A DNA stretch of 57,729 bases from Verrucomicrobiia bacterium (GTDB taxonomy: Bacteria; Verrucomicrobiota; Verrucomicrobiia; Limisphaerales; DSYF01): positions 1-57,729 of the forward strand of contig DASTWL010000073.1 in the NCBI GenBank assembly GCA_035765895.1, read 5' to 3'. The notes below the pieces were generated by a model. That model was given only the letters and a program-made list of their open reading frames with translations. It searched no databases and was not told the origin of the DNA. Below are positions 1 through 57,729 of this stretch, in pieces. Each line of letters starts with the position of its first letter. Positions within the stretch are counted from its first letter, which is position 1. Position numbers and translations under genes: made by a program.

Positions 1-278
1 TGGCGCACCAGAAATTTGTAGAACGTCCGCAGTGCGCTGAAACGCAGTTGCGTTGCCGCCCGCCCGAGGTTTTGCCGCCCCAGAAAGCGCAGGTAGGCGC
101 GAAAGTCGTCCCGTTGGAGCTTTGCCCAATCGGGCGCCGACTGGCGCTCCTGCTGATGCCAGGCCGTGAATTCCGTCAACGCCTGCCGGTAATTCCGCTG
201 GGTGTAAACCGACGCCCCGCGATCCGCAGCGAGATGGGTGAGGAATTTATCCGACCAGGTGTCAAAGGAATGGCTCAT
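1..278 (-). CDS. Tyrosine recombinase XerC/XerD-like, N-terminal part (runs off left edge)
   Basis: The minus strand is open from an ATG at 276-278 to the window edge and gives about 92 residues beginning MSHSFDTWSDKFLTHL. The pattern 'ASVYTQRNYRQALTEF' followed by 'RAYLRFLGRQNLGRAATQLR' and 'SALRTFYKFL' is the N-terminal core-binding (SAM-like) domain of XerC/XerD tyrosine recombinases, which resolve chromosome dimers at dif during division. The catalytic R-H-R-Y domain would lie outside the window, so activity and the choice between XerC, XerD and another integrase cannot be judged. It starts 25 bp after the topoisomerase gene on the same strand, probably in one operon. A topoisomerase-xerC pairing is known from other bacteria, which favours a chromosomal XerC over a phage integrase. 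Confidence 0.8.
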   Translation of the reverse strand, partial: MSHSFDTWSDKFLTHLAADRGASVYTQRNYRQALTEFTAWHQQERQSAPDWAKLQRDDFRAYLRFLGRQNLGRAATQLRFSALRTFYKFLVR

Positions 279-303
279 TCCGCCAAAAAACTGTCGCGCC
301 TCA

Positions 304-3108
304 TTATCGCTCCGGAAACTCGAATTCCACCTTGCCCTTGGCGCCGAGCCTGAGATGCGCCGGGAACGGCTTGCCGGCCTTCGAGATGAACTTCTCCAGC
401 AGGTCCGTTTTCCCGGTCGCCAGCAGCTTCTTGAACTGCTCACGATCCACCGGCTGCTGCAGCACGACCTTGCCGGACTTGAAGGTGCAGCGTTTGGTGT
501 CGGCCTGCGACCGTTCGCACAGGTAGTGTTCCGGTCCTTCGAAGACATTGCCGCCGCACTTCGGGCATTTGCCCAGCGGCTCCTGGCCCGTGAAATCCAG
601 CTTCACCACCGGCTCGTCGGCCTTTTTCTTCGCCGGGAATTTCTTCTCCCGGGGCGCAAACTCGAAGCCAACCTTGCCATCCTTCACGACGAGGAACGCC
701 TCAAACTTCCGGCCCGTCTTGTTCGAGACGAAATTCTTGAGCAGGTCCGTCTTGCCCTCGGCGAGCAGTTTGACCACCTGCGCCTTCTCAACCGGCTGTT
801 GCAGGATGACCGCGCCGGTCTTGAAGTCGCACGTGCGGTCGGGACCCACGGACTTTTCGCATGAATAGTTCATCCCGTTCTCGAACACACGCGCGCCGCA
901 CTTCGGACATTTGCCGAGCGGCTCCTTGCCGGTGAAATCCACGGTCTCCGCCGCCTCGCCTTCCTTGGGTTCGTTGCCGAAGTCGAACTTCACCTCGTGC
1001 TGCTCATTCAACTTCACCACGGCCGCGAACGGGAATCCCTTCTGGCTGCGGAAGCCCTGCAATGGCCCGATCGTCTTGTCGCGGAGCAACACCTCCATTT
1101 CCTCCTCCTCAAACATGCGCCCGCCCATGACGCGCCGGACGCTGAAGTCGCAATTCTGGCACTTGAACTCGCGAAACTTTTCGTGCACCTCGCCACCGCA
1201 TTTGGGGCAACGCGTTTTGAGCACGCCAAAATCGCCGGGGATGGTGTCCTTGTCGTAAAGCTTGGCCTTGCGGACGATCTCCTCGGTGAAATGGCGGATT
1301 TCGCCCATGAACTGGTCCCGCGGCAGCTGGCCGCGCTCCATTTTCTTGAGCTGATACTCCCAGTCACCGGTCATTTCCGGCTTGGTCAGTTCATTGACGC
1401 CGAGGCCGACGAGCAGTTGCACCAGGGAAAACGCCTTGGCCGTGGCCTGCAATTCGCGGCCGTTGCGGTGCAGGTATTCCTCCTGAATCAATCCCTCGAT
1501 GATGGCCGCGCGCGTGGCGGGCGTCCCCAGCCCGCGCTCGCTCATCGCCTCACGCAGCTCGTCATCCTCGACGAGCTTGCCCGCGCCTTCCATCGCGCCA
1601 AGCAAGGTGGCTTCGGTGAAGCGCGCCGGCGGCCGCGTCTGGCTGCCTTTGACTTCGACTTCGGGCGTGGCAACGGTTTCATTCGGCTCCACCGCCACGA
1701 GGCTCGGCGCATCGCCCTCGCCCTGCGCCTCCTTGCCATAGACTTCCAACCAGCCGGGTTTCACGAGCACCTTGCCGGTGCTTTTGAACGGCTCGCCTTC
1801 GACGCGGGTGATGCGGACGGTTTCGAGAAATTCCGCGGCGGGAAAGAACACGGCGAGGAACCGCCGGGTCACCATGTCGAACAATTTCTGCTCCGCCTCG
1901 CTCAAGCCTTTCGGCAGCTGGCCGGTCGGGATGATGGCGAAGTGGTCGCTGACCTTGGCATTGTTGAAAATGCGCTTGTTGGGATGGACCCAGTTGTTCG
2001 TCAGGACCTTTTCCGCCAAACCGCTGAACCCGGTGAGGTCGCGGAGCGAATCGAGCGTCTTCTTCACCGTGTCGAGGTAATCCTCCGGCAGGTGGCGCGA
2101 ATCGGTGCGCGGGTAGGTCAGCACCTTGTGCTTTTCGTAAAGGGCCTGCGCCAGGCCGAGCGTGTTTTTGGCACTGAAGCCAAACCGCCCGTTGGCCTCG
2201 CGTTGGAGCGTGGTTAAATCATACAACAACGGCGAAACCTGCGTGGTGGGTTTGCTTTCCTCGGTGACGATGCCGGGTTTGCCAAGGCACTTCGCCCGGA
2301 TGGCTTCGGCCTGTGCCTTGTCCCACAGCCGCTCCGGCTTCAATTCTCCGTCGGCGTCCTTCCCTTCCGGCTTGTGGAACTTCTCGTCGAACCAACGGCC
2401 CGGGTAGTTGCCAGCCTTGGCCGTAAAGGTGCCGATCACCTCCCAATAATCGCGGGGCTTGAAGCTGCGGATCCGGGCCTCGCGTTCCACCACGATGGCG
2501 AGCGTCGGCGTCTGCACGCGGCCCACGGTGGTTTTGTAAAACCCGCCCGACTTGCTGTTGAACGCAGTCATGGCCCGGGTGCCGTTGATGCCCACCAGCC
2601 AGTCGGCTTCGGCACGGCTTTCGGCCGCGTTGGCCAGCGGCCGCAGGTCCTGATCCGAGCGCAGCCGGGCAAAGCCGTCGCGAATCGCCGCGGGCGTCAT
2701 CGACTGCAACCACAGCCGTTGAATGGCCTGTCGCGCCTCGGTGAATTCCACAATGCGGCGAAAAATCAGCTCGCCTTCGCGCCCGGCGTCACACGCATTG
2801 ATGAGCGTATCGACATCCTTCCGCTTGATGAGCTTGACGAGCACCTTGAGCCGTTTTTCGGAGCGTTCGATGGGCTGAAGCGCAAAGCGCGGCGGGATGT
2901 GCGGCAGGGCGGCAAAAGTCCATTTGCCGCGTTTGACGTCGTGCTCTGCCGGCACCGTCAGTTCGAGCAAATGCCCGACGGCCGAGGAAATGATGTATTG
3001 CTCACCCTCGAAGAATTCGCCGGATTTATCCTTGGTGACGCCGCCCAAAGCCTTGGCAATGTCGGCCGCAACCGATGGCTTTTCCGCGATGATGAGCGCT
3101 TTTCCCAT
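304..3108 (-). CDS. topB: DNA topoisomerase III (type IA)
   Basis: A 934-residue type IA topoisomerase, which relaxes or decatenates DNA through a single-strand break. The Toprim domain opens with MGKALIIAEKPSVA, and its acidic motif CDAGREGE lies at about residues 106-113, the form typical of TopB rather than TopA (DPDREGE). The catalytic tyrosine is in TYPRTDSRHL (Y332), and SERGLGTPATRAAIIE marks the late core domain. The C terminus adds a four-Cys zinc ribbon (CPKCGGEVHEKF, about residue 645) and two tandem copies of a Cys-containing module (CPKCGARVFENG and CPKCGGNVFEGP), each followed by 'VVLQQPV...LLATGKTDLLEKF'. These resemble the topoisomerase C-terminal repeat found in TopB-like proteins. 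It is followed closely by the XerC/D-like gene. Confidence 0.93.
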   Translation of the reverse strand: MGKALIIAEKPSVAADIAKALGGVTKDKSGEFFEGEQYIISSAVGHLLELTVPAEHDVKRGKWTFAALPHIPPRFALQPIERSEKRLKVLVKLIKRKDVDTLINACDAGREGELIFRRIVEFTEARQAIQRLWLQSMTPAAIRDGFARLRSDQDLRPLANAAESRAEADWLVGINGTRAMTAFNSKSGGFYKTTVGRVQTPTLAIVVEREARIRSFKPRDYWEVIGTFTAKAGNYPGRWFDEKFHKPEGKDADGELKPERLWDKAQAEAIRAKCLGKPGIVTEESKPTTQVSPLLYDLTTLQREANGRFGFSAKNTLGLAQALYEKHKVLTYPRTDSRHLPEDYLDTVKKTLDSLRDLTGFSGLAEKVLTNNWVHPNKRIFNNAKVSDHFAIIPTGQLPKGLSEAEQKLFDMVTRRFLAVFFPAAEFLETVRITRVEGEPFKSTGKVLVKPGWLEVYGKEAQGEGDAPSLVAVEPNETVATPEVEVKGSQTRPPARFTEATLLGAMEGAGKLVEDDELREAMSERGLGTPATRAAIIEGLIQEEYLHRNGRELQATAKAFSLVQLLVGLGVNELTKPEMTGDWEYQLKKMERGQLPRDQFMGEIRHFTEEIVRKAKLYDKDTIPGDFGVLKTRCPKCGGEVHEKFREFKCQNCDFSVRRVMGGRMFEEEEMEVLLRDKTIGPLQGFRSQKGFPFAAVVKLNEQHEVKFDFGNEPKEGEAAETVDFTGKEPLGKCPKCGARVFENGMNYSCEKSVGPDRTCDFKTGAVILQQPVEKAQVVKLLAEGKTDLLKNFVSNKTGRKFEAFLVVKDGKVGFEFAPREKKFPAKKKADEPVVKLDFTGQEPLGKCPKCGGNVFEGPEHYLCERSQADTKRCTFKSGKVVLQQPVDREQFKKLLATGKTDLLEKFISKAGKPFPAHLRLGAKGKVEFEFPER

Positions 3109-3252
3109 AGCTTATTGGCGAACGCTTTTACTGCTAATGCACCGAAAAAGGCAAACCTAAGTTGCAAGTTTGTGCAAATTGCAGATCAAAAAGCACCGGT
3201 TGCTGGTCCGTAAATCACCACCCCGTCGCCCCCCAGATCCAAGGAACTCAAG

Positions 3253-4095
3253 CTAAGATGCGGCGGGCGCGCCGTCGCCCGAAGGCGTGTTGTTGTTCAA
3301 TTGATCAGTCAACGAACGAATCTGCGCCCGGGTCTGGCGCAGCTCGGCTTGAGTGCGGATGCGCTCGGTGTTGTCGCGCAAAACGAGCACGACGCCCTGC
3401 GGCCCGCGGGCCGCATCCTGCACCCGTGACAACGTGGCATCCACGCGCTCCGCCCCGCCACGTCGCCCCACCTGGATTTCCTCCCGCACCGGCTCGCCCG
3501 CGTAGGCGGCGCGCCACAACCGGGTGAGGGCCTCTTCGCCCGCCGGGGTTTGAAAGATGCCGGCCAGCTTCTCCCCCCTGGCCATGCGCGCAATCCAGCC
3601 GGTCATCCGTTCAGCGGCCGGGTTCATGAACTGCACCAGCCCGGCCGAATCGGTGATGATCACCCCGTCGCTGGTGGAATGAATGGCGGCTGAAAAGGAT
3701 TGTTCCAACTGTTTCCAGCGCGTTTCCTGCGCAAAACGGATGAACGCAAGGTCGATTGCCGCCCGCAGTTCCTCCGGCCGGAAGGGCTTCAGCAAATACC
3801 CGTAGGCGCTGGATTCACGCACGGAGGCAAGGGTTTCATCGTCGGAACGTGACGTGAGGAAGATGGAGGGAACGTCGTATTGGCGGCGTAGCACATCCGC
3901 CACGCCGAAACCGTCCATGCCGCCGTGAATCTGAATGTCCAGCAGCGCCAGGTCCGGATGCTGCTTGACCACGGACTCGACGGCCGCTTCGCCCGAATCC
4001 ACCACGCTGGTGATTTCCAGATTCAATTTGAGCACATAGCTCGAAATCATCTGCGCCAGCGCGTCCTCGTCCTCCACAATCAGAATCTTGTTCAT
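3253..4095 (-). CDS. Response regulator with REC and PAS domains
   Basis: A 280-residue protein. Residues 1-120 form a receiver domain: MNKILIVEDEDALAQ supplies the acidic pocket, D53 in LALLDIQIHGG is the predicted phospho-acceptor, and the conserved Lys is in GYLLKPFRPEEL. Residues about 130-235 form a PAS domain (AIHSTSDGVIITDSAGLVQFMNPAAERMTG). The last 45 residues are a short coiled coil (AELRQTRAQIRSLTDQLNN). There is no DNA-binding, kinase, GGDEF or phosphatase output domain, so it probably passes a signal by protein-protein contact, perhaps with a separately encoded kinase. No partner kinase lies next to it. The gene ends about 145 bp before topB and lies 69 bp downstream of mnmE on the same strand. 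Confidence 0.85.
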   Translation of the reverse strand: MNKILIVEDEDALAQMISSYVLKLNLEITSVVDSGEAAVESVVKQHPDLALLDIQIHGGMDGFGVADVLRRQYDVPSIFLTSRSDDETLASVRESSAYGYLLKPFRPEELRAAIDLAFIRFAQETRWKQLEQSFSAAIHSTSDGVIITDSAGLVQFMNPAAERMTGWIARMARGEKLAGIFQTPAGEEALTRLWRAAYAGEPVREEIQVGRRGGAERVDATLSRVQDAARGPQGVVLVLRDNTERIRTQAELRQTRAQIRSLTDQLNNNTPSGDGAPAAS

Positions 4096-4164
4096 AAGCT
4101 GTCATTTACCAGAGAGCACGAGCCTCGCCAACCCACAACCGTTTGAAATGCGCGGCGGCCGATT

Positions 4165-5538
4165 TTATTTCCCGATGCAAAACTGGCTGAAGATGGAATC
4201 CAGCAAATCCTCGGTAGTCGTGCGCCCGACCACCTCACCGACGGCGTTGACCGCGATGTGCAGGTCGAGCGCGACCAGTTCCAGCGAAAGGCCGCCAGCA
4301 ATGGCGTTGAGCGTGCGTTCCGTCGCCTGACGCGCCCGGCGCAACGCATCCTGATGGCGCGAATTGATCATCACTTCCAGCATCTCACTCTTGATCTCGC
4401 CGGCCCAGACGAGCGATTTGATGTGGTCTTTAAGTGACTCAACCCCCCGCCCCGTTACACAGGAAACGTCGATGACGGCCGAGGGCCGGGCCAGTTCAGG
4501 CAGATGCAATTTGACCGGCAAATCCACCTTGTTCCTCACGATCAGCCGCTTTCGTCCGCCCAGTTCCTGCAAGAAATGGCCGTCTTCGCGATGCAACGGC
4601 TCGCCGGCATCAAGGACGTGCAAAATGAGTTCCGCCCGGCTCAGCGTCTCCCGACTGCGCCGGATGCCTTCGACTTCGATTTCGTCCCCCGCTTCCCGCA
4701 ACCCGGCGGTGTCGATGAACACGACGGGCACGCCACGGATGTTGGCCGTTTCTTCGATGGTGTCGCGGGTCGTGCCCGGGATGGGCGAAACAATGGCGCG
4801 GTCGCGGCCCAGGAGCTGGTTGAGCAGGCTGGATTTACCGGCATTGGGCCGGCCCACGATGGCGGCCCGGATGCCGCGCCGCAGCAATTGCCCCTCATCC
4901 GCCGTGCGCAGCAACGAGTCCATGAATTCAATCCCGCCTTGCAGCCGCTCGATCAGTTTGGTGCGCGTGTCCGGTGCGATGTCCTCGTCCGGAAAATCGA
5001 TGTGCGCCTCGATGTGCGCCAGCGTCTGGAGCAACTGGTCCCGCAGCTGGTTGATGCGTTGCGAAAGCTTGCCGGCAAGTTGTTCACCCGCGGCGCGCAG
5101 GGCGAGTTCCGTGCGGGAGTGAATGAGATCCGCCACCGCCTCGGCCTGGGCCAGATCCAGCCGTCCGTTGAGAAAGGCACGCTTGGTGAATTCGCCCGGC
5201 AACGCCAGCCGCGCGCCCGCGGCGAGCACGGCATCAAGCACGGCCTTGGCCGGAAGCAATCCGCCGTGACAGGAAATTTCAATGATGTTCTCGCAGGTGT
5301 AGGTGTGCGGCGCGCGCATCACCGCCAGCAACACCTCGTCCACGGCCCGGCCTTCGCGGGTGATGTGACCGTGATGCAGCGTGTGGCTGGCCGCGGTGGA
5401 CGGCTTGAATCCGCCGCGTCGCGACGAACGGAAGCACGTGTCGGCGATGTCAAAAGCCTTCGCACCGGACACCCGGATGACGGCCAGGCCGCCCTCTCCC
5501 AAGGGCGTCGCAATGGCGGCGATGGTGTCGTCAAACAT
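4165..5538 (-). CDS. mnmE: tRNA uridine-5-carboxymethylaminomethyl modification GTPase MnmE
   Basis: A 457-residue GTPase that works with MnmG to install the 5-carboxymethylaminomethyl group on the wobble uridine of certain tRNAs. The N-terminal formyl-tetrahydrofolate-binding domain starts MFDDTIAAIATPLGEGGLAV. The G domain has a P-loop (GRPNAGKSSLLN, about residue 227), the G2 loop PGTTRDTIEE, the G3 motif DTAGLREA, and NKVD in 'VRNKVDLPVK'. The C terminus ends in FCIGK, the invariant C-x-G-K tail with the catalytic cysteine. Length and all motifs are normal. mnmG is not in the window. The small gene 27 bp upstream is probably co-transcribed. Confidence 0.97.
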   Translation of the reverse strand: MFDDTIAAIATPLGEGGLAVIRVSGAKAFDIADTCFRSSRRGGFKPSTAASHTLHHGHITREGRAVDEVLLAVMRAPHTYTCENIIEISCHGGLLPAKAVLDAVLAAGARLALPGEFTKRAFLNGRLDLAQAEAVADLIHSRTELALRAAGEQLAGKLSQRINQLRDQLLQTLAHIEAHIDFPDEDIAPDTRTKLIERLQGGIEFMDSLLRTADEGQLLRRGIRAAIVGRPNAGKSSLLNQLLGRDRAIVSPIPGTTRDTIEETANIRGVPVVFIDTAGLREAGDEIEVEGIRRSRETLSRAELILHVLDAGEPLHREDGHFLQELGGRKRLIVRNKVDLPVKLHLPELARPSAVIDVSCVTGRGVESLKDHIKSLVWAGEIKSEMLEVMINSRHQDALRRARQATERTLNAIAGGLSLELVALDLHIAVNAVGEVVGRTTTEDLLDSIFSQFCIGK

Positions 5539-5565
5539 GGTGCAGGGCGGCGGAATGAAGCCGGC

Positions 5566-5817
5566 TCAGTTGCCGCAGATGCCGCGGGTGATTTCGCTTT
5601 TGCGATTGGCCAGCCAGAGCGCGGCTTTCTCAAAACTTTTGCGCTGGAGAAAATGGAGCAGTTGCGGATCAGTGCCCGGGGGGAGTTGCGCCGCCAGCGC
5701 GTCGATGCGTCCGAACAGTGGTAGCAGATCGACGGGCACCTTGGTGGCGGCCATCTGCTGAACGGCGCCTTCGAGGTCGCGCAGCGCGTTTTGCAGGTCT
5801 TGTTCCAACGGCGTCAT
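5566..5817 (-). CDS. Small conserved-looking hypothetical protein
   Basis: An 83-residue soluble protein starting MTPLEQDLQNALRDLEG, without signal peptide or membrane segment. It is predicted mostly helical (DLQNALRDLEGAVQQM and LHFLQRKSFEKAALWL) and ends in GICGN. I do not recognise a family. It lies 27 bp upstream of mnmE on the same strand and has GC-rich coding-type codon use, so it is probably a real gene translated in the same operon. No function can be assigned from sequence. Confidence 0.65.
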   Translation of the reverse strand: MTPLEQDLQNALRDLEGAVQQMAATKVPVDLLPLFGRIDALAAQLPPGTDPQLLHFLQRKSFEKAALWLANRKSEITRGICGN

Positions 5818-5867
5818 GGTGCGGCCAACTTAGCCAATGCCCCCGGCGCCCGCAACCGTCCGCCGGC

Positions 5868-6467
5868 TCAACTGATCCATCCGAACTTGAGCGCCAGTTG
5901 CGGCAGGCGATACACCACCAGCATCCGGCCCAGCGCGGTGAGCAGCAGCAGCACGGTGACCGTGGAAACGTAGTAACCAAACGCGTGCGCCGGATCGGGC
6001 CGCATCACGTGCGGCAGTCCTTGATACAACACCATCGCCATCAGCACCGCGCCGATGGCGTAGGAAATCCACGGATTGATGGTCGGAAACGCATCCAGAA
6101 CGCGCAGCAAAAAAATGGGCCCGAGCCCAAACACGCACACCGTCAGCGCGGGCAGATAGCGTTCCCGGACGTGAAACGTGTTGCCGAGATTTTTCACCGC
6201 GACCGCGCCGATCAGAACGATCAGCAGCAGCAGCCCAAACTGGCACGCCTCATACCGCACCGCATCCGCCAGCGGATAAACCTTGAGCGCGCCGAATTCC
6301 CCGACGGATTTGCCCCAATGAACCATGCCGGCTCCCTCGGCCACGCAGCCAAGGAGCAGCAAAGGGAGCAAATGAATGAGAAAAATCCGCACGACACTCC
6401 GCCCCGAAGCCGCCGCCCGGCTCCAGCCACCCATCGGATCAAACATCATGAGAAGCAGTAACAGCAT
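5868..6467 (-). CDS. Multi-spanning membrane protein, Yip1-like
   Basis: A 199-residue integral membrane protein with about five hydrophobic segments: FLIHLLPLLLLGCV, FGLLLLIVLIGAVAV, YLPALTVCVFGLGPIFLL, WISYAIGAVLMAMVLY and YVSTVTVLLLLTALGRMLVV. The general arrangement, including a central 'ALTVCVFGLGPIFLLRVLDAFP' region and a LYQGLPHVM turn, resembles bacterial Yip1-domain proteins, whose role in bacteria is unclear. The annotated ATG opens in a hydrophobic run (MLLLLLMMFDPMGGW), and a start at the second Met cluster is equally possible. It sits 50 bp upstream of the 83-residue gene on the same strand and is divergent from the lipoprotein gene at 6572. Confidence 0.6.
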   Translation of the reverse strand: MLLLLLMMFDPMGGWSRAAASGRSVVRIFLIHLLPLLLLGCVAEGAGMVHWGKSVGEFGALKVYPLADAVRYEACQFGLLLLIVLIGAVAVKNLGNTFHVRERYLPALTVCVFGLGPIFLLRVLDAFPTINPWISYAIGAVLMAMVLYQGLPHVMRPDPAHAFGYYVSTVTVLLLLTALGRMLVVYRLPQLALKFGWIS

Positions 6468-6571
6468 CTTGCGCCATGAATATCCCTGCCGCCGGCCCGA
6501 AACAAGTTAATGCGCCCGAAATCCGCGACGCGCGCCGATTGCACGCGCGGTCAAATCGGCTAAATTGGGCC

Positions 6572-6955
6572 ATGACAAAAAACCTCCCGGGCCGCCTGGC
6601 ACTCGGCGGCCTCTGCCTGGCGCTCGCATTGCTGGCAGGTTGTGCAACCGGGCCGAAGATTGACTGGAACGCCCGCATCGGCGCCTACACTTACGATCAG
6701 GCCGTCATTGATTTTGGCCCGCCGGACAAGCAGGCGAAGCTGGCTGATGGCACGCAGGTGGTCGAATGGCTCACCCAACGCGGCTATGCCGAAACCTACT
6801 ACGGCCCTTACTATCCCTACTACTACGACGGCTTTCGGCATCGTTACTACGGTTACTATCCTGTCCCCATGACCACCACGATGCCCGATGTCTATTTGCA
6901 CCTGGTTTTCGGCCCGGACGGCAAGCTCATGTCCTGGAAACGCATGAACCGGTGA
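6572..6955 (+). CDS. Small lipoprotein with Tyr-rich segment
   Basis: A 127-residue protein. The start is set at the ATG at 6572 because it gives a textbook lipoprotein signal, MTKNLPGRLALGGLCLALALLAGC, with lipobox LAGC and the lipidated Cys at residue 24. An upstream ATG at 6476 would put 32 charged residues before the signal and is unlikely. The mature part has a short region like outer-membrane small-protein-A/DUF-type lipoproteins (YTYDQAVIDFGPPDKQAKLADGT), then a Tyr-rich stretch (YYGPYYPYYYDGFRHRYYGYY) and a hydrophobic strand (VYLHLVFGPDGKLMSWKRM). Function is unknown. No strong Shine-Dalgarno sequence is visible. A weak TTGCAC-N16-TAAATT lies so close that the transcript could be almost leaderless. 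Confidence 0.7.
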   Translation: MTKNLPGRLALGGLCLALALLAGCATGPKIDWNARIGAYTYDQAVIDFGPPDKQAKLADGTQVVEWLTQRGYAETYYGPYYPYYYDGFRHRYYGYYPVPMTTTMPDVYLHLVFGPDGKLMSWKRMNR

Positions 6956-7091
6956 AGCCAATTCCCGCCGTGGAGGCCGGTTGACGGCAATCCGCCAGGC
7001 CCCGGACGAGCGGATAAGAAACCGATAAACACTGCATTAACGCGCCACTTCCTGCTTCACCTGGTCGGACCCGCATGGTTAACTCCGGCCA

Positions 7092-7412
7092 ATGAAAGTT
7101 GACGTGGGCATCTGGAGCAAACTGACCAAGGTGGTCTGGGGTCTGTTGCTCGTGGCCGGCGTCATGATCCTCGCCCTCTGGTATCTCCCGCTCATCCGGC
7201 AAAACGAACGCATGCGCAAGGAAGTGCTGCGGCTCGACGGCGAAATCCAAAAGCAGGAAGCCGCGGGCAAGGAAACGCGCGATTCCATCGACACCCTCCG
7301 CACCGACCCCAAAGCCATTGAGCGGCTCGCGCGGGAGAAACTCGGCTACGCCAAACCCGGCGAAACCGTCGTTCGCTTCGAACCGCCGCAGACGAACACC
7401 GTCGTGCGTTGA
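7092..7412 (+). CDS. FtsB/DivIC-like septum formation protein
   Basis: A 106-residue bitopic protein: a short cytoplasmic N terminus, one membrane span (about residues 15-33, VVWGLLLVAGVMILALWYL), then a coiled coil (about 36-75, RQNERMRKEVLRLDGEIQKQE) and the terminal motif 'DPKAIERLAREKLGYAKPGETVVRF'. This last motif is characteristic of the FtsB/DivIC family, which bridges FtsL and FtsQ in the divisome. Assignment rests on architecture and that motif. No other division genes are adjacent. Confidence 0.85.
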   Translation: MKVDVGIWSKLTKVVWGLLLVAGVMILALWYLPLIRQNERMRKEVLRLDGEIQKQEAAGKETRDSIDTLRTDPKAIERLAREKLGYAKPGETVVRFEPPQTNTVVR

Positions 7413-7478
7413 GGTTTTCCCCGACGGCGTGCCGTTTGGCCCCAGCCCCGCAAGGAAGGCCTTTTCCAAAAAGAAATC

Positions 7479-7506
7479 TTGTCAGAGCACGACCGTGGCC
7501 TATAAG
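7479..7506 (+). promoter_or_regulatory. Predicted sigma70-type promoter in the 328-bp leader before the large secreted protein
   Basis: TTGTCA at 7479-7484 (5/6 to the -35 consensus) is separated by 16 bp from TATAAG at 7501-7506 (5/6 to -10). Transcription would start near 7513, about 228 nt ahead of the ATG at 7741. The leader between is otherwise unassigned, and I see no known riboswitch in it. An AAGGGA ribosome site lies 7 bp before 7741. Confidence 0.45.
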
Positions 7507-7740
7507 TCGTATTGTTCGTTAATCATCAGATGTAAACCCTAAAACTAAACATAACTTTGCGTAGCTTTGGCTACGGGCTCACTCGAAAACCGCGAATTTT
7601 CCCTGCCCGTCCAGACCGCCGGCCGCCCCTCGGGCGCGGCTTGGCGTTACTCTCGTAGTAGGCGCTTCGCGGTGCCTCGGTCGGGGTGCGCTGGGTTCGC
7701 GCCGCTTTCGTTCCGTGACGAGGCTTCCAGAAGGGAACGC

Positions 7741-10398
7741 ATGAACAAGGTCAAGTGGTGGGTGGGCGGCGTGGCCGCGGTTGTCATTTTATGCTGGGCG
7801 CGGGGACAGAGTGATTTGAGCGCCCAGTCCTACACAGCCGAACCGGTTGCCGAACCCCGGCCGGTGTTTGACCTGCCGTTGGTCGCGCCAGAGGCCGCTC
7901 CCGAAACCGGCACCTTCTGGTTGTATTCCAAAAGCGCGGGCGAAGCCGGCTGGCCGCCGCTCCCGTTCGATCCCTACGCCGGGGTGCTGCCGCTTTACAT
8001 CCTGCCGGGTGGCCAATATCTCGTGGCCGACACGCCCACCGACTTTGCCGAGCTGCAGGCGCTGCAATTCCAGATGGCGCAACTGGAGTCGGGCGCGACG
8101 TTGACCACGATGGATTCGTCCAGCGAACTGCCGCCGTTCCCGGATGACGGTGACACCAACTCGGGGGGCGGCACGTTGAACGGCCCGCCTTATACCAGCC
8201 CGAGCTATCCGAGCAATGCGCTCTGGCTGGAGATCACCGGCGTTTCCAATGGCGTGGCGCTGGTCAACCTGCACGGCACGGTTTCAGGCACGCTTTACGA
8301 ATTGCTGTCAAAGGAACAACTGACCAATGCGGATTGGCAGAGCGAAGCGCCGTTATGGCTCGGCGCGGAAAATCAGGACTGGACGCCGGCGCAGGTGCCG
8401 GTGGGAATGCGGACCAACCAGTTGCTCCTGTGGGCGCGCTCCTGGGCGGATGCGGACGGCAACGGCATTCCAGACTGGTGGGAGCAGCAGTATCTCGGTC
8501 AGAGCGGCGTTGACGCATACGCCGATCCCGATGGCGATGGCTGGGCCAACCTTCAGGAATACCAGAACGGGACTGACCCAAATAATTTCAACACGTCACC
8601 GGCGCCGCAGGGACTCGTGGTTCACGTTAATGACGCAGGAACGGTAGCCACCGTTGATTGGTTGAGCACGGGTTCTGCCGTTACCGGCTATGTGGTTGAA
8701 CGGTCATTCAACGGGGTGGACAACGATTATTCCGTGATCGCACCGAGTTATGTGGACAACACGTATCTTGTTCCCTCCGGCGAATATGACTATGCCGACA
8801 TTCCCGCATTTCGCGTGCGGGCACAATACGCCAACGGCCTGTCGGCATGGAGTGATTGGCAGTGGCCGCAGGAATGTTTGAATCCGGTCAGCGCCCAAAT
8901 GGTGACTACGCCCAGCGCCGGTGGAATGCTGTCAGCTCAGAACATCCCGGCGGATGCCGATGCCCTGCGCCTCAATGGATATTATTTTGACGAAGCCACC
9001 GCTGATTACGTGACAACCAACCTCACCCTGGCCGTTGCAGATTTCACCAACGGCTTGGCCATGCTGCCAACGGTTGCGCAAAGCCATTCGTATTTCTGGA
9101 ACTGCCAGGCGCTGCGCCATTCGGGATTGGTCACGATCAGAGGACCAGTTTATGCGTCCGATGGCCAGGGCAAGATCTTCATGGATGGGCGCGAGCATCT
9201 GCGGCAAAATCTTGCCTATGCCTTGCGTGCGGCTTCCGTTGTTGAACCATTTGTATTGTCGGAATCAGCTGGACCACTGAATGGCGAAACATCGTTGGAT
9301 TGTCTGGTCGCCGACTACCATTGGGCGGATGATACATGGTTGCCGAATCTTGCGGAGATCGATGTCTGGCAGCCGTTTGAGCAGAATTACGCTTTGCGCA
9401 ATACGGCCTTTGACCCTCAAGCGCTAGACGCGAACGGATGGCTGACCACCGGATTCACTAACAATCCAGGTGGCGGCTTTAGCCTCATGTCCCCGGCCGC
9501 TTATGAGTTTGACGGAGTCGGCGTCTTTGGAACATTCCAGCCGCTGCTCTCCGCTGAAGTAACCCAGTGGGCGTGCCCAGGTTGGGCCGATTGGGCTTTG
9601 GGTATAGCCTATGAAATTTTACACACAGTCACCCTGACGAATAACACTCGAAACTATTTTGGCTTGGAAATCCTGTCCGCTCAGGTGGCATGGCCTGGAA
9701 CAACCGCCGTAGTGCGTGCCGGTAAGACAATTACCAACTGGAACGCCCAAGACTATCCCCACTTCTATCCAGAAACGAAACAGCCAATTTTCCAAAACGC
9801 AGGATTTTACTTCGGCCATGTTGGCAGTGATCCGTTGCCTGGGCACTTCGTGTTTACAATCACGAACACGACTCCGCTAATAATTGCATCCGTTGGCGAC
9901 CCCGGGTTTGAGATAGCCGGCTATGCTAAGTTGGCAATCGTGAACGGCTATACCAACAAATTTGCTTACTTGGGCCAGTATTTTGACAAAGCCTACAAGG
10001 CCAATCCGGACGGCACCCGCAGCACCAACGAAACCGGCTTCCTCTCGCCGTATGGAGAATTCCTCGCGACCGAACCGGGCAAGACCTTCCTGACCACCAA
10101 ACCCGATGGCGTCAGCACCAACGTCGGCGAATGCGTGGTGAACGTCATCAAGCTGCAACTCGACGTGAACCACGACGGCACGATGGAGACGGCATGGAAC
10201 AGCCCAGACAACACAACACAAAACAATCCCTTCATGTTTTGGGTGAACAACAATTACGACCGCCTCACGATTGATAAGGACGACAACACCTATTACGACG
10301 ATGATGTTTTTCACCGGCGAACCAATCCGCAAAGAGCCCCTACACCGGCGTGGCCGAACCGGATAATGAGTATCGAGACCCCAGCGGCAACCGGGTGA
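7741..10398 (+). CDS. Large secreted protein, N-terminal part of a frameshifted gene
   Basis: 885 residues from the ATG at 7741, chosen because it has an AAGGGA ribosome site and a signal peptide (MNKVKWWVGGVAAVVILCWARG). Upstream in-frame codons read through non-coding leader. Around residues 235-275 is a calcium-binding thrombospondin-3-like stretch (DADGNGIPDWWEQQYL, then YADPDGDGWANLQEYQNGTDP), followed by a fibronectin III-like domain (VDWLSTGSAVTGYVVERSF) and a long beta-rich region. The last 30 residues after YYDDDVF (HRRTNPQRAPTPAWPN) look out of frame. The natural continuation lies in the -1 frame and encodes the hydrolase part that follows, giving an intact length of about 1,400 residues. 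It is probably exported to the surface or medium. Confidence 0.75.
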   Translation: MNKVKWWVGGVAAVVILCWARGQSDLSAQSYTAEPVAEPRPVFDLPLVAPEAAPETGTFWLYSKSAGEAGWPPLPFDPYAGVLPLYILPGGQYLVADTPTDFAELQALQFQMAQLESGATLTTMDSSSELPPFPDDGDTNSGGGTLNGPPYTSPSYPSNALWLEITGVSNGVALVNLHGTVSGTLYELLSKEQLTNADWQSEAPLWLGAENQDWTPAQVPVGMRTNQLLLWARSWADADGNGIPDWWEQQYLGQSGVDAYADPDGDGWANLQEYQNGTDPNNFNTSPAPQGLVVHVNDAGTVATVDWLSTGSAVTGYVVERSFNGVDNDYSVIAPSYVDNTYLVPSGEYDYADIPAFRVRAQYANGLSAWSDWQWPQECLNPVSAQMVTTPSAGGMLSAQNIPADADALRLNGYYFDEATADYVTTNLTLAVADFTNGLAMLPTVAQSHSYFWNCQALRHSGLVTIRGPVYASDGQGKIFMDGREHLRQNLAYALRAASVVEPFVLSESAGPLNGETSLDCLVADYHWADDTWLPNLAEIDVWQPFEQNYALRNTAFDPQALDANGWLTTGFTNNPGGGFSLMSPAAYEFDGVGVFGTFQPLLSAEVTQWACPGWADWALGIAYEILHTVTLTNNTRNYFGLEILSAQVAWPGTTAVVRAGKTITNWNAQDYPHFYPETKQPIFQNAGFYFGHVGSDPLPGHFVFTITNTTPLIIASVGDPGFEIAGYAKLAIVNGYTNKFAYLGQYFDKAYKANPDGTRSTNETGFLSPYGEFLATEPGKTFLTTKPDGVSTNVGECVVNVIKLQLDVNHDGTMETAWNSPDNTTQNNPFMFWVNNNYDRLTIDKDDNTYYDDDVFHRRTNPQRAPTPAWPNRIMSIETPAATG
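10307..10311 (+). other. Predicted frameshift site (one T lost from a T run)
   Basis: The frame of the 7741 gene is coding up to GATGATG, then a run of five T. After the run the -1 frame, reading FSPANQSAKSPYTGVAEPDN, is open and joins smoothly to the downstream hydrolase part. The -1 frame has stops at 10272 and 10302, so the switch must lie between about 10305 and 10398. Restoring a sixth T would make one continuous gene. The run is G-TTTTT-C and is not a canonical X-XXY-YYZ slippery heptamer. Confidence 0.6.
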
Positions 10399-11951
10399 TC
10401 CCCTGTGCGCGTGATTTGGAAGACTTTGCCCGGCTGTGGATTCTCGGCCTCGGCACCAACCTGCTGGCTGACATGCCATCCGACTGGCAAATCACATTGA
10501 ACTGGGGTGATGTTGGCGCGCCGGACATGAACAATCCCGCTATCGATTTGTTCGTCGCTCAAGATTTTGACGGCGGGATTGCCTATCTAACCAACGCCGC
10601 AGACGCGCAGGTGCAGACCATTGCCGCCTACAATCCCTGGCTCGGGCAGCTCGGGCCCGGCCAACAAATTCATTTAAGGGGCGCGCAATTTACCAACGGC
10701 TGGGCGGGCAACTATTTCATCTGGTGCGGCGCCAAAGCCGGGACCGGCAAATTGACCCTGACCGTGGCAAACGGCAACGGCGATACAGTGGCGCAAACGA
10801 CGGCTTGCATCCAGATCAGAGACATCAAACAGATGTATGAACGATGGACCGTGGGTGACCAGCCGGGCGTTTCGCCGGCAACCAACGCCGTTCCCGCGGC
10901 GGAGGATTTGCCGCCATTTACACCGGCGTTCCAATATGGACTGTCAGCAAGCACAAACACGCCCTACATACTCTATGTTCACGGCTGGAACATGAACCGC
11001 TACGACAAAGACCGCTTTGCCGAGTCCGCATTCAAACGGCTCTACTGGCAGGGCTATCAAGGGCGGTTCGGTGTGTTCCGCTGGCCGACGGACTATGGTT
11101 TCTCTGGCGATATATTTGGAAGTTGGAGCAATCCATTGACTGATCCGCACAATTACGATAATAGCGAATTTTATGCGTGGCGGTCGGCGCAAGGGTTATT
11201 GAACAAGCTGGAAGATTTGAACACGGAGTATCCTGGGCACGTTTATTTGCTGGCGCACAGCATGGGCAATGTCGTCGCTGGTAATGCGTTGCGACTGGCG
11301 GGGAATGATCAAATCGTAAACACCTACATCGCCAGCCAAGCTGCAATACCGGCGCATGTGTATAACGGGGCTAACACGAACCTGATTGATTTTACCCATA
11401 CGAACCCGAAAATTCCGTCTTGGTTGACAAGGTCAAGTTGGGGGCCGGATACGCCAAACATTTACGGCGACCGGCTTGCCGGCAACAGCGCCTCTGTGGG
11501 GCGCCGAATCAATTATTACAACGTAAATGACTACGCGCTCTCGCCGGATGCTTGGTGTTTCAACCAAGAGTGGAAGCCCGACAATTTCTTCGGAGGCTAT
11601 TATAATTACACAGGCAGCACAAATGATCCAGCCCCTTGGAATCACTTCGAGTTTGTTCCCATAGGCGAGAGTCCCTTGGCTCTTGATATTGTCAACAATC
11701 AGCAAGACCTGTATGAGGCCTTTTCCTATGCTGCTGAATCACGCTCCAAAGCTTTGGGTGCCACACCAAATGTTGCCAACCTCACTCAAACCCTCAATCT
11801 GACCACGGTGTGGCCAACGGACTCGTCCGGCCACAATTATTCCGACCACTTCTACCATAGCGCAGAATTTCGAGGTGATTGTTGGCAGGAGTGGAATTAC
11901 TGGAACACGCTGCTGTTTTCTTCGCAATATGGTTTCAACATCGGCAATTGA
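10350..11951 (+). CDS. Alpha/beta-hydrolase domain, C-terminal part of the frameshifted secreted protein
   Basis: 533 residues from a GTG at 10350; the coding frame is open from 10305. It opens with YRDPSGNRVIPCARDLEDFARLW and a beta-rich linker, followed by an alpha/beta-hydrolase domain. TPYILYVHGWNMN carries the oxyanion HG motif. YLLAHSMGNVVAGNAL is a nucleophile elbow (AHSMGN, variant of G-x-S-x-G), with catalytic Ser about residue 309. A candidate catalytic His lies in HNYSDHFYH near the C terminus. The overall form resembles the DUF900-type esterase/lipase group. It has no signal peptide of its own, which supports it being the end of the 7741 gene. Substrate unknown. It is followed after 6 bp by the next gene. 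Confidence 0.75.
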   Translation: MAEPDNEYRDPSGNRVIPCARDLEDFARLWILGLGTNLLADMPSDWQITLNWGDVGAPDMNNPAIDLFVAQDFDGGIAYLTNAADAQVQTIAAYNPWLGQLGPGQQIHLRGAQFTNGWAGNYFIWCGAKAGTGKLTLTVANGNGDTVAQTTACIQIRDIKQMYERWTVGDQPGVSPATNAVPAAEDLPPFTPAFQYGLSASTNTPYILYVHGWNMNRYDKDRFAESAFKRLYWQGYQGRFGVFRWPTDYGFSGDIFGSWSNPLTDPHNYDNSEFYAWRSAQGLLNKLEDLNTEYPGHVYLLAHSMGNVVAGNALRLAGNDQIVNTYIASQAAIPAHVYNGANTNLIDFTHTNPKIPSWLTRSSWGPDTPNIYGDRLAGNSASVGRRINYYNVNDYALSPDAWCFNQEWKPDNFFGGYYNYTGSTNDPAPWNHFEFVPIGESPLALDIVNNQQDLYEAFSYAAESRSKALGATPNVANLTQTLNLTTVWPTDSSGHNYSDHFYHSAEFRGDCWQEWNYWNTLLFSSQYGFNIGN

Positions 11952-11957
11952 TGACGA

Positions 11958-13061
11958 ATGAAAATTAGACGTTCACTTTTCTGGTTCACCGTCATTTGCA
12001 TTGCACTGATGGTGATAATTGTTTGGTTTGGGAGAAAACCAGATCAAGCGTCGTTGCCGGCAGTAGGCGAGACTAACGCCGCGTCTTCACCGAAAGCAGC
12101 CCATGCCGAGACGGCGCCGACACACCAATCTGGCTCACCCCTTCAGACAAATAGAGCCGTTGCTGCGAGCGTTCCCAATGCGCCGCCGACAGCGGTGCCT
12201 CCGAAAACCAAGGGCGAGCAGATGAAAGAAGCGTTAGCCGCTTTCAACGATGAAGATGTTGTTTTGTATGGGCGGGTGATAGATCAGTTCAGCAACGCCG
12301 TGGCAAACGCCACAATCACCGGCAGCATCCAGGTGAACAACGGCACACGGGTGGGTGCGGACAAAATCACGCTTCTCACCGATGCCAATGGTTTTTTCAC
12401 CATTAGCGGTTACCAAGGTAAGGCGCTTGGAATTTGGGCGACAAAGAAGGGCTATGTGATGGCGACGCCTGACACACGATTCGTATATTCGCATCTTTGG
12501 TCAGAAGCGGAGAGATACAATCCCGATCCCAACAATCCGGCCGTCATCAAAATGTGGAAGCTGCAAGGTGCGGAGCAGTTGACGGGGATTAACCAGCGTT
12601 ACAAGTTTCACTTTTCGGAGGCTCCGATAAGATTTGATTTGCTGGCGGGCAAAATCGTTCCAACTGGAGGGGACATAAAAATCACAGTGCGTCGTTCGCC
12701 GGGCGTGGTTTCGGAGCGCACATTACAAGATTGGAGCGTTCAAATTGAGGCGGTGGACGGCGGTTTGATTGAAGCTTCGGCGGAGGACGCACGGTTTGTT
12801 TACGAGTTGCCGGATGGCGGTTATCAGTCTGGCTACACCTACACGATGTCAACGAACACGCAGAGTTGGCACGGAGCGTTGGATCAAATGTTCTATTTGC
12901 GCAGCCGCAACGGACAGGTTTTCAGCAAGCTCATTTTTGGCATTTCGATCAATCGGCAACCCGATGATTACGTGTGGGTCGAGTTTCACGGGGAACTGAA
13001 TTCGAGCGGCTCGCGCAACTTTGAAGCCGACGCGGGAGCGATGGCGATGAAACAGCCATGA
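11958..13061 (+). CDS. Membrane-anchored protein with carboxypeptidase-regulatory-like domain
   Basis: 367 residues. The N terminus is a single membrane anchor or uncleaved signal (MKIRRSLFWFTVICIALMVIIVWF), followed by an Ala/Pro/Ser-rich linker to about residue 85. A beta-sandwich of the carboxypeptidase regulatory type follows: VLYGRVIDQFSNAVANATIT, then TDANGFFTISGYQGKALGIW and KKGYV. The C-terminal 150 residues are beta-rich and unassigned (YELPDGGYQSGYTYTMS, YVWVEFHGELNSSGSRNF). Such domains usually mediate binding or assembly at the cell envelope. It lies 6 bp after the hydrolase part and overlaps the next gene by ATGA, so the three are probably translated together. Confidence 0.7.
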   Translation: MKIRRSLFWFTVICIALMVIIVWFGRKPDQASLPAVGETNAASSPKAAHAETAPTHQSGSPLQTNRAVAASVPNAPPTAVPPKTKGEQMKEALAAFNDEDVVLYGRVIDQFSNAVANATITGSIQVNNGTRVGADKITLLTDANGFFTISGYQGKALGIWATKKGYVMATPDTRFVYSHLWSEAERYNPDPNNPAVIKMWKLQGAEQLTGINQRYKFHFSEAPIRFDLLAGKIVPTGGDIKITVRRSPGVVSERTLQDWSVQIEAVDGGLIEASAEDARFVYELPDGGYQSGYTYTMSTNTQSWHGALDQMFYLRSRNGQVFSKLIFGISINRQPDDYVWVEFHGELNSSGSRNFEADAGAMAMKQP

Positions 13062-13474
13062 GGCAATCGATCCGAATCCTCGTTGCTTTGTTTGCGCTCG
13101 CGGGAATCATCGCGTGGACCATGTTTACGGTGCAGGTGTGGCAATGGGGGCATTCATTCACGGGTTTCGGCGTGGGGGACGGCGCAGGCAACAGCAGCGG
13201 TTCACCGGGAGCGGCGGTCTTCGGTTTTATCCTCATCACAGCCATTTGGTTTTTGCCCGTCAGTCCTTACCTGTGCATGGCCGGCGGCGCGTTCAATCTC
13301 ATCACGGGAAAAGCGTTGCGTGTTGCTTACGTGTATTCGTTGGTGGCGCTGGTTTTGATGACGCTTGCAGAGCTGGTAAGCTTTCATCCTGTGTTTGAGT
13401 TCATGGCGATGGGAAACATCGTGATTAGCGGCCTGTGGGTCTACGCATTCCGGGGGAAATTCATTGGTCAATAG
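13058..13474 (+). CDS. Small integral membrane protein, unknown function
   Basis: 138 residues with four predicted membrane helices (ILVALFALAGIIAWTMF, VFGFILITAIWFLPVSPYL, VAYVYSLVALVLMTLAELV, FMAMGNIVISGLWVYAF) joined by short loops. Its ATG overlaps the stop of the preceding gene (ATGA), which supports translational coupling. I recognise no family or catalytic motif. It may be a membrane partner of the upstream anchored protein. Confidence 0.65.
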   Translation: MRQSIRILVALFALAGIIAWTMFTVQVWQWGHSFTGFGVGDGAGNSSGSPGAAVFGFILITAIWFLPVSPYLCMAGGAFNLITGKALRVAYVYSLVALVLMTLAELVSFHPVFEFMAMGNIVISGLWVYAFRGKFIGQ

Positions 13475-13574
13475 GTCGGGGGGTTACGATTGCAAGCCTT
13501 ACCCCTTAATCCAAACCCTAGTAGTCGAAACCTTGAACCAGACGCTGTTAAAACCATAAGACGTTGAATTCCGA

Positions 13575-13859
13575 ATGATCGCATTCCTCCTAATTTGCCT
13601 ATTCTTCGCCGTGGCACTGCCTTCCGTTCCATTGCTTTGCGCATGGCACTTCAATGCGGGAAGAATTGTCACCTTGATCGCCGGCATGATCAGCCTTGCA
13701 TTAGTCGCGGGGATTACCAGGTATGTTGTGTTCATGTTTGGGGCGGGTGAAGGCGATACGGATTTCCCCATTCTCATTGGCTTGGTGCTGTCGGGAGGTA
13801 TCGTGCTTTGCACCCTGATTATGATGACGAATGGCGGACGGAAAAGGGCCGACAAATGA
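13575..13859 (+). CDS. Small integral membrane protein, unknown function
   Basis: 94 residues, three hydrophobic helices (IAFLLICLFFAVALPSVPLLC, IVTLIAGMISLALVAGITRYVVF, ILIGLVLSGGIVLCTLIMM) and a basic tail (GGRKRADK). It starts 100 bp after the previous membrane protein on the same strand. No family is recognised. Length and hydrophobic pattern suggest a real protein, but there is no strong ribosome-binding site. Confidence 0.5.
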   Translation: MIAFLLICLFFAVALPSVPLLCAWHFNAGRIVTLIAGMISLALVAGITRYVVFMFGAGEGDTDFPILIGLVLSGGIVLCTLIMMTNGGRKRADK

Positions 13860-13968
13860 AGACCGGCGCCTGAGATAGAATACCAGATTTGGCTCTTCCG
13901 CCGTCTATGCCAGGGCAGCAACGCGCAAACCTGCGGCCTCAAGCAGCCCACCGACATCCGCCCGAGTC

Positions 13969-14241
13969 TTCCCCACAGAGACCGCTCCAAACCTTGCGCC
14001 GGGTGCCGTATTCCTTGCAAGGATCGCTCTGTTCCTTGCAAGGTTTGCTCCTTTCCTTACAAGGAAAACTCCAGTCCTTGCATGGAAAATCATTTTCCTT
14101 GCAAGGTTTGCTCCGGTCCTTGCATGGAAAACTGTTTTCCTTTTAAGGAAAATCATTTTCCATGTAAGGAAAATCGTTTCCCTTGCAAAGACTGCTCATT
14201 TCCTTGCAAGGAAAACTCCTTTCCGCGCAAGTTCGGTGTCC
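13969..14241. repeat. Array of 21-bp-spaced palindromes (core TCCTTGCAAGGA)
   Basis: Palindromic cores related to TTCCTTGCAAGG begin at 14011, 14032, 14053, 14074, 14095, 14116, 14137, 14158, 14179, 14200 and 14221, an exact 21-bp period. Degenerate copies at 13969 and 13990 keep the same phase. Variants change both arms in a compensating or centre-conserving way (CCTTACAAGG, CCTTGCATGG, CCTTTTAAGG, CATGTAAGG). Spacers alternate between GTTTGCTC-like and AAAATC(A/G)TT-like. The block fills most of the 670-bp gap between 13859 and 14531. Apparent reading frames here only reflect the 7-codon periodicity. No known element is recognised. Confidence 0.9.
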
Positions 14242-14530
14242 CGATTCGCGCCAGCGACCATGTTCTAATGGACATTGTTCGCACTCCTAATCATAAAAGC
14301 ACACTCCTTTTCCGTTAACGAACCGCGGTTTCGCCCTGCCCCGCCGTGGCATGTCTCCGGCTCAATCCCAGCCGCAGCCTTCGAGTTCACGCGCTTCCGC
14401 AAGCCGTTCTTGCGGGCCTTCATGGCGCGCGGCCCCAGGCTGAATCAGATGGCGGTAAAACCTCTAAACAAACGGGGCGCGTCACACCGACCCCGGAGGT
14501 CAACTCTGCCGTAAAACGAAAGGTAAAGTC

Positions 14531-15151
14531 ATGAGCTATGCCAAAGTCGGGCTGGACGGTTTGACGGTGCCAGCCAAAATCCAATACCTCCGCCGCCTCG
14601 TCGCGGCGCTGACGGGCAATCCAAACTTCCCCACCCCGAACCCCGCCGTGGCGGACCTGACGGCGGCGGCGGATGCGTTGGAAGCGGCCTACAACGACGC
14701 GCAGGCTGCCCGGCTGGTTTCCAAAACCAAGACCGGCATCCAGGACGCGCAGGCCCTGGACACGGACGCGCTGGTCAACCAGCTCGCCAGCTACGTGGAC
14801 AACGCCAGCGGAGGCGACGCGGAAAAAATCGCGAGCGCGGGTTTCGCCGTGCGCGCCACGCCAACGCCCGTGGGCGATCTGCCCGCGCCCACCGACCTGC
14901 AGGTGCTCCCCAGCGAGCACGCCGGCAGTGCGGACGTGTCGTGGAAGTCCGTGCGCGGCGCCCGCGCCTACGTGATCGAACGCGCCCCCGACGAGCCCAG
15001 CCTCAACTGGGCGGTCATTGGGACAAGCACGCGCGGCCGGGCCTCATTAAACACGATGACCAGCGGCCTCAAATACTGGTTCCGCGTCGCCGCCGTCGGC
15101 GCCGCCGGCCAGAGTGCGTGGAGCGACCCGGTGCCCTTGTTCGCGCCGTGA
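14531..15151 (+). CDS. Fibronectin type III domain protein
   Basis: 206 residues without a signal peptide. Residues 1-110 are helical and Ala-rich (YAKVGLDGLTVPAKIQYLRR, VADLTAAADALEAAYNDA). Residues about 118-206 form one fibronectin III domain: LPAPTDLQVLPSEHAGSADV, VSWKSVRGARAYVIERAPDE, GLKYWFRVAAVGAAGQSAWSDP. The start ATG is preceded by AAAGGTAAAGTC, a plausible ribosome site. Proteins of this layout occur repeatedly in Verrucomicrobiota, but their function is unknown to me. The gene stands alone and ends 25 bp before a strong terminator, so it is a single-gene transcript downstream of the palindrome array. Confidence 0.8.
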   Translation: MSYAKVGLDGLTVPAKIQYLRRLVAALTGNPNFPTPNPAVADLTAAADALEAAYNDAQAARLVSKTKTGIQDAQALDTDALVNQLASYVDNASGGDAEKIASAGFAVRATPTPVGDLPAPTDLQVLPSEHAGSADVSWKSVRGARAYVIERAPDEPSLNWAVIGTSTRGRASLNTMTSGLKYWFRVAAVGAAGQSAWSDPVPLFAP

Positions 15152-15175
15152 GCTCCTTAGCGTGCCCCGAAACGA

Positions 15176-15209
15176 CCAGCGGAACGCGCCCGCGTTCCGC
15201 TGGTTTTTT
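15176..15209 (+). terminator. Rho-independent terminator after the fibronectin III gene
   Basis: A perfect 13-bp GC-rich stem (CCAGCGGAACGCG at 15176-15188 with CGCGTTCCGCTGG at 15191-15203) is followed by TTTTTTG and more T-rich sequence. It separates the fibronectin III gene from the riboswitch-led unit. Confidence 0.9.
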
Positions 15210-15288
15210 GTTTTTCTCCTTGGCAAACCTGACGCGCGGATTTAACAAGGCCGCCGCTCTTTGAATGGCGGATATTTCTCCGCCGCTT

Positions 15289-15430
15289 GCAATCAGGTGA
15301 CAGGGAACCCCGTGTGATTCGGGGACGGTTGCGCCACTGTAACGGGTTACGAGTTTCCATGGCCACTGGCTTTTGCCGGGAAGGCGGAAACGAGGATTGA
15401 AACCCGGAGTCAGGATACCGGCCTGGTTGT
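15289..15430 (+). promoter_or_regulatory. Cobalamin (B12) riboswitch
   Basis: Closing stem P1 pairs GCAATCAGG (15289-15297) with CCTGGTTGT (15422-15430). Inside are the family's conserved blocks in order: ACAGGGAA (15300-15307), CCCCGTGTGATTCGGGG, the B12-box-like GCCACTGTAAC (15333-15343), a GCCACTGG element near 15362, and GTCAGGATACC (15409-15419). The downstream hairpin CTCGTC...GACGAG (15432-15452) may belong to the expression platform; there is no following U-tract, so control may be at translation. The first gene downstream on this strand starts at 15710, about 280 nt away, with no gene between. Confidence 0.9.
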
Positions 15431-15709
15431 GCTCGTCAGTCGGGAGGACGAGTTGATGGTTGAAAGTTGATCGTTGATGGCGGGAACAAAAGTTTCCCAA
15501 GTCCAGCAACCTTCAACTAAACCGTCAGCCAGCCGCCCGCACTTCTCCGCCAAGAGAAGGATGAGGCCAGCCCGTTTCCGCCCGAGCGGAACGGAATGTG
15601 AATGCCTTCATTTCCATTTGGCGGGGATGAAGGTTTTTTGCCTTCGTCCCCCGCACTGGTCCTCGCAACCAAAAACTCCGCTCCCGCGGAATCGTCAGAA
15701 CCAGTGCCC

Positions 15710-16687
15710 ATGAAACAAATCGTAATCCGCCGGCTGGCGGCCCTGTGGTCCGTCCTCGCGGCCGCCCCGCTCACCGCCGCCACCCTTGTCACTCACTTTG
15801 CCACCGATCCCGCCGCCGCCGGCTGGCAGGCTTATGGCAACACCAATCTCTTCACCTGGGACGCGACAAATGAGAACCTGCGCGTGACGTGGGATTCTTC
15901 CCAGCCCAACAGTTATTTTTACCACGCGCTCGGCCAGACACTGTCGCGCACGAACGACTTCCTCGTTCAATTCGACCTGAATTTGAGTGACATCACGGTG
16001 AGCAACGATCCCGGCAAGCCCTACTCGTTTGAAATCGCCCTTGGACTGATACAGCACACGCAGGTGACCAACACCGCGTTGGCCCGGGGCTCCGGGGAAT
16101 CGCCCAATCTGGTGGAGTTCGACTATTTCCCCAACGACTTCAATGACTACGGTGCCAGCGTTTCCACAGCATTGATTTCGAGCACGACCAATTACTGGAA
16201 CGGGGGCTTCACGTTTCCGCTCGAACTGGCCACCAACACGCACTATCGCGTGCAAATGACGTTCACGGCCGCCGACCAAACCCTGCGGGCCACCCTGACG
16301 AGCAACGGTGTGCCGGTGGGCCCGTTGGAAGAAGCAACGATTGATGCCTACTTCGGAGATTTTGCCGTCGATACCGTGGCCATCAGCAGTTACAGCGACC
16401 AGGGACAGTTCCCGGGTTACGAAGGTTCGGTGCTCGCGCACGGAACCGTTGATGATCTCGTCGTGGCCGCGCCGTTGCCGGTTGGCACCCTCACCTCGCC
16501 CGCCGCCGGAAAGGTGGCCCTGCTCAGCGACCCGAGCTGGCTTTACACGCTGGAACGCAGCACGAACCTGATGGATTGGTCGGGCGCGGCAGCCGCTGTG
16601 CCCGGCAACAACGGCATGTTGTCGCTGCAAGACACCAACGCGCCGGCCGACGCCGCTTTCTATCGCGTGCACGCAACGCTGCCTTGA
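15710..16687 (+). CDS. Secreted beta-rich protein downstream of the cobalamin riboswitch
   Basis: 325 residues from the ATG at 15710, chosen because it gives a signal peptide ([24 protein letters not shown]). An in-frame ATG at 15602 would add 36 residues before it. The body looks like a concanavalin/LamG-type sandwich ([68 protein letters not shown]). The C-terminal 60 residues ([15 protein letters not shown], then [16 protein letters not shown]) match the tail seen on many secreted Verrucomicrobial proteins. The riboswitch suggests it is made when cobalamin is scarce. A role in surface binding or uptake of corrinoids is inference only. The CWC-prepilin gene follows after 10 bp. Confidence 0.75.
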
Positions 16688-16697
16688 ACTGCACGAC

Positions 16698-17708
16698 ATG
16701 GCCGTCCGCCCATCAACTCAACCCGGAGCGATCCCAGCGATCGACCCGGCGCTTTGCCCATTGTGCGGACGGCCAAATCATTGCGCACGGTGCCAGACCA
16801 GCCCGTCAGCAAGCGAACGCAATTCCGCGCCGGCCGACGTTGCCGGCTCTGCGCCGGCCCAAACCTCCTGCTGGTGCGAAGCGGAGGCGATTCCCGCCGC
16901 GTTGCTGGTGCGCATTCCCGTTGCGCAACGCGGACGGGCCTGCGTCTGCCGCGCCTGCGTGCGCGACTTTCAAAAGACCCACGCCCCGGCGTTCACCTTG
17001 ATTGAGCTGCTCGTGGTGATTGCCTGCATCGCCATCCTCGCCGCACTGCTGCTGCCCGCGCTCGCCCGCAGCCAGGACGCCGCCCGCCGCCTCAAGTGTG
17101 TTTCCAATCTGCACCAGCTGGGGCTCGCGGCGCAGATGTATTGGGACGAAAACGCGGGCGATTGTTTCCGCTACGGCGGCGACGTGGCCAACGGCGGGCG
17201 GCTCTACTGGTTTGGCTGGCTGGGCAATGGGGCCGAAGGCGAGCGACCGTTCGATGCCACCCAGGGCGCGCTGTATCCCTATTTGCAGGGCCGCGGGGTG
17301 GAGCTGTGCCCCTCGCTCAATTACGCCCTCGCGCAATTCAAGCTGAAGGCCAGCGGGGCCGCCTACGGTTATGGCTACAACCTGTGCCTGTCCGTGAACA
17401 AGACCGCGCCGCCCCAGAAAATCTACCGGCTGATGCGACCGTCCGAGATCGTGCTGCTGGCCGATGCCGCGCAAGTGAACATTTTTCAGCCGCCCGCTTC
17501 CCGCGCGAATCCCATGCTGGAGGAGTTTTACTACGTCAGCACCAACCGCAATGAAGCCACGGCCCATTTCCGCCACGCGCAACGGGCGGACGTGGGGCGG
17601 GTTGACGGCCACGTGGACAGCGAACGCATGGAGCCGGGTTCGCTGGATCAAAACCTGCCCAGCCAGTTCGTGGGCCGGCTGCGTCCGGAAATCCTCGCGG
17701 CCCCGTGA
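16698..17708 (+). CDS. Cys-rich CWC domain fused to an H-X9-DG prepilin-type protein
   Basis: 336 residues in two unlike parts. Residues 1-90 form a Cys-rich CWC-family domain: [13 protein letters not shown] (C20, C23, C29, C32), CWC at 58-60, then [20 protein letters not shown] with C82, C84 and C87. This set probably binds metal. Residues 91-336 are a prepilin-type protein: class III signal [15 protein letters not shown] with predicted cleavage A98|F99, a hydrophobic helix, and near the C terminus H-X9-DG ([12 protein letters not shown]). A leader of 98 residues is abnormal. An in-frame GTG at 16959 (residue 88) would give an ordinary leader [11 protein letters not shown], so the two parts may be made separately. 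It lies 10 bp after the secreted protein and is probably under the cobalamin riboswitch. Confidence 0.8.
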
Positions 17709-17720
17709 AGCAGGCGCCGG

Positions 17721-19118
17721 TCACTGGCCGGCGTAATAGGCGTCCACCTTGGCTGCCACATCGCGGTAGCCGATGTCCGCCTCGTAAATCTGTTTGAACT
17801 GCTCGATGGCCTCCTCCTTCTTCTCCATCGCTTCGAGCACGGTGCCCAGGTTGTAGATCAAATCCTTCTTCTCGTCGTCGAGCACGAGCTTTTCCTTCAG
17901 GGCATTTTGCAGCGTGCGGGCGGCGAGATCATACATTTTCCGCTTCGCGAAACATTGGGCGAGATAGCCCATGGCCGAAATGCGCTTGTGCGGATTGGAC
18001 TGCGCCTTTTGCAACTCCTGAATGGCCTCGCCGACCTTGCCCGCCTGAAAATACAGCACGCCCATTTCAAAGCGGATGGCCAGATCGGTCGGATACTTTT
18101 CAACGCGACGACGGCATTCCTCGAGTTGCATGGTTTGCTTGGTCGCGGCCAGCTCCGCCTGCCGGGCGCTGTATTCGTCCGAAGTCGGATCGAGCTGAGC
18201 GATTTGATGATCCAACTGCTTGACCTTGGTGTCGCTGATGGCCTTGTCCAGGGTGGGATCATTGCCCGCGTCGGACGCCTTGAGCTGCTCGTAATACTTC
18301 AGCGCCTCGGCAAAACGCTTATTCTGCGTGTATAGCTCGGCCAGCGAACGCATCAACCGCGCGTTGCCCGCATCGGGTCCGGCCAGCCGGGTTTCGTATT
18401 CCCGCATCAACCGCTCGGCGTTGTCCTCGGAACGGACGGCGCGCTGTTCCTGCTCCAACTGCGCGGCCTCCTCCTTGTTCTTGAGCATGTCGCGGTAGGA
18501 GCTGTTCTCCTGCTCGGCTTTTTCGTAGGCGCCCTCCTTCAATGTGCGCCGGGCCGAGAGATTTTTCAGCGCCTGCGAAACTTCCGGGTCATTGGGCAAC
18601 TGCCGCTGCAATTCCACGAGCGCGTGTTCCGCCAGGTTGACCTCGCCGATGTCGGCCAGCGTCGTGCCGTATTGAGTGATGATGGCCTTGTCCCGCGGGT
18701 GGAGCCGGGCCAGCACTTCGAGCGAGAGCACGGCCGAGCGCGGCATTTCCAGGGCCAGCGCCGCTTCGGCGGCCAGCTTGTGCCCCGCCGTGCTGTTCGG
18801 GTCCGCGCTGAGAATTTGCTCGGCAACCTGCAATGCCTCCCCGGCGTTGGCGCGCAGGGCAAGCTGGCCCTTCGCCACGAGCGGCGCGGTGCTGGCGCTG
18901 CCCCACATCTTCTTGAACATTCCGCCGCCGTTGCCGGCCTTGCCGACCTGCGCGTGGCGCAGCGCCTTGCGGCAGTCCACGCAACCCGGCGCGTGCCGCA
19001 GCACCTGCATGAACAGGTCGATGGCGTAATCGAAGTTGTCCCGCTGCAGTGCCTCCGTTCCCTTGGTGTAAAGCTGGCGCATTTCCCGCGGCAGTCCGTT
19101 CAATTCAATCTCAGGCAT
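17721..19118 (-). CDS. Tetratricopeptide repeat protein
   Basis: 465 residues from the ATG at 19118; a GTG at 19154 would add 12 residues but has no better ribosome site. No signal peptide is visible, so it is probably cytoplasmic. TPR-type helix pairs run through it: GTEALQRDNFDYAIDLFMQV (about 20-40), AEQILSADPNSTAGHKLAAE, SLEVLARLHPRDKAIITQYG, and ALKYYEQLKASDAGNDPTLD. The last 130 residues have further repeats (RFEMGVLYFQAGKVGEAIQE, then YNLGTVLEAMEKKEEAIEQF). A Cys pair lies in APGCVDCRKAL. TPR proteins act as scaffolds for complexes; no partner is evident here. The gene is convergent with the prepilin fusion, with only 12 bp between stops. Confidence 0.85.
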   Translation of the reverse strand: MPEIELNGLPREMRQLYTKGTEALQRDNFDYAIDLFMQVLRHAPGCVDCRKALRHAQVGKAGNGGGMFKKMWGSASTAPLVAKGQLALRANAGEALQVAEQILSADPNSTAGHKLAAEAALALEMPRSAVLSLEVLARLHPRDKAIITQYGTTLADIGEVNLAEHALVELQRQLPNDPEVSQALKNLSARRTLKEGAYEKAEQENSSYRDMLKNKEEAAQLEQEQRAVRSEDNAERLMREYETRLAGPDAGNARLMRSLAELYTQNKRFAEALKYYEQLKASDAGNDPTLDKAISDTKVKQLDHQIAQLDPTSDEYSARQAELAATKQTMQLEECRRRVEKYPTDLAIRFEMGVLYFQAGKVGEAIQELQKAQSNPHKRISAMGYLAQCFAKRKMYDLAARTLQNALKEKLVLDDEKKDLIYNLGTVLEAMEKKEEAIEQFKQIYEADIGYRDVAAKVDAYYAGQ

Positions 19119-19200
19119 GAAATCAATTAGCGACAAGTGGCGGGAAAAATCCACTGTAAAGAACGGCGCGACACCGCAAATCCGGCCGCAACAACAAGCA

Positions 19201-19226
19201 GCCCGGCAGACTTGCGCCTGCCGGGC
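19201..19226. repeat. Inverted repeat upstream of the TPR gene
   Basis: GCCCGGCAG at 19201-19209 pairs with CTGCCGGGC at 19218-19226 across an 8-nt loop, in the 280-bp gap between the TPR gene and the small membrane protein. There is no T-run on either side, so it is not called a terminator. Neighbouring sequence is rich in CAACCAACCAC repeats. It could be part of the 5' leader of the TPR gene. Confidence 0.4.
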
Positions 19227-19399
19227 CCACCTTCAACCAACCACTAACCCAACCAACCACCGACCTCCGCCGCAAACGATTGTGCAGAGCGGCGTGACCA
19301 TAACACGGCTTTACCTCGCTTGGCTGCAAGAGCGCTGACAAATTGCCTAAATCGCACTACCGCCCAGCGGACCGTCACAGCGCCAAGTTTAACCGCGGC

Positions 19400-19768
19400 T
19401 CAATGTGCATACTGCTGACTCCACGCCTTAATTTGTGCGCCAAAATCGTTGGTGGAGACTCGCTGATAAGCCATCAAAACGTTTGTGAGCGTGTGTTCGT
19501 AATCGCGCCGGACAAGACGCGCGAGCGGTGTGCCCTCCAATGTCCTGCTGTGCCCCTGATAATAGCAAATGAGAAACTCTGTGCGATGCGCAATCGTCTC
19601 CGGGTCTGAAAACTCCCTCGCAACCAGCTCGGTCGTCTCACATTGATGGGAAATAAACATGGCCGTGACCGTCTGTCTGTAGCTCGTCAGCACCTGCCAC
19701 CCAAGCAGAACAACTGCGACAAGGAGAACGAGAGCGGCCCAGAACGTGATGCTGTTCTTCCAGTGCAT
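19400..19768 (-). CDS. Small membrane-anchored hypothetical protein
   Basis: 122 residues with one N-terminal membrane helix (FWAALVLLVAVVLLGWQVL) and a soluble helical remainder (QCETTELVAREFSDPETIAH, LARLVRRDYEHTLTNVLMAY). I do not recognise it. It begins 13 bp after the lipoprotein gene on the same strand, so the two are probably co-transcribed. Base composition is slightly lower in GC than in the housekeeping genes. Confidence 0.55.
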   Translation of the reverse strand: MHWKNSITFWAALVLLVAVVLLGWQVLTSYRQTVTAMFISHQCETTELVAREFSDPETIAHRTEFLICYYQGHSRTLEGTPLARLVRRDYEHTLTNVLMAYQRVSTNDFGAQIKAWSQQYAH

Positions 19769-19781
19769 GATTCAATAACCA

Positions 19782-20180
19782 CTAGGCTCCGGGTAAAACA
19801 CGAATTACAGCCCCATCTTCTGCCACCAGCACGGTGCAATGGTTCCCCGGCGTAAACTCTGGCATGCCAAAATGATAGCCAGACACAAACTGAACATAAA
19901 CTTCATGATGGCCGGATACATGAGTCACTCGATAGTAGGCATCCACTGCGCGACGTCTCTGCTCCTCCAAATAGTGACGCGCGGCGGCGATAGCGCGCCG
20001 CGCTTGCGGTGAAAATGCAGTGTCACGCTCACGCCTCAAGCCACCCAGAACAACAGTCGGCTCGGGAAAAGTCGGTGCAACATCAGCAGCCACGTCGGCT
20101 GGGGTGGGTCGCACGTCTTGCCTAGAGGCACAGCCTGAAATAAGCGCAACCAAGAATAGTATGGAAACTAAACTACGCAT
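19782..20180 (-). CDS. Small lipoprotein, unknown function
   Basis: 132 residues. MRSLVSILFLVALISGCASR is a lipoprotein signal with lipobox LISGC (Cys 17). The mature part has a helical stretch (PQARRAIAAARHYLEEQRRR) and then strands (AYYRVTHVSGHHEVYVQFV, FTPGNHCTVLVAEDGAVIRV). The distribution of conserved-looking residues resembles small periplasmic inhibitor or scaffold domains, but no family can be named. It is followed by the membrane-anchored gene and lies 14 bp downstream of the fucose-isomerase-like gene on the same strand. Confidence 0.6.
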   Translation of the reverse strand: MRSLVSILFLVALISGCASRQDVRPTPADVAADVAPTFPEPTVVLGGLRRERDTAFSPQARRAIAAARHYLEEQRRRAVDAYYRVTHVSGHHEVYVQFVSGYHFGMPEFTPGNHCTVLVAEDGAVIRVLPGA

Positions 20181-20194
20181 GGATCATGCAACCA

Positions 20195-21823
20195 CTAGAC
20201 CAAACTCACATCGCCGCAAAGGTGCACCTCCAACCCCAGCTCGGCAAGGGCTGCGGCCTTGATGCGGCACGCCCGCTGCGCCTGCGCGCGGTTCGGCGCA
20301 TAAACCACCTGGATGTGGTTGGACTTGTGCCGGGCCATCATCTGGTCGCGCGAAACCCCTTGGGTGACGGCGTGCATGATCGGCCATTGCGGCGTGGTTT
20401 CGCGCCAGCGGCGTTCGGTTTCGGCCTCGGGCAGGCGCACCACTTCCGCCACACCCAAATCGCATTGCAGCCGGCCGTCCATGACGAACACCCGGCTCCA
20501 AACGATCCAGCCCGGCTTGCTGTTACCTTTCATCGTGCCGCCGCCCAGCCGGAAATACATCGCCGGCTGACGCTCGCTCACCGTGCCCTTCCATTTGCCG
20601 ATGAAATGCTCGGGCGGCGCGGCGCCGGAAATCAAAAACACCCAGACGTAATCGTCCACGCCGTCGCCCTTGAAATGCCGGCCCCAGCGCAGGTCGTGCA
20701 GCGTGTTCTCGGGTGCAAATCCCAGCTCGCGCCACAGTTTGTAGGTCACAAGGCCGTCGAAGCCGGCGCACTCGTCCACTTCGTTGAAATGTGGCAGGGC
20801 CTCGCCGGCATACAACAGCCGGCGGCCATCGGCGCTGCGCACCGGCGGCCGGTCCACGTTGTTCAAGGTGCCCTCGACCAGGTCGCTGGCCGGCGCGAGG
20901 TCCTTGAGGCCCTGTTGATATTGAATGCCGATGGTGTCGCAGCCGAAATCGTCGGCCAGGCGCAGCGCGGCGACATACATCTTGCACTGCTCCAAAGTCT
21001 GACGTTCGGTCAGCTCGGTTTCCTCGTCGCTGCCCCACGCGAATTTCATCCCCTTCTTCAAATACCAGTCGAGCACGGCCCGCGCTTCGGCATCGGAAAC
21101 GCGCAGCATTTCCGCGTATAGGGTGGACTGGCTGAGGCGTTCCTTGAACACGCCGGTGGGGTTAAGCAGTTCGTCAGGAATGATGGCGTTGAACATGCCC
21201 ATGCACCCCTCGTCAAAGACGCCCATGATGGCCTTGCGCTGCTTGAAACGGCGCGCGAAGGCCCGGCCCAACTGTTCATCCGCGGGCGGCAGTTTAATGA
21301 GCTTCAGACTTTTCACGTGCGTCTGGTCGTGCGTGACGACGCCTTCGGTCAGCCACTGGCGCAGCCCGTTCTTGAAATAATCATCCGTGAATTTTTCGCT
21401 CCACAAGGTGCTGTAACGGATGCCCGCCTTGGTCATGGAACCATTGAGATTCAGCATGCCGACCAACCCAGGCCACGTGCCGCTCCAGTTGGCGACGGTG
21501 AGGATCGGCCCCTGATGCGTGGAAAGCCCGGGCAGTAGATGATGGCTGTATTGCCAGACCACTTCGGCCACAATGAGCGGCGCCGTGGCGTCCAGCTGCC
21601 GGAACACTTCGAGGCCCATTTTCTGGGAATCAATGAAGCCGTGCTGCTTTTTGGCATCATACGGATGAGCCCGGACAACCTTCCAGCCCTCGGCCTTGAG
21701 GGCGCGGGTCAGCACCGCCTCCATCCTGGCCTGCTCGGGCCAGCATTTTTGGTTGGCGGACAAGCGCAGGTCGCCGTTGGAGACGAGATAAACATGTTTG
21801 GGCGGAAGCTTCACTGGTTTCAT
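20195..21823 (-). CDS. Fucose/arabinose-isomerase-like protein
   Basis: 542 residues, soluble, starting [20 protein letters not shown]. The layout fits the L-fucose isomerase-related family. The N-terminal Rossmann-like domain has [20 protein letters not shown]. The hallmark segment [20 protein letters not shown] follows, then a central domain ([20 protein letters not shown]), an acidic segment [15 protein letters not shown], and a C-terminal domain with a [11 protein letters not shown] histidine pair. Family members convert aldoses to ketoses with a divalent metal ion, but many homologues of this length are uncharacterised. No sugar kinase, aldolase or transporter lies next to it, so the substrate cannot be deduced. 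It is divergent from the metallo-hydrolase at 21961. Confidence 0.6.
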
Positions 21824-21960
21824 GCACCCAGCCTACCGCCGTCCGGGCCGGACGCACCAATCCAAACATTTGGACGTTTGCCAGAATGTCTGGACGAATC
21901 ACAGATGAGCCGCGCCGCCCGCGGCGTTGACTTGGCGCGGGTTCAAGCCAACTTGGCCGC

Positions 21961-22995
21961 GTGTCGGCCTTGCAGCTCGAATATCATCAACGCGGCATCC
22001 ACCTGCCCCGCCTGGGCCTGTGGCTCGATCCGCAGCGCGCTCGCGCCGGCCACGTGTTCGTCAGCCACGCCCACAGCGATCATATCGCCCGGCATGCCGC
22101 CTTCATCGCCACGGAACCCACCGCATGGCTGATGCGTCACCGGCTGGGCGGACGGCGGACGGAACGAATCTTCCGCTTTGGCGAAACGGTTTCCCTGACG
22201 GGCGAGCACGCCGCCTTTCAACTCACGCTCCTGCCCGCAGGCCACATTCTCGGCAGCGCCATGGCATTCATCGAAGCCGGCGGCGAATCCCTGCTCTACA
22301 CGGGCGACTTCAAATTGCGTCCCAGCCTGGCCGCCGAAGCCTGCGCGCCCCGGCCGGCGGACCTGCTGGTGATGGAAAGCACTTTCGGCCGCCCGCGCTA
22401 CGCGTTCCCGGCCGAAGCCGACGTGTGGCGTGAACTGCACGCGTTTTGTCAGTCCGCGCTCGCCGACGGCATCACGCCGGTGTTGCTGGCCTATTCGCTG
22501 GGCAAAACGCAGGAACTGCTGGCCGGCCTGCGGGCGACCAGACTGCCCGTGGCGCTTCACAAGGACGCGGCCAAGCTCACGCGCATTTACGAACATTTCG
22601 GCCATTCGTTTCCCGCCTACGAAAGCGGTCATGGGGCGAAAGCCGCGGGCAAGGTGCTGATTGCACCGCCGCAAGTGGATCGCCTCGCCTTGCGGCAGGA
22701 AGTAGGTCCGCTGCGAACGGCGGTCGTCACCGGTTGGGCCATGGATGCGGGTTGCCGTTATCGTGCCGGCACGGATGCCGCGTTCCCGCTCAGCGATCAC
22801 GCGGACTTTCCGGACCTGATTGCATTCGTGCGCCGCGTCGCGCCCCGGAAAGTGTTCACCGTGCATGGATTTGCCGCCGACTTTGCGCGCACGTTGCGGG
22901 AGCTGGGGTTTGATGCCCAAGCGCTGAGTGAGCCGGAGCAATTGGACCTGCCGTTGGGTGTGCGGTCCCGTGATTTGGCCGGCTACGATGCCTGA
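21961..22995 (+). CDS. Beta-lactamase-fold metallo-hydrolase (exonuclease/CPSF-like)
   Basis: 344 residues from a GTG at 21961. Metal motifs of the metallo-beta-lactamase fold are in order: HAHSDH (about residues 36-41), AGHILGSA, TGDF, ESTFG, and SDHADFPDL near the C terminus, followed by VFTVHG. The spacing and the SDHxDF motif match the group that includes mRNA-3'-end-processing-like enzymes and the ligase-associated DNA exonuclease. These are nucleases acting on DNA or RNA ends. No ligase or Lhr-type helicase is adjacent, so the more general name is used. It ends just before the sigma54-type control region at 23004-23102. Confidence 0.85.
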   Translation: MSALQLEYHQRGIHLPRLGLWLDPQRARAGHVFVSHAHSDHIARHAAFIATEPTAWLMRHRLGGRRTERIFRFGETVSLTGEHAAFQLTLLPAGHILGSAMAFIEAGGESLLYTGDFKLRPSLAAEACAPRPADLLVMESTFGRPRYAFPAEADVWRELHAFCQSALADGITPVLLAYSLGKTQELLAGLRATRLPVALHKDAAKLTRIYEHFGHSFPAYESGHGAKAAGKVLIAPPQVDRLALRQEVGPLRTAVVTGWAMDAGCRYRAGTDAAFPLSDHADFPDLIAFVRRVAPRKVFTVHGFAADFARTLRELGFDAQALSEPEQLDLPLGVRSRDLAGYDA

Positions 22996-23003
22996 CCCGG
23001 CGG

Positions 23004-23035
23004 CTGCGCAATGTTTGCGCAGCGATTTTGCGCAA
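23004..23035 (+). promoter_or_regulatory. Upstream activator sites (TTGCGCA palindromes)
   Basis: CTGCGCAA (23004-23011), TGT, TTGCGCAG (23015-23022) form a perfect 8+8 inverted repeat, and a second palindrome TTGCGCAA lies at 23028-23035. They are centred about 75 and 56 bp upstream of the -24 element of the sigma54 promoter, a normal distance for enhancer-binding proteins. The NtrC-class activator at 38400 is a candidate to bind here (inference). Confidence 0.55.
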
Positions 23036-23086
23036 CTCCTGCTCGTTCGCAGGGTTACAGTGAACGAATTCTGAACATTTTGCCAT

Positions 23087-23102
23087 TTGGCACGTCAATT
23101 GC
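23087..23102 (+). promoter_or_regulatory. Sigma54 (RpoN) promoter ahead of the T2SS locus
   Basis: TTGGCACG (23087-23094), four bases, TTGC (23099-23102) matches the sigma54 consensus YTGGCACG-N4-TTGC at every fixed position, with GG at 23089-23090 (-24) and GC at 23101-23102 (-12) in correct phase. Transcription would begin near 23114, about 65 nt before the ATG at 23179. Upstream palindromes support activator control. Confidence 0.75.
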
Positions 23103-23178
23103 CCAAGGATCCGCCAAGCAGAAATTGCGGCGCCACGCGTGCGTCGCCTGCCCAAAAAACCAAAGCTACGGAGAACCA

Positions 23179-23715
23179 ATGAAAAAACTCACTCAATGGC
23201 TGGCGTTGGCCAGCGTGACCGCCCTCTGCTTGAGCGTCGGCACGGCAGTGGCGCAAGACAACGGCGGCAATCAGGACGGACCCGGAGGCGGCCGGCGCGG
23301 CGGCCGGAACTTCGACCCCGCACAATTCCAGCAACGCATGATGGACAACCTGCGGGATCGTCTGGAGGTCAAGGATGATACGGAATGGCAGGCCATCCAG
23401 CCGCTCCTGCAAAAGGTCATGGACCTGCGCCGCGACCAGATGGGCGGCGGCATGCGTGCCATGTTTGGCCGCAACCGCGGGGGCGACCAGGGCAACCGTC
23501 CGCGTTTCGGTCCCGAACCGAGCGCCGCGGAAACCGCGCTTTCGGACGCGATCGACAACAACGCCTCGAAGGATGATCTGAAGGCCAAGATGGCGGATTT
23601 CCGCAAGGCCCGCGATGCCAAGGAAGCCGAACTCAAGGCCGCCCAGGACAACCTGAGGAAAGTGCTCAACACCAAGCAGGAAGCCGTGGCCCTTGAAATG
23701 GGGCTCGTCAGCTAA
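23179..23715 (+). CDS. Small secreted helical protein, first gene of the sigma54-led run
   Basis: 178 residues from the ATG at 23179, which has GGAGAA 5 bp upstream and opens a classic signal peptide (MKKLTQWLALASVTALCLSVGTAVAQ). The mature protein has a Gly/Arg-rich segment, then alpha-helical stretches (RLEVKDDTEWQAIQPLLQKV and ASKDDLKAKMADFRKARDAK, with AELKAAQDNLRKVLNTKQEA) separated by a disordered GRNRGGDQGNRPRFG loop. The helical parts resemble small periplasmic stress or scaffold proteins of the CpxP/Spy kind, but no LTxxQ motif is seen. It is probably a secreted or periplasmic accessory of the secretion locus, 39 bp ahead of gspE. Confidence 0.7.
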   Translation: MKKLTQWLALASVTALCLSVGTAVAQDNGGNQDGPGGGRRGGRNFDPAQFQQRMMDNLRDRLEVKDDTEWQAIQPLLQKVMDLRRDQMGGGMRAMFGRNRGGDQGNRPRFGPEPSAAETALSDAIDNNASKDDLKAKMADFRKARDAKEAELKAAQDNLRKVLNTKQEAVALEMGLVS

Positions 23716-23754
23716 TCCGCATTGCATCACCAACGACCGATCAGCGCGCTGACC

Positions 23755-25479
23755 ATGGCACAAACCGATTCCCAGACGACCGCCCTGCCCGAACTGCTGG
23801 AAAGCATGCGGGCGGGCCGGCAATTGTCCGAGCCGGATGCCCGGCTGCTGGCCCGGCAGGCCAGCAATGGCTCCGGCGCGCTGATCCGGTCCGAGGAGGA
23901 CGTCCTGCGCTGGCTGGCGCAGGAATATGACGTCCCGTTCAACACCCTCGAAGGCGTGGAGCCGGACAAACAGGTCCTGTCCCTGTTTCCGGCCCGCATC
24001 CTTTTGAAGGAGGAACTCCTCCCCTTGCGCCGCACCGACGCTGGCGTCGAGGTGGCCACCAGCCGCCTGTTCGCCACGCAAGGCTTCGACACGTTGAAGA
24101 CCATGACCGGGCTCCGCTTGAAGCCCGTGCTGGCCCCGACCGAAGCCATCCAGCGCGAGATGAAACGGCATCTCGGCGTGGGCGCCGACACGATTGATAC
24201 ACTCGACGAAACGGCGCCGTTCGAAGTGGTGGATGAAGATGGCGAAGAGGACACCAACCTCGACAACGCCGCCGAGGACGCGTCGATCATCCGCTTCGTG
24301 AACCAGGTGTTGCGCGACGCCATCGAGCTGCGCGCCTCGGACATTCACCTTGAACCGTTCGAGGATGAATTCCGCATCCGTTACCGCATCGACGGCGAAT
24401 TGCAGGAAGTGCCCGTGCCCGCGCAGTTGAAACGCTTCCAGCCCGCGATCGTTTCACGCGTCAAAATTCTCAGCCATCTCAACATCGCCGAAAAGCGTCT
24501 GCCCCAGGACGGACGCATCAAGATCCGCATCGACGAAGCCGAGGTGGACATCCGCGTGTCGGTGATTCCGATGCTGCACGGCGAAGCGGTGGTGATGCGT
24601 CTGCTGCGCCAGAACGCGACCCTGCACGGTTTGAACGAACTGGGCATGGCGCCGCGTGAGCTGGACTGCTTCAAGCGCGTGCTGCAACTGCCCCACGGCA
24701 TCATTCTCGTGACCGGCCCCACCGGCAGCGGCAAAACGTCAACGCTCTACACCGCGCTCGCGGCCATTAACGACGCCGTCCGCAAGATCATCACCATCGA
24801 AGATCCGGTGGAATACCAGCTCAAGGGCGTGAACCAGATCCAGGTTTCGGAAAAGGCCGGCCTGACGTTCGCCCGCGGATTGCGCTCCATCCTGCGTCAC
24901 GATCCCGACGTGGTGCTCATCGGTGAAATCCGCGACGCCGAGACGGCGCAAATCGCGGTGCAGGCTTCGCTCACTGGTCACCTCGTCTTCTCCACCCTGC
25001 ACACCAACGACGCACCCGGCGCGTTGACCCGCCTCGTGGACATGGGCGTCGAGCCCTACCTCGTGGCGTCCTCACTGGAAGCCGTGCTCGCGCAACGCCT
25101 CGTGCGCGTGCTCTGCAAACACTGCAAGGAGGAAGATCATTCACCCGCCGCGGAGGCATTCAAGGCCAAGGTCGGCATCCCGGCGAGCACCGTGATTTAT
25201 CGCTCGGTTGGCTGCCGCGAATGCCGCAACACCGGCTTCTTCGGCCGCCACGCCATCTTCGAGTGGATGGACACGGACAACGAGATCCGGAAGCTGATTT
25301 TGAGCAGCGCTTCGAGCGACGTCATCCGCGAGGCAGCCCATCGTTCCGGCATGAAGACGCTGGCGGAAGACGGCTGGCGGCTGGTTCGCCTGGGCATCAC
25401 CACGGTCGAGGAAGTATTGAGCGTCACCACCGCCAAGGAAGTGGCCAACACGCAACGCAGCGAAGCGACCGCGAGCTGA
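23755..25479 (+). CDS. gspE: Type II secretion ATPase GspE
   Basis: 574 residues from the ATG at 23755 (a TTG at 23722 is less likely). N1-type domain (RSEEDVLRWLAQEYDVPF, FPARILLKEELLPLRR), then the catalytic core: IRFVNQVLRDAIELRASDIH, LEPFEDEFRIRYRIDGEL, Walker A GPTGSGKTSTLY (about residue 319), Asp box ITIEDPVEYQL, Walker B VVLIGEIRDAETAQIA and the His box STLHTNDAPGALTR. The Zn-binding tetracysteine has CKHC and CREC. This hexameric ATPase drives pseudopilus assembly at the inner membrane. The zinc module favours GspE/PilB over the retraction ATPase PilT. It is followed by gspF after 4 bp. Confidence 0.95.
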   Translation: MAQTDSQTTALPELLESMRAGRQLSEPDARLLARQASNGSGALIRSEEDVLRWLAQEYDVPFNTLEGVEPDKQVLSLFPARILLKEELLPLRRTDAGVEVATSRLFATQGFDTLKTMTGLRLKPVLAPTEAIQREMKRHLGVGADTIDTLDETAPFEVVDEDGEEDTNLDNAAEDASIIRFVNQVLRDAIELRASDIHLEPFEDEFRIRYRIDGELQEVPVPAQLKRFQPAIVSRVKILSHLNIAEKRLPQDGRIKIRIDEAEVDIRVSVIPMLHGEAVVMRLLRQNATLHGLNELGMAPRELDCFKRVLQLPHGIILVTGPTGSGKTSTLYTALAAINDAVRKIITIEDPVEYQLKGVNQIQVSEKAGLTFARGLRSILRHDPDVVLIGEIRDAETAQIAVQASLTGHLVFSTLHTNDAPGALTRLVDMGVEPYLVASSLEAVLAQRLVRVLCKHCKEEDHSPAAEAFKAKVGIPASTVIYRSVGCRECRNTGFFGRHAIFEWMDTDNEIRKLILSSASSDVIREAAHRSGMKTLAEDGWRLVRLGITTVEEVLSVTTAKEVANTQRSEATAS

Positions 25480-25483
25480 CCTC

Positions 25484-26716
25484 ATGCCCACCTTCCAATA
25501 CAAAGCCTTGCAGCCAAACGGCAGCGTGGCCGTCGGCCAGATTGAAGCCGCCGGCCGCCCGGAAGCCTTCCGACAGATGGAAGCGCAGGGACTGCGGCCC
25601 ATCAATTTGGTGGAATCGCGCAACGGCAATGGCAACGGCAAAGCCGCCGCCGCGCCGCAATTCTCGCTGGGCAGCAAAAAAATCACCCCGCGCGCCCTGG
25701 AAAATTTCACCCGCCTGCTGTCGAGTTTGCTGGCGGCCGGCGTGCCCTTGAGCCGCGCACTTGTGATTCTGCACAAGGAAGCCTCCAACCCGGTGGCCGC
25801 CGCCAAGTGGAAGGAAATTCACGACCGCGTGGTGGACGGCATGTCGCTCGCCGACGCCATGAGTCAGTCGCCCGATGTTTTTCCGCGCGTGTATGTGGCC
25901 ATGGTGGAGGCCGGCGAAACGGGCGGCTTCCTGGATGTGGTGCTCTCGCAGATCGCGGACTTTCAGGGCCGCGAAAAGGAACTGCGGGGCAAGGTATTTG
26001 CGGCGATGTTTTATCCGGCGATTCTGGCCTGCCTCGCCATCGCCGTGCTGGTGTTCCTGCTGGTGTTCTTCATTCCCAAGTTCATGCCCGTGTTTCAGGG
26101 GCTCGGCGGCAACCTGCCGCTCATCACCAAGCTCATCATCGGCGGCAGCGATTTGATCCGGCATTACGGCCTGTTCGTGCTGGTGGGGCTCATCGTGGCC
26201 GTCATTTCCTTCCGCACGTGGGCGGTGTCGCCCACGGGCCGGCGTCAGTGGGAAAGCTTGATTCTCAAAACCCCCGTCGTCGGGCCGCTCCTGTCGCAAT
26301 TCGCCATGGCGCGGTTCTGCCGGATGCTGGGCACGCTGCTCGGCGCCGGCGTGCCGCTGGTCAACTGCCTGAACGTCGCCCGCCGGTCGCTGGGCAACCA
26401 GATCCTCGTCGATGCGGTGACGAATTCAATCGAGCGGGTCAAGGAAGGCAAATCGCTCGGCCCCAGCCTGTCCGATTGTCGCTCGCTGTTTTCCGGTCCG
26501 GCGTTGGAAATGATCTCCGTCGCCGAGGAAAGCGGCCGCCTGGACCAGGAACTGGTCCGCATCGCCGCCGACACCGAATCCGATCTGGACCGCAACATGA
26601 AGACGGCCGTCGCGCTGCTGGAGCCCATGATGCTGTTCATGATCGCCAGTTTCGTCGGCACCATTTTCATCGGGATGCTGCTGCCCGTGTTCGAACTCCA
26701 ACAACAAATCAAATAA
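25484..26716 (+). CDS. gspF: Type II secretion inner-membrane platform protein GspF
   Basis: 410 residues. Two GspF domains each begin with the family pattern (LENFTRLLSSLLAAGVPLSR at about residue 70 and ARFCRMLGTLLGAGVPLVNC at about 275) and end in a membrane helix (YPAILACLAIAVLVFLLVFF near 170-195, then LLEPMMLFMIASFVGTIFIG at the C terminus), with a further helix near 225. The last residues VFELQQQIK are typical. An N-terminal region MPTFQYKALQPNGSVAVGQI matches the standard start. GspF anchors the ATPase to the pseudopilus machinery in the inner membrane. It starts 4 bp after gspE. Confidence 0.95.
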   Translation: MPTFQYKALQPNGSVAVGQIEAAGRPEAFRQMEAQGLRPINLVESRNGNGNGKAAAAPQFSLGSKKITPRALENFTRLLSSLLAAGVPLSRALVILHKEASNPVAAAKWKEIHDRVVDGMSLADAMSQSPDVFPRVYVAMVEAGETGGFLDVVLSQIADFQGREKELRGKVFAAMFYPAILACLAIAVLVFLLVFFIPKFMPVFQGLGGNLPLITKLIIGGSDLIRHYGLFVLVGLIVAVISFRTWAVSPTGRRQWESLILKTPVVGPLLSQFAMARFCRMLGTLLGAGVPLVNCLNVARRSLGNQILVDAVTNSIERVKEGKSLGPSLSDCRSLFSGPALEMISVAEESGRLDQELVRIAADTESDLDRNMKTAVALLEPMMLFMIASFVGTIFIGMLLPVFELQQQIK

Positions 26717-26730
26717 CCACCACCAAGTTT

Positions 26731-27183
26731 ATGAAAACACAGATACGCAAACCTCGACTCCATCAGCACGCCTTCACGCTCGTTGAAATGCTGCTGGTGC
26801 TCGTGATCATCGGCACCCTGGCCGCCATCGTGGTGCCCAAGCTGGCCGGACGCTCCGAACAGGCCCGCGTGACCGCCGCCCATTCGCAGATCGCCGCCTT
26901 CGGCACCGCGCTGGATGCGTTTGAAGTGGACAACGGCTACTACCCCAAGGGCAAGGACGGGCTGAACGACCTTTTGCAACAACCCCGCGACGCGCAAAAC
27001 TGGAAAGGCCCCTACCTGAAGAGCGACGCCGTTCCCGCGGACCCGTGGGGCAACGCCTACCTTTATGAATGCCCGGGCAAACACAACCCCAGCGGTTATG
27101 ACTTGTCCTCGGTCGGCCCGGATGGCCGCTCCGGCACGGACGACGACATCGCCAGCTGGAGCGTTGCGGGCGAAAAGAAATAG
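26731..27183 (+). CDS. gspG: Major pseudopilin GspG
   Basis: 150 residues from the ATG at 26731. Class III leader MKTQIRKPRLHQHA with cleavage before FTLVEMLLVLVIIGTLAAI. The remainder has the GspG signature: DAFEVDNGYYPKGKDGLNDL, WKGPYLKSDAVPADPWGNAY and the C-terminal calcium-loop pattern GYDLSSVGPDGRSGTDDDIA. The residue before the cleavage site is Ala rather than the usual Gly, as in several prepilins of this window. It is the main subunit of the T2SS pseudopilus and lies 14 bp after gspF. Confidence 0.95.
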   Translation: MKTQIRKPRLHQHAFTLVEMLLVLVIIGTLAAIVVPKLAGRSEQARVTAAHSQIAAFGTALDAFEVDNGYYPKGKDGLNDLLQQPRDAQNWKGPYLKSDAVPADPWGNAYLYECPGKHNPSGYDLSSVGPDGRSGTDDDIASWSVAGEKK

Positions 27184-27188
27184 GTTTC

Positions 27189-27851
27189 GTGCGCACCACC
27201 CCGCACATGACGAATCTGCAGAGGGAAGCGGAGCGAGCAGTTCTCGCTTCGTGGGGCCCTTTGCGGTTGGTGGTTGGTGAGCCGGGGCGCGCCCTCGCGG
27301 TGCGCCCCGGCATTGACCCGCGGCCCCGTCGCCGGACGGCGTTCACCCTGCTCGAACTGCTGCTCGTGCTGGCGCTGCTGGCGATGGCCGTGGCCATCGC
27401 CGCCCCGGCCCTGTCCCGTTTCTTCCGCGGCCGCGCCCTCGACAACGAGGCGCGCCGCATGCTGGCCCTGACCCGCTACGGCCAGAGCCGCGCCGTGTCC
27501 GAGGGCATTCCCATGGTGATGTGGTTCAAGCCCGACGAAGGCACCTACGGCCTCGAGGCCGAGATGACCTACACCGAAACCGACGACAAGGCGGTGGAAT
27601 ATCATCTCGATTCCAACCTGAGCCTGGAACTGGCCCCGGCCACCGGCTTGTCCACCACGCCGTGGAAAATCACCACGCAGATCGCGGGGAACCAGCCAGC
27701 CATTCGCTTCACGCCGGACGGTTTCATCGCGGACACCAGTCCGGCGTGGATTCTCCTGAAGGTGGCGCGCGACGATGAGCCGGACTGCGTCTGGCTCGCG
27801 CAAACGGAAAACCGCTTGAACTATGAACTGCAAAACACCCAGCCACGCTGA
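27189..27851 (+). CDS. gspH: GspH-like minor pseudopilin with a long leader
   Basis: 220 residues from a GTG at 27189 (an ATG at 27207 is also in frame). The class III motif RRTAFTLLELLLVLALLAMA appears only after about 51 residues, so the leader is unusually long and basic-rich (REAERAVLASWGPLRLVV). Downstream, 'RRMLALTRYGQSRAVSEGIP' and 'AIRFTPDGFIADTSPAWILL' match GspH/FimT minor pseudopilins, which sit at the pseudopilus tip region. Its position between gspG and gspI supports the name. It overlaps gspI by 29 bp. Confidence 0.8.
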   Translation: MRTTPHMTNLQREAERAVLASWGPLRLVVGEPGRALAVRPGIDPRPRRRTAFTLLELLLVLALLAMAVAIAAPALSRFFRGRALDNEARRMLALTRYGQSRAVSEGIPMVMWFKPDEGTYGLEAEMTYTETDDKAVEYHLDSNLSLELAPATGLSTTPWKITTQIAGNQPAIRFTPDGFIADTSPAWILLKVARDDEPDCVWLAQTENRLNYELQNTQPR

Positions 27852-28236
27852 CCGGCGACGTTCACGTTCGCGGCGCGCCGACGGCGGGTTCACGCTCGCC
27901 GAGGTGCTGGCGGCGTTGCTGTTCATGGCCATTGTCATTCCCGTGGCCGTGGCGGGCCTGCGCATCGCCAACCTCGCGGGCGAAGTGGGCACGCGCAAGG
28001 CCGTGGCCGCGCGCATCGCCGAAGCCAAACTGAACGAACTGCTCATCACCGGCCAGATGCAGAAGGGCGCCCTGTCCGGCACCGTCACGGAAAACCGCAT
28101 CAACTACGGCTGGAACCTGACCGTGGAGTCTTCGGGACTGGATGTGCTCCGGCTGGCCACCATGAAGGTGACCTTTCCGGCCCAGGGCAAGGATTACGAC
28201 GTCCGCCTGAGCACGCTGGTGGACACGACGCAGTGA
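27823..28236 (+). CDS. gspI: Minor pseudopilin GspI
   Basis: 137 residues. The leader is MNCKTPSHADRRRSRSRRADG with a canonical G|F cleavage before FTLAEVLAALLFMAIVIPVAV. The rest fits GspI: GEVGTRKAVAARIAEAKLNE, then NYGWNLTVESSGLDVLRLAT and VTFPAQGKDYDVRLSTLV. GspI starts the minor-pseudopilin tip complex with GspJ and GspK. It overlaps the end of gspH and is 7 bp before gspJ. Confidence 0.85.
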   Translation: MNCKTPSHADRRRSRSRRADGGFTLAEVLAALLFMAIVIPVAVAGLRIANLAGEVGTRKAVAARIAEAKLNELLITGQMQKGALSGTVTENRINYGWNLTVESSGLDVLRLATMKVTFPAQGKDYDVRLSTLVDTTQ

Positions 28237-28243
28237 TGCAGCC

Positions 28244-29029
28244 ATGAACGTTGCCGCGCTTCATTCCCCTTCCCGCCTGTCCGGCGCGCCCCGCCGGCGG
28301 CGTGGTGCCGCGGCGCATTTCAGGGCGTTCACGCTGCTCGAGGTGCTGCTCGCGCTCATCGTGCTGGCCATCGTCCTGGTGGTGGTTCATTCAATTTTTT
28401 ACAGCGCGCTGCAACTCCGCAACAAGGCGGACGCGGCCATCAGCGAAGCGATTCCGTTGCAACACGCCCTCACCGTCATCCGGCGCGATCTGGAGAACGT
28501 GACCGTGCCGGGCGGAACCCTCTCGGGCAGCTTTCAAACCACGCTGACCACGGGCTCATCGATGAGTGCCACGCACGCGGGCCAGCAATGCGGCCCGACC
28601 CTCTACACCACCGCCGGCACCCTCAACGACAATGATCCGTGGTCGGAGATGCGCAAGGTGACGTATTACCTGATGCCGTCAACCAACGGCTCGGCGGGGC
28701 AGGATCTCGTGCGCTCGGTCACCCGCAATCTCCTGCCGGTGTTCCAGGAGGAATACACGGACGAACGGCTCATGAGCAACGTGGACTCCCTCACGTTCCA
28801 GTATTACAACGGGTCGCAATGGGTGGACACCTGGGACTCGGCCTCCACCTCCGCCAGCAGCACGACCAGCACCGCGTCCACCAACAGCCTGCCCACGGGC
28901 GTGCGCGTGGACCTGACCCTCGTCGTGGACAAGCTGGGCTCCATCGCGCCCAACCCGATCGAAATGGTGGTTCCCATCACCGTGCAAGTCGGCACCAACA
29001 CCACGGCCAGCACCGGAGGCGTCGAATGA
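28244..29029 (+). CDS. gspJ: Minor pseudopilin GspJ
   Basis: 261 residues. The leader ends AHFRA and the hydrophobic helix is FTLLEVLLALIVLAIVLVVV. The following pattern, 'PLQHALTVIRRDLENVTVPG', 'MRKVTYYLMPSTNGSAGQDL' and 'VDSLTFQYYNGSQWVDTW', is that of GspJ. A Ser/Thr-rich loop (SASTSASSTTSTASTNS) precedes the last strands. GspJ joins GspI and GspK at the tip of the pseudopilus. Its stop overlaps the ATG of gspK (ATGA). Confidence 0.85.
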   Translation: MNVAALHSPSRLSGAPRRRRGAAAHFRAFTLLEVLLALIVLAIVLVVVHSIFYSALQLRNKADAAISEAIPLQHALTVIRRDLENVTVPGGTLSGSFQTTLTTGSSMSATHAGQQCGPTLYTTAGTLNDNDPWSEMRKVTYYLMPSTNGSAGQDLVRSVTRNLLPVFQEEYTDERLMSNVDSLTFQYYNGSQWVDTWDSASTSASSTTSTASTNSLPTGVRVDLTLVVDKLGSIAPNPIEMVVPITVQVGTNTTASTGGVE

Positions 29030-30519
29030 AGATCTCGCTGGCCCAACATCTGAACGGCCACCGGCTCGAACGGCCCTGGTCCGCCCGCTGGTCGCGCCCC
29101 GCGCCCGGCCGCGCCGCGCGCGTTCCCGGCGCCTCCCACAACGACGATCGCACCGCCCGGGCCGCCGCCGGGCCGCCGCCCAAGGCCCGGCGCAGCATAC
29201 GAGGTTCCGCCCTCATCATCGTGCTCTGGATCTGCTTTGGCATCGTGAGCATCGCGCTCTATTTCGCGCAGTCCATGAGCTACGAAATGCGCGCGGCCGA
29301 CAACCGGCTTTCGGGCCTGCAAGCTGACGAGGCGATTGCCGGCGCCGCCCGCTACGCCAGCAACATTCTGGCGAACCTGCAAATTCCCGGCCTGCCGCCC
29401 GACCTCAACTCCTACGAACGCGAAAACGTGGCCGTGGGCGATGCGCGGTTCTGGTTCATCGGCCGCAGCGACGAGCAGACGGCCACGGATGAACCTTCGT
29501 TCGGCCTGGTGGACGAGGCGTCCAAACTCAACCTGAACAACGTCACCGCCGCAATGCTGGAGGAGCTTCCCCGCATGACCCCCGAACTGGCCGCGGCCAT
29601 CATCGACTGGCGCGACGCCGACAGCACCGTGTCCGACGGCGGCGCCGAGGACGACATCTATCAGCGCCTCAACCCGCCGTATCATTGCAAGAACGCGCCG
29701 TTTGAATCCATCGACGAGCTGCGGCTCGTTTACGGCATGGACATGGAAACGCTGTTCGGCAACGACGCCAACCTGAACGGCGCCCTCGATCCGAACGAAA
29801 ATGACGGCGACGTCTCGCCGCCAAACGACGATCGCAACGGGTTGCTGACTCCGGGCCTGCTCGAATACGTCACCGTCTGGAGCCGTGAGCCCGTGAACGC
29901 GCACACCAACGTGAACGATCAGCAGGCGCTCGCGACTGTGCTTCAAAACGCCCTTGGCTCCAGCCGCGCCAACCAGATTCTGGCCCAGCTGGGTGGCGGC
30001 GGGGCGCCCGGCGGCCCGGGCGGCACCGCGCAATACGGCAACCTGGTCGAGTTCTACCTCGCCAGCCGGATGAGCCGGAATGAATTTGACCAGGTGGCCG
30101 ACCAGTTGATTGCCACCACGAACACGACGGGCTACGTCGAGGGGTTGGTGAACATCAACACCGCCAGCGAGGCGGTGCTGCAATGCATTCCCGGCATCGG
30201 CGTTCAATACGCCTCCACCGTGGTCGCCTACCGGCTCGGCAACGCCACCAGCCTGCAATCCATCGCCTGGCTGGTGGACGTGATCGGCAGCGAAGCGGCC
30301 CGCCAGGCCGGGCCGTATGTCACCACGCACAGTTATCAGTTCACCGCCGACATTGCCGCCGTCGGTCACTACGGCCGGGGTTACCGCCGCGTGAAGTATG
30401 TCTTTGACGACAGCGACGGTGCCCCCCGCATCGCCTACCGGCAGGACCTGACGCACCTGGGCTGGGCCTTGGGCAAAACCGCACGGGAAGATTTGGAAAT
30501 CGCGAAAAACAACCCATGA
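29026..30519 (+). CDS. gspK: Minor pseudopilin GspK
   Basis: 497 residues from the ATG at 29026, which overlaps the gspJ stop. The membrane helix GSALIIVLWICFGIVSIALY follows an unusually long basic leader of about 60 residues. After it, 'AADNRLSGLQADEAIAGAAR' and 'SFGLVDEASKLNLNNVTAAM' match GspK, and two helix-hairpin-helix-like segments follow (LVNINTASEAVLQCIPGIG and the TPELAAAIIDWRDADS region). An acidic insert (DANLNGALDPNENDGDVSPP) may bind calcium. GspK caps the pseudopilus tip. The stop overlaps the next ATG. Confidence 0.9.
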   Translation: MKISLAQHLNGHRLERPWSARWSRPAPGRAARVPGASHNDDRTARAAAGPPPKARRSIRGSALIIVLWICFGIVSIALYFAQSMSYEMRAADNRLSGLQADEAIAGAARYASNILANLQIPGLPPDLNSYERENVAVGDARFWFIGRSDEQTATDEPSFGLVDEASKLNLNNVTAAMLEELPRMTPELAAAIIDWRDADSTVSDGGAEDDIYQRLNPPYHCKNAPFESIDELRLVYGMDMETLFGNDANLNGALDPNENDGDVSPPNDDRNGLLTPGLLEYVTVWSREPVNAHTNVNDQQALATVLQNALGSSRANQILAQLGGGGAPGGPGGTAQYGNLVEFYLASRMSRNEFDQVADQLIATTNTTGYVEGLVNINTASEAVLQCIPGIGVQYASTVVAYRLGNATSLQSIAWLVDVIGSEAARQAGPYVTTHSYQFTADIAAVGHYGRGYRRVKYVFDDSDGAPRIAYRQDLTHLGWALGKTAREDLEIAKNNP

Positions 30520-31997
30520 AGTCCTCCTTCAATTTCAACCTCGCGGCGCTGGATCCGCGGCGACGCCAGCCGGGCAGCACGCTGCTCGGCCTGTCCTTCG
30601 ACGGCAGCCGGCTTGAGGGCGTCGAAGTGCACCGCACGAACGGGAGCGTCGAACTGCGCAAATCCTTTGCGGCAACCCTCACGCTCGATCCGCTGACCAA
30701 CGCGCCCGAACTGGTCGGCCGGGAAATCCGCAAGGTGCTCGACGAACACGGCATTCGCGAGCGCTGGTGCACCGTCTGCTTTCCCCTGAACTGGGCCCTG
30801 ACGCTCTCCGTCAAACTGCCCGCGCTGCCGGAGGAGGATCTCGCCAGCTTCCTGCAGGTCGAAGCCGAGCGTGGTTTTCCCTATGGCCAGGACGCGTTGC
30901 TGACCGCCACCTCGCGCTGCCGCACGGCGGCCGGCGAAGGCTGGGCGACCCTGATGGGCGTGCCGCGCAGTCACCTGACCCGGCTCGAAACCGTGCTGGC
31001 CGCGGCCCAGTTGCGGTCCGCCAGTTTTTCCATCGGCATCACGGCGTTGCAACCGGCCGATGCCGCGGGCGCGGACGGCGTGCTCACGTTGCTGCCGGGC
31101 GAAGGCAACATCCGCCTGCAACTCACCGCGGGCGGCGGGATCGCCCTGCTGCGCACCATCGAAGGTGCGTTTGAACCGGCCGGCGGCGAACGCGAACTGC
31201 AAACCGACCACGTGCTGCGTGAATTGCGCATCACCCTGGGCCAGTTGGCGCCCGAGCTGCGCGACGCCGTGAAACGCGTCCGGGTGCTGGGCCGGAACGA
31301 CGACGCCGACGAGCTGGCCGAAGTGATCGGTCCGCGGCTGGCGGCGCAAGGGATCGCCGTGGAGCAGGTCCGCGTGCATGCGCCGGACGATTTTTCAGTC
31401 AAGGTGCCGCCAAACACACCGGTCTCCCCGGCTCTGGCGCTGGCCGTGCGCCGTCTGGCGGGCAGCCCGGCGACGCTGGAATTTCTGCCGCCCAAGATCA
31501 GCGCATGGCAGCAGTTGAGTTCGAAGTATTCCTCGCCCAAGCTGGTCACCGTGGGCGCCGGCGCCGGCGCCGTGGCCGCGCTGGTGCTGCTGTTGTTCTT
31601 CGGCCAGCAGGTGCTGCTGTGGTATTGGGGCCACCGCTGGAGCGCCATTCAGAAGCGGGTTTACCTGCTCGAAGACACGCAGGCCAACATCCGTGAGTTC
31701 CGGCCGTGGTATGACGATTCCTACCGTGAGCTGACAATTCTGAAGCGGCTGACCGAATGCTTCCCCGAGGACGGCACGGTTTCCGCCAAGCAGATTGAGA
31801 TGCGCGACCCGAACAAGCCCGGCGAGCTGTTGAAGGTCACCTGCACCGGCACGGCCCGCAGCCAGAGCGCATTGATTCATGTCACCGACAAGCTCGGCGC
31901 CGCCCGGAATGTGGCCAACGTGCACACCGAACAAACCCGCGGAGTTTCCCCCACGGAATTCACCTTCAACTTCGAATGGAGCGAAGGCGCACCATGA
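30516..31997 (+). CDS. gspL: GspL/PilM-like inner-membrane assembly protein
   Basis: 493 residues. The N-terminal 340 residues form an actin-like (PilM/GspL) domain: LLGLSFDGSRLEGVEVHRTN, VCFPLNWALTLSVKLPALPE, LASFLQVEAERGFPYG, and DGVLTLLPGEGNIRLQLTAG. One membrane helix lies at about 345-370 (VTVGAGAGAVAALVLLLFFG). The periplasmic ferredoxin-like domain follows (YRELTILKRLTECFPEDGTV, ending EFTFNFEWSEGAP). So the PilM and PilN-like parts are in one chain, as in GspL. It recruits the ATPase GspE and pairs with the GspM-like protein encoded next (ATGA overlap). Confidence 0.8.
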   Translation: MKSSFNFNLAALDPRRRQPGSTLLGLSFDGSRLEGVEVHRTNGSVELRKSFAATLTLDPLTNAPELVGREIRKVLDEHGIRERWCTVCFPLNWALTLSVKLPALPEEDLASFLQVEAERGFPYGQDALLTATSRCRTAAGEGWATLMGVPRSHLTRLETVLAAAQLRSASFSIGITALQPADAAGADGVLTLLPGEGNIRLQLTAGGGIALLRTIEGAFEPAGGERELQTDHVLRELRITLGQLAPELRDAVKRVRVLGRNDDADELAEVIGPRLAAQGIAVEQVRVHAPDDFSVKVPPNTPVSPALALAVRRLAGSPATLEFLPPKISAWQQLSSKYSSPKLVTVGAGAGAVAALVLLLFFGQQVLLWYWGHRWSAIQKRVYLLEDTQANIREFRPWYDDSYRELTILKRLTECFPEDGTVSAKQIEMRDPNKPGELLKVTCTGTARSQSALIHVTDKLGAARNVANVHTEQTRGVSPTEFTFNFEWSEGAP

Positions 31998-32533
31998 ACT
32001 TTGATCCCAAGAACCGTCAACACGTCCTGCTGCTCGTCGCCGCCATCGTGGTCGGCATCTTTCTCGGCGACCGGCTGGTGCGTGCGCCGTTGTGGAACGC
32101 CTGGAAAGCCCGCTCCGTGCGTCTGGCTGATTTGCAGAAGAAGGTGGGCGACGGTGAAATGCTGCTGAAACGCGGCGATTCGCTCCTCGCACGCTGGGAC
32201 AACATGCGCACCAACGCCCTGCCGGCCGACACCGCCGCGGCGGAGAGCGTGGTCATGCGCGCCTTCAATCGTTGGGCGGATGCCAGCGGCGTCAGCGTCA
32301 GCGGCATCCGGCCGCAATGGAAACGGGCCGACGAAGATTACATGACCCTCGAATGCCGCGCCGACATTGCCGGCGACCTCAATGCCATCACGCGCTTCCT
32401 TTACGAAATCGAACACGATCCGTTGGGCGTGAAGGTGGACAGCGCCGATCTGGCCACGCGGGACACCGACGGACGGCAAATCACCCTGGGCCTGCAAATC
32501 AGCGGCCTGCAACTTTTGAAATCCGCCCGATGA
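31994..32533 (+). CDS. gspM: GspM/PilO-like inner-membrane protein
   Basis: 179 residues from the ATG at 31994, which overlaps the previous stop; an in-frame start at 31976 is less likely. It has a short cytoplasmic N terminus, one membrane helix (HVLLLVAAIVVGIFLGDRLV), a coiled-coil stretch (KARSVRLADLQKKVGDGEML) and a periplasmic ferredoxin-like domain (DYMTLECRADIAGDLNAITR, LGVKVDSADLATRD, QITLGLQISGLQLL). This is the architecture of GspM and PilO. Position directly after GspL supports the assignment. Sequence identity to either family is low, so the symbol is tentative. Confidence 0.7.
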   Translation: MNFDPKNRQHVLLLVAAIVVGIFLGDRLVRAPLWNAWKARSVRLADLQKKVGDGEMLLKRGDSLLARWDNMRTNALPADTAAAESVVMRAFNRWADASGVSVSGIRPQWKRADEDYMTLECRADIAGDLNAITRFLYEIEHDPLGVKVDSADLATRDTDGRQITLGLQISGLQLLKSAR

Positions 32534-33444
32534 AACCGAAGGGAAACCTCCGCATGATGCACGTTTTCGCCGCGCTGGAAGGCTGGCTGGCCCGCTGGTC
32601 CGGCCATGGGTCGTTGCGCCCCGCGCCGGTCCGTGCCACGCCCGCCCGGAATGCACTCCGACCCGACGTATGCGAACTTCTGGTGATGAAGCAAAGCGGT
32701 AAGGCAAGGGGCGTATGGATCGTTCTGGCCACCCTGGCGGTCGGCGGGAGTCTTTCGTTGCGCGCCCAACCAGATGGTCCGGCCACCAACGCGACCGCCA
32801 CGAACGCCATTGCTGCTTCGGCGGCTCACGCCGAGACCAACGGCGACGCGATGCGGGTTCCCGAGCGGACCGCGCCCGCGCCGCACGCTTCCGCCCCCGT
32901 CTCGACCACAAGCCGGACGGACTTCGCCGCGTTCCGCGTCATTGCCGAGCACAACATTTTCAACGGCAACCGCTCCGGCCAGCGGATCACCTCCACGCGC
33001 AGCGGCTCGTTGCAGCGCACGGTGCGCGTGGATGCCTTTACGCTGGTCGGCACCATGGATTCCAGCAAGGGCTGGCTGGCCTTCTTCGATGGCACCCAGC
33101 CGGATTACCACAAGGTGCTCCGGGCCGGCGACTCGATTGCGGGATTCAAGGTGAAAGAGATCATTTATTCCGGCGTCCGCTTCGATGAGAATGGCGCCGA
33201 GCTGGCTCTGCGCGTGGGTTCGAGCCTGCGGCGCGAGGACGGCGGCGCGTGGTTTGTCTCGGCGACCAGTGGTTCCTACGCCAGCTCCCGCTCCGGTGAA
33301 AGCCAACCAACTCACAACGGCAGCAGTTCAACCACCGTCAGCAGCAGCAGCAGCAGCAGCAGCAACTCCGACGGCGGCGGCCCGCCCAGCGGCGCCATGA
33401 GCGATGTTTTAAAACGACTGATGGAAAGAAGAGAAAAGGAATGA
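32530..33444 (+). CDS. GspC/PilP-like periplasmic protein with poly-Ser tail
   Basis: 304 residues from the ATG at 32530, which overlaps the gspM-like stop. An in-frame ATG at 32686 gives a cleaner signal peptide or anchor (MKQSGKARGVWIVLATLAVG) and could be the true start. After an Ala/Thr-rich linker comes FRVIAEHNIFNGNRSGQRIT, the hallmark 'NIF' segment of GspC/PilP homology-region proteins, then a beta-domain (DAFTLVGTMDSSKGWLAFFD, DYHKVLRAGDSIAGFKVKEI). The C terminus is low-complexity with eight consecutive Ser. GspC links the inner-membrane platform to the secretin, which matches its place before gspD. Confidence 0.65.
   Translation: MKPKGNLRMMHVFAALEGWLARWSGHGSLRPAPVRATPARNALRPDVCELLVMKQSGKARGVWIVLATLAVGGSLSLRAQPDGPATNATATNAIAASAAHAETNGDAMRVPERTAPAPHASAPVSTTSRTDFAAFRVIAEHNIFNGNRSGQRITSTRSGSLQRTVRVDAFTLVGTMDSSKGWLAFFDGTQPDYHKVLRAGDSIAGFKVKEIIYSGVRFDENGAELALRVGSSLRREDGGAWFVSATSGSYASSRSGESQPTHNGSSSTTVSSSSSSSSNSDGGGPPSGAMSDVLKRLMERREKE
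33340..33363. repeat. Trinucleotide microsatellite (AGC)8
   Basis: Eight perfect AGC units inside the GspC-like gene encode eight serines between TTV and NSDGG. Changes in copy number would keep the frame and only alter linker length. Confidence 0.95.
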
Positions 33445-33447
33445 TTT

Positions 33448-35184
33448 ATGAAAGACTTTAGCCTGAACCAGCTTGTATTGACCGGCGCGCTCGCGCTTGC
33501 GCTGAACGCCGCGGCCCAGCCGGCGGAAGAGCCGGAAACCACGCCGCCCACCCCGCCTCCCGCGGAAGAGACCCTGGCGCCCGACCCCGCCGAAATGATT
33601 CAGGCGGTGAACACCGTGCTCACCAACCTGCCGACCGACGAGGTGCAACCGCCGGTCAGCAACGAGGACAACGCCAATCCCACGCCGCCGGAAACATTTT
33701 CCAAGGAAGGCACCACACCGCCCCGTTTCGTCGCCCCGATGCGGGGCACCAACGGCACGTCCACCACGGACGCGAACACGCTGCCGGAATACAACACGCC
33801 GCCGGACAAGGTGGTCAAGGATGGCGAACGCGGCCTGCGCCTGAACTTCCGCGGCGCGCCCCTCGACATGGTGCTCAATTATTTGAGCGACGCCGCCGGG
33901 TTCATCATCGTTCCCGAAACGGACATCCACGGCAAAGTGGACGTGTGGAGCAACCAGCCGCTCACCAAGGACGAGGCGGTTGACCTGCTGAACAAGGTGC
34001 TCGCCAACGAAGGTTACGCCGTGCTCCGCGACGGCCGCACCCTCACCATTGTGACCCAGGCCGAAGCCAAGAAGCGCGACATCCCGGTCAAGACGGGTTA
34101 CGAGCCGGCCAACATCCCGAAGGACCAGCAGATCGTGACGCAGATCATTCCGGTGCGCTTCATCAACGCCGTGCAGCTGGCCAAGGATTTGCAGCCGTTG
34201 ATGCCAACGCAAACGACCATGACCGCCAACGAAGGCGGCAACGCGCTCGTCATCACCGACACGCAGCAGAACATCCACCGGCTTGCCGAAATCATCAAAG
34301 CCCTGGACACCACGGTTTCCAGCCTGTCTTCCGTCCGGGTGTTCCCGCTCAAATACGCCGACGCCAAGACCGTGGCCGACATGATCAAGGAGGTGTTTGC
34401 CAGCTCGGACACGAGCAGCAATAGCGGCCGCGGCGGCCGCGGCCAGTTCCGCTTCGGCCCGTTTGGCCCGCAAGGCGGCGGCGACAACAACACCGCCAAC
34501 AGCAGCGGCCGGCCCGGTGCGTCGAAAGTGGTGGCCACTTCGGACGACCGCAGCAACTCGCTCGTCGTGAGCGCGCCGGATGATTTGATGCCCACCATCG
34601 AACAGCTCGTGGCTTCCGTGGACACCAATGTCGAAGACGTGACGGAGATCCGGGTGTTCCGGCTGAAAAATGCCGACCCGCAGGAGACGGCCGACCTGCT
34701 GACGAGCCTCTTCCCCGATTCCAGCAACACCCAGAACCAGCAGGCTGGCTTCCGCGGCTTCTTCCGCGGGCCGTTCGGCGGGAACAACAACGACAATGCA
34801 AGCTCGCAGAGCGACCGCCTGAAAAAGCAAAGCAAGGTGACCGCGGTGCCCGACGCGCGCACGCGCTCCGTGGTGGTCACGGCCGCCCACGACACGATGG
34901 AGCAAATCGCCAAAATGCTCACGCAGCTTGACTCGGATCCGGCCCAGAAAAAGAAGGTGTTCGTTTATGAAGTGCAGAACACGGATCCGACCACGGTGCA
35001 GCAAACGCTGGAGGATCTGTTCAGCGGCCAGAGCACCACGTCCTCACGCTCCCGCAACACGACGGGCCAGGCGGGCACGCAGTTGAACACGCGCGCCCAG
35101 CAGCAGAACCAGAACAACAACCGGAACAACAACAACTCCGGCTTCGGCACCAGTTCGAGCGGCGTTCGTTCCTTCGGCAACTGA
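33448..35184 (+). CDS. Secretin N-domain protein (front half of a split GspD)
   Basis: 578 residues with a signal peptide (MKDFSLNQLVLTGALALALNAAA). After a Pro-rich linker it has the N0 domain (LRLNFRGAPLDMVLNYLSDA) and then three N1/N2/N3-type ring domains: 'IIPVRFINAVQLAKDLQPLM', 'RVFPLKYADAKTVADMIKEV' and 'RVFRLKNADPQETADLLTSL', with a further incomplete one at FVYEVQNTDPTTVQQTLEDL. Gly/Asn-rich loops interrupt each domain. The C terminus is Gln/Asn-rich and there is no beta-barrel domain. That domain is the next gene, 20 bp downstream. It should form the periplasmic vestibule of the secretion channel and bind the GspC-like protein. Confidence 0.85.
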   Translation: MKDFSLNQLVLTGALALALNAAAQPAEEPETTPPTPPPAEETLAPDPAEMIQAVNTVLTNLPTDEVQPPVSNEDNANPTPPETFSKEGTTPPRFVAPMRGTNGTSTTDANTLPEYNTPPDKVVKDGERGLRLNFRGAPLDMVLNYLSDAAGFIIVPETDIHGKVDVWSNQPLTKDEAVDLLNKVLANEGYAVLRDGRTLTIVTQAEAKKRDIPVKTGYEPANIPKDQQIVTQIIPVRFINAVQLAKDLQPLMPTQTTMTANEGGNALVITDTQQNIHRLAEIIKALDTTVSSLSSVRVFPLKYADAKTVADMIKEVFASSDTSSNSGRGGRGQFRFGPFGPQGGGDNNTANSSGRPGASKVVATSDDRSNSLVVSAPDDLMPTIEQLVASVDTNVEDVTEIRVFRLKNADPQETADLLTSLFPDSSNTQNQQAGFRGFFRGPFGGNNNDNASSQSDRLKKQSKVTAVPDARTRSVVVTAAHDTMEQIAKMLTQLDSDPAQKKKVFVYEVQNTDPTTVQQTLEDLFSGQSTTSSRSRNTTGQAGTQLNTRAQQQNQNNNRNNNNSGFGTSSSGVRSFGN

Positions 35185-35204
35185 AGATCCAATTTAGGAA
35201 GCTC

Positions 35205-36383
35205 ATGAAACACATCAAACACGAGACAGGCCTGGCGGCTTTGCGCCGCACGACCCTGGCGCTGGCTGTGGCCGCGGGCCTGGGCACGGCGACCGACCGG
35301 CTCGCCGCCCAGGGGGTCTTCGGCAACAATTTCAACCGAAACAACAACCGCTCCGGCAACTCCTCCACGTCGTCGAGCTACCCTTCGAGCACGCAGATGG
35401 GCACCGCCACGGTGTCGGTTGACCCCGAAACGCGCCGCGTGTTTGTGGTCACCGACGACGAAACCGCCAAGTATGTCAAGGAGGTCGTCCAGGACCTGGA
35501 CCGGCCCACGCCACAGGTGCTCATCAAATGTGTCTTCCTCGAGGCCACCTACAGCAAGGACACCGACATTGGCGTGGATGGCACCTACACCCACACCATC
35601 AGCGGCAGCAAGGTCAGCGCCTTCAACGGCACGGGCACGGCGTCCAGCGCGTTCGACCTCGCCACGACTGGCGGCCTTTACACCATGCTCGGGCAGGATC
35701 TGCAAATCACGCTCGCCGCGCTGGCCAAGGCCGGCAAGACCGAGATCCTGTCGCGTCCCTCGATTCTGGCGCGCAACAACCAGCCCGCCACCATCAGCCT
35801 CGGCCAGCAGGTGCCGTTGATCACCAACACGCGGTTCGACAACTTCGGCAACCAGATCAATTCCGTGTCCTACCAGAACGTCGGCATCATCCTGAACGTC
35901 ACGCCGTTCATCACCTCGGACAACCTGGTGGAAATGATCGTCGCGCCGCAGACCTCGGAACTCGCGGACCGTTCGCAGTGGGTGCAAATCTCCTCCGGCA
36001 GCACCAACAACGCCAGCCCCGTCAGCGCGCCCGTCATCAACTCGCGTTCCGCCGACACGGTGGTCGTGGTGCCCGACGGCCAGACCGTGGTCATCGGCGG
36101 CCTGATGCAGAGCAAGAAGCTCAGTTCGGAGGAGAAGGTGCCGCTGCTGGGCGACATTCCCCTGCTCGGCCTGCTGTTCCGGCACAAGGTCACCAGCAAC
36201 GGCAAGACCGAACTCATGATTTTCATGACCCCGCACATCGTGAAGTATCCCTCGGAACTCGCGAACATGACGGCGAACGAACGGGGCAAGAGCCAGGTGC
36301 CCGGCAAGGCGTTCAGCGAGGAGGATCTGGACCGCTACCTCGATCAACTGCCCGCCGTCGATGACACGAAAGGCAAGAAATAA
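35205..36383 (+). CDS. gspD: Secretin pore protein (rear half of a split GspD)
   Basis: 392 residues with a signal peptide ending near LAAQG, then an Asn/Ser-rich linker, one N-type domain (TVSVDPETRRVFVVTDDETA, VQDLDRPTPQVLIKCVFLEA) and the full secretin barrel: LQITLAALAKAGKTEILSRP, QPATISLGQQVPLITNTRFD, NVGIILNVTPFITSDNLVEM, and the signature VPLLGDIPLLGLLFRHK, then KTELMIFMTPHIV. It forms the outer-membrane pore of the T2SS. Classical GspD has all N domains and the barrel in one chain of about 650 residues; here most N domains are a separate protein. It is followed after 36 bp by the histidine kinase. Confidence 0.93.
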   Translation: MKHIKHETGLAALRRTTLALAVAAGLGTATDRLAAQGVFGNNFNRNNNRSGNSSTSSSYPSSTQMGTATVSVDPETRRVFVVTDDETAKYVKEVVQDLDRPTPQVLIKCVFLEATYSKDTDIGVDGTYTHTISGSKVSAFNGTGTASSAFDLATTGGLYTMLGQDLQITLAALAKAGKTEILSRPSILARNNQPATISLGQQVPLITNTRFDNFGNQINSVSYQNVGIILNVTPFITSDNLVEMIVAPQTSELADRSQWVQISSGSTNNASPVSAPVINSRSADTVVVVPDGQTVVIGGLMQSKKLSSEEKVPLLGDIPLLGLLFRHKVTSNGKTELMIFMTPHIVKYPSELANMTANERGKSQVPGKAFSEEDLDRYLDQLPAVDDTKGKK

Positions 36384-36419
36384 CCCCGGCGCCATGAGCC
36401 CCGTGTTGCCCCCACCCGC

Positions 36420-37931
36420 ATGAGCCACCGCACCCGCCCGGTTTATCTCGTCCTGCTCGCCGTCTGGGTGCTCGTCATTGCGTGGCAGATCGCGGAACAC
36501 CGCCGCGTGCAACGCAACGCCCGGGTCGCGCTGATCAACCGTGCCAAGGACATTTCCAGCACGGTCGGACTCGTGCTGCGGTCGCAGCGGCATTTCGGCA
36601 TCATTTCCCAGGATCGTCTCGAATCCGCCCTGGACGCCCTCATCAAGCCCGATGAGTTGAACGGCGTCTCGCTCTTCAACGCGCGCGGCGACGTGGTCGC
36701 CTCGGCCGGCACACCCATCGACCTCGAATTGAAGGGGCTCGTGCACACGGGCGAACATTGGGAATCCGGCACCGTCACGCTGATGAACCTCGTTGATCTC
36801 GGCACCAACGTGACTGCGGACATCGAAAGTTCCCGGCCGACCATCGTCATTCCCCGCGGCGAGTTTCCCGCGCCGCCGACCAATCGCCCGCCCGGCCGGC
36901 CGCCCGAACCGCCGCCCGGCGAAACCAATGAACCGCACCTCGCCGGCGGCCCGGAACGGCCCGGCCCGGAAACCGCCCCGCCACCCGAGCGCGACCGCCG
37001 GCGCGGCCGCGACTGGCGCCCGCAATTCGGCCGGCCCTTCTGGATGAGCGAGGAGGAATACAAGTCCGCCATCGAAAAGAAGGGCGTGCACAGCTTTGCC
37101 ATGGTGCTCTCCACGCAGCCGGTGACCGCCACCATTCAGCAGGACATGTGGCTGCGCATCATCATCAGCGCCTTCGCCGGCATTGCCGTGCTCGGCTTCG
37201 GCGTGGCCTGGCGCAACCTGGCCCGCACCTCGGATCTGGAAGTCCGCCTCGTCCGCGCGTCCGAACTCAACGCCCGCCTCAAGGAAATGAACCTGGCCGC
37301 CGCCGGCCTCGCGCACGAAACCCGCAATCCGCTCAACATCATCCGCGGCCTCGCCCAGATCATCTCCCGCCAGCAGGACGCCTCCTCCGCCGTGCGCGAA
37401 AAGTCGCGCAACATCATCGACGAGGCCGACCGCGTCACGGCGCAGTTGAATGAATTCATCAACTATTCCCGCCCGCGCGAAGTCCGCCGCACCGCGGTCA
37501 AGCTGGGCTCCGTGGTGGGCGAAGTGGCCCGCGCGCTGGGCTCTGATCTGGAGGACAAGGCCATCAGGCTGGAACCGGCCGCCGACCTGCCCACCATCGA
37601 GGCCGATGAACAACTGCTCCGCCAGGCCGTCTTCAACCTGATCATCAACGCCATTCAAGCGGTCGAGCGCGGCGGCGAAATCCGTGTCACGGCCGAAAAG
37701 ACGGGGCCGGACGAGGTGCAGATCGACATCCGCGACAACGGCCCCGGCGTGCCGCCCGAACTGCGCACGGAAATCTTCCGCCCCTACGTCACCATGCACC
37801 CCGAAGGCACCGGCCTCGGGCTGGCCGTGGTGCAGCAGATTGTCACTGCGCACGGCTGGGAAATCCGCTGCCTGCCCAACGAACCCAAGGGGGCCATTTT
37901 CCGCCTGACCCATGTGCGTCTGGCGGGCTGA
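36420..37931 (+). CDS. Membrane sensor histidine kinase (NtrB-like)
   Basis: 503 residues. Two membrane helices (VYLVLLAVWVLVIAWQIA and LRIIISAFAGIAVLGFGVAW) bound a periplasmic region of about 215 residues with a Pro-rich disordered segment. The transmitter has an H box AAGLAHETRNPLNIIRGLAQ (His about residue 301), N box NLIINAIQAVERGGEI, G1 DIRDNGPGVPPELR and G2 GTGLGLAVVQQIV. The class matches kinases paired with NtrC-type activators. It is 36 bp after the secretin gene and precedes the sigma54 activator at 38400, so it probably senses the state of secretion and controls the upstream sigma54 promoter (inference). Confidence 0.9.
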   Translation: MSHRTRPVYLVLLAVWVLVIAWQIAEHRRVQRNARVALINRAKDISSTVGLVLRSQRHFGIISQDRLESALDALIKPDELNGVSLFNARGDVVASAGTPIDLELKGLVHTGEHWESGTVTLMNLVDLGTNVTADIESSRPTIVIPRGEFPAPPTNRPPGRPPEPPPGETNEPHLAGGPERPGPETAPPPERDRRRGRDWRPQFGRPFWMSEEEYKSAIEKKGVHSFAMVLSTQPVTATIQQDMWLRIIISAFAGIAVLGFGVAWRNLARTSDLEVRLVRASELNARLKEMNLAAAGLAHETRNPLNIIRGLAQIISRQQDASSAVREKSRNIIDEADRVTAQLNEFINYSRPREVRRTAVKLGSVVGEVARALGSDLEDKAIRLEPAADLPTIEADEQLLRQAVFNLIINAIQAVERGGEIRVTAEKTGPDEVQIDIRDNGPGVPPELRTEIFRPYVTMHPEGTGLGLAVVQQIVTAHGWEIRCLPNEPKGAIFRLTHVRLAG

Positions 37932-38070
37932 CGGGCGCGTCTGGACACTACCCGGGAGCGGTGGCGGCGTCTCGCCGCCGGGCATCTCCATGCACCGGGA
38001 CCGTGCCCTGACTCGCAGCCGAGACGGGCTCCGCTATAGCAGTTTCATAAATACTGTAGCCGTCCTGACG

Positions 38071-38172
38071 GCAGCAGCCCCTCACCCCGTCCCTCTCCCC
38101 ATCCGATGGGGAGAGGGTGGCCGAAGGCCGGGTGAGGGGCCGGCGAATAACCCGACGGCTACGACATTGTTT
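38071..38172. repeat. Dispersed hairpin repeat, copy A
   Basis: About 102 bp from GCAGCAGCCCCTCACC to CTACGACATTGTTT, containing nested inverted repeats: CCCCTCACC/GGTGAGGGG outside and CCCTCTCCCCATC/GATGGGGAGAGGG inside. A near-identical copy lies inverted at 50523-50628. It occupies part of the 468-bp gap between the kinase and the sigma54 activator; the rest of the gap holds the next repeat and no gene. Confidence 0.85.
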
Positions 38173-38239
38173 AAACCGCTCTAAATAAATGAGGGAAACG
38201 CGCTAACCGGAATGGACAGCTGCGCTGGCCGGGCAGAAA

Positions 38240-38306
38240 TACAATACAGGCCGGGCGTGCTCTGGAATGCGATGATTCCAAAGCCGGTTGGAAAACCGGC
38301 GCTCCG
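38240..38306. repeat. Partial copy of the 122-bp MITE-like element
   Basis: The right half (CCAAAGCCGGTTGGAAAACC, ending with CGGCGCTCCG at 38297-38306) matches the right end of the two full elements at 55347-55468 and 55672-55793. The left terminal repeat CGGAGCGCCG is not found upstream, so this copy is truncated or decayed. Confidence 0.6.
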
Positions 38307-38399
38307 CAGCCCTGACGTTTTCAGCGGCGGGTGAGCTGCGCCCGGACTGACGCCGGTCGCAATCTGGGCGTGTCTTTCACGTCGTTTTGTGGTTAAACC

Positions 38400-39779
38400 A
38401 TGACCATGGCCGCCGCCAATCACAATGCCGCCAAACGCCCGCGCATCCTCATTGTGGATGATGACCCGGGCCAGCGCAGCCTGCTCGACTCCTTTCTGAA
38501 AAGTCAGGGCTTTGCAACCAGCGTCGCCGCCTCGGGCGAGCAGGCGCTCGCCGCACTCCGCAGCGAATCCTTTGCGATGATGATTTCGGACGTGCGCATG
38601 CCGGGCATTTCCGGCCTGGAAACGCTGCGGCAGGCGCGCCAGGAATTCGCCCGCCTGCCCGTGCTGCTCGTCACCGCCTACGCCGACATTCGCGACGCCG
38701 TGCTCGCCATGCGCGATGGCGCGCTGAACTATCTCAGCAAGCCCATCGATCTCGATGAACTGCTCCGCTCCGTCCAGCAGGCAACCGGGCTGGCGCGGGA
38801 TCAGGCCGTGCGCATCGATGCGCAACGCGAGCTGCCCCCGCACGTCGTCGCGGCCAGCCCGCAGATGCTGTCGCTGTTCCGGGACGTCTCGCTCATTGCC
38901 GCCTCCGAAAGCCGGGTCATGATCACCGGCGAAAGCGGCGTCGGCAAAGAAGTCGTGGCCGACGTCATCCACGCCTGGAGCCCGCGCGCCGCAAGTCCGA
39001 TTGTGAAGGTGAACTGCGCCGCGATTCCCGAAACGCTCCTGGAAGCGGAATTGTTCGGCCACGAAAAGGGCGCGTTCACCGGCGCCGTCGGGCAGCGCAT
39101 TGGCCGCTTTGAACAGGCGGACGGCGGCACCATCTTTCTCGACGAAATCGCCGAGATGTCCCCTGCTCTGCAAGCCAAGCTGCTGCGCGTGACCCAAAAC
39201 GGCAGCTTCCAACGCATCGGCTCCAACGCCGAGTTGCGCACCAACACGCGCATTCTTGCCTCCACCAACCGCAAGCTCGAAGACGAGGTGAAAGCCGGCC
39301 GGTTCCGCGAGGACCTCTTCTACCGCCTGAACGTGGTTGAGTTTAACCTCCCGCCCTTGCGCGAACGTCCCGAAGACGTGCTGCCGCTGGCCACGCTGTT
39401 CATCAACGAATTTTCCCAGGGCAAAGCCCGGCTGTCACCCGCCGTGCTGGATTGCCTCGCCCGATACGCCTGGCCGGGCAATGTGCGCGAACTCCGCAAC
39501 GCCATGGAACGGGCCGCCCTGCTGAGCCGTGGCGAAATGGTGCTGCCCGAACATCTGCCTACTCGCGTGCAAACCGCGACGGCGAAACCGGCACCGCAAG
39601 TGGAACCGGCCGAAGCCCGCCGCTTGGAGGAAATCGAACACGAAGCCATGGTGGACGCGTTGAAACAGCACAACTTCAACCGCACTGAAGCCGCCAAGGC
39701 GCTTGGCATCAGCCGCCGCACACTCGTTTACAAACTCCAACGCCTGCGCGAACTGGGCTTTGAAGTGGACGCGCCGTAG
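38400..39779 (+). CDS. NtrC-family sigma54-dependent response regulator
   Basis: 459 residues. Receiver domain (ILIVDDDPGQRSLLDSFL; phospho-acceptor Asp in MMISDVRMPG; Lys in LNYLSKPIDLDEL). AAA+ domain with Walker A GESGVGKE, the sigma54-contact loop GAFTGA, Walker B DGGTIFLDEIAEM and the R-finger region LNVVEFNLPPLRERPEDVLP. The Fis-type helix-turn-helix is at the C terminus (NFNRTEAAKALGISRRTLVY). It activates sigma54 promoters when phosphorylated, most likely by the kinase at 36420. The perfect sigma54 site at 23087 is the likely target. The last 63 coding bases recur downstream at 43328. Confidence 0.95.
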   Translation: MTMAAANHNAAKRPRILIVDDDPGQRSLLDSFLKSQGFATSVAASGEQALAALRSESFAMMISDVRMPGISGLETLRQARQEFARLPVLLVTAYADIRDAVLAMRDGALNYLSKPIDLDELLRSVQQATGLARDQAVRIDAQRELPPHVVAASPQMLSLFRDVSLIAASESRVMITGESGVGKEVVADVIHAWSPRAASPIVKVNCAAIPETLLEAELFGHEKGAFTGAVGQRIGRFEQADGGTIFLDEIAEMSPALQAKLLRVTQNGSFQRIGSNAELRTNTRILASTNRKLEDEVKAGRFREDLFYRLNVVEFNLPPLRERPEDVLPLATLFINEFSQGKARLSPAVLDCLARYAWPGNVRELRNAMERAALLSRGEMVLPEHLPTRVQTATAKPAPQVEPAEARRLEEIEHEAMVDALKQHNFNRTEAAKALGISRRTLVYKLQRLRELGFEVDAP

Positions 39780-39780
39780 G
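39717..39780. repeat. 64-bp direct repeat, copy 1 (3' end of the sigma54 activator gene)
   Basis: From CGCACACTCG to the stop codon plus one base. It matches 43328-43391 at 62 of 64 positions; both differences are third-codon and silent (ACA/ACG, CAA/CAG). The two copies bracket the RCC1 gene block. Confidence 0.95.
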
Positions 39781-39849
39781 CAGAACCGTTGGAATATCAA
39801 ACGTGATTATGCGCTCATTGCGCCCCAATTGCGTTTATCCGAGCCGGAT

Positions 39850-40926
39850 TCATTGCTGGAAGCCTTCGGCAACCACACGGTTGGTGGTGATGGCCAGACA
39901 GAAATCATCCCCGGCCGCAATGGCGACGACATCGCTCAGGCCGGGAGGCACATCTGTTGTATGGAAATCATTGCATCCCCAAGCGACTACTTTCCCATCG
40001 CGTTTGAGCGCGAGACTGAATTCATGCCCCGCGGCGATTGCAATTACATTAGTCAAGGGAAGACCATCAATGACAACCGCACCGTGCGCAGAGTTCGGAT
40101 AACTCGTGGCGGGCACGCCCGTGGCTTGGCCAAAACGATTGCCTCCCCACCCGAAGACGGTTCCGTCAGATTTTAGAGCGAGACCATGGTTCGAGCCGGC
40201 CGCGATGGCGACTATATTGCGGAGGGTGAAGGGGATACTCTCTTCGCTGGTAGTCCATTCTATAACTTCTCCGTTTTCTTTTAGCGCCAAACCGGGCGCA
40301 TAGGCTTCTCGCCCGGCAGCGATAGCAACAATGTTACTAAGGCCGTGCGGCACATTCCGTGCACCCCAACCCAATACTGTGCCGTCTTTTTTGAGGGCCA
40401 TACTATAATCAAATCCAGCAGCAACAGCGACGACATTGCTCAATCCAACTGGAACTTTGGCTTGGCTCCCAATTCTCTCTCCCGGCCCATTTCCCCATGC
40501 AACGACCGTGCCGTCACCTTTGACTGCAAGGCTGAAATTACATCCTGCGGAAATGGAGACAACATTGCTCAAAACCTGGCCGGCAATCCTTACATACCCG
40601 TTAGTTCTGTATGGATATTCCGTCTCAAAACCCACGGCCTCTGCGCTACTGTTCCCACCCCAACCTGCCACCGCGCCGTTGTCTCTGATTGCAAGGCCGT
40701 GACTTCTTCCGGCGGCAATGGCCACGGCATTATCCAAAAGCTGGCCGGCAATTGTCACTCTGCCCGTGGCAAAAGAAGTTTCACGAGACGGAACCCCGGT
40801 TGCTTGGCCGCTAATGTTATGCCCCCAGCCAACTACTTGACCACGCGGTAAAGCAGCCCAAAGGCTCCGTTGAAATAACGCAAGTGAAATTCCCAATATA
40901 ATCATGTGAAGCGCTTTCATACTCAT
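39850..40926 (-). CDS. Secreted RCC1-repeat protein B
   Basis: 358 residues with a signal peptide (MSMKALHMIILGISLALFQR). It is built of RCC1-type propeller repeats about 45-50 residues long, each with a core like NAVAIAAGRSHGLAIRDNGA, NVVAVAAGFDYSMALKKDGT and NVIAIAAGHEFSLALKRDGK followed by VxGWG. It ends DNFCLAITTNR-type (DDFCLAITTNRVVAEGFQQ). Eukaryotic RCC1 is a nuclear exchange factor, whereas the secreted bacterial versions are thought to bind ligands; no ligand is known here. It is a close paralogue of the protein at 41904-43004 and is last in the block on this strand. Confidence 0.85.
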   Translation of the reverse strand: MSMKALHMIILGISLALFQRSLWAALPRGQVVGWGHNISGQATGVPSRETSFATGRVTIAGQLLDNAVAIAAGRSHGLAIRDNGAVAGWGGNSSAEAVGFETEYPYRTNGYVRIAGQVLSNVVSISAGCNFSLAVKGDGTVVAWGNGPGERIGSQAKVPVGLSNVVAVAAGFDYSMALKKDGTVLGWGARNVPHGLSNIVAIAAGREAYAPGLALKENGEVIEWTTSEESIPFTLRNIVAIAAGSNHGLALKSDGTVFGWGGNRFGQATGVPATSYPNSAHGAVVIDGLPLTNVIAIAAGHEFSLALKRDGKVVAWGCNDFHTTDVPPGLSDVVAIAAGDDFCLAITTNRVVAEGFQQ

Positions 40927-40929
40927 TCA

Positions 40930-41907
40930 TCAGGGGTTCACCACACCAAAGTTCTCGTTGACGTGACGCGTCACCGTATGGCCGAATTTTGACACCTTCA
41001 CGGTTCCATCCTCTGAAAGCGTAAAAACCTGATCCCAAGAGTTTGCGAGGTCATTTGTGTGACCATTGCCAATCTTCCACTTGCCTGGAATGTGCCAGGT
41101 AAACCCGCCGTTCGCCCATGTCTGCGCGAACACGGCCGAGCTTGCTCTATCGTAAGAATCAGGTGTCCAGTGATTGTCGTATTCCAATTGAATGTCGAAA
41201 TGATCCGCCCCCGCTTCGTAATTGTGAGCGCCGGGCGGATGTGCAATGAAATAACCCCAAGCATTTGTGGCAGGCTGCCCGACTTCCATTATTTGAACAC
41301 GGTAGAACGACACATTCGTCGGCCCAATGTAGGGGCGCAAGTGCATCCCAGCACCCGCATCTCCAATTTCGTAGCGGTATCGTTCAATCACATCTGCATG
41401 ATCCACTCCGCCTGGCTCCAGCACGCTGAAATCAATCGGGCATTCCTGCCCCTTCACTGTCGCAGTAACCGTGGCGGTGGGGACGCCGTTGCTCGGCGCC
41501 GTGAAGGTAATCCCCGTGCCGTTCGTCGCCGACAACCCGCCCGCCGTCGTGCGCCACGCCACGGGTATGTCCGCGGGCAGGGTTGGAAAGCTGAGGTCCA
41601 CCTCCTCACCCACGCCCACGGTCGTCCGTTGCCGGTCCGCCGGCACCGGCGCGTGACAGATGTTCGTCAGCACATACTTCGTGTGCCTGGGAAGGAACGT
41701 GTAAAAGTCCACGCCCGCCACCGTCGGAGTAATCTCCTTGGTCGCCCCGTTGGGCAGCACCCGCCAGAGCAGGCCGTCACTGCCCAACGGCCCCAACTCC
41801 CCCATCGTGATGTTCTGCTTCGGAAGCTCCGTTTTGGAAACGCCAGACCACAAGCCCCGCCTGCCACCAACCAGAATCCTGGCAAAAGCCCTGCGAGGCG
41901 GATTCAT
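40930..41907 (-). CDS. Ig-like domain protein between two RCC1 genes
   Basis: 325 residues. It starts at an ATG that overlaps the stop of the upstream RCC1 gene (ATGA), but lacks an N-terminal signal peptide, so the N terminus may be truncated or the start may be elsewhere. Residues 100-165 look like an Ig-like sandwich (VGVGEEVDLSFPTLPADIPV, WRTTAGGLSATNGTGITFTA). A second beta-rich domain (GDAGAGMHLRPYIGPTNVSF, then HFDIQLEYDNHWTPDSYDRA) ends in TWHIPGKWKIGNGH and QVFTLSEDGTVKVSKFGHTV. Part of that ending is repeated in the remnant at 43011-43178. Function unknown. Confidence 0.7.
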   Translation of the reverse strand: MNPPRRAFARILVGGRRGLWSGVSKTELPKQNITMGELGPLGSDGLLWRVLPNGATKEITPTVAGVDFYTFLPRHTKYVLTNICHAPVPADRQRTTVGVGEEVDLSFPTLPADIPVAWRTTAGGLSATNGTGITFTAPSNGVPTATVTATVKGQECPIDFSVLEPGGVDHADVIERYRYEIGDAGAGMHLRPYIGPTNVSFYRVQIMEVGQPATNAWGYFIAHPPGAHNYEAGADHFDIQLEYDNHWTPDSYDRASSAVFAQTWANGGFTWHIPGKWKIGNGHTNDLANSWDQVFTLSEDGTVKVSKFGHTVTRHVNENFGVVNP

Positions 41908-43004
41908 TGGCGGAAGTGTTCGGCAACGGCGCGGTTGGTGGTGATGGCCAGACAGAAGTTGTCGCCCGCAGCTATGGCGACAACGTTGCTCAGGCCTTCC
42001 GGAACAGACACAGGGTGAAGTCCGTTATTCATGCATCCCCATGCAACGACGGTGCCGTTGGTCTTCAAAGCGAGGCCATAGCCATTACCTGCAGCAACGG
42101 CAACTATGTTGCTTAAAACTTGACCGTCGATGGCCACAATGCCACTTGCACTGTGGGTCTCATTTGTAGTCGCAACGCCTGTCGCTTGGCCCTCGCGATT
42201 AAATCCCCAGCCGAAGACGGTGCCGTCTTTCTTGAGTGCAAGATTGTGGTTATATCCCGCAGAAACGGCCACGATATTTGTTGCCGCCATCGGCGTGGTC
42301 ATTTCACCATTAGATCGCCATTCGACGACTGTGCCGTCATTTTTGAGCGCCAAATCGCGCCCAAACGAACTCCGAGATGCGGCAATCGCGACAACATTAC
42401 TCAACCCCGCCGGAGAATTCTCCCGGCTGCCGAAACTCGTGATCGTGCCATCCTTTTTGAGCGCCAAGCCATGAGATTCTCCCGCGGCAATCGCCGTTAG
42501 ATTACTCAATCCAACAGGAACATTTATCTGTCCATTTTTATTATCCCCCCAACCCACTACCGTTCCATCACGCTTGAGGGCCAAATTGAATTGCCACCCC
42601 GCCGAGATGGCAGTCACGTCTGTTAACACCTGGCCTCCGATTTTCACGGGACCGGCTGCTCTATGCGGAAACGGTGTTGTATATCCAACTGCCTCTTGGA
42701 TGATGTTGCCGCCCCAGCCAATGACCGAGCCATCACTTAATAACGCCACGCTGTGTGACATCCCTGCAGCTACTGACACAACATTGTTCAATTCTTGGCC
42801 AGCAATCCTCACCACGCCAGTTGCGAAGGGGTTGTCTGTGACAAAGACCACCCCGTTGGAGGCTGGGTATGATGCACTGCCGGTCACCTCCCCAGACACA
42901 TTAACTCCCCAGCCAACTACTTGGCCCGCTGGCGTGCCCCCAAAGCTTGCTTGCCCTCCAAGCCAGAGAACAATCAGCATATTCGCCTTCTTCAAGGTTT
43001 TCAT
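41904..43004 (-). CDS. Secreted RCC1-repeat protein A
   Basis: 366 residues with a signal peptide (MKTLKKANMLIVLWLGGQAS). RCC1-like repeats throughout: NVVSVAAGMSHSVALLSDGS, DVTAISAGWQFNLALKRDGT, NIVAVSAGYNHNLALKKDGT, NIVAVAAGNGYGLALKTNGT, each followed by V.GWG- or VAWG-type turns. The end (VVAIAAGDNFCLAITTNRAV) is almost the same as in RCC1 protein B, which indicates a recent duplication. It overlaps the Ig-like gene by ATGA. Probably a secreted or surface beta-propeller; no enzyme motif is seen. Confidence 0.85.
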   Translation of the reverse strand: MKTLKKANMLIVLWLGGQASFGGTPAGQVVGWGVNVSGEVTGSASYPASNGVVFVTDNPFATGVVRIAGQELNNVVSVAAGMSHSVALLSDGSVIGWGGNIIQEAVGYTTPFPHRAAGPVKIGGQVLTDVTAISAGWQFNLALKRDGTVVGWGDNKNGQINVPVGLSNLTAIAAGESHGLALKKDGTITSFGSRENSPAGLSNVVAIAASRSSFGRDLALKNDGTVVEWRSNGEMTTPMAATNIVAVSAGYNHNLALKKDGTVFGWGFNREGQATGVATTNETHSASGIVAIDGQVLSNIVAVAAGNGYGLALKTNGTVVAWGCMNNGLHPVSVPEGLSNVVAIAAGDNFCLAITTNRAVAEHFRQ

Positions 43005-43010
43005 AACGCT

Positions 43011-43178
43011 CTAGTGGGTGGAGATTTGATTCTCTATCGTCCGTGTCACACTTCGCCCCAGCTTTTGAATCGTCATGGTTCCGTCAGATCCAAGTGTAAA
43101 TGTCTGGTTCCAACCTGTCATCGAATTCGTAGGGCCACCGGCAATTCTCCACCTGGCTGGAATGTCCCATGGCGCTAT
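43011..43178 (-). pseudogene. Remnant of a second Ig-like gene (C-terminal 55 codons)
   Basis: Read from 43178 to a TAG at 43013-43011, this frame gives PWDIPARWRIAGGP, then NQTFTLGSDGTMTIQKLGRS and VTRTIENQISTH. It aligns with the end of the 325-residue Ig-like protein (TWHIPGKWKIGNGH, QVFTLSEDGTVKVSKFGHTV). An in-frame stop at 43182-43184 and loss of similarity upstream show that the rest is gone. It lies 6 bp upstream of the RCC1 protein A start. Confidence 0.75.
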
Positions 43179-43184
43179 GGGCTA

Positions 43185-43583
43185 TATGCACGGTTATCGT
43201 GCGCCCCCAACAAACCGTCAACACCTTTCACGTCTGATCGGTCTGAATGCAGAACGGCTAATCCCTTTTATTCAACGAGCATGCAAAGGCCGTCTCCGTG
43301 CAGCATTGAGGGGGCGTTTTCACCGAGCGCACGCTCGTTTACAAACTCCAGCGCCTGCGCGAACTGGGCTTTGAAGTGGACGCGCCGTAGGTGAATGAGC
43401 GTTAGACGCCAATTCAGCCGCGCTCACCGGGATGGGACTTCGGGTTGTTATTTCGATTTTCAAATGACCAGCCCAAAATCTTCCATTCAATTGCCATAAG
43501 TTGGCATGCGAAGCGAATCGTTGACATTGGGAAACCGCAACATGTTTTTTGAAAGCTCTTCGGTTGTTGTTTTCATAAAAAGC
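43185..43583. other. Non-coding stretch with the second activator-gene tail
   Basis: No gene is seen here. The only recognisable content is the 64-bp repeat at 43328-43391. The sequence after 43392 is lower in GC than its surroundings, as are the small membrane gene that follows and the gap to 44090. This supports a junction of different origins near 43.4 kb. Confidence 0.5.
43328..43391. repeat. 64-bp direct repeat, copy 2 (orphan tail of a sigma54 activator gene)
   Basis: Encodes the same terminal peptide TLVYKLQRLRELGFEVDAP and stop as the gene ending at 39779, with two silent differences. Sequence before 43328 does not match the activator gene, so this is an orphan end. Confidence 0.95.
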
Positions 43584-43922
43584 TCAACCTTCGGTTTTCT
43601 TCTTGATGAAAGTAATCGCGTTGCCGATGACACCAATAATACAGAATACGAGGAGCGGATTTAGGAGTATCGCAAAAAGTTTATGCCCCAAATAGCTTAC
43701 ACCATCGTCCATTCCAAACGCTTGAATTAGTATTATCGTAGGTTCAAGCAATCTCAGATATAAGTATGAAATCCAATCGACCAAACCAGAATGTGAGCTA
43801 GGAGCCACCAATGCGTCCAAAATTGCAAAAATGCTCATAACCGCAAACATAGACACTGACAAGGCGACCTGCACCTTGAACGTGAGAGACGAACGGCGTT
43901 TTAGTATTCCAGAATTATTCAT
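43584..43922 (-). CDS. Small membrane protein, unknown function
   Basis: 112 residues with two or three hydrophobic segments (VQVALSVSMFAVMSIFAILD, YLRLLEPTIILIQAFGM, LFAILLNPLLVFCIIGVIGN) and a basic tail (TFIKKKTEG). It is AT-richer than the rest of the window and has more Ile, Asn and Lys codons, which suggests a different origin. No family is recognised. It stands alone between the RCC1 block and the ABC export operon. Confidence 0.55.
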   Translation of the reverse strand: MNNSGILKRRSSLTFKVQVALSVSMFAVMSIFAILDALVAPSSHSGLVDWISYLYLRLLEPTIILIQAFGMDDGVSYLGHKLFAILLNPLLVFCIIGVIGNAITFIKKKTEG

Positions 43923-44090
43923 GTTCTGTTCTCCCTCACGAAGTCGATGGAAAACACAATTACCCCTCCGCCAATCTGTCCTTAAAGATAATACTGCGTG
44001 GTGTCACCCTCGGAAAATTGGGACAATCCAAGATAACTGGGATAATTCGGTGACAAGATCGGCTGGACCAATTGCATTACAACGCCTCAC

Positions 44091-45089
44091 TCATTTCTTC
44101 AAAAAATCCACCTTCGCGCTCAGCTCGGGCGTGAGGTAGTTGTCCGGATTCAGGATTTGCACCTTGATTTGCAACGTGCCCTTGGCCCGGTTGGCTTCCG
44201 GCGCAATCTCCGCCACGACGCCGTCATAGACCCGGTCCGGATAGGCCTCCGGACTGACGCGGCACTTTTGGTTCAACGAGATTTTGGCCAGGTCGGCTTC
44301 GTTCATGTCGATTTCCACCTGCAAATCCTTCGGATCGGCCAGGGCGATCAGCGCCGTGCTGGGCCCGCGCGTGCCGCCAAAGCTTTGCGGCGTGACGAGT
44401 TCATTCGGGTCCACCAGCTTTTCGAGAATGACGCCGTTGATGGGCGAACGGATGGTGCACCAGCCCACATACGCCCGGGCCACGTCGCGCGCGCCTTCGG
44501 CCATGGCCAGCGTGGCCTTGGCGGAATCCACTGCAATGCGCGCATCGTCGAGCGACTGCCGGGATTCGATGTCCGTTTTGGCCAGTTTGCTGATGCGCTC
44601 GTAATCGAGTTCCGCCTTGGCCAGCCCGGCCTGCGCGCTGCTGACCTGCCCGGCCGCCTCCTGCAACCGCGCCTTGAATTCGGTGTCGTCCAAGAGCACC
44701 ACAACCTGTCCGTTGGTGACTGCGTCCCCCTTCTTGACGCCGATCCATTTCACCACGCCCATGAACCGCGGGCTGAGCTCGATCCGCTCGCGGTTGATGA
44801 TGTAGCCGCTCACCGTGAGGACAACGTCCCCAGCCGGCGCCATGGTGGTATTGGCCATGTTCGTTGTCGCGGCCGGGACGGTTGCGGCATCCGTCGTGGC
44901 GCTGGCCAGCACGTCGGTGGTTTCCGTGGTTTTCATGACCCGGCGGCTGTCCGAGACCCGGGGCCAGGCAAAAAACAGGGCCGCGCCGGTCACGGCGAAC
45001 ACCACGAAGAAAATCACCCACACGGGCCGCCGCGGACGCAGTTTCTGGTCGCGGTCGATTTTGAGTTGGTCCAACGGTTCCATGTTCAT
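44091..45089 (-). CDS. Periplasmic adaptor (membrane fusion) protein of an ABC export system
   Basis: 332 residues from the ATG at 45089 (an upstream TTG at 45113 is less likely). One membrane anchor (VWVIFFVVFAVTGAALFFAW), a Thr/Ala-rich linker, then lipoyl and hairpin domains: VVLTVSGYIINRERIELSPR, VKWIGVKKGDAVTNGQVVVL, the coiled-coil hairpin (GQVSSAQAGLAKAELDYERI, ARIAVDSAKATLAMAEGARD), and the return GWCTIRSPINGVILEKLVDP. A beta-barrel domain follows (LQVEIDMNEADLAKISLNQK). This is the MacA/HlyD family. It is last in the operon with an ATPase and two permeases. No TolC-type outer-membrane factor is in the window. Confidence 0.88.
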   Translation of the reverse strand: MNMEPLDQLKIDRDQKLRPRRPVWVIFFVVFAVTGAALFFAWPRVSDSRRVMKTTETTDVLASATTDAATVPAATTNMANTTMAPAGDVVLTVSGYIINRERIELSPRFMGVVKWIGVKKGDAVTNGQVVVLLDDTEFKARLQEAAGQVSSAQAGLAKAELDYERISKLAKTDIESRQSLDDARIAVDSAKATLAMAEGARDVARAYVGWCTIRSPINGVILEKLVDPNELVTPQSFGGTRGPSTALIALADPKDLQVEIDMNEADLAKISLNQKCRVSPEAYPDRVYDGVVAEIAPEANRAKGTLQIKVQILNPDNYLTPELSAKVDFLKK

Positions 45090-45141
45090 GAGCGACCCCC
45101 AAACAATGCCCAAGCGGACGAGTTCCGCAAGCCGGGCGCGT

Positions 45142-46413
45142 TCAAACTGACTTGAGCGCGGCGATCACCGGGAGCCGCGCGGCCCGCAGCGCCGGCAGAA
45201 AACTGCCCACGATTCCGACGCTGACGGCAAAAATCATCCCCTGCACCAGCAACGGCGGGGTCACCTGAAACTGGAAGATGACCTCGCTGAAGGTATTGAA
45301 ACTGAGCGTGCCGAAGCGGACGCCAAACGCCACACACAACCACTGCGCCAGCAGCGCCGCAAGACAGCCGAGCACGCCGCCCAGGCCGGCCAGAATCGCC
45401 CCTTCGAGATTGAAGCTCGCCAGGATGGTCCGCCGGCGGAAGCCGAGCACGCGCAACGTGCCAATCTCACGGGTTCGCGCGCCGACGCTAGCATACATCG
45501 TGTTCATCGCCGCAAAGACGGCGCCGATGGACATGGCGGTGGCCAGCAGCGTGCCCAGCATTTTGATCGGTCCCGCGGTGGCGGTTTGCGCCGCGTAATA
45601 TTTCGTTTCGAGTTCGGCGCGCAGCGGCATGCGCTTGTCCGATTCAATCCGCCGCATCAGCGCCACCGCGGCGTTGGTGTTCGCCACGCGCGCCAGGACG
45701 CTGGAATAATTCTCGCGGTCGAACACGGAGCGCGCCTCGTCCGCGTCCATCCACAATTCCGAGTCGAAGGCCGTGTCGCCGCCGTCGAACCAGCCCACCA
45801 CCGTCAGCTCGGTGCCACCGGTCTTGAAGGTCTGGCCGATGTCACAATGCGCGAAGCGCCGCGCCATCTTCACGCTGGCGACCGCTTCGCGATGGCCGGG
45901 GTTGAACCAGCGGCCCGCGACCAGTTTGACCTGCGGCCGCAGTTGAATGCCCTGGGACGTGATGCCGCGCATGGTGACGTTCGCTTCGCCCGGGGCGTCC
46001 CGGCGCGGCAGGCTGATGATCACGGCCAGATCGGCGGACACGATGGGCCGGCCCTGCGCGTCCCGTTCCACCTCCGGCCAATACTGGATGATCTTCAACT
46101 GTTCGCGCGACACCTGGCTGCTCGATTCGGCAGTGGAGCCTTTCCGCACGATCATCACGTTGTGGGGGTCGCCGGTGTTCATGCTCGATTTTTCCAGACC
46201 GGCCGCCATGGCCTGCATGAGCAGGAACACCGCCACCACCAGGGCCACGCCCAGCACGGTGGCCGCCGTGGCGCGCCAGCGCACCAGCACGCTCTTGAAG
46301 TTGTAAGGCAGCGGAATGGGCGACATGACGACGGCGTAGGCCAACCAGGCCAGATAGCCGACCAGGCCCACACCAATGAACAGGAAGAGAAATGCGGCAG
46401 CGGAAAGGTGCAT
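45142..46413 (-). CDS. ABC transporter permease (MacB/FtsX family), second permease
   Basis: 423 residues, four membrane helices: an N-terminal one (AAFLFLFIGVGLVGYLAWLA), a pair later in the chain (GTLLATAMSIGAVFAAMNTM, then LAGLGGVLGCLAALLAQWLC) and one near the C terminus (LLVQGMIFAVSVGIVGSFLP). A large periplasmic domain lies between (VKLVAGRWFNPGHREAVASV, LTVVGWFDGGDTAFDSELWM). The FtsX-type motif is RTREIGTLRVLGFRRRTI. It lies 3 bp downstream of the first permease gene, so the pair probably forms a heterodimer with one ATPase. Such systems export lipoproteins, peptides or lipids; the substrate is unknown. Confidence 0.9.
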   Translation of the reverse strand: MHLSAAAFLFLFIGVGLVGYLAWLAYAVVMSPIPLPYNFKSVLVRWRATAATVLGVALVVAVFLLMQAMAAGLEKSSMNTGDPHNVMIVRKGSTAESSSQVSREQLKIIQYWPEVERDAQGRPIVSADLAVIISLPRRDAPGEANVTMRGITSQGIQLRPQVKLVAGRWFNPGHREAVASVKMARRFAHCDIGQTFKTGGTELTVVGWFDGGDTAFDSELWMDADEARSVFDRENYSSVLARVANTNAAVALMRRIESDKRMPLRAELETKYYAAQTATAGPIKMLGTLLATAMSIGAVFAAMNTMYASVGARTREIGTLRVLGFRRRTILASFNLEGAILAGLGGVLGCLAALLAQWLCVAFGVRFGTLSFNTFSEVIFQFQVTPPLLVQGMIFAVSVGIVGSFLPALRAARLPVIAALKSV

Positions 46414-46416
46414 GGG

Positions 46417-47562
46417 TCAATCGAGCGTTTTCAAACCTTCCGCGACACTCATGCGGGCGACGGCCAGACCGGGCATGATGCTGGACACCACGCCCAATGC
46501 CGCCGCCACCGCCGCGCCCGTCCCCACGATGCGTGCGGTCACCTCGAAATACGGGAAAAGGCCGTTGGTCAGCTTCGACACGTCGCCAAACGTGTAAAGA
46601 CAATACGCGCCGCCCACGCCGATCACCGCGCCCGCCATGGCCAGCCCGAAACTTTCCGCGAGAATGAACGCGAACAATTCCCGCCGCCGGTAGCCCAGCG
46701 CCTTCAGGATGGCCAGCTCGCGAAACCGTTCCCGAATGGCCATGCTCATCGTGCTGGCTGAAACCAGCAGCAACGTGAACACCACGGCGCTCGAAATCAG
46801 CGTGACCAGCAGTTTGATGTTGCCCCACATGGAAATGAAGCTGAGCTGGAAGGCGCGTTCCGTCTCGGCCCGCACCTCGGCCGACGTGTTCTCAAACGCC
46901 TTGTTGATGGCGGCAAGGACGCGCGGCATGTCCTCGGCCGATTTGACCTTCAGCCACCACATGCCGACCTCGCCCGTGTCGCCCGTGGCCTCATTCAAAT
47001 AATCCTGGCGAAACAGCATGTTCCGGTCGTCCGGCGTGCCTGCGTAGATCCCGACGATTTTGAAGTCGAGCGTCACCGGATACACCGTGCTTTCGAGCGT
47101 GATCTTGTCGCCCACCTTGAGATGGTATTTGTCGGCGGAGATGCGGCCGATGACGCAGCCGTCGCGCTCCTTCTCAAACGCCGCATACGCCTCGGGATTC
47201 ATTTTCGCCTCGCCAAAAACCGAGCGCAGCTTCGTGGGGTCCATCGCGAACTGCGCAAAGGTCATGTTCTCCTCGTTCTTGTATTTCCCGCCGAACCAGG
47301 TGAACGGCGTGACGGCTTCCACACCGGGAATACGTTCGATGACCGGCCGCTGCCGCGCCGGCAGCAGGTTGGCGATGGAGATTTTGTTGCGGACGGCCAC
47401 GCGCAATTCGGCCCCCGCCCCTTCCACCGGCAACGTCAGCTCGCGCAGGGCCACCAGCAGCGTCACGAGCAGGAAGAGGCTGACGGCGACGCTCAGGACG
47501 GAAAGCAGCGCCCGGCGCTTGTTGCGCAGCGCGTTCTTGATGATGAACGTCTGGAAGTTCAT
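46417..47562 (-). CDS. ABC transporter permease (MacB/FtsX family), first permease
   Basis: 381 residues with an N-terminal helix (ALLSVLSVAVSLFLLVTLLV), a periplasmic domain (VRNKISIANLLPARQRPVIE, RISADKYHLKVGDKITLEST) and C-terminal helices (LLVTLISSAVVFTLLLVSAS, AESFGLAMAGAVIGVGGAYC, VGTGAAVAAALGVVSSIMPG). RFRELAILKALGYRRRELFA is the FtsX coupling motif. Its ATG overlaps the stop of the ATPase gene by 4 bp. It is homologous in layout to the second permease but diverged, which suggests an old duplication inside the operon. Confidence 0.9.
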   Translation of the reverse strand: MNFQTFIIKNALRNKRRALLSVLSVAVSLFLLVTLLVALRELTLPVEGAGAELRVAVRNKISIANLLPARQRPVIERIPGVEAVTPFTWFGGKYKNEENMTFAQFAMDPTKLRSVFGEAKMNPEAYAAFEKERDGCVIGRISADKYHLKVGDKITLESTVYPVTLDFKIVGIYAGTPDDRNMLFRQDYLNEATGDTGEVGMWWLKVKSAEDMPRVLAAINKAFENTSAEVRAETERAFQLSFISMWGNIKLLVTLISSAVVFTLLLVSASTMSMAIRERFRELAILKALGYRRRELFAFILAESFGLAMAGAVIGVGGAYCLYTFGDVSKLTNGLFPYFEVTARIVGTGAAVAAALGVVSSIMPGLAVARMSVAEGLKTLD

Positions 47563-48266
47563 ACCCGCGCGGACGGGGTGCCGTCGCCGTTCAACAATTC
47601 ACCCTTCTCGAGATGGATGCTGCGCGATCCGAAGGCGGCCGCCTTGGGATCGTGCGTCACCATGATGACCGTTTTGCCCGCGTCGCGGCTCAGCGACCGG
47701 AGCACTTCGAGGACATCGTGGGCCGAATGCGAATCAAGATTGCCCGTGGGCTCGTCGGCGACCACGAGGCTTGGATCGGTGACCAGCGCCCGCGCAATGG
47801 CGACGCGCTGCTCCTGGCCGCCCGAAAGCTGCTTCGGCAGATGGTGCATCCGGTCGCCCAGCCCGACGAGGCCAAGGGCCGTTTCCACACGTTGCCGGCG
47901 TTCGCGGCGTCCGAGCCGCGTCAGGAGCAGCGGCAGCTCGACATTTTCAAACGCCGTCAGCACGGGGATCAAATTGAACGTTTGGAAAATGAAGCCGACA
48001 TTCTGGTTGCGCCAGTCCGCCAGTTGCGATTCATCCAGCCGCGTCACCTCCACGCCCTGGACCGCACACTGGCCGCTGGTCGGCCGGTCAATGCCCGCGA
48101 TGATGTGCAGCAACGTGGATTTGCCGGAGCCCGAGGGCCCCATCAAGGTCAGGAATTCGCCGCCCGCGATGTCGAGCGAGATGTTGTCCAGCGCCGTCAC
48201 CTGGATTTCGCCCTGGGCATAAACCTTCGACAGATTGCGAATGGAAACGATGGGGGCCGCGGCCAT
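47559..48266 (-). CDS. ABC transporter ATP-binding protein (LolD/MacB type)
   Basis: 235 residues from the ATG at 48266. Longer in-frame starts upstream run into the divergent gene and add arginine-rich nonsense. Motifs: Walker A GPSGSGKSTL, Q-loop NVGFIFQTFNLIPVLTAFEN, signature LSGGQEQRVAIARAL, Walker B LVVADEPTGNLDS and the His switch VIMVTHDPKAA. The family powers the export of substrates from the outer leaflet of the inner membrane together with FtsX-type permeases. It is the first gene of the four-gene operon and lies 115 bp from the divergent sensor kinase gene. Confidence 0.93.
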   Translation of the reverse strand: MAAAPIVSIRNLSKVYAQGEIQVTALDNISLDIAGGEFLTLMGPSGSGKSTLLHIIAGIDRPTSGQCAVQGVEVTRLDESQLADWRNQNVGFIFQTFNLIPVLTAFENVELPLLLTRLGRRERRQRVETALGLVGLGDRMHHLPKQLSGGQEQRVAIARALVTDPSLVVADEPTGNLDSHSAHDVLEVLRSLSRDAGKTVIMVTHDPKAAAFGSRSIHLEKGELLNGDGTPSARV

Positions 48267-48346
48267 AAAATTGCCTGCTACTGATAGAGCACGAAGCGCG
48301 GCTTGGCAACTGGTGGCAGCAACTTTGTCGCGCCGGCGGCGCACGC

Positions 48347-48375
48347 TTGAGTCGGTCACCTGCCGGCCGCATAAT
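48347..48375 (+). promoter_or_regulatory. Predicted promoter giving a nearly leaderless kinase transcript
   Basis: TTGAGT at 48347-48352, 17-bp spacer, CATAAT at 48370-48375. The ATG of the sensor kinase is at 48382, only 6 bp after the -10, so the transcript would begin at or beside the start codon. No Shine-Dalgarno sequence is present. Confidence 0.4.
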
Positions 48376-48381
48376 TGCGCC

Positions 48382-49578
48382 ATGTTCCACCACGCAGCGC
48401 CTTCCGCGACAGGCCGCCTTCGGCTCTGTCCGGCCGGCCCCTGGGTGCTGCTGGGGCTCCTGTTATGCCTCACGCCGATTTCGGCGCGCGCCGTCATTCT
48501 CTGGAGCGACCGGGAATCCCGCGTCATCCACAAGACGGCGGTCGGCGAAGACATTCTGGGCGGGGCGGTCAAACGGGACGACACGGCCAACGACGCGCTG
48601 TTCTTCAAGTTTCATGTGGACCCGCTTTCCGACGTGGCTTCGGAGGAATACTACGCCGGGTTCCAGTTGTATGAAAACGAAGACCCCCGCCTCGGCGTGG
48701 GCAACGCCCCCGAAGCCTGGGGCTACTCGGCGTTCAACGCGTCCGAAACCGGCCCGCTCAACAAACGGCCCGGCGAATTCAATTTGAACTCGGCCCATCC
48801 CGAGGCGGCCGGCCTGGGCACGTTCAAACCTTACGAACTCCCGCGCCAGAATCACGAGCGCACCATCATCTTCAAGGTGCAATATGTTCCCGGCGGGGAC
48901 GACTTGATCACCGTGTGGCTGGATCCCGACCTGTCGCATGGGGCGAGCGAGGACAGCCAGCCCGCCGCGCTGACCACGCGCTTCAAGGCACGGGCCTCGT
49001 TTGACCAAATCCACCTGTGCCAGGACGGCGGCGGCAACGGCTGGATCTTCAGCGACATGGCCATTGCCACCTCGTTCCGCGACTTTGTCATCGTGCGTTT
49101 CTGGCGACCTGGTGGTTCAACACCCTGGCGGCGGTGGCGTTGCTGGCGGCCGTCGTGGTCACCGTGCGGGTGGTCGAGAAGCGCAAGTTCCAGCGCCGCC
49201 TGCGGCTGGCCGAACGCGAACGGGCCGTCGAACGCGAACGGGCGCGCATCGCGCAGGATTTACACGACGAACTGGGCTCGTCGCTCACCCGGTTGTCCCT
49301 GCTCAGCGACTCGCTCAAGGAGCACAAGCAGGATCCCGAGGCCATCGAGGGCCGCGCCGCCAAGCTCTCCCAGACCGCAACGGAAACCGTGCGCGCGCTG
49401 GAAGAAATCGTGTGGGCGCTACGGCCGCGCAGCGACACCCTGCAGAGTCTCGTCGAATACGTCGCGCACTTCGCCAAGGAACTGTTTGAGGGGGACACCG
49501 CCCGGTGCCGGCTGGATTTGCCGGATGATTTGCCGGATCGCGCGCTGCCGCCGGACGTGCGGCACAACATTTTTTTGA
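48382..49578 (+). CDS. Sensor kinase, N-terminal part of a frameshifted gene (extracellular sensor)
   Basis: Starts at the ATG at 48382 with a signal peptide or anchor (GPWVLLGLLLCLTPISARAV). Residues about 35-240 are a beta-rich extracytoplasmic domain (LWSDRESRVIHKTAVGEDIL, ALFFKFHVDPLSDVASEEYY, TIIFKVQYVPGGDDLITVWL). After FRDFVIVRFW the frame becomes an Arg/Trp/Ser-rich run without domain character, and the real continuation, a membrane helix and kinase, is in the -1 frame. The true N-terminal part therefore ends near 49098, and the reading to 49578 beyond it is not native. An intact gene would be about 490 residues. Confidence 0.65.
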   Translation: MFHHAAPSATGRLRLCPAGPWVLLGLLLCLTPISARAVILWSDRESRVIHKTAVGEDILGGAVKRDDTANDALFFKFHVDPLSDVASEEYYAGFQLYENEDPRLGVGNAPEAWGYSAFNASETGPLNKRPGEFNLNSAHPEAAGLGTFKPYELPRQNHERTIIFKVQYVPGGDDLITVWLDPDLSHGASEDSQPAALTTRFKARASFDQIHLCQDGGGNGWIFSDMAIATSFRDFVIVRFWRPGGSTPWRRWRCWRPSWSPCGWSRSASSSAACGWPNANGPSNANGRASRRIYTTNWARRSPGCPCSATRSRSTSRIPRPSRAAPPSSPRPQRKPCARWKKSCGRYGRAATPCRVSSNTSRTSPRNCLRGTPPGAGWICRMICRIARCRRTCGTTFF

Positions 49579-49853
49579 TCGTCAAGGAAGCCCTGACCAA
49601 CGCGCTCAAACACGCGCACGCCCGGGAGGTTCTGGTGCGTGCCCAGGCTACGGAAACGTCCCTGGCCCTTTCCGTCGAGGACGACGGCGGCGGATTTGAT
49701 TCAGAGGCGGAGCCTGCGGCGAACAAGCGCAATGGCCTGGGCAACATGCGCCGCCGGGCCGAGACGATTGGCGGACAGCTCACGATTGAAAGCGTCCACC
49801 GCCAGGGCACCAAGGTCCGCCTCACTGTCAACTTCCCACCCAAGCCCGTTTGA
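49017..49853 (+). CDS. NarL-type sensor histidine kinase, C-terminal part of the frameshifted gene
   Basis: The coding content from about 49098 continues the kinase: a membrane helix (FNTLAAVALLAAVVVTVRVV), a linker helix (RRLRLAERERAVERERARIA), HisKA_3 domain with the phospho-acceptor motif AQDLHDELGSSLTRLSLLSD, and HATPase with LIVKEALTNALKHAHAREVL, SVEDDGGGFDSEAEPA and GLGNMRRRAETIGGQLTIES. The frame is open upstream to a GTG at 49017, but that stretch is out of register. It pairs with the LuxR-type regulator 4 bp downstream. If the frameshift is real, this part lacks its sensor domain; a sequence error is equally possible. Confidence 0.75.
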   Translation: MPGRRRQRLDLQRHGHCHLVPRLCHRAFLATWWFNTLAAVALLAAVVVTVRVVEKRKFQRRLRLAERERAVERERARIAQDLHDELGSSLTRLSLLSDSLKEHKQDPEAIEGRAAKLSQTATETVRALEEIVWALRPRSDTLQSLVEYVAHFAKELFEGDTARCRLDLPDDLPDRALPPDVRHNIFLIVKEALTNALKHAHAREVLVRAQATETSLALSVEDDGGGFDSEAEPAANKRNGLGNMRRRAETIGGQLTIESVHRQGTKVRLTVNFPPKPV

Positions 49854-49857
49854 AACC

Positions 49858-50514
49858 ATGGCCACCAATCCACCCCACCCCAACCGCGATCCCATCAAGG
49901 TGGCCCTCGTGGATGATGATGAAGGCATCCGCACCAGCCTCGCGGCGTTGATCCGCCGGGAACCCGCGTTTCGATTGGTGGGCGACTACGCGAACGCCGA
50001 AACCGCCGTGAAGGAAATCCCCCAACACCGGCCGGATGTGGTGTTGATGGACATCAATCTGCCGGGGATGAACGGCGTGGAATGCGTTCGCCAGCTCAAG
50101 GGCGCCCTGCCCCAGGTCCAGTTTCTCATGCTGACGGTTTATGAAGACAGCGATTCGTTGTTCAACTCGTTGAAGGCGGGCGCGAGCGGTTACCTGCTCA
50201 AGCGCACCGCCTCCGAACGCCTGCTCGATGCCATTCGCGACGTCCACGACGGCGGTTCGCCGATGTCGCCGCAACTGGCGCGGCGCGTCGTCATGTTTTT
50301 CAACCAGCCGGCCACAACGGAATCCACCATGGCCCGGCTGACCGCCGGCGAACGGGAGTTTCTGGATCAACTGGCCAAGGGTTACGCCTACAAGGAAATC
50401 GCCGACCGCATGAACATCAGCATCGACACGGTGCGGAGCTACGTGCGGACGGTTTACGAAAAGCTCCACGTCCACTCGCGCACCGAGGCGGTGGTCAAAT
50501 ACCTGCGCGGCTAG
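49858..50514 (+). CDS. LuxR/NarL-family response regulator
   Basis: 218 residues from the ATG at 49858, 4 bp after the kinase stop. Receiver domain: KVALVDDDEGIRTSLAALIR, phospho-acceptor Asp in VVLMDINLPGMNG, then LMLTVYEDSDSLFNSL and KAGASGYLLKRTASERLLDA. C-terminal GerE helix-turn-helix: LTAGEREFLDQLAKGYAYKE, then DRMNISIDTVRSYVRTVYEK. It is the partner of the frameshifted HisKA_3 kinase and may control the divergent ABC export operon (inference from position). Confidence 0.92.
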   Translation: MATNPPHPNRDPIKVALVDDDEGIRTSLAALIRREPAFRLVGDYANAETAVKEIPQHRPDVVLMDINLPGMNGVECVRQLKGALPQVQFLMLTVYEDSDSLFNSLKAGASGYLLKRTASERLLDAIRDVHDGGSPMSPQLARRVVMFFNQPATTESTMARLTAGEREFLDQLAKGYAYKEIADRMNISIDTVRSYVRTVYEKLHVHSRTEAVVKYLRG

Positions 50515-50522
50515 CGCGCTTC

Positions 50523-50628
50523 AAATAATGTCGTAGCCGACGGGATATTCGCCGACCCCTCACCCGGCCTGCGGCCACCCTCTCCCCATCGGATGGGGAG
50601 AGGGACGGGGTGAGGGGTTTCTGCTGCC
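50523..50628. repeat. Dispersed hairpin repeat, copy B (inverted relative to copy A)
   Basis: Nested perfect stems: CCCCTCACCC (50556-50565) with GGGTGAGGGG (50608-50617), and CCCTCTCCCCATC (50578-50590) with GATGGGGAGAGGG (50592-50604). The reverse complement matches 38071-38172 almost base for base. It sits between two convergent genes and could also act as a transcription stop. Confidence 0.85.
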
Positions 50629-50741
50629 ATTACAGCTTCAGAATTTGTCAAACCGCTCCAAGGCCCGCCAACGTGCGACCCCTCCCGGAAACGGATCGGC
50701 GCCGGAGGTTTTCTCCGGCGCCGAAGGAAGCGGCCACCACT

Positions 50742-52688
50742 TCAAGGCGTCGCCATCGGCTTCACCAGGCGGAAGAACATCTGGTCGCCCGAGAGCGGCC
50801 AGTTGGTCGAACTGGTGCCGGCCGACGCCGGGTAATCCAGCCACGTCGCCAGATTCGTCGTGCTTTGCAGCCCGACGCATTTGAGCCCCAGCCAGTCGAT
50901 GATGATCTTGCCCGGCGCCTGCGGACTGATGCGCAAATATCCAAACATCGGTTCGGCCAGGTTGGCGATCCGGACGGGGTCCGTGCCCGTCCAACTGTCC
51001 AGCGGCAGCGTGTAGCTGTTCTGCCCGGGCAACGTCCGGATGTAACGCACGTGATCCTTCGTTGGCGCGGCCTCGTTGTCGGCCCCGTTCATGGAATACT
51101 TGTATTGCAGGCGGAGATTGTTCCCCGCCGGAACCGGCAACGTGAGGGTGTAGGTGTCCGAATTGCTCACCCGGCTCATGAGGTAGTTTGTGGCCACGCC
51201 GTTGGTGTTGCCCCAGCCCCACCAGCCGAGGAAATCACCATTCAGGTAGATGGTCTGCGAACCGTCGTAGGTCGTCGCGTCCGTGGCCACCGCCCCCTTC
51301 ATGTCGATGGAAAAGGTGACGAAGTTGGTCTGGTCGATGATGTCGCACGGTTCGACGTCGTTGTAGAACAGCACCGCAAGGGTCTGCGTCGGACTCGTCA
51401 CGGTGAACTGGCGGTCATTGCCGCCGGTGCTGAGCGGGCTTTCCCAGCCGCTGTTGGGCGCGGTTGCGCTGCTGTTCCAGAACTTGAACTTCTGGCAGCC
51501 GCCCAGCGGCCACCACAAATTGACCACGCCACTGTAAATGTTGGTGTTGGCCGCCTGATTGTTGGTCAGCTCCAGCGACAGATCGTAATTGTTGAACTGG
51601 CCGCGCGCATAGACGTGGTCGTAGCCGGGCGTAAACCGCCCGAGCGCCGTCTGCACGGACATGTCCACGCTCAACGTGATCTGGTTGGTCGGATCGTTCA
51701 ACGTGCGGTCCGCCCAGTAATCCGCGGGCGCCGCCATGTCCATGTTCGTGAGCGTCAACTCCCGTGCGTTGCCGCAAATGAACGCAGGCGATTCATCCCC
51801 CGGAAACGTGGCCCAATACTTGTATTGCGCCTTGCTGCCCTGGTAGCCGACGATGTCAAACGTGTTGGTGAACACGGACGAGGTGCCCACGCGGAACAGT
51901 TGATTCGACGGCGTCACCGTCCAGCCGTTGAAGGTGCCCTTCACGTGCACTTCGTCACTGCTGGGGTCGAAGCTGCTGGGATCGGACGGGCTGACGTTGA
52001 AGATGGCGATGGGCACCTCCATGTTCACGCTGAAGAACACGTGGTTCGTCGGCGCCGGAGCCGGGTCGCCCGCCAGCCAGCGGCCGTGCGGCAAATCCAG
52101 CCGGAAGGTCACCAGTTGATTGTCATTCGTGGTCGTGACGGACAGATTGCCGTCCTTGCCGAATCCCGGACCGATCGCAACATTCCAGTCCCCGGCCTTC
52201 CGGAACTTGAAATCATAGCTGCCCGCCGTCGGAACCACGTAGGCGCCCTCGTAAAGGCCGGCGCCCTGATTCGTCAGCGTCACCACCGGCGTCGTCCAGC
52301 CGTTGAACGAGCCCATCACGTCCCAGCCATGGCCCGGGTCCTCATAGCCGACGCGGTCGCTCTGGGGATTCCAGCCATCGTTGCGCACGCCCGGGAACCA
52401 GCGGAAGGTGAAATTGCCGTTGGTGTCGTAGAGAGAGCGGACGTTGCTGCCGGGCCAGCTCGAGGACCACGAACCCGGCGTGATTTTCCATTCATGCGCC
52501 GCGCCCGGCGTGTGGCCGTAAATGCTCAGAACATAGGAACCATCCCCGTTGTCGGACATTGGATTGGCACCGGGATCCCACGCGGGCGTCTGATAATCTC
52601 CCGCCACGTAATAGGACTGGGCCTCGGAGTTGGGCACGCAGGCAACGACGACGGCGGCCGCTGCGAACAGGGTCAATGTGAGTTTCAT
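50742..52688 (-). CDS. Secreted protein with starch-binding-like repeats
   Basis: 648 residues from the ATG at 52688, which opens a signal peptide (MKLTLTLFAAAAVVVACVPN); an upstream in-frame start adds 17 residues. It has a chain of beta-sandwich modules with the FNGW motif of starch-binding or pullulanase-type domains: GWDVMGSFNGWTTPVVTL, EVHVKGTFNGWTVTPSNQLF, HVYARGQFNNYDLSLELT and IYLNGDFLGWWGWG, joined by YDFKFRKAGD and AQYKYW-type strands. It ends in the secreted-protein tail 'LQSTTNLATWLDYPASAGTS...FFRLVKP'. It faces a prepilin gene and a GH13 enzyme across the divergent region, suggesting joint use of alpha-glucans (inference). Confidence 0.8.
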   Translation of the reverse strand: MKLTLTLFAAAAVVVACVPNSEAQSYYVAGDYQTPAWDPGANPMSDNGDGSYVLSIYGHTPGAAHEWKITPGSWSSSWPGSNVRSLYDTNGNFTFRWFPGVRNDGWNPQSDRVGYEDPGHGWDVMGSFNGWTTPVVTLTNQGAGLYEGAYVVPTAGSYDFKFRKAGDWNVAIGPGFGKDGNLSVTTTNDNQLVTFRLDLPHGRWLAGDPAPAPTNHVFFSVNMEVPIAIFNVSPSDPSSFDPSSDEVHVKGTFNGWTVTPSNQLFRVGTSSVFTNTFDIVGYQGSKAQYKYWATFPGDESPAFICGNARELTLTNMDMAAPADYWADRTLNDPTNQITLSVDMSVQTALGRFTPGYDHVYARGQFNNYDLSLELTNNQAANTNIYSGVVNLWWPLGGCQKFKFWNSSATAPNSGWESPLSTGGNDRQFTVTSPTQTLAVLFYNDVEPCDIIDQTNFVTFSIDMKGAVATDATTYDGSQTIYLNGDFLGWWGWGNTNGVATNYLMSRVSNSDTYTLTLPVPAGNNLRLQYKYSMNGADNEAAPTKDHVRYIRTLPGQNSYTLPLDSWTGTDPVRIANLAEPMFGYLRISPQAPGKIIIDWLGLKCVGLQSTTNLATWLDYPASAGTSSTNWPLSGDQMFFRLVKPMATP

Positions 52689-52799
52689 AGTTTTGCGCTG
52701 CACCAAAGAATCAACGCCTGCCGGTGTTGGTGGCTGCACGTGACCGGCGCGGTGACTTTGGGTTACCTGCGCACACTAGGATTGCCCGCCGCAACCGTC

Positions 52800-52819
52800 C
52801 ACCGCACGTTTGTGCGGTG
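52800..52819. promoter_or_regulatory. 20-bp palindrome in the divergent region (candidate operator)
   Basis: CACCGCAC (52800-52807), GTTT, GTGCGGTG (52812-52819) form a perfect 8+8 inverted repeat in the 281-bp gap between the starch-binding protein and the prepilin gene. No T-run follows on either strand. It could bind a dimeric regulator of both genes. A regulator gene is not adjacent. Confidence 0.4.
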
Positions 52820-52969
52820 ACCGCCCGCCGCGCCCGGCGACCACACAAACATGCGGTGGCAGCGCATCGTTGCGAGTGTTAGGGTCGCATCATCCAGCAC
52901 CTTAATTGCCGGCATCAGACCCGCTGCTCCCAACGTTGCGTCGGCAAGCCGAGCCCGCTGCCAATTGAT

Positions 52970-53770
52970 ATGCATTCTGCGAAACAACTCCGGTCCGCCC
53001 CGCGGGGCGGCTTTACCCTCATCGAACTCCTGGTGGTCATTGCCATCATCGCCATCCTGGCGGCCATGCTGCTGCCCGCCCTCGGCCGCGCCAAAGCCAA
53101 GGCGCAGGGCATCAGCTGCATCAACAACCTGAAACAACTCCAACTCGGCTGGTTCATGTATTCCGGCGACAACGATGACAAGATTGTTTCGACCGGCGGC
53201 CAGCAGGTGCTGGTGACAGACCCGAATGATCCCGCGGCCCAGCCGGGCGGCACCAAGGCCAACTGGGTGCTTGGCAACGTGGCCGACACCAATCCGGACC
53301 TGATTCGCAAGGGCCTGCTCTACCCGTTTCTGAACAAGCTGGAAGTTTACAAATGCCCCGCCGACCGCAAGCTCGGCACCAGCGGCCAGCCCACGCTCCG
53401 CAGCATGTCCATGAACGCCTGGATGAATCCGCTCAACACCGAAGGGCTGCTCGACGGAGTCAGCTACACCATCTTTCGCAAGCAAGCCAACCTCCGCAAA
53501 CCATCGGAAATCTGGGTGACCATTGATGAAAATCCGGAAACGATCAACGACGGCTGGTTTCTGGTGCGACCGCAAACGCCGTCCCAATGGCGCGACATTC
53601 CCGCTTCCTATCACAACAACGCCGGCGGCCTTTCGTTCGCCGACGGTCACGCCGAAATCAAACGCTGGACCGACAGCGGCGTCCTCCACAATCCCGTGGT
53701 CGGCATGCGCAAGGACGGCAGTTCGTCCGACCTGACCTGGCTCCAGGAACGCACCACCACGCCGCCTTGA
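52970..53770 (+). CDS. H-X9-DG prepilin-type secreted protein
   Basis: 266 residues. The leader [14 protein letters not shown] has canonical G|F cleavage before [20 protein letters not shown]. Then come the family features: [40 protein letters not shown], and H-X9-DG near the C terminus ([12 protein letters not shown]). This is the pilin-like family expanded in Verrucomicrobiota and Planctomycetota, probably processed by prepilin peptidase and held in or released from the envelope. Its role is unknown. It is the second such protein in the window and precedes the GH13 gene by about 150 bp on the same strand. Confidence 0.88.
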
Positions 53771-53920
53771 GGCCGCCGCTCCGGGACGTCTTGTGATTTG
53801 GGTCATGCCTCAACGTTCCGCCACCGCCCGGCGCCCTGCCGCACAAAGATGCGGTAGCCGTGCGCCGCGGGCTGCCGTTTAATGGCCGCGCTTCCCCCAT
53901 AACCGGTGAACGTCAATTCC

Positions 53921-55297
53921 ATGATTCGCAAAATGTCGCTTGGGCTGGCCGCGTTGCTGCTGGCCATCGCCGCCCTCGGCCAGAACAACCTCGCGCAGCC
54001 GGCCGCCCGACCGGCCCCCGCCTGGCTGCGCAGCGGCGTCGTGTATGAAATTTTTCCGCGCAACTTTTCGGCCACCGGCGATTTCAACGGCATCACGGCG
54101 CGGCTCGATGAACTGCGCGACCTGGGCGTCAACGTCCTCTGGTTGATGCCCATTCACCCAATTGGCGAACAGCAACGCAAAGGCACGCTGGGCAGCCCCT
54201 ACGCGGTGAAGGATTACTACGCCATCAACCCCGACTACGGCACCACGAATGACTTCCGCCGCCTGGTCACCGAAGCGCACCGGCGCAAGCTGAAGGTCAT
54301 CCTGGATCTCGTCGCCAACCACACCGCGTGGGACAGCGTGATGATGCAGCACCGGGACTTTTACAAGCAGGACGCCCAGGGCCACATTCTGCCGCCGGTG
54401 CCGGAATGGAGCGACGTGGCGGGCCTGAACTACGCCAGCCCCGAACTGCGGCAATACATGATCCGCATGCTCACCTATTGGGTGCGGGACTTTGGCGTCG
54501 ATGGTTTTCGCTGCGACGTGGCCTACATGGTGCCGACGGACTTTTGGGAACAGGCGCGCACCGCGCTCGAACAGGTGAAGCCCGACATCATGCTGCTCGC
54601 CGAGGCCAGCAAGCCGGAACTCCTGCTCAAGGCCTTCGACGCCGATTATTCCTGGCCGTTGCACGCCACGCTCAACCGCGTGTTGATCGAGGGCGCGCCC
54701 GCGTCGCAATTTGAGGCCTGCTGGGAACAGGACCGCCGCGAATTTCCCCCGGGTGCGCTGCACTTGCGCATCTCGGACAACCACGACGAAGCCCGTGCCG
54801 TGGCCCGCTTTGGCATCCGCGGCGCGCTGGCGGCCGAAGTGCTCATGCTCACGCTGGACGGCGTCCCCCTGCTCTACAACGGCATGGAAGTCGGCGACGC
54901 CACCGAATCGGGCGACCCGGCCTTGTTTGAAAAGATGCCCATCTTCTGGCGGCCCAAGGAGCGTCCGCCCTTGCGCGACATTTACCGCGGCCTCATCCAG
55001 TTGCGCCGGAGCCATGCCGCGTTTCAAAACGACCGCGTGGTCTGGCTCCGCAATTCCGCCGAGACCAGCGTGGTCACCTTTGAACGCGCCGACGGCCGCG
55101 AGCAATTCATCGTGGTGATCAACTTCTCCAACCGTCCGGTCACCGCAACGGTCCAGGCGCCGGCCGAAAGAGATTATGCGCCCGTAAAAATCGCCGGTCA
55201 GGCGGACAAGCCCGACGACTCGTTTCCGCAACTTCACCTTGGCCCCTTCGAATGGCGGCTCTATCGTAACACCCCCTCCCAGGAAGCCCGGCGCTGA
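53921..55297 (+). CDS. Secreted GH13 alpha-amylase-family enzyme
   Basis: 458 residues from the ATG at 53921, which opens a signal peptide (MIRKMSLGLAALLLAIAALG); a GTG at 53906 adds 5 residues. The GH13 regions are in order: LGVNVLWLMPIHPI, ILDLVANHTAWDS, DGFRCDVAYM (nucleophile Asp), MLLAEASKPELL (acid/base Glu) and RISDNHDEARAVA (third catalytic Asp). The C-terminal beta-domain is IVVINFSNRPVTATV. It is short for the family, with no carbohydrate-binding module of its own. The secreted starch-binding-like protein at 50742 may supply that function. It probably cleaves alpha-1,4-glucans outside the cytoplasm. Confidence 0.92.
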   Translation: MIRKMSLGLAALLLAIAALGQNNLAQPAARPAPAWLRSGVVYEIFPRNFSATGDFNGITARLDELRDLGVNVLWLMPIHPIGEQQRKGTLGSPYAVKDYYAINPDYGTTNDFRRLVTEAHRRKLKVILDLVANHTAWDSVMMQHRDFYKQDAQGHILPPVPEWSDVAGLNYASPELRQYMIRMLTYWVRDFGVDGFRCDVAYMVPTDFWEQARTALEQVKPDIMLLAEASKPELLLKAFDADYSWPLHATLNRVLIEGAPASQFEACWEQDRREFPPGALHLRISDNHDEARAVARFGIRGALAAEVLMLTLDGVPLLYNGMEVGDATESGDPALFEKMPIFWRPKERPPLRDIYRGLIQLRRSHAAFQNDRVVWLRNSAETSVVTFERADGREQFIVVINFSNRPVTATVQAPAERDYAPVKIAGQADKPDDSFPQLHLGPFEWRLYRNTPSQEARR

Positions 55298-55346
55298 CGC
55301 GGTAACCAAACCTGCAGGCTTACCACTTAACTCAGTCCCTCGTCCC

Positions 55347-55468
55347 CGGAGCGCCGACGTCCTCGTCGGCTTTAACCAAACGAACAGCCGGGTTGGTTGG
55401 ATAAAATGACAATCCGGGCGCATCTTGTAATTTGAACCTCCAAAGCCGGTCTGGAAACCGGCGCTCCG
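55347..55468. mobile_element. MITE-like element, copy 1
   Basis: 122 bp bounded by a perfect 10-bp terminal inverted repeat: CGGAGCGCCG (55347-55356) and CGGCGCTCCG (55459-55468). Inside are ACG-rich hairpin, TTTAACCAAACGAA, GCCGGGTTGGTTGG and CCAAAGCCGGT. Same length and order as copy 2. There is no coding capacity. It is part of the 780-bp gene-free stretch between 55297 and 56080; the remainder has repeat fragments only (for example GGTGGCCGGAGGCCGGATGA near 55805, related to copies A and B). Confidence 0.7.
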
Positions 55469-55671
55469 CCTGAATGGGAGCGCGCGGGGCGCGAAGCGTC
55501 AGCCGCAACGGGTCGCAGGCAGAAAGATCATCCAGATTTTCCGGGACGGTCGTCGGTGTTCGGGAGTGCTGCGGCTGGGGACGGCCGCGCTCCGCCAGTT
55601 CAGAAGCGCAAGGCGCAAAAATCAGGATTGCGGAATCTCCCACCATCGCATCGCGAGCGTGGCCACGCCCC

Positions 55672-55793
55672 CGGAGCGCCGACGGCCACGTCGGCTTTAA
55701 CCAAACGAAAGGCCGGGTTGGTTGGATGGAATCGTGAACCGGGCGGGCACTGGAATTTGAACGTCCAAAGCCGGTCTGAAGACCGGCGCTCCG
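55672..55793. mobile_element. MITE-like element, copy 2
   Basis: 122 bp, terminal inverted repeat CGGAGCGCCG (55672-55681) and CGGCGCTCCG (55784-55793), direct orientation relative to copy 1 and starting exactly 325 bp after it. Internal sequence differs at a moderate number of positions, so the copies are not from a very recent event. Confidence 0.7.
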
Positions 55794-56079
55794 GTTCATG
55801 AAAAAGGTGGCCGGAGGCCGGATGAGGGGCTGGGGAGACGGCGAAGGATGGCGGAATTTCCCGCAGTGCCCAATGGCTGGATGCCCCACGGTGACGCGAA
55901 GAGCGCGTGCGGCGACGGGCACTTCTTCACGTCCCCGGGGACATGCAAGTCGCGCCGGAAATGCCCCGGGTGAATGGCGCGAATGCAGCGGACCCCAAAA
56001 ACTCAAGTTTGTCCGGATTGAACGGCAACGGGAGCGTTGTAACTTGCCGTGCCTGGTTGGAAACAACGCGGAAGACGTT

Positions 56080-56619
56080 ATGAAACTCAAACTCAATCTT
56101 GTCAGCGGCAACCGTTGGAAGCCGCTTCCGACCACCAGTGCCGTCCGCACTTTGGCCGGAGCCGGTGGCACCACGACAACTTCAACCCACGCGCAGCCCG
56201 GCACGCGCCGCATCCTGGTGGTGGATGACGACGCCGTCGTGCGCAAGACCACCGAAATGAAATTGCGCGCCGAAGGTTACGACGTCATCACGGCCGAGGA
56301 CGGCCCGTCCGCCCTCGCCGCCACGCGCATCCAACGCCCCGACCTGATTCTGCTCGATCTCGAATTCCCGCCGGATCCAACCATGACCTGGGACGGATTC
56401 CGCCTCATGGAATGGCTGCAACGCGCCGAACCGCGGCCCATCCCGGTGATCCTTTTTACCGGCTGCCAGGACAAGGACCTCTCCGAACGTGCGGCGCTCG
56501 CCGGAGCCACGGGCTTTTTCCAAAAGCCCCTGCTGTTCGGACCGCTGTTCGCGCTGATTCAATGGCAGCTCAACGGCAAATCATCCGGCCGGGAACAATC
56601 CTCGCCCGGCGCGGCCTGA
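56080..56619 (+). CDS. Single-domain response regulator
   Basis: 179 residues from the ATG at 56080; longer in-frame starts read through repeat-derived sequence. After a flexible N-terminal tail of about 45 residues comes one receiver domain: RRILVVDDDAVVRKTTEMKL, phospho-acceptor Asp in DLILLDLEFPPDP, the Thr in ILFTGCQDKD, and the Lys in GATGFFQKPLLFGPLF. There is no output domain. Such stand-alone receivers relay phosphate or act on chemotaxis, motility or kinases. No partner kinase is adjacent. It is convergent with the lactonase-family gene, with 1 bp between stops. Confidence 0.85.
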   Translation: MKLKLNLVSGNRWKPLPTTSAVRTLAGAGGTTTTSTHAQPGTRRILVVDDDAVVRKTTEMKLRAEGYDVITAEDGPSALAATRIQRPDLILLDLEFPPDPTMTWDGFRLMEWLQRAEPRPIPVILFTGCQDKDLSERAALAGATGFFQKPLLFGPLFALIQWQLNGKSSGREQSSPGAA

Positions 56620-56620
56620 A

Positions 56621-57729
56621 TCACATCGCCGGAACAAATTTGACATCGACCGGTGCCCCGACGGAACGCACCTGCTGTGTCGGCTCAAGGTGTCCCGAAG
56701 TTGCAGCAACGCGGAAGACCGTGACCGTTGCCGATTTCTGGTTCGCCACAATCAGCCACCGGCCGGAGGGATCGAGCCCCATGCCGCGCGGCACCTCGCC
56801 GCCGCTGTCCACATCCGTCTCCCAACTCAGCCGCCCGTCTGCCGGCGCCACGCGCAGCACCGCTATCCGGTTCAATCCCCGCACTGATGCGTAAATAAAC
56901 CGGCCGTCCGGACGAACGATGATTTCCGCGCCCGTAAACGCATCCGCATGTTTCACCCCGGGCGGCAGCAGGGAAAGGGTCTGGCGCAGTGCCAGCGTTC
57001 CCGTGGCCGCCTGCCACGCAAAGACCGTCACGGTGCAGGCCATTTCGTTGATGACGTAGGCGGTTTTGCCGTCTGGACTGAACGCGATGTGCCGCGGACC
57101 GGAACCGGGCGGCACGGCGGCGAAGGCCGGTTCGTTGGGTGTCAATGCGCCATCGGCCGCATTGATGCCGTAAACGCGCACCTCATCCGTTCCCAGATCG
57201 CACGCGAGGACGAACTGTCCACCCGGCGCCGTCACCGCCGCATGCACATGCGGCCCCGCCTGTCGCCGCTCGTTCACGCTGTGCCCGTGATGCTGCACCA
57301 CGGTGCCCGCGCGCAATCGCCCGTCCGCCGCGACATGAAAGGATTTGAGGCTTCCGCTGTTGTAGTTCGCCACCAGCACAACCCGGCCGGCGGCATCCAC
57401 GCTCACATGACACGGCCCCACGCCGCCCGAAGATTCCTGCTCGCGCAACGTAAGCCGGCCCGTGTGCTGGTCCACCGCGAACACGCTGACCGCGCCATTC
57501 GTGGACTCCGCCCGCGTGGCCGCGTAAAGCCAGTGGCCATTGGGTGAGACGGCCAGGAAGTTGGGATTCGGCACGGCCGCTGCGAGTTCGGGTGCGGAAA
57601 GCGCACCCGTGGTGCCATCCAGTTTGGCGACGTAGATGCCGCGGCTCAGGGCATTGGTAAACGTCCCGAAATACACCCACGCATCGCGCGCCCAGACACC
57701 CGGCGCACCGCTCAAGGCGACCGCCACCA
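56621..57729 (-). CDS. Lactonase-family seven-bladed beta-propeller protein (runs off right edge)
   Basis: At least 368 residues; the frame is open to the window edge, and the first residues (VALSGAPGVWARDAWVYFGT) look like the end of a signal peptide, so the start lies outside or at the edge. Blade repeats have the YbhE/6-phosphogluconolactonase character: YFGTFTNALSRGIYVAKLDG, PNFLAVSPNGHWLYAATRAE, GPRHIAFSPDGKTAYVINEM, and GMGLDPSGRWLIVANQKSAT. HVHAAVTAPGGQFVLACDLG has the His-rich blade turn of the family. Secreted members in this phylum are mostly uncharacterised, so lactonase activity is not assured. Confidence 0.85.
   Translation of the reverse strand, partial: VAVALSGAPGVWARDAWVYFGTFTNALSRGIYVAKLDGTTGALSAPELAAAVPNPNFLAVSPNGHWLYAATRAESTNGAVSVFAVDQHTGRLTLREQESSGGVGPCHVSVDAAGRVVLVANYNSGSLKSFHVAADGRLRAGTVVQHHGHSVNERRQAGPHVHAAVTAPGGQFVLACDLGTDEVRVYGINAADGALTPNEPAFAAVPPGSGPRHIAFSPDGKTAYVINEMACTVTVFAWQAATGTLALRQTLSLLPPGVKHADAFTGAEIIVRPDGRFIYASVRGLNRIAVLRVAPADGRLSWETDVDSGGEVPRGMGLDPSGRWLIVANQKSATVTVFRVAATSGHLEPTQQVRSVGAPVDVKFVPAM

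Follow-up and report, generated by a model that had tools for sequence, protein, structure and literature searches.

The window, by which we mean the whole stretch of 57,729 nucleotides analysed here, is an entire contig from a probably verrucomicrobial genome and carries a tandem array of 21-bp units in a gap of ~670 bp upstream of a gene whose product contains a fibronectin type III (fn3) domain. The array is noncoding and intergenic. Flanking genes with a Pfam match encode fn3, DUF900 hydrolase, pilin-like and TPR proteins, and several others have no match. A cobalamin riboswitch is found just 3' of the fn3 gene; in one genome of the same genus, the riboswitch region is kept but has neither the array nor the fn3 gene upstream of it. 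The features of the locus are listed below.

13990-14010, no strand assigned: weak first unit AACCTTGCGCCGGGTGCCGTA, in the register of the array (unit list)
14011-14220, no strand assigned: array core of ten clear dyad-symmetric 21-bp units, consensus TTCCTTGCAAGGAAAACTCTT (TRF, unit list and lag identity)
14032-14157, no strand assigned: two 63-bp (three-unit) super-repeats (TRF period 63, 82% matches)
14221-14241, no strand assigned: degraded last unit TTCCGCGCAAGTTCGGTGTCC (unit list)
14346-14362, plus strand: possible sigma54 -24/-12 element GTGGCATGTCTCCGGCT (GG-N10-GC), weak when taken alone (p=0.12 in the window)
14531-15151, plus strand: gene for a 206-aa protein with a helical N-terminal region and a C-terminal fn3 domain (Pfam, AlphaFold2 and alignment)
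15278-15440, plus strand: cobalamin riboswitch (RF00174, 79.6 bits)

Eleven head-to-tail units built on TTCCTTGCAAGG occupy positions 14011-14241, and four of them (at 14011, 14032, 14095 and 14200) contain this 12-mer exactly. TRF reports a period of 21 at 14011-14231, with 10.5 copies and 68% matches. The lag-21 identity of 14011-14241 is 0.638, compared with a mean of 0.32 and a highest value of 0.39 in the null, which takes the maximum over lags 10-39 in 2,000 dinucleotide shuffles. An earlier note on this DNA, made from the sequence alone, had counted thirteen steps. There are ten clear units, a weak one at 13990 and a degraded one at 14221; a further unit at 13969 is unsupported, so the number is really 10-12. 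TRF also calls a 63-bp superperiod, spanning 14032-14169, and the super-repeats suggest that sequence was duplicated in steps that are multiples of 21 bp. The dyad symmetry of the window unit is significant (p=0.0005). The strands of the array are predicted to fold strongly (z about -11), as expected of any tandem dyad array. When the genome of the window was searched for the core at 21-bp spacing, the window array was the sole match.

The fn3-domain protein family and its upstream arrays

The product of the 14531-15151 gene matches Pfam fn3 (PF00041, E=3.4e-6), and a search of NCBIfam with it gave no match. The AlphaFold2 model (pLDDT 91) contains helices at residues 13-27 and 40-93, followed by the C-terminal fn3 domain. 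In fold searches, the fn3 domain resembles many fn3 structures, and the helical N-terminus, which is without a known family, gave weak matches only (best E 1.7, Z 5.4). Thirty members of the family align across ~206 residues. Of 196 genomes from the order, 21 contain homologues; the distribution is patchy, and a genome can have several copies (10 in G085, 7 in G020). Outside the order, our sample contains few full-length members, with clear ones in G332 and G437. We found no relatives of the protein in plasmid, phage and viral-contig collections, and no defence-system match with PADLOC.

A 21-bp-period array lies within 900 bp upstream of 26 of 32 homologues and downstream of none of 33 (Fisher p 9e-13). 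This count covers members with at least 600 bp of upstream sequence, and an array is defined as a period of 21, 42 or 63 bp in the 900 bp searched. The linkage was sampled within this order, with part of each genome read. We called arrays from their lag identity, using thresholds of our choice, and set the start codons of the homologues by rule. Removal of seven loci recruited through their arrays leaves 19 of 25. Averaged over 27 upstream regions, none of them recruited through arrays, the lag spectrum is flat at ~0.34 apart from lags 21, 42 and 63, where it reaches 0.54, 0.54 and 0.53 and has small shoulders at ±1 base. Two loci (L255 and L252) are scored as array-less, yet lag 21 ranks first in both. 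The 3' ends of the arrays lie at a median of 188 bp upstream of the start codon. The earlier note had suggested looking for conservation beside orthologues of the 14531 gene, which proved to be the right test. The window array and the fn3-domain gene form a module of two parts, with the array on the upstream side. At one locus (L260 802-2124, genome G133), a single array is followed by two tandem genes of the family.

Arrays without an adjacent intact family gene also occur, some of them in G248, G249, G104, G101, G222 and G246. The class may therefore be wider than the module, or it may include relics of the module.

The gene linkage also bears on whether the array could be an ordinary neutral minisatellite with chance symmetry that happens to lie near an unrelated gene. 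Tandem repeats are common, and the units here vary and duplicate as those of a minisatellite would. On the other hand, the arrays are confined to the upstream side, a shift of register is nearly absent even at high divergence, and 312 kb from other orders of the phylum contained no such array. Unless the linkage fails in an independent set of genomes, it refutes this explanation, to which we give very little credence.

The genes neighbouring the family members differ from locus to locus and are unrelated, so the array and the gene behave as a stand-alone cassette. Such a cassette might carry the array as a recombination or mobility site recognised by its structure, similar to attC or REP sites, and not as a regulator. 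The unrelated neighbours, the multiple copies per genome and the patchy distribution are consistent with mobility, and attC-like sites likewise conserve structure rather than sequence. However, no transposase or integrase was found among the sampled neighbours of the family loci, the phage, plasmid and viral-contig collections held no relative, and the array is present on one side of the gene only. We consider a mobility site improbable.

REP or BIME elements with their RAYT partners resemble the module in that clustered intergenic palindromes are tied to a dispersed gene. REPs have one sequence per genome, and their linked gene encodes a Y1 transposase. We rejected this assignment because the array sequence differs from locus to locus, the linked gene encodes an fn3 protein and not a transposase, and the core at 21-bp spacing is not dispersed in the window's genome.

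Conserved geometry and variable sequence

Across the gene-linked arrays, 276 of 278 units keep the exact register. The strict 21-bp register claimed by the earlier note is therefore invariant, and copies scattered at random with variable spacing, which it had set against its own proposal, were not found. As 21 bp is 2 x 10.5 bp and the register is kept, its statement that all palindromes face the same side of the helix also holds. Dyad symmetry is significant (p<0.05) in 21 of 26 arrays, with a combined p of 1e-29; the other five have p>0.05. The same note had read changes in the arms as preserving symmetry. In the window array, the 122 complementary cells do not differ significantly from the 119.3 ± 3.0 of shuffled arrays. 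All 26 gene-linked arrays together do have an excess (1978 against 1821.7 ± 14.5), which is inflated by the relatedness of units.

The sequence of the units, by contrast, is mostly not conserved. Unit sequences are mostly unrelated from gene to gene. The closest homologues (L239 and L257, with 62% and 61% identical proteins) have different units, and the units of a second family gene in the window's own genome (G000:C87, L237) differ from those of the window. Arrays contain about 5-16 units per gene. Some residual similarity exists, as 17 of 325 array pairs lie above 99.9% of the null, although some of these pairs were chosen by their core. The word GGAAA/TTTCC is present in 7 of 34 arrays; its enrichment is overstated since the null breaks the dyads. 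What is conserved is the period, the register, the dyad symmetry and the position upstream of the fn3 gene, and not TCCTTGCAAGGA itself.

One explanation for this pattern is a purely structural array, without any sequence-specific reader, in which supercoiling would cause the tandem dyads to be extruded as hairpins or cruciforms, or the DNA to curve. The cassette would then retain any array of the right geometry, and the units would turn over by 21-bp slippage. Such an element would leave the sequence free while the period, dyads and position stay. Consistent with it, single strands of the array fold far better than shuffled sequences (z -8 to -11), and stepwise turnover is suggested by the 63-bp super-repeats and by a duplicated leader followed by different arrays in G248. 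Free extrusion alone, however, requires neither exactly 21 bp nor the absence of 20- and 22-bp units, and the five arrays that are not clearly symmetric also speak against it. We regard this explanation as somewhat unlikely.

A related and also rather doubtful possibility is that the geometry itself is the signal. The arrays would be read by shape, by hairpins extruded through supercoiling or by a protein filament, and not by sequence. They would belong regularly to a dispersed gene cassette, in which register and symmetry are conserved and the sequence is free.

A period of 21 bp corresponds to seven codons and is divisible by three, and we therefore considered whether the arrays encode heptapeptide repeats. 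An open frame on the gene strand is present in 17 of 26 arrays. Nevertheless, a codon-position signal is absent from all 26 arrays (combined p 0.94), nine arrays are closed in every sense frame, and some of the open frames are without a start codon. We rejected coding on these grounds; this explanation is close to refuted, and the translated 7-residue periodicity that would have counted against the earlier note did not appear.

We also considered that the array might be transcribed into a leader or small RNA, rich in hairpins, that acts on the gene, in a layout like that of type III toxin-antitoxin systems. The order of the parts, array then gene, is the same as in those systems, and the predicted RNA folding is very strong. 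A bias toward G.U wobble pairs in the sense strand first gave p=0.005, but this was accounted for by a control for composition (57 G.U pairs against 46 ± 7, no excess). Selection at the level of sense-strand RNA, and with it the source of hairpin RNA proposed earlier, has no support once composition is controlled, and the absence of the G.U excess of a folded sense RNA favours action at the DNA level. In addition, promoter-like elements often lie between the array and the gene, a simple consensus scan of the gene strand at 14241-14531 of the window found no site resembling a terminator, and the gene product has an fn3 fold and no match to defence systems. An RNA function of the array is in our view unlikely.

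A possible multi-site enhancer or operator

We note that an array before most relatives of the fn3 gene, with its spacing kept and its sequence usually differing, points to an element of control or structure that has not been described. The roles proposed from the sequence, as an operator or in the structure of the DNA, are plausible. Between these, we favour a DNA-level multi-site enhancer or operator; its main rival is an element that acts by structure alone, as a cruciform or hairpin. In this proposal, to which we assign a probability of about 0.4, the array is an upstream cis-acting DNA element that controls the fn3 gene and is bound by a dimeric protein. The two-turn geometry, with dyads upstream of a gene, is suited to dimeric proteins bound in a row along one side of the helix. 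With 10-11 dyad sites spaced by exactly two turns (2 x 10.5 bp), dimeric DNA-binding proteins could line up side by side on one DNA face just upstream of the promoter, and the row of bound dimers may then act as a multi-site enhancer or operator of the fn3 gene. A protein reader, an effect on transcription and, in the window, a sigma54-type promoter are what we infer.

In the window, the candidate sigma54 element follows the array by 105 bp and precedes the start codon by ~170 bp. Across the family, the regions upstream of the genes are enriched in sigma54-like -24/-12 elements (combined p 9e-6, compared with 0.997 for the minus strand as a control). The window's genome has a gene for sigma54. 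A clear element of this type is present in a subset of the genes only, and several other promoters appear sigma70-like by eye. These points, the weakness of the window's own element and the arrays that stand without an intact family gene count against the proposal.

The proposed enhancer resembles the upstream activating sequences of sigma54 promoters (NtrC and NifA type), which are dyad sites on one helical face upstream of a promoter, and the family-wide enrichment of -24/-12 elements is in line with this; the candidate of the window is weak by itself (p=0.12). Known sigma54 enhancers consist of few sites with a conserved sequence and are bound by one activator. The arrays described here differ from them in their larger number of units and in that nearly every gene has its own sequence. 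A site sequence common to the targets of one activator was not found, only a weak preference for GGAAA/TTTCC. Sequences that are mostly unrelated between genes fit poorly with one sequence-specific regulator, and this freedom of sequence is the strongest argument against such a regulator.

Three further types of element were compared. Type III toxin-antitoxin systems (ToxIN, CptIN and TenpIN) also have a locus-specific tandem array directly upstream of one gene, as do the fn3 genes. Their repeats are about 34-45 nt long, are not dyads and form an RNA antitoxin, and their gene encodes an RNase of the ToxN fold, unlike the 21-bp dyad units and the fn3 protein found here. The C-terminal fn3 domain and the lack of a PADLOC match both argue against a ToxN-type RNase, and the helical N-terminus has no confident match. 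The consensus scan mentioned above found no terminator-like site between repeats and gene in the window. Iterons and partition centromeres are similar in that they consist of direct repeats with dyads, spaced by about two turns of the helix; they are found beside a rep or par gene, and each replicon has a single conserved repeat. This type was rejected, as no rep or par gene is present among the Pfam-matched flanks and the arrays recur with a gene that is not rep. CRISPR loci share with the arrays a partly palindromic unit and, sometimes, in related genomes, a leader-like AT-rich stretch. The core is made of uninterrupted 21-bp units in which the spacer belongs to the unit itself, and there is no constant repeat with unique spacers, so CRISPR was rejected, in agreement with the earlier reading. 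A search of the open-access literature found no description of the array or the module, and we found no described system that combines a fixed register, dyad symmetry and free sequence with linkage to one gene family.

With the module, a widespread and uncharacterised protein family acquires a regular noncoding partner, which provides a handle on its function. If geometry and not sequence is conserved, the arrays would offer a clean natural system for studying helical phasing and dyad symmetry in gene control, and they would be missed by every search based on motifs or alignments. Further elements of this type, with a strict register and a free sequence, may have gone unnoticed in front of other gene families.

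Distribution of 21-bp arrays

A degenerate core pattern at 21-bp spacing, searched in 313 genomes of the order, retrieved many further 21-bp arrays with other sequences; some of the matches are coding repeats of coiled coils, and the reversed control also scores in repeat-rich genomes. A sequence-blind lag scan for periods of 21, 42 or 63 bp found eight arrays in 291 kb of G248, five in 239 kb of G249 and two in 513 kb from other families of the order. In 321 kb of the genome to which the window belongs, taken outside the window, the same scan found none, nor did it find any in the sequence from other orders mentioned above. Most of these arrays are intergenic; one (L108, in G248) lies inside a long open frame and looks coding.

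In G248, a leader of ~200 bp is duplicated (L113 60-870; 96% identical), each copy is followed by a different 21-bp array, and the two arrays are about 500 bp apart. Several G248 arrays have an AT-rich leader that is loosely shared, and an alignment with these leaders did not recognise a shared leader in the window.

The nearest named relatives with a similar array are Verrucomicrobia MAGs, among them L049, which belongs to a member of the order (G104). Two arrays of this genome (L049 145-490 and L067 1-212) share an 88%-identical upstream stretch of ~100 bp. Their spacers, TTTGCTC/AAAACTC, resemble those of the window, and an intact fn3-family gene was not found with them. In genome G236, a mosaic array (L177 258-533) alternates the inverted half-sites CTGCAAAG, AAGCAAAG and CTGCACGG in a 21-bp register. 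A palindrome array in another order (L203 7072-7260, G409) has a period of 31 bp, or about three helical turns, and the core TTCCAATGATTGGAA.

A search with the CCTTGCAAGG core gave scattered matches in unrelated bacteria, which are not evidence of one family because the pattern was chosen by its core. Palindrome clusters are found in Roseibacterium persicicum (L047 1279-1345, L048 1820-1905, L050 7262-7327 and L053 5671-5805). They have the constant core CCTTGCAAGG and arms that differ and are perfectly complementary, and their centres are mostly 21-23 bp apart. The L050 cluster is located between two convergent genes.
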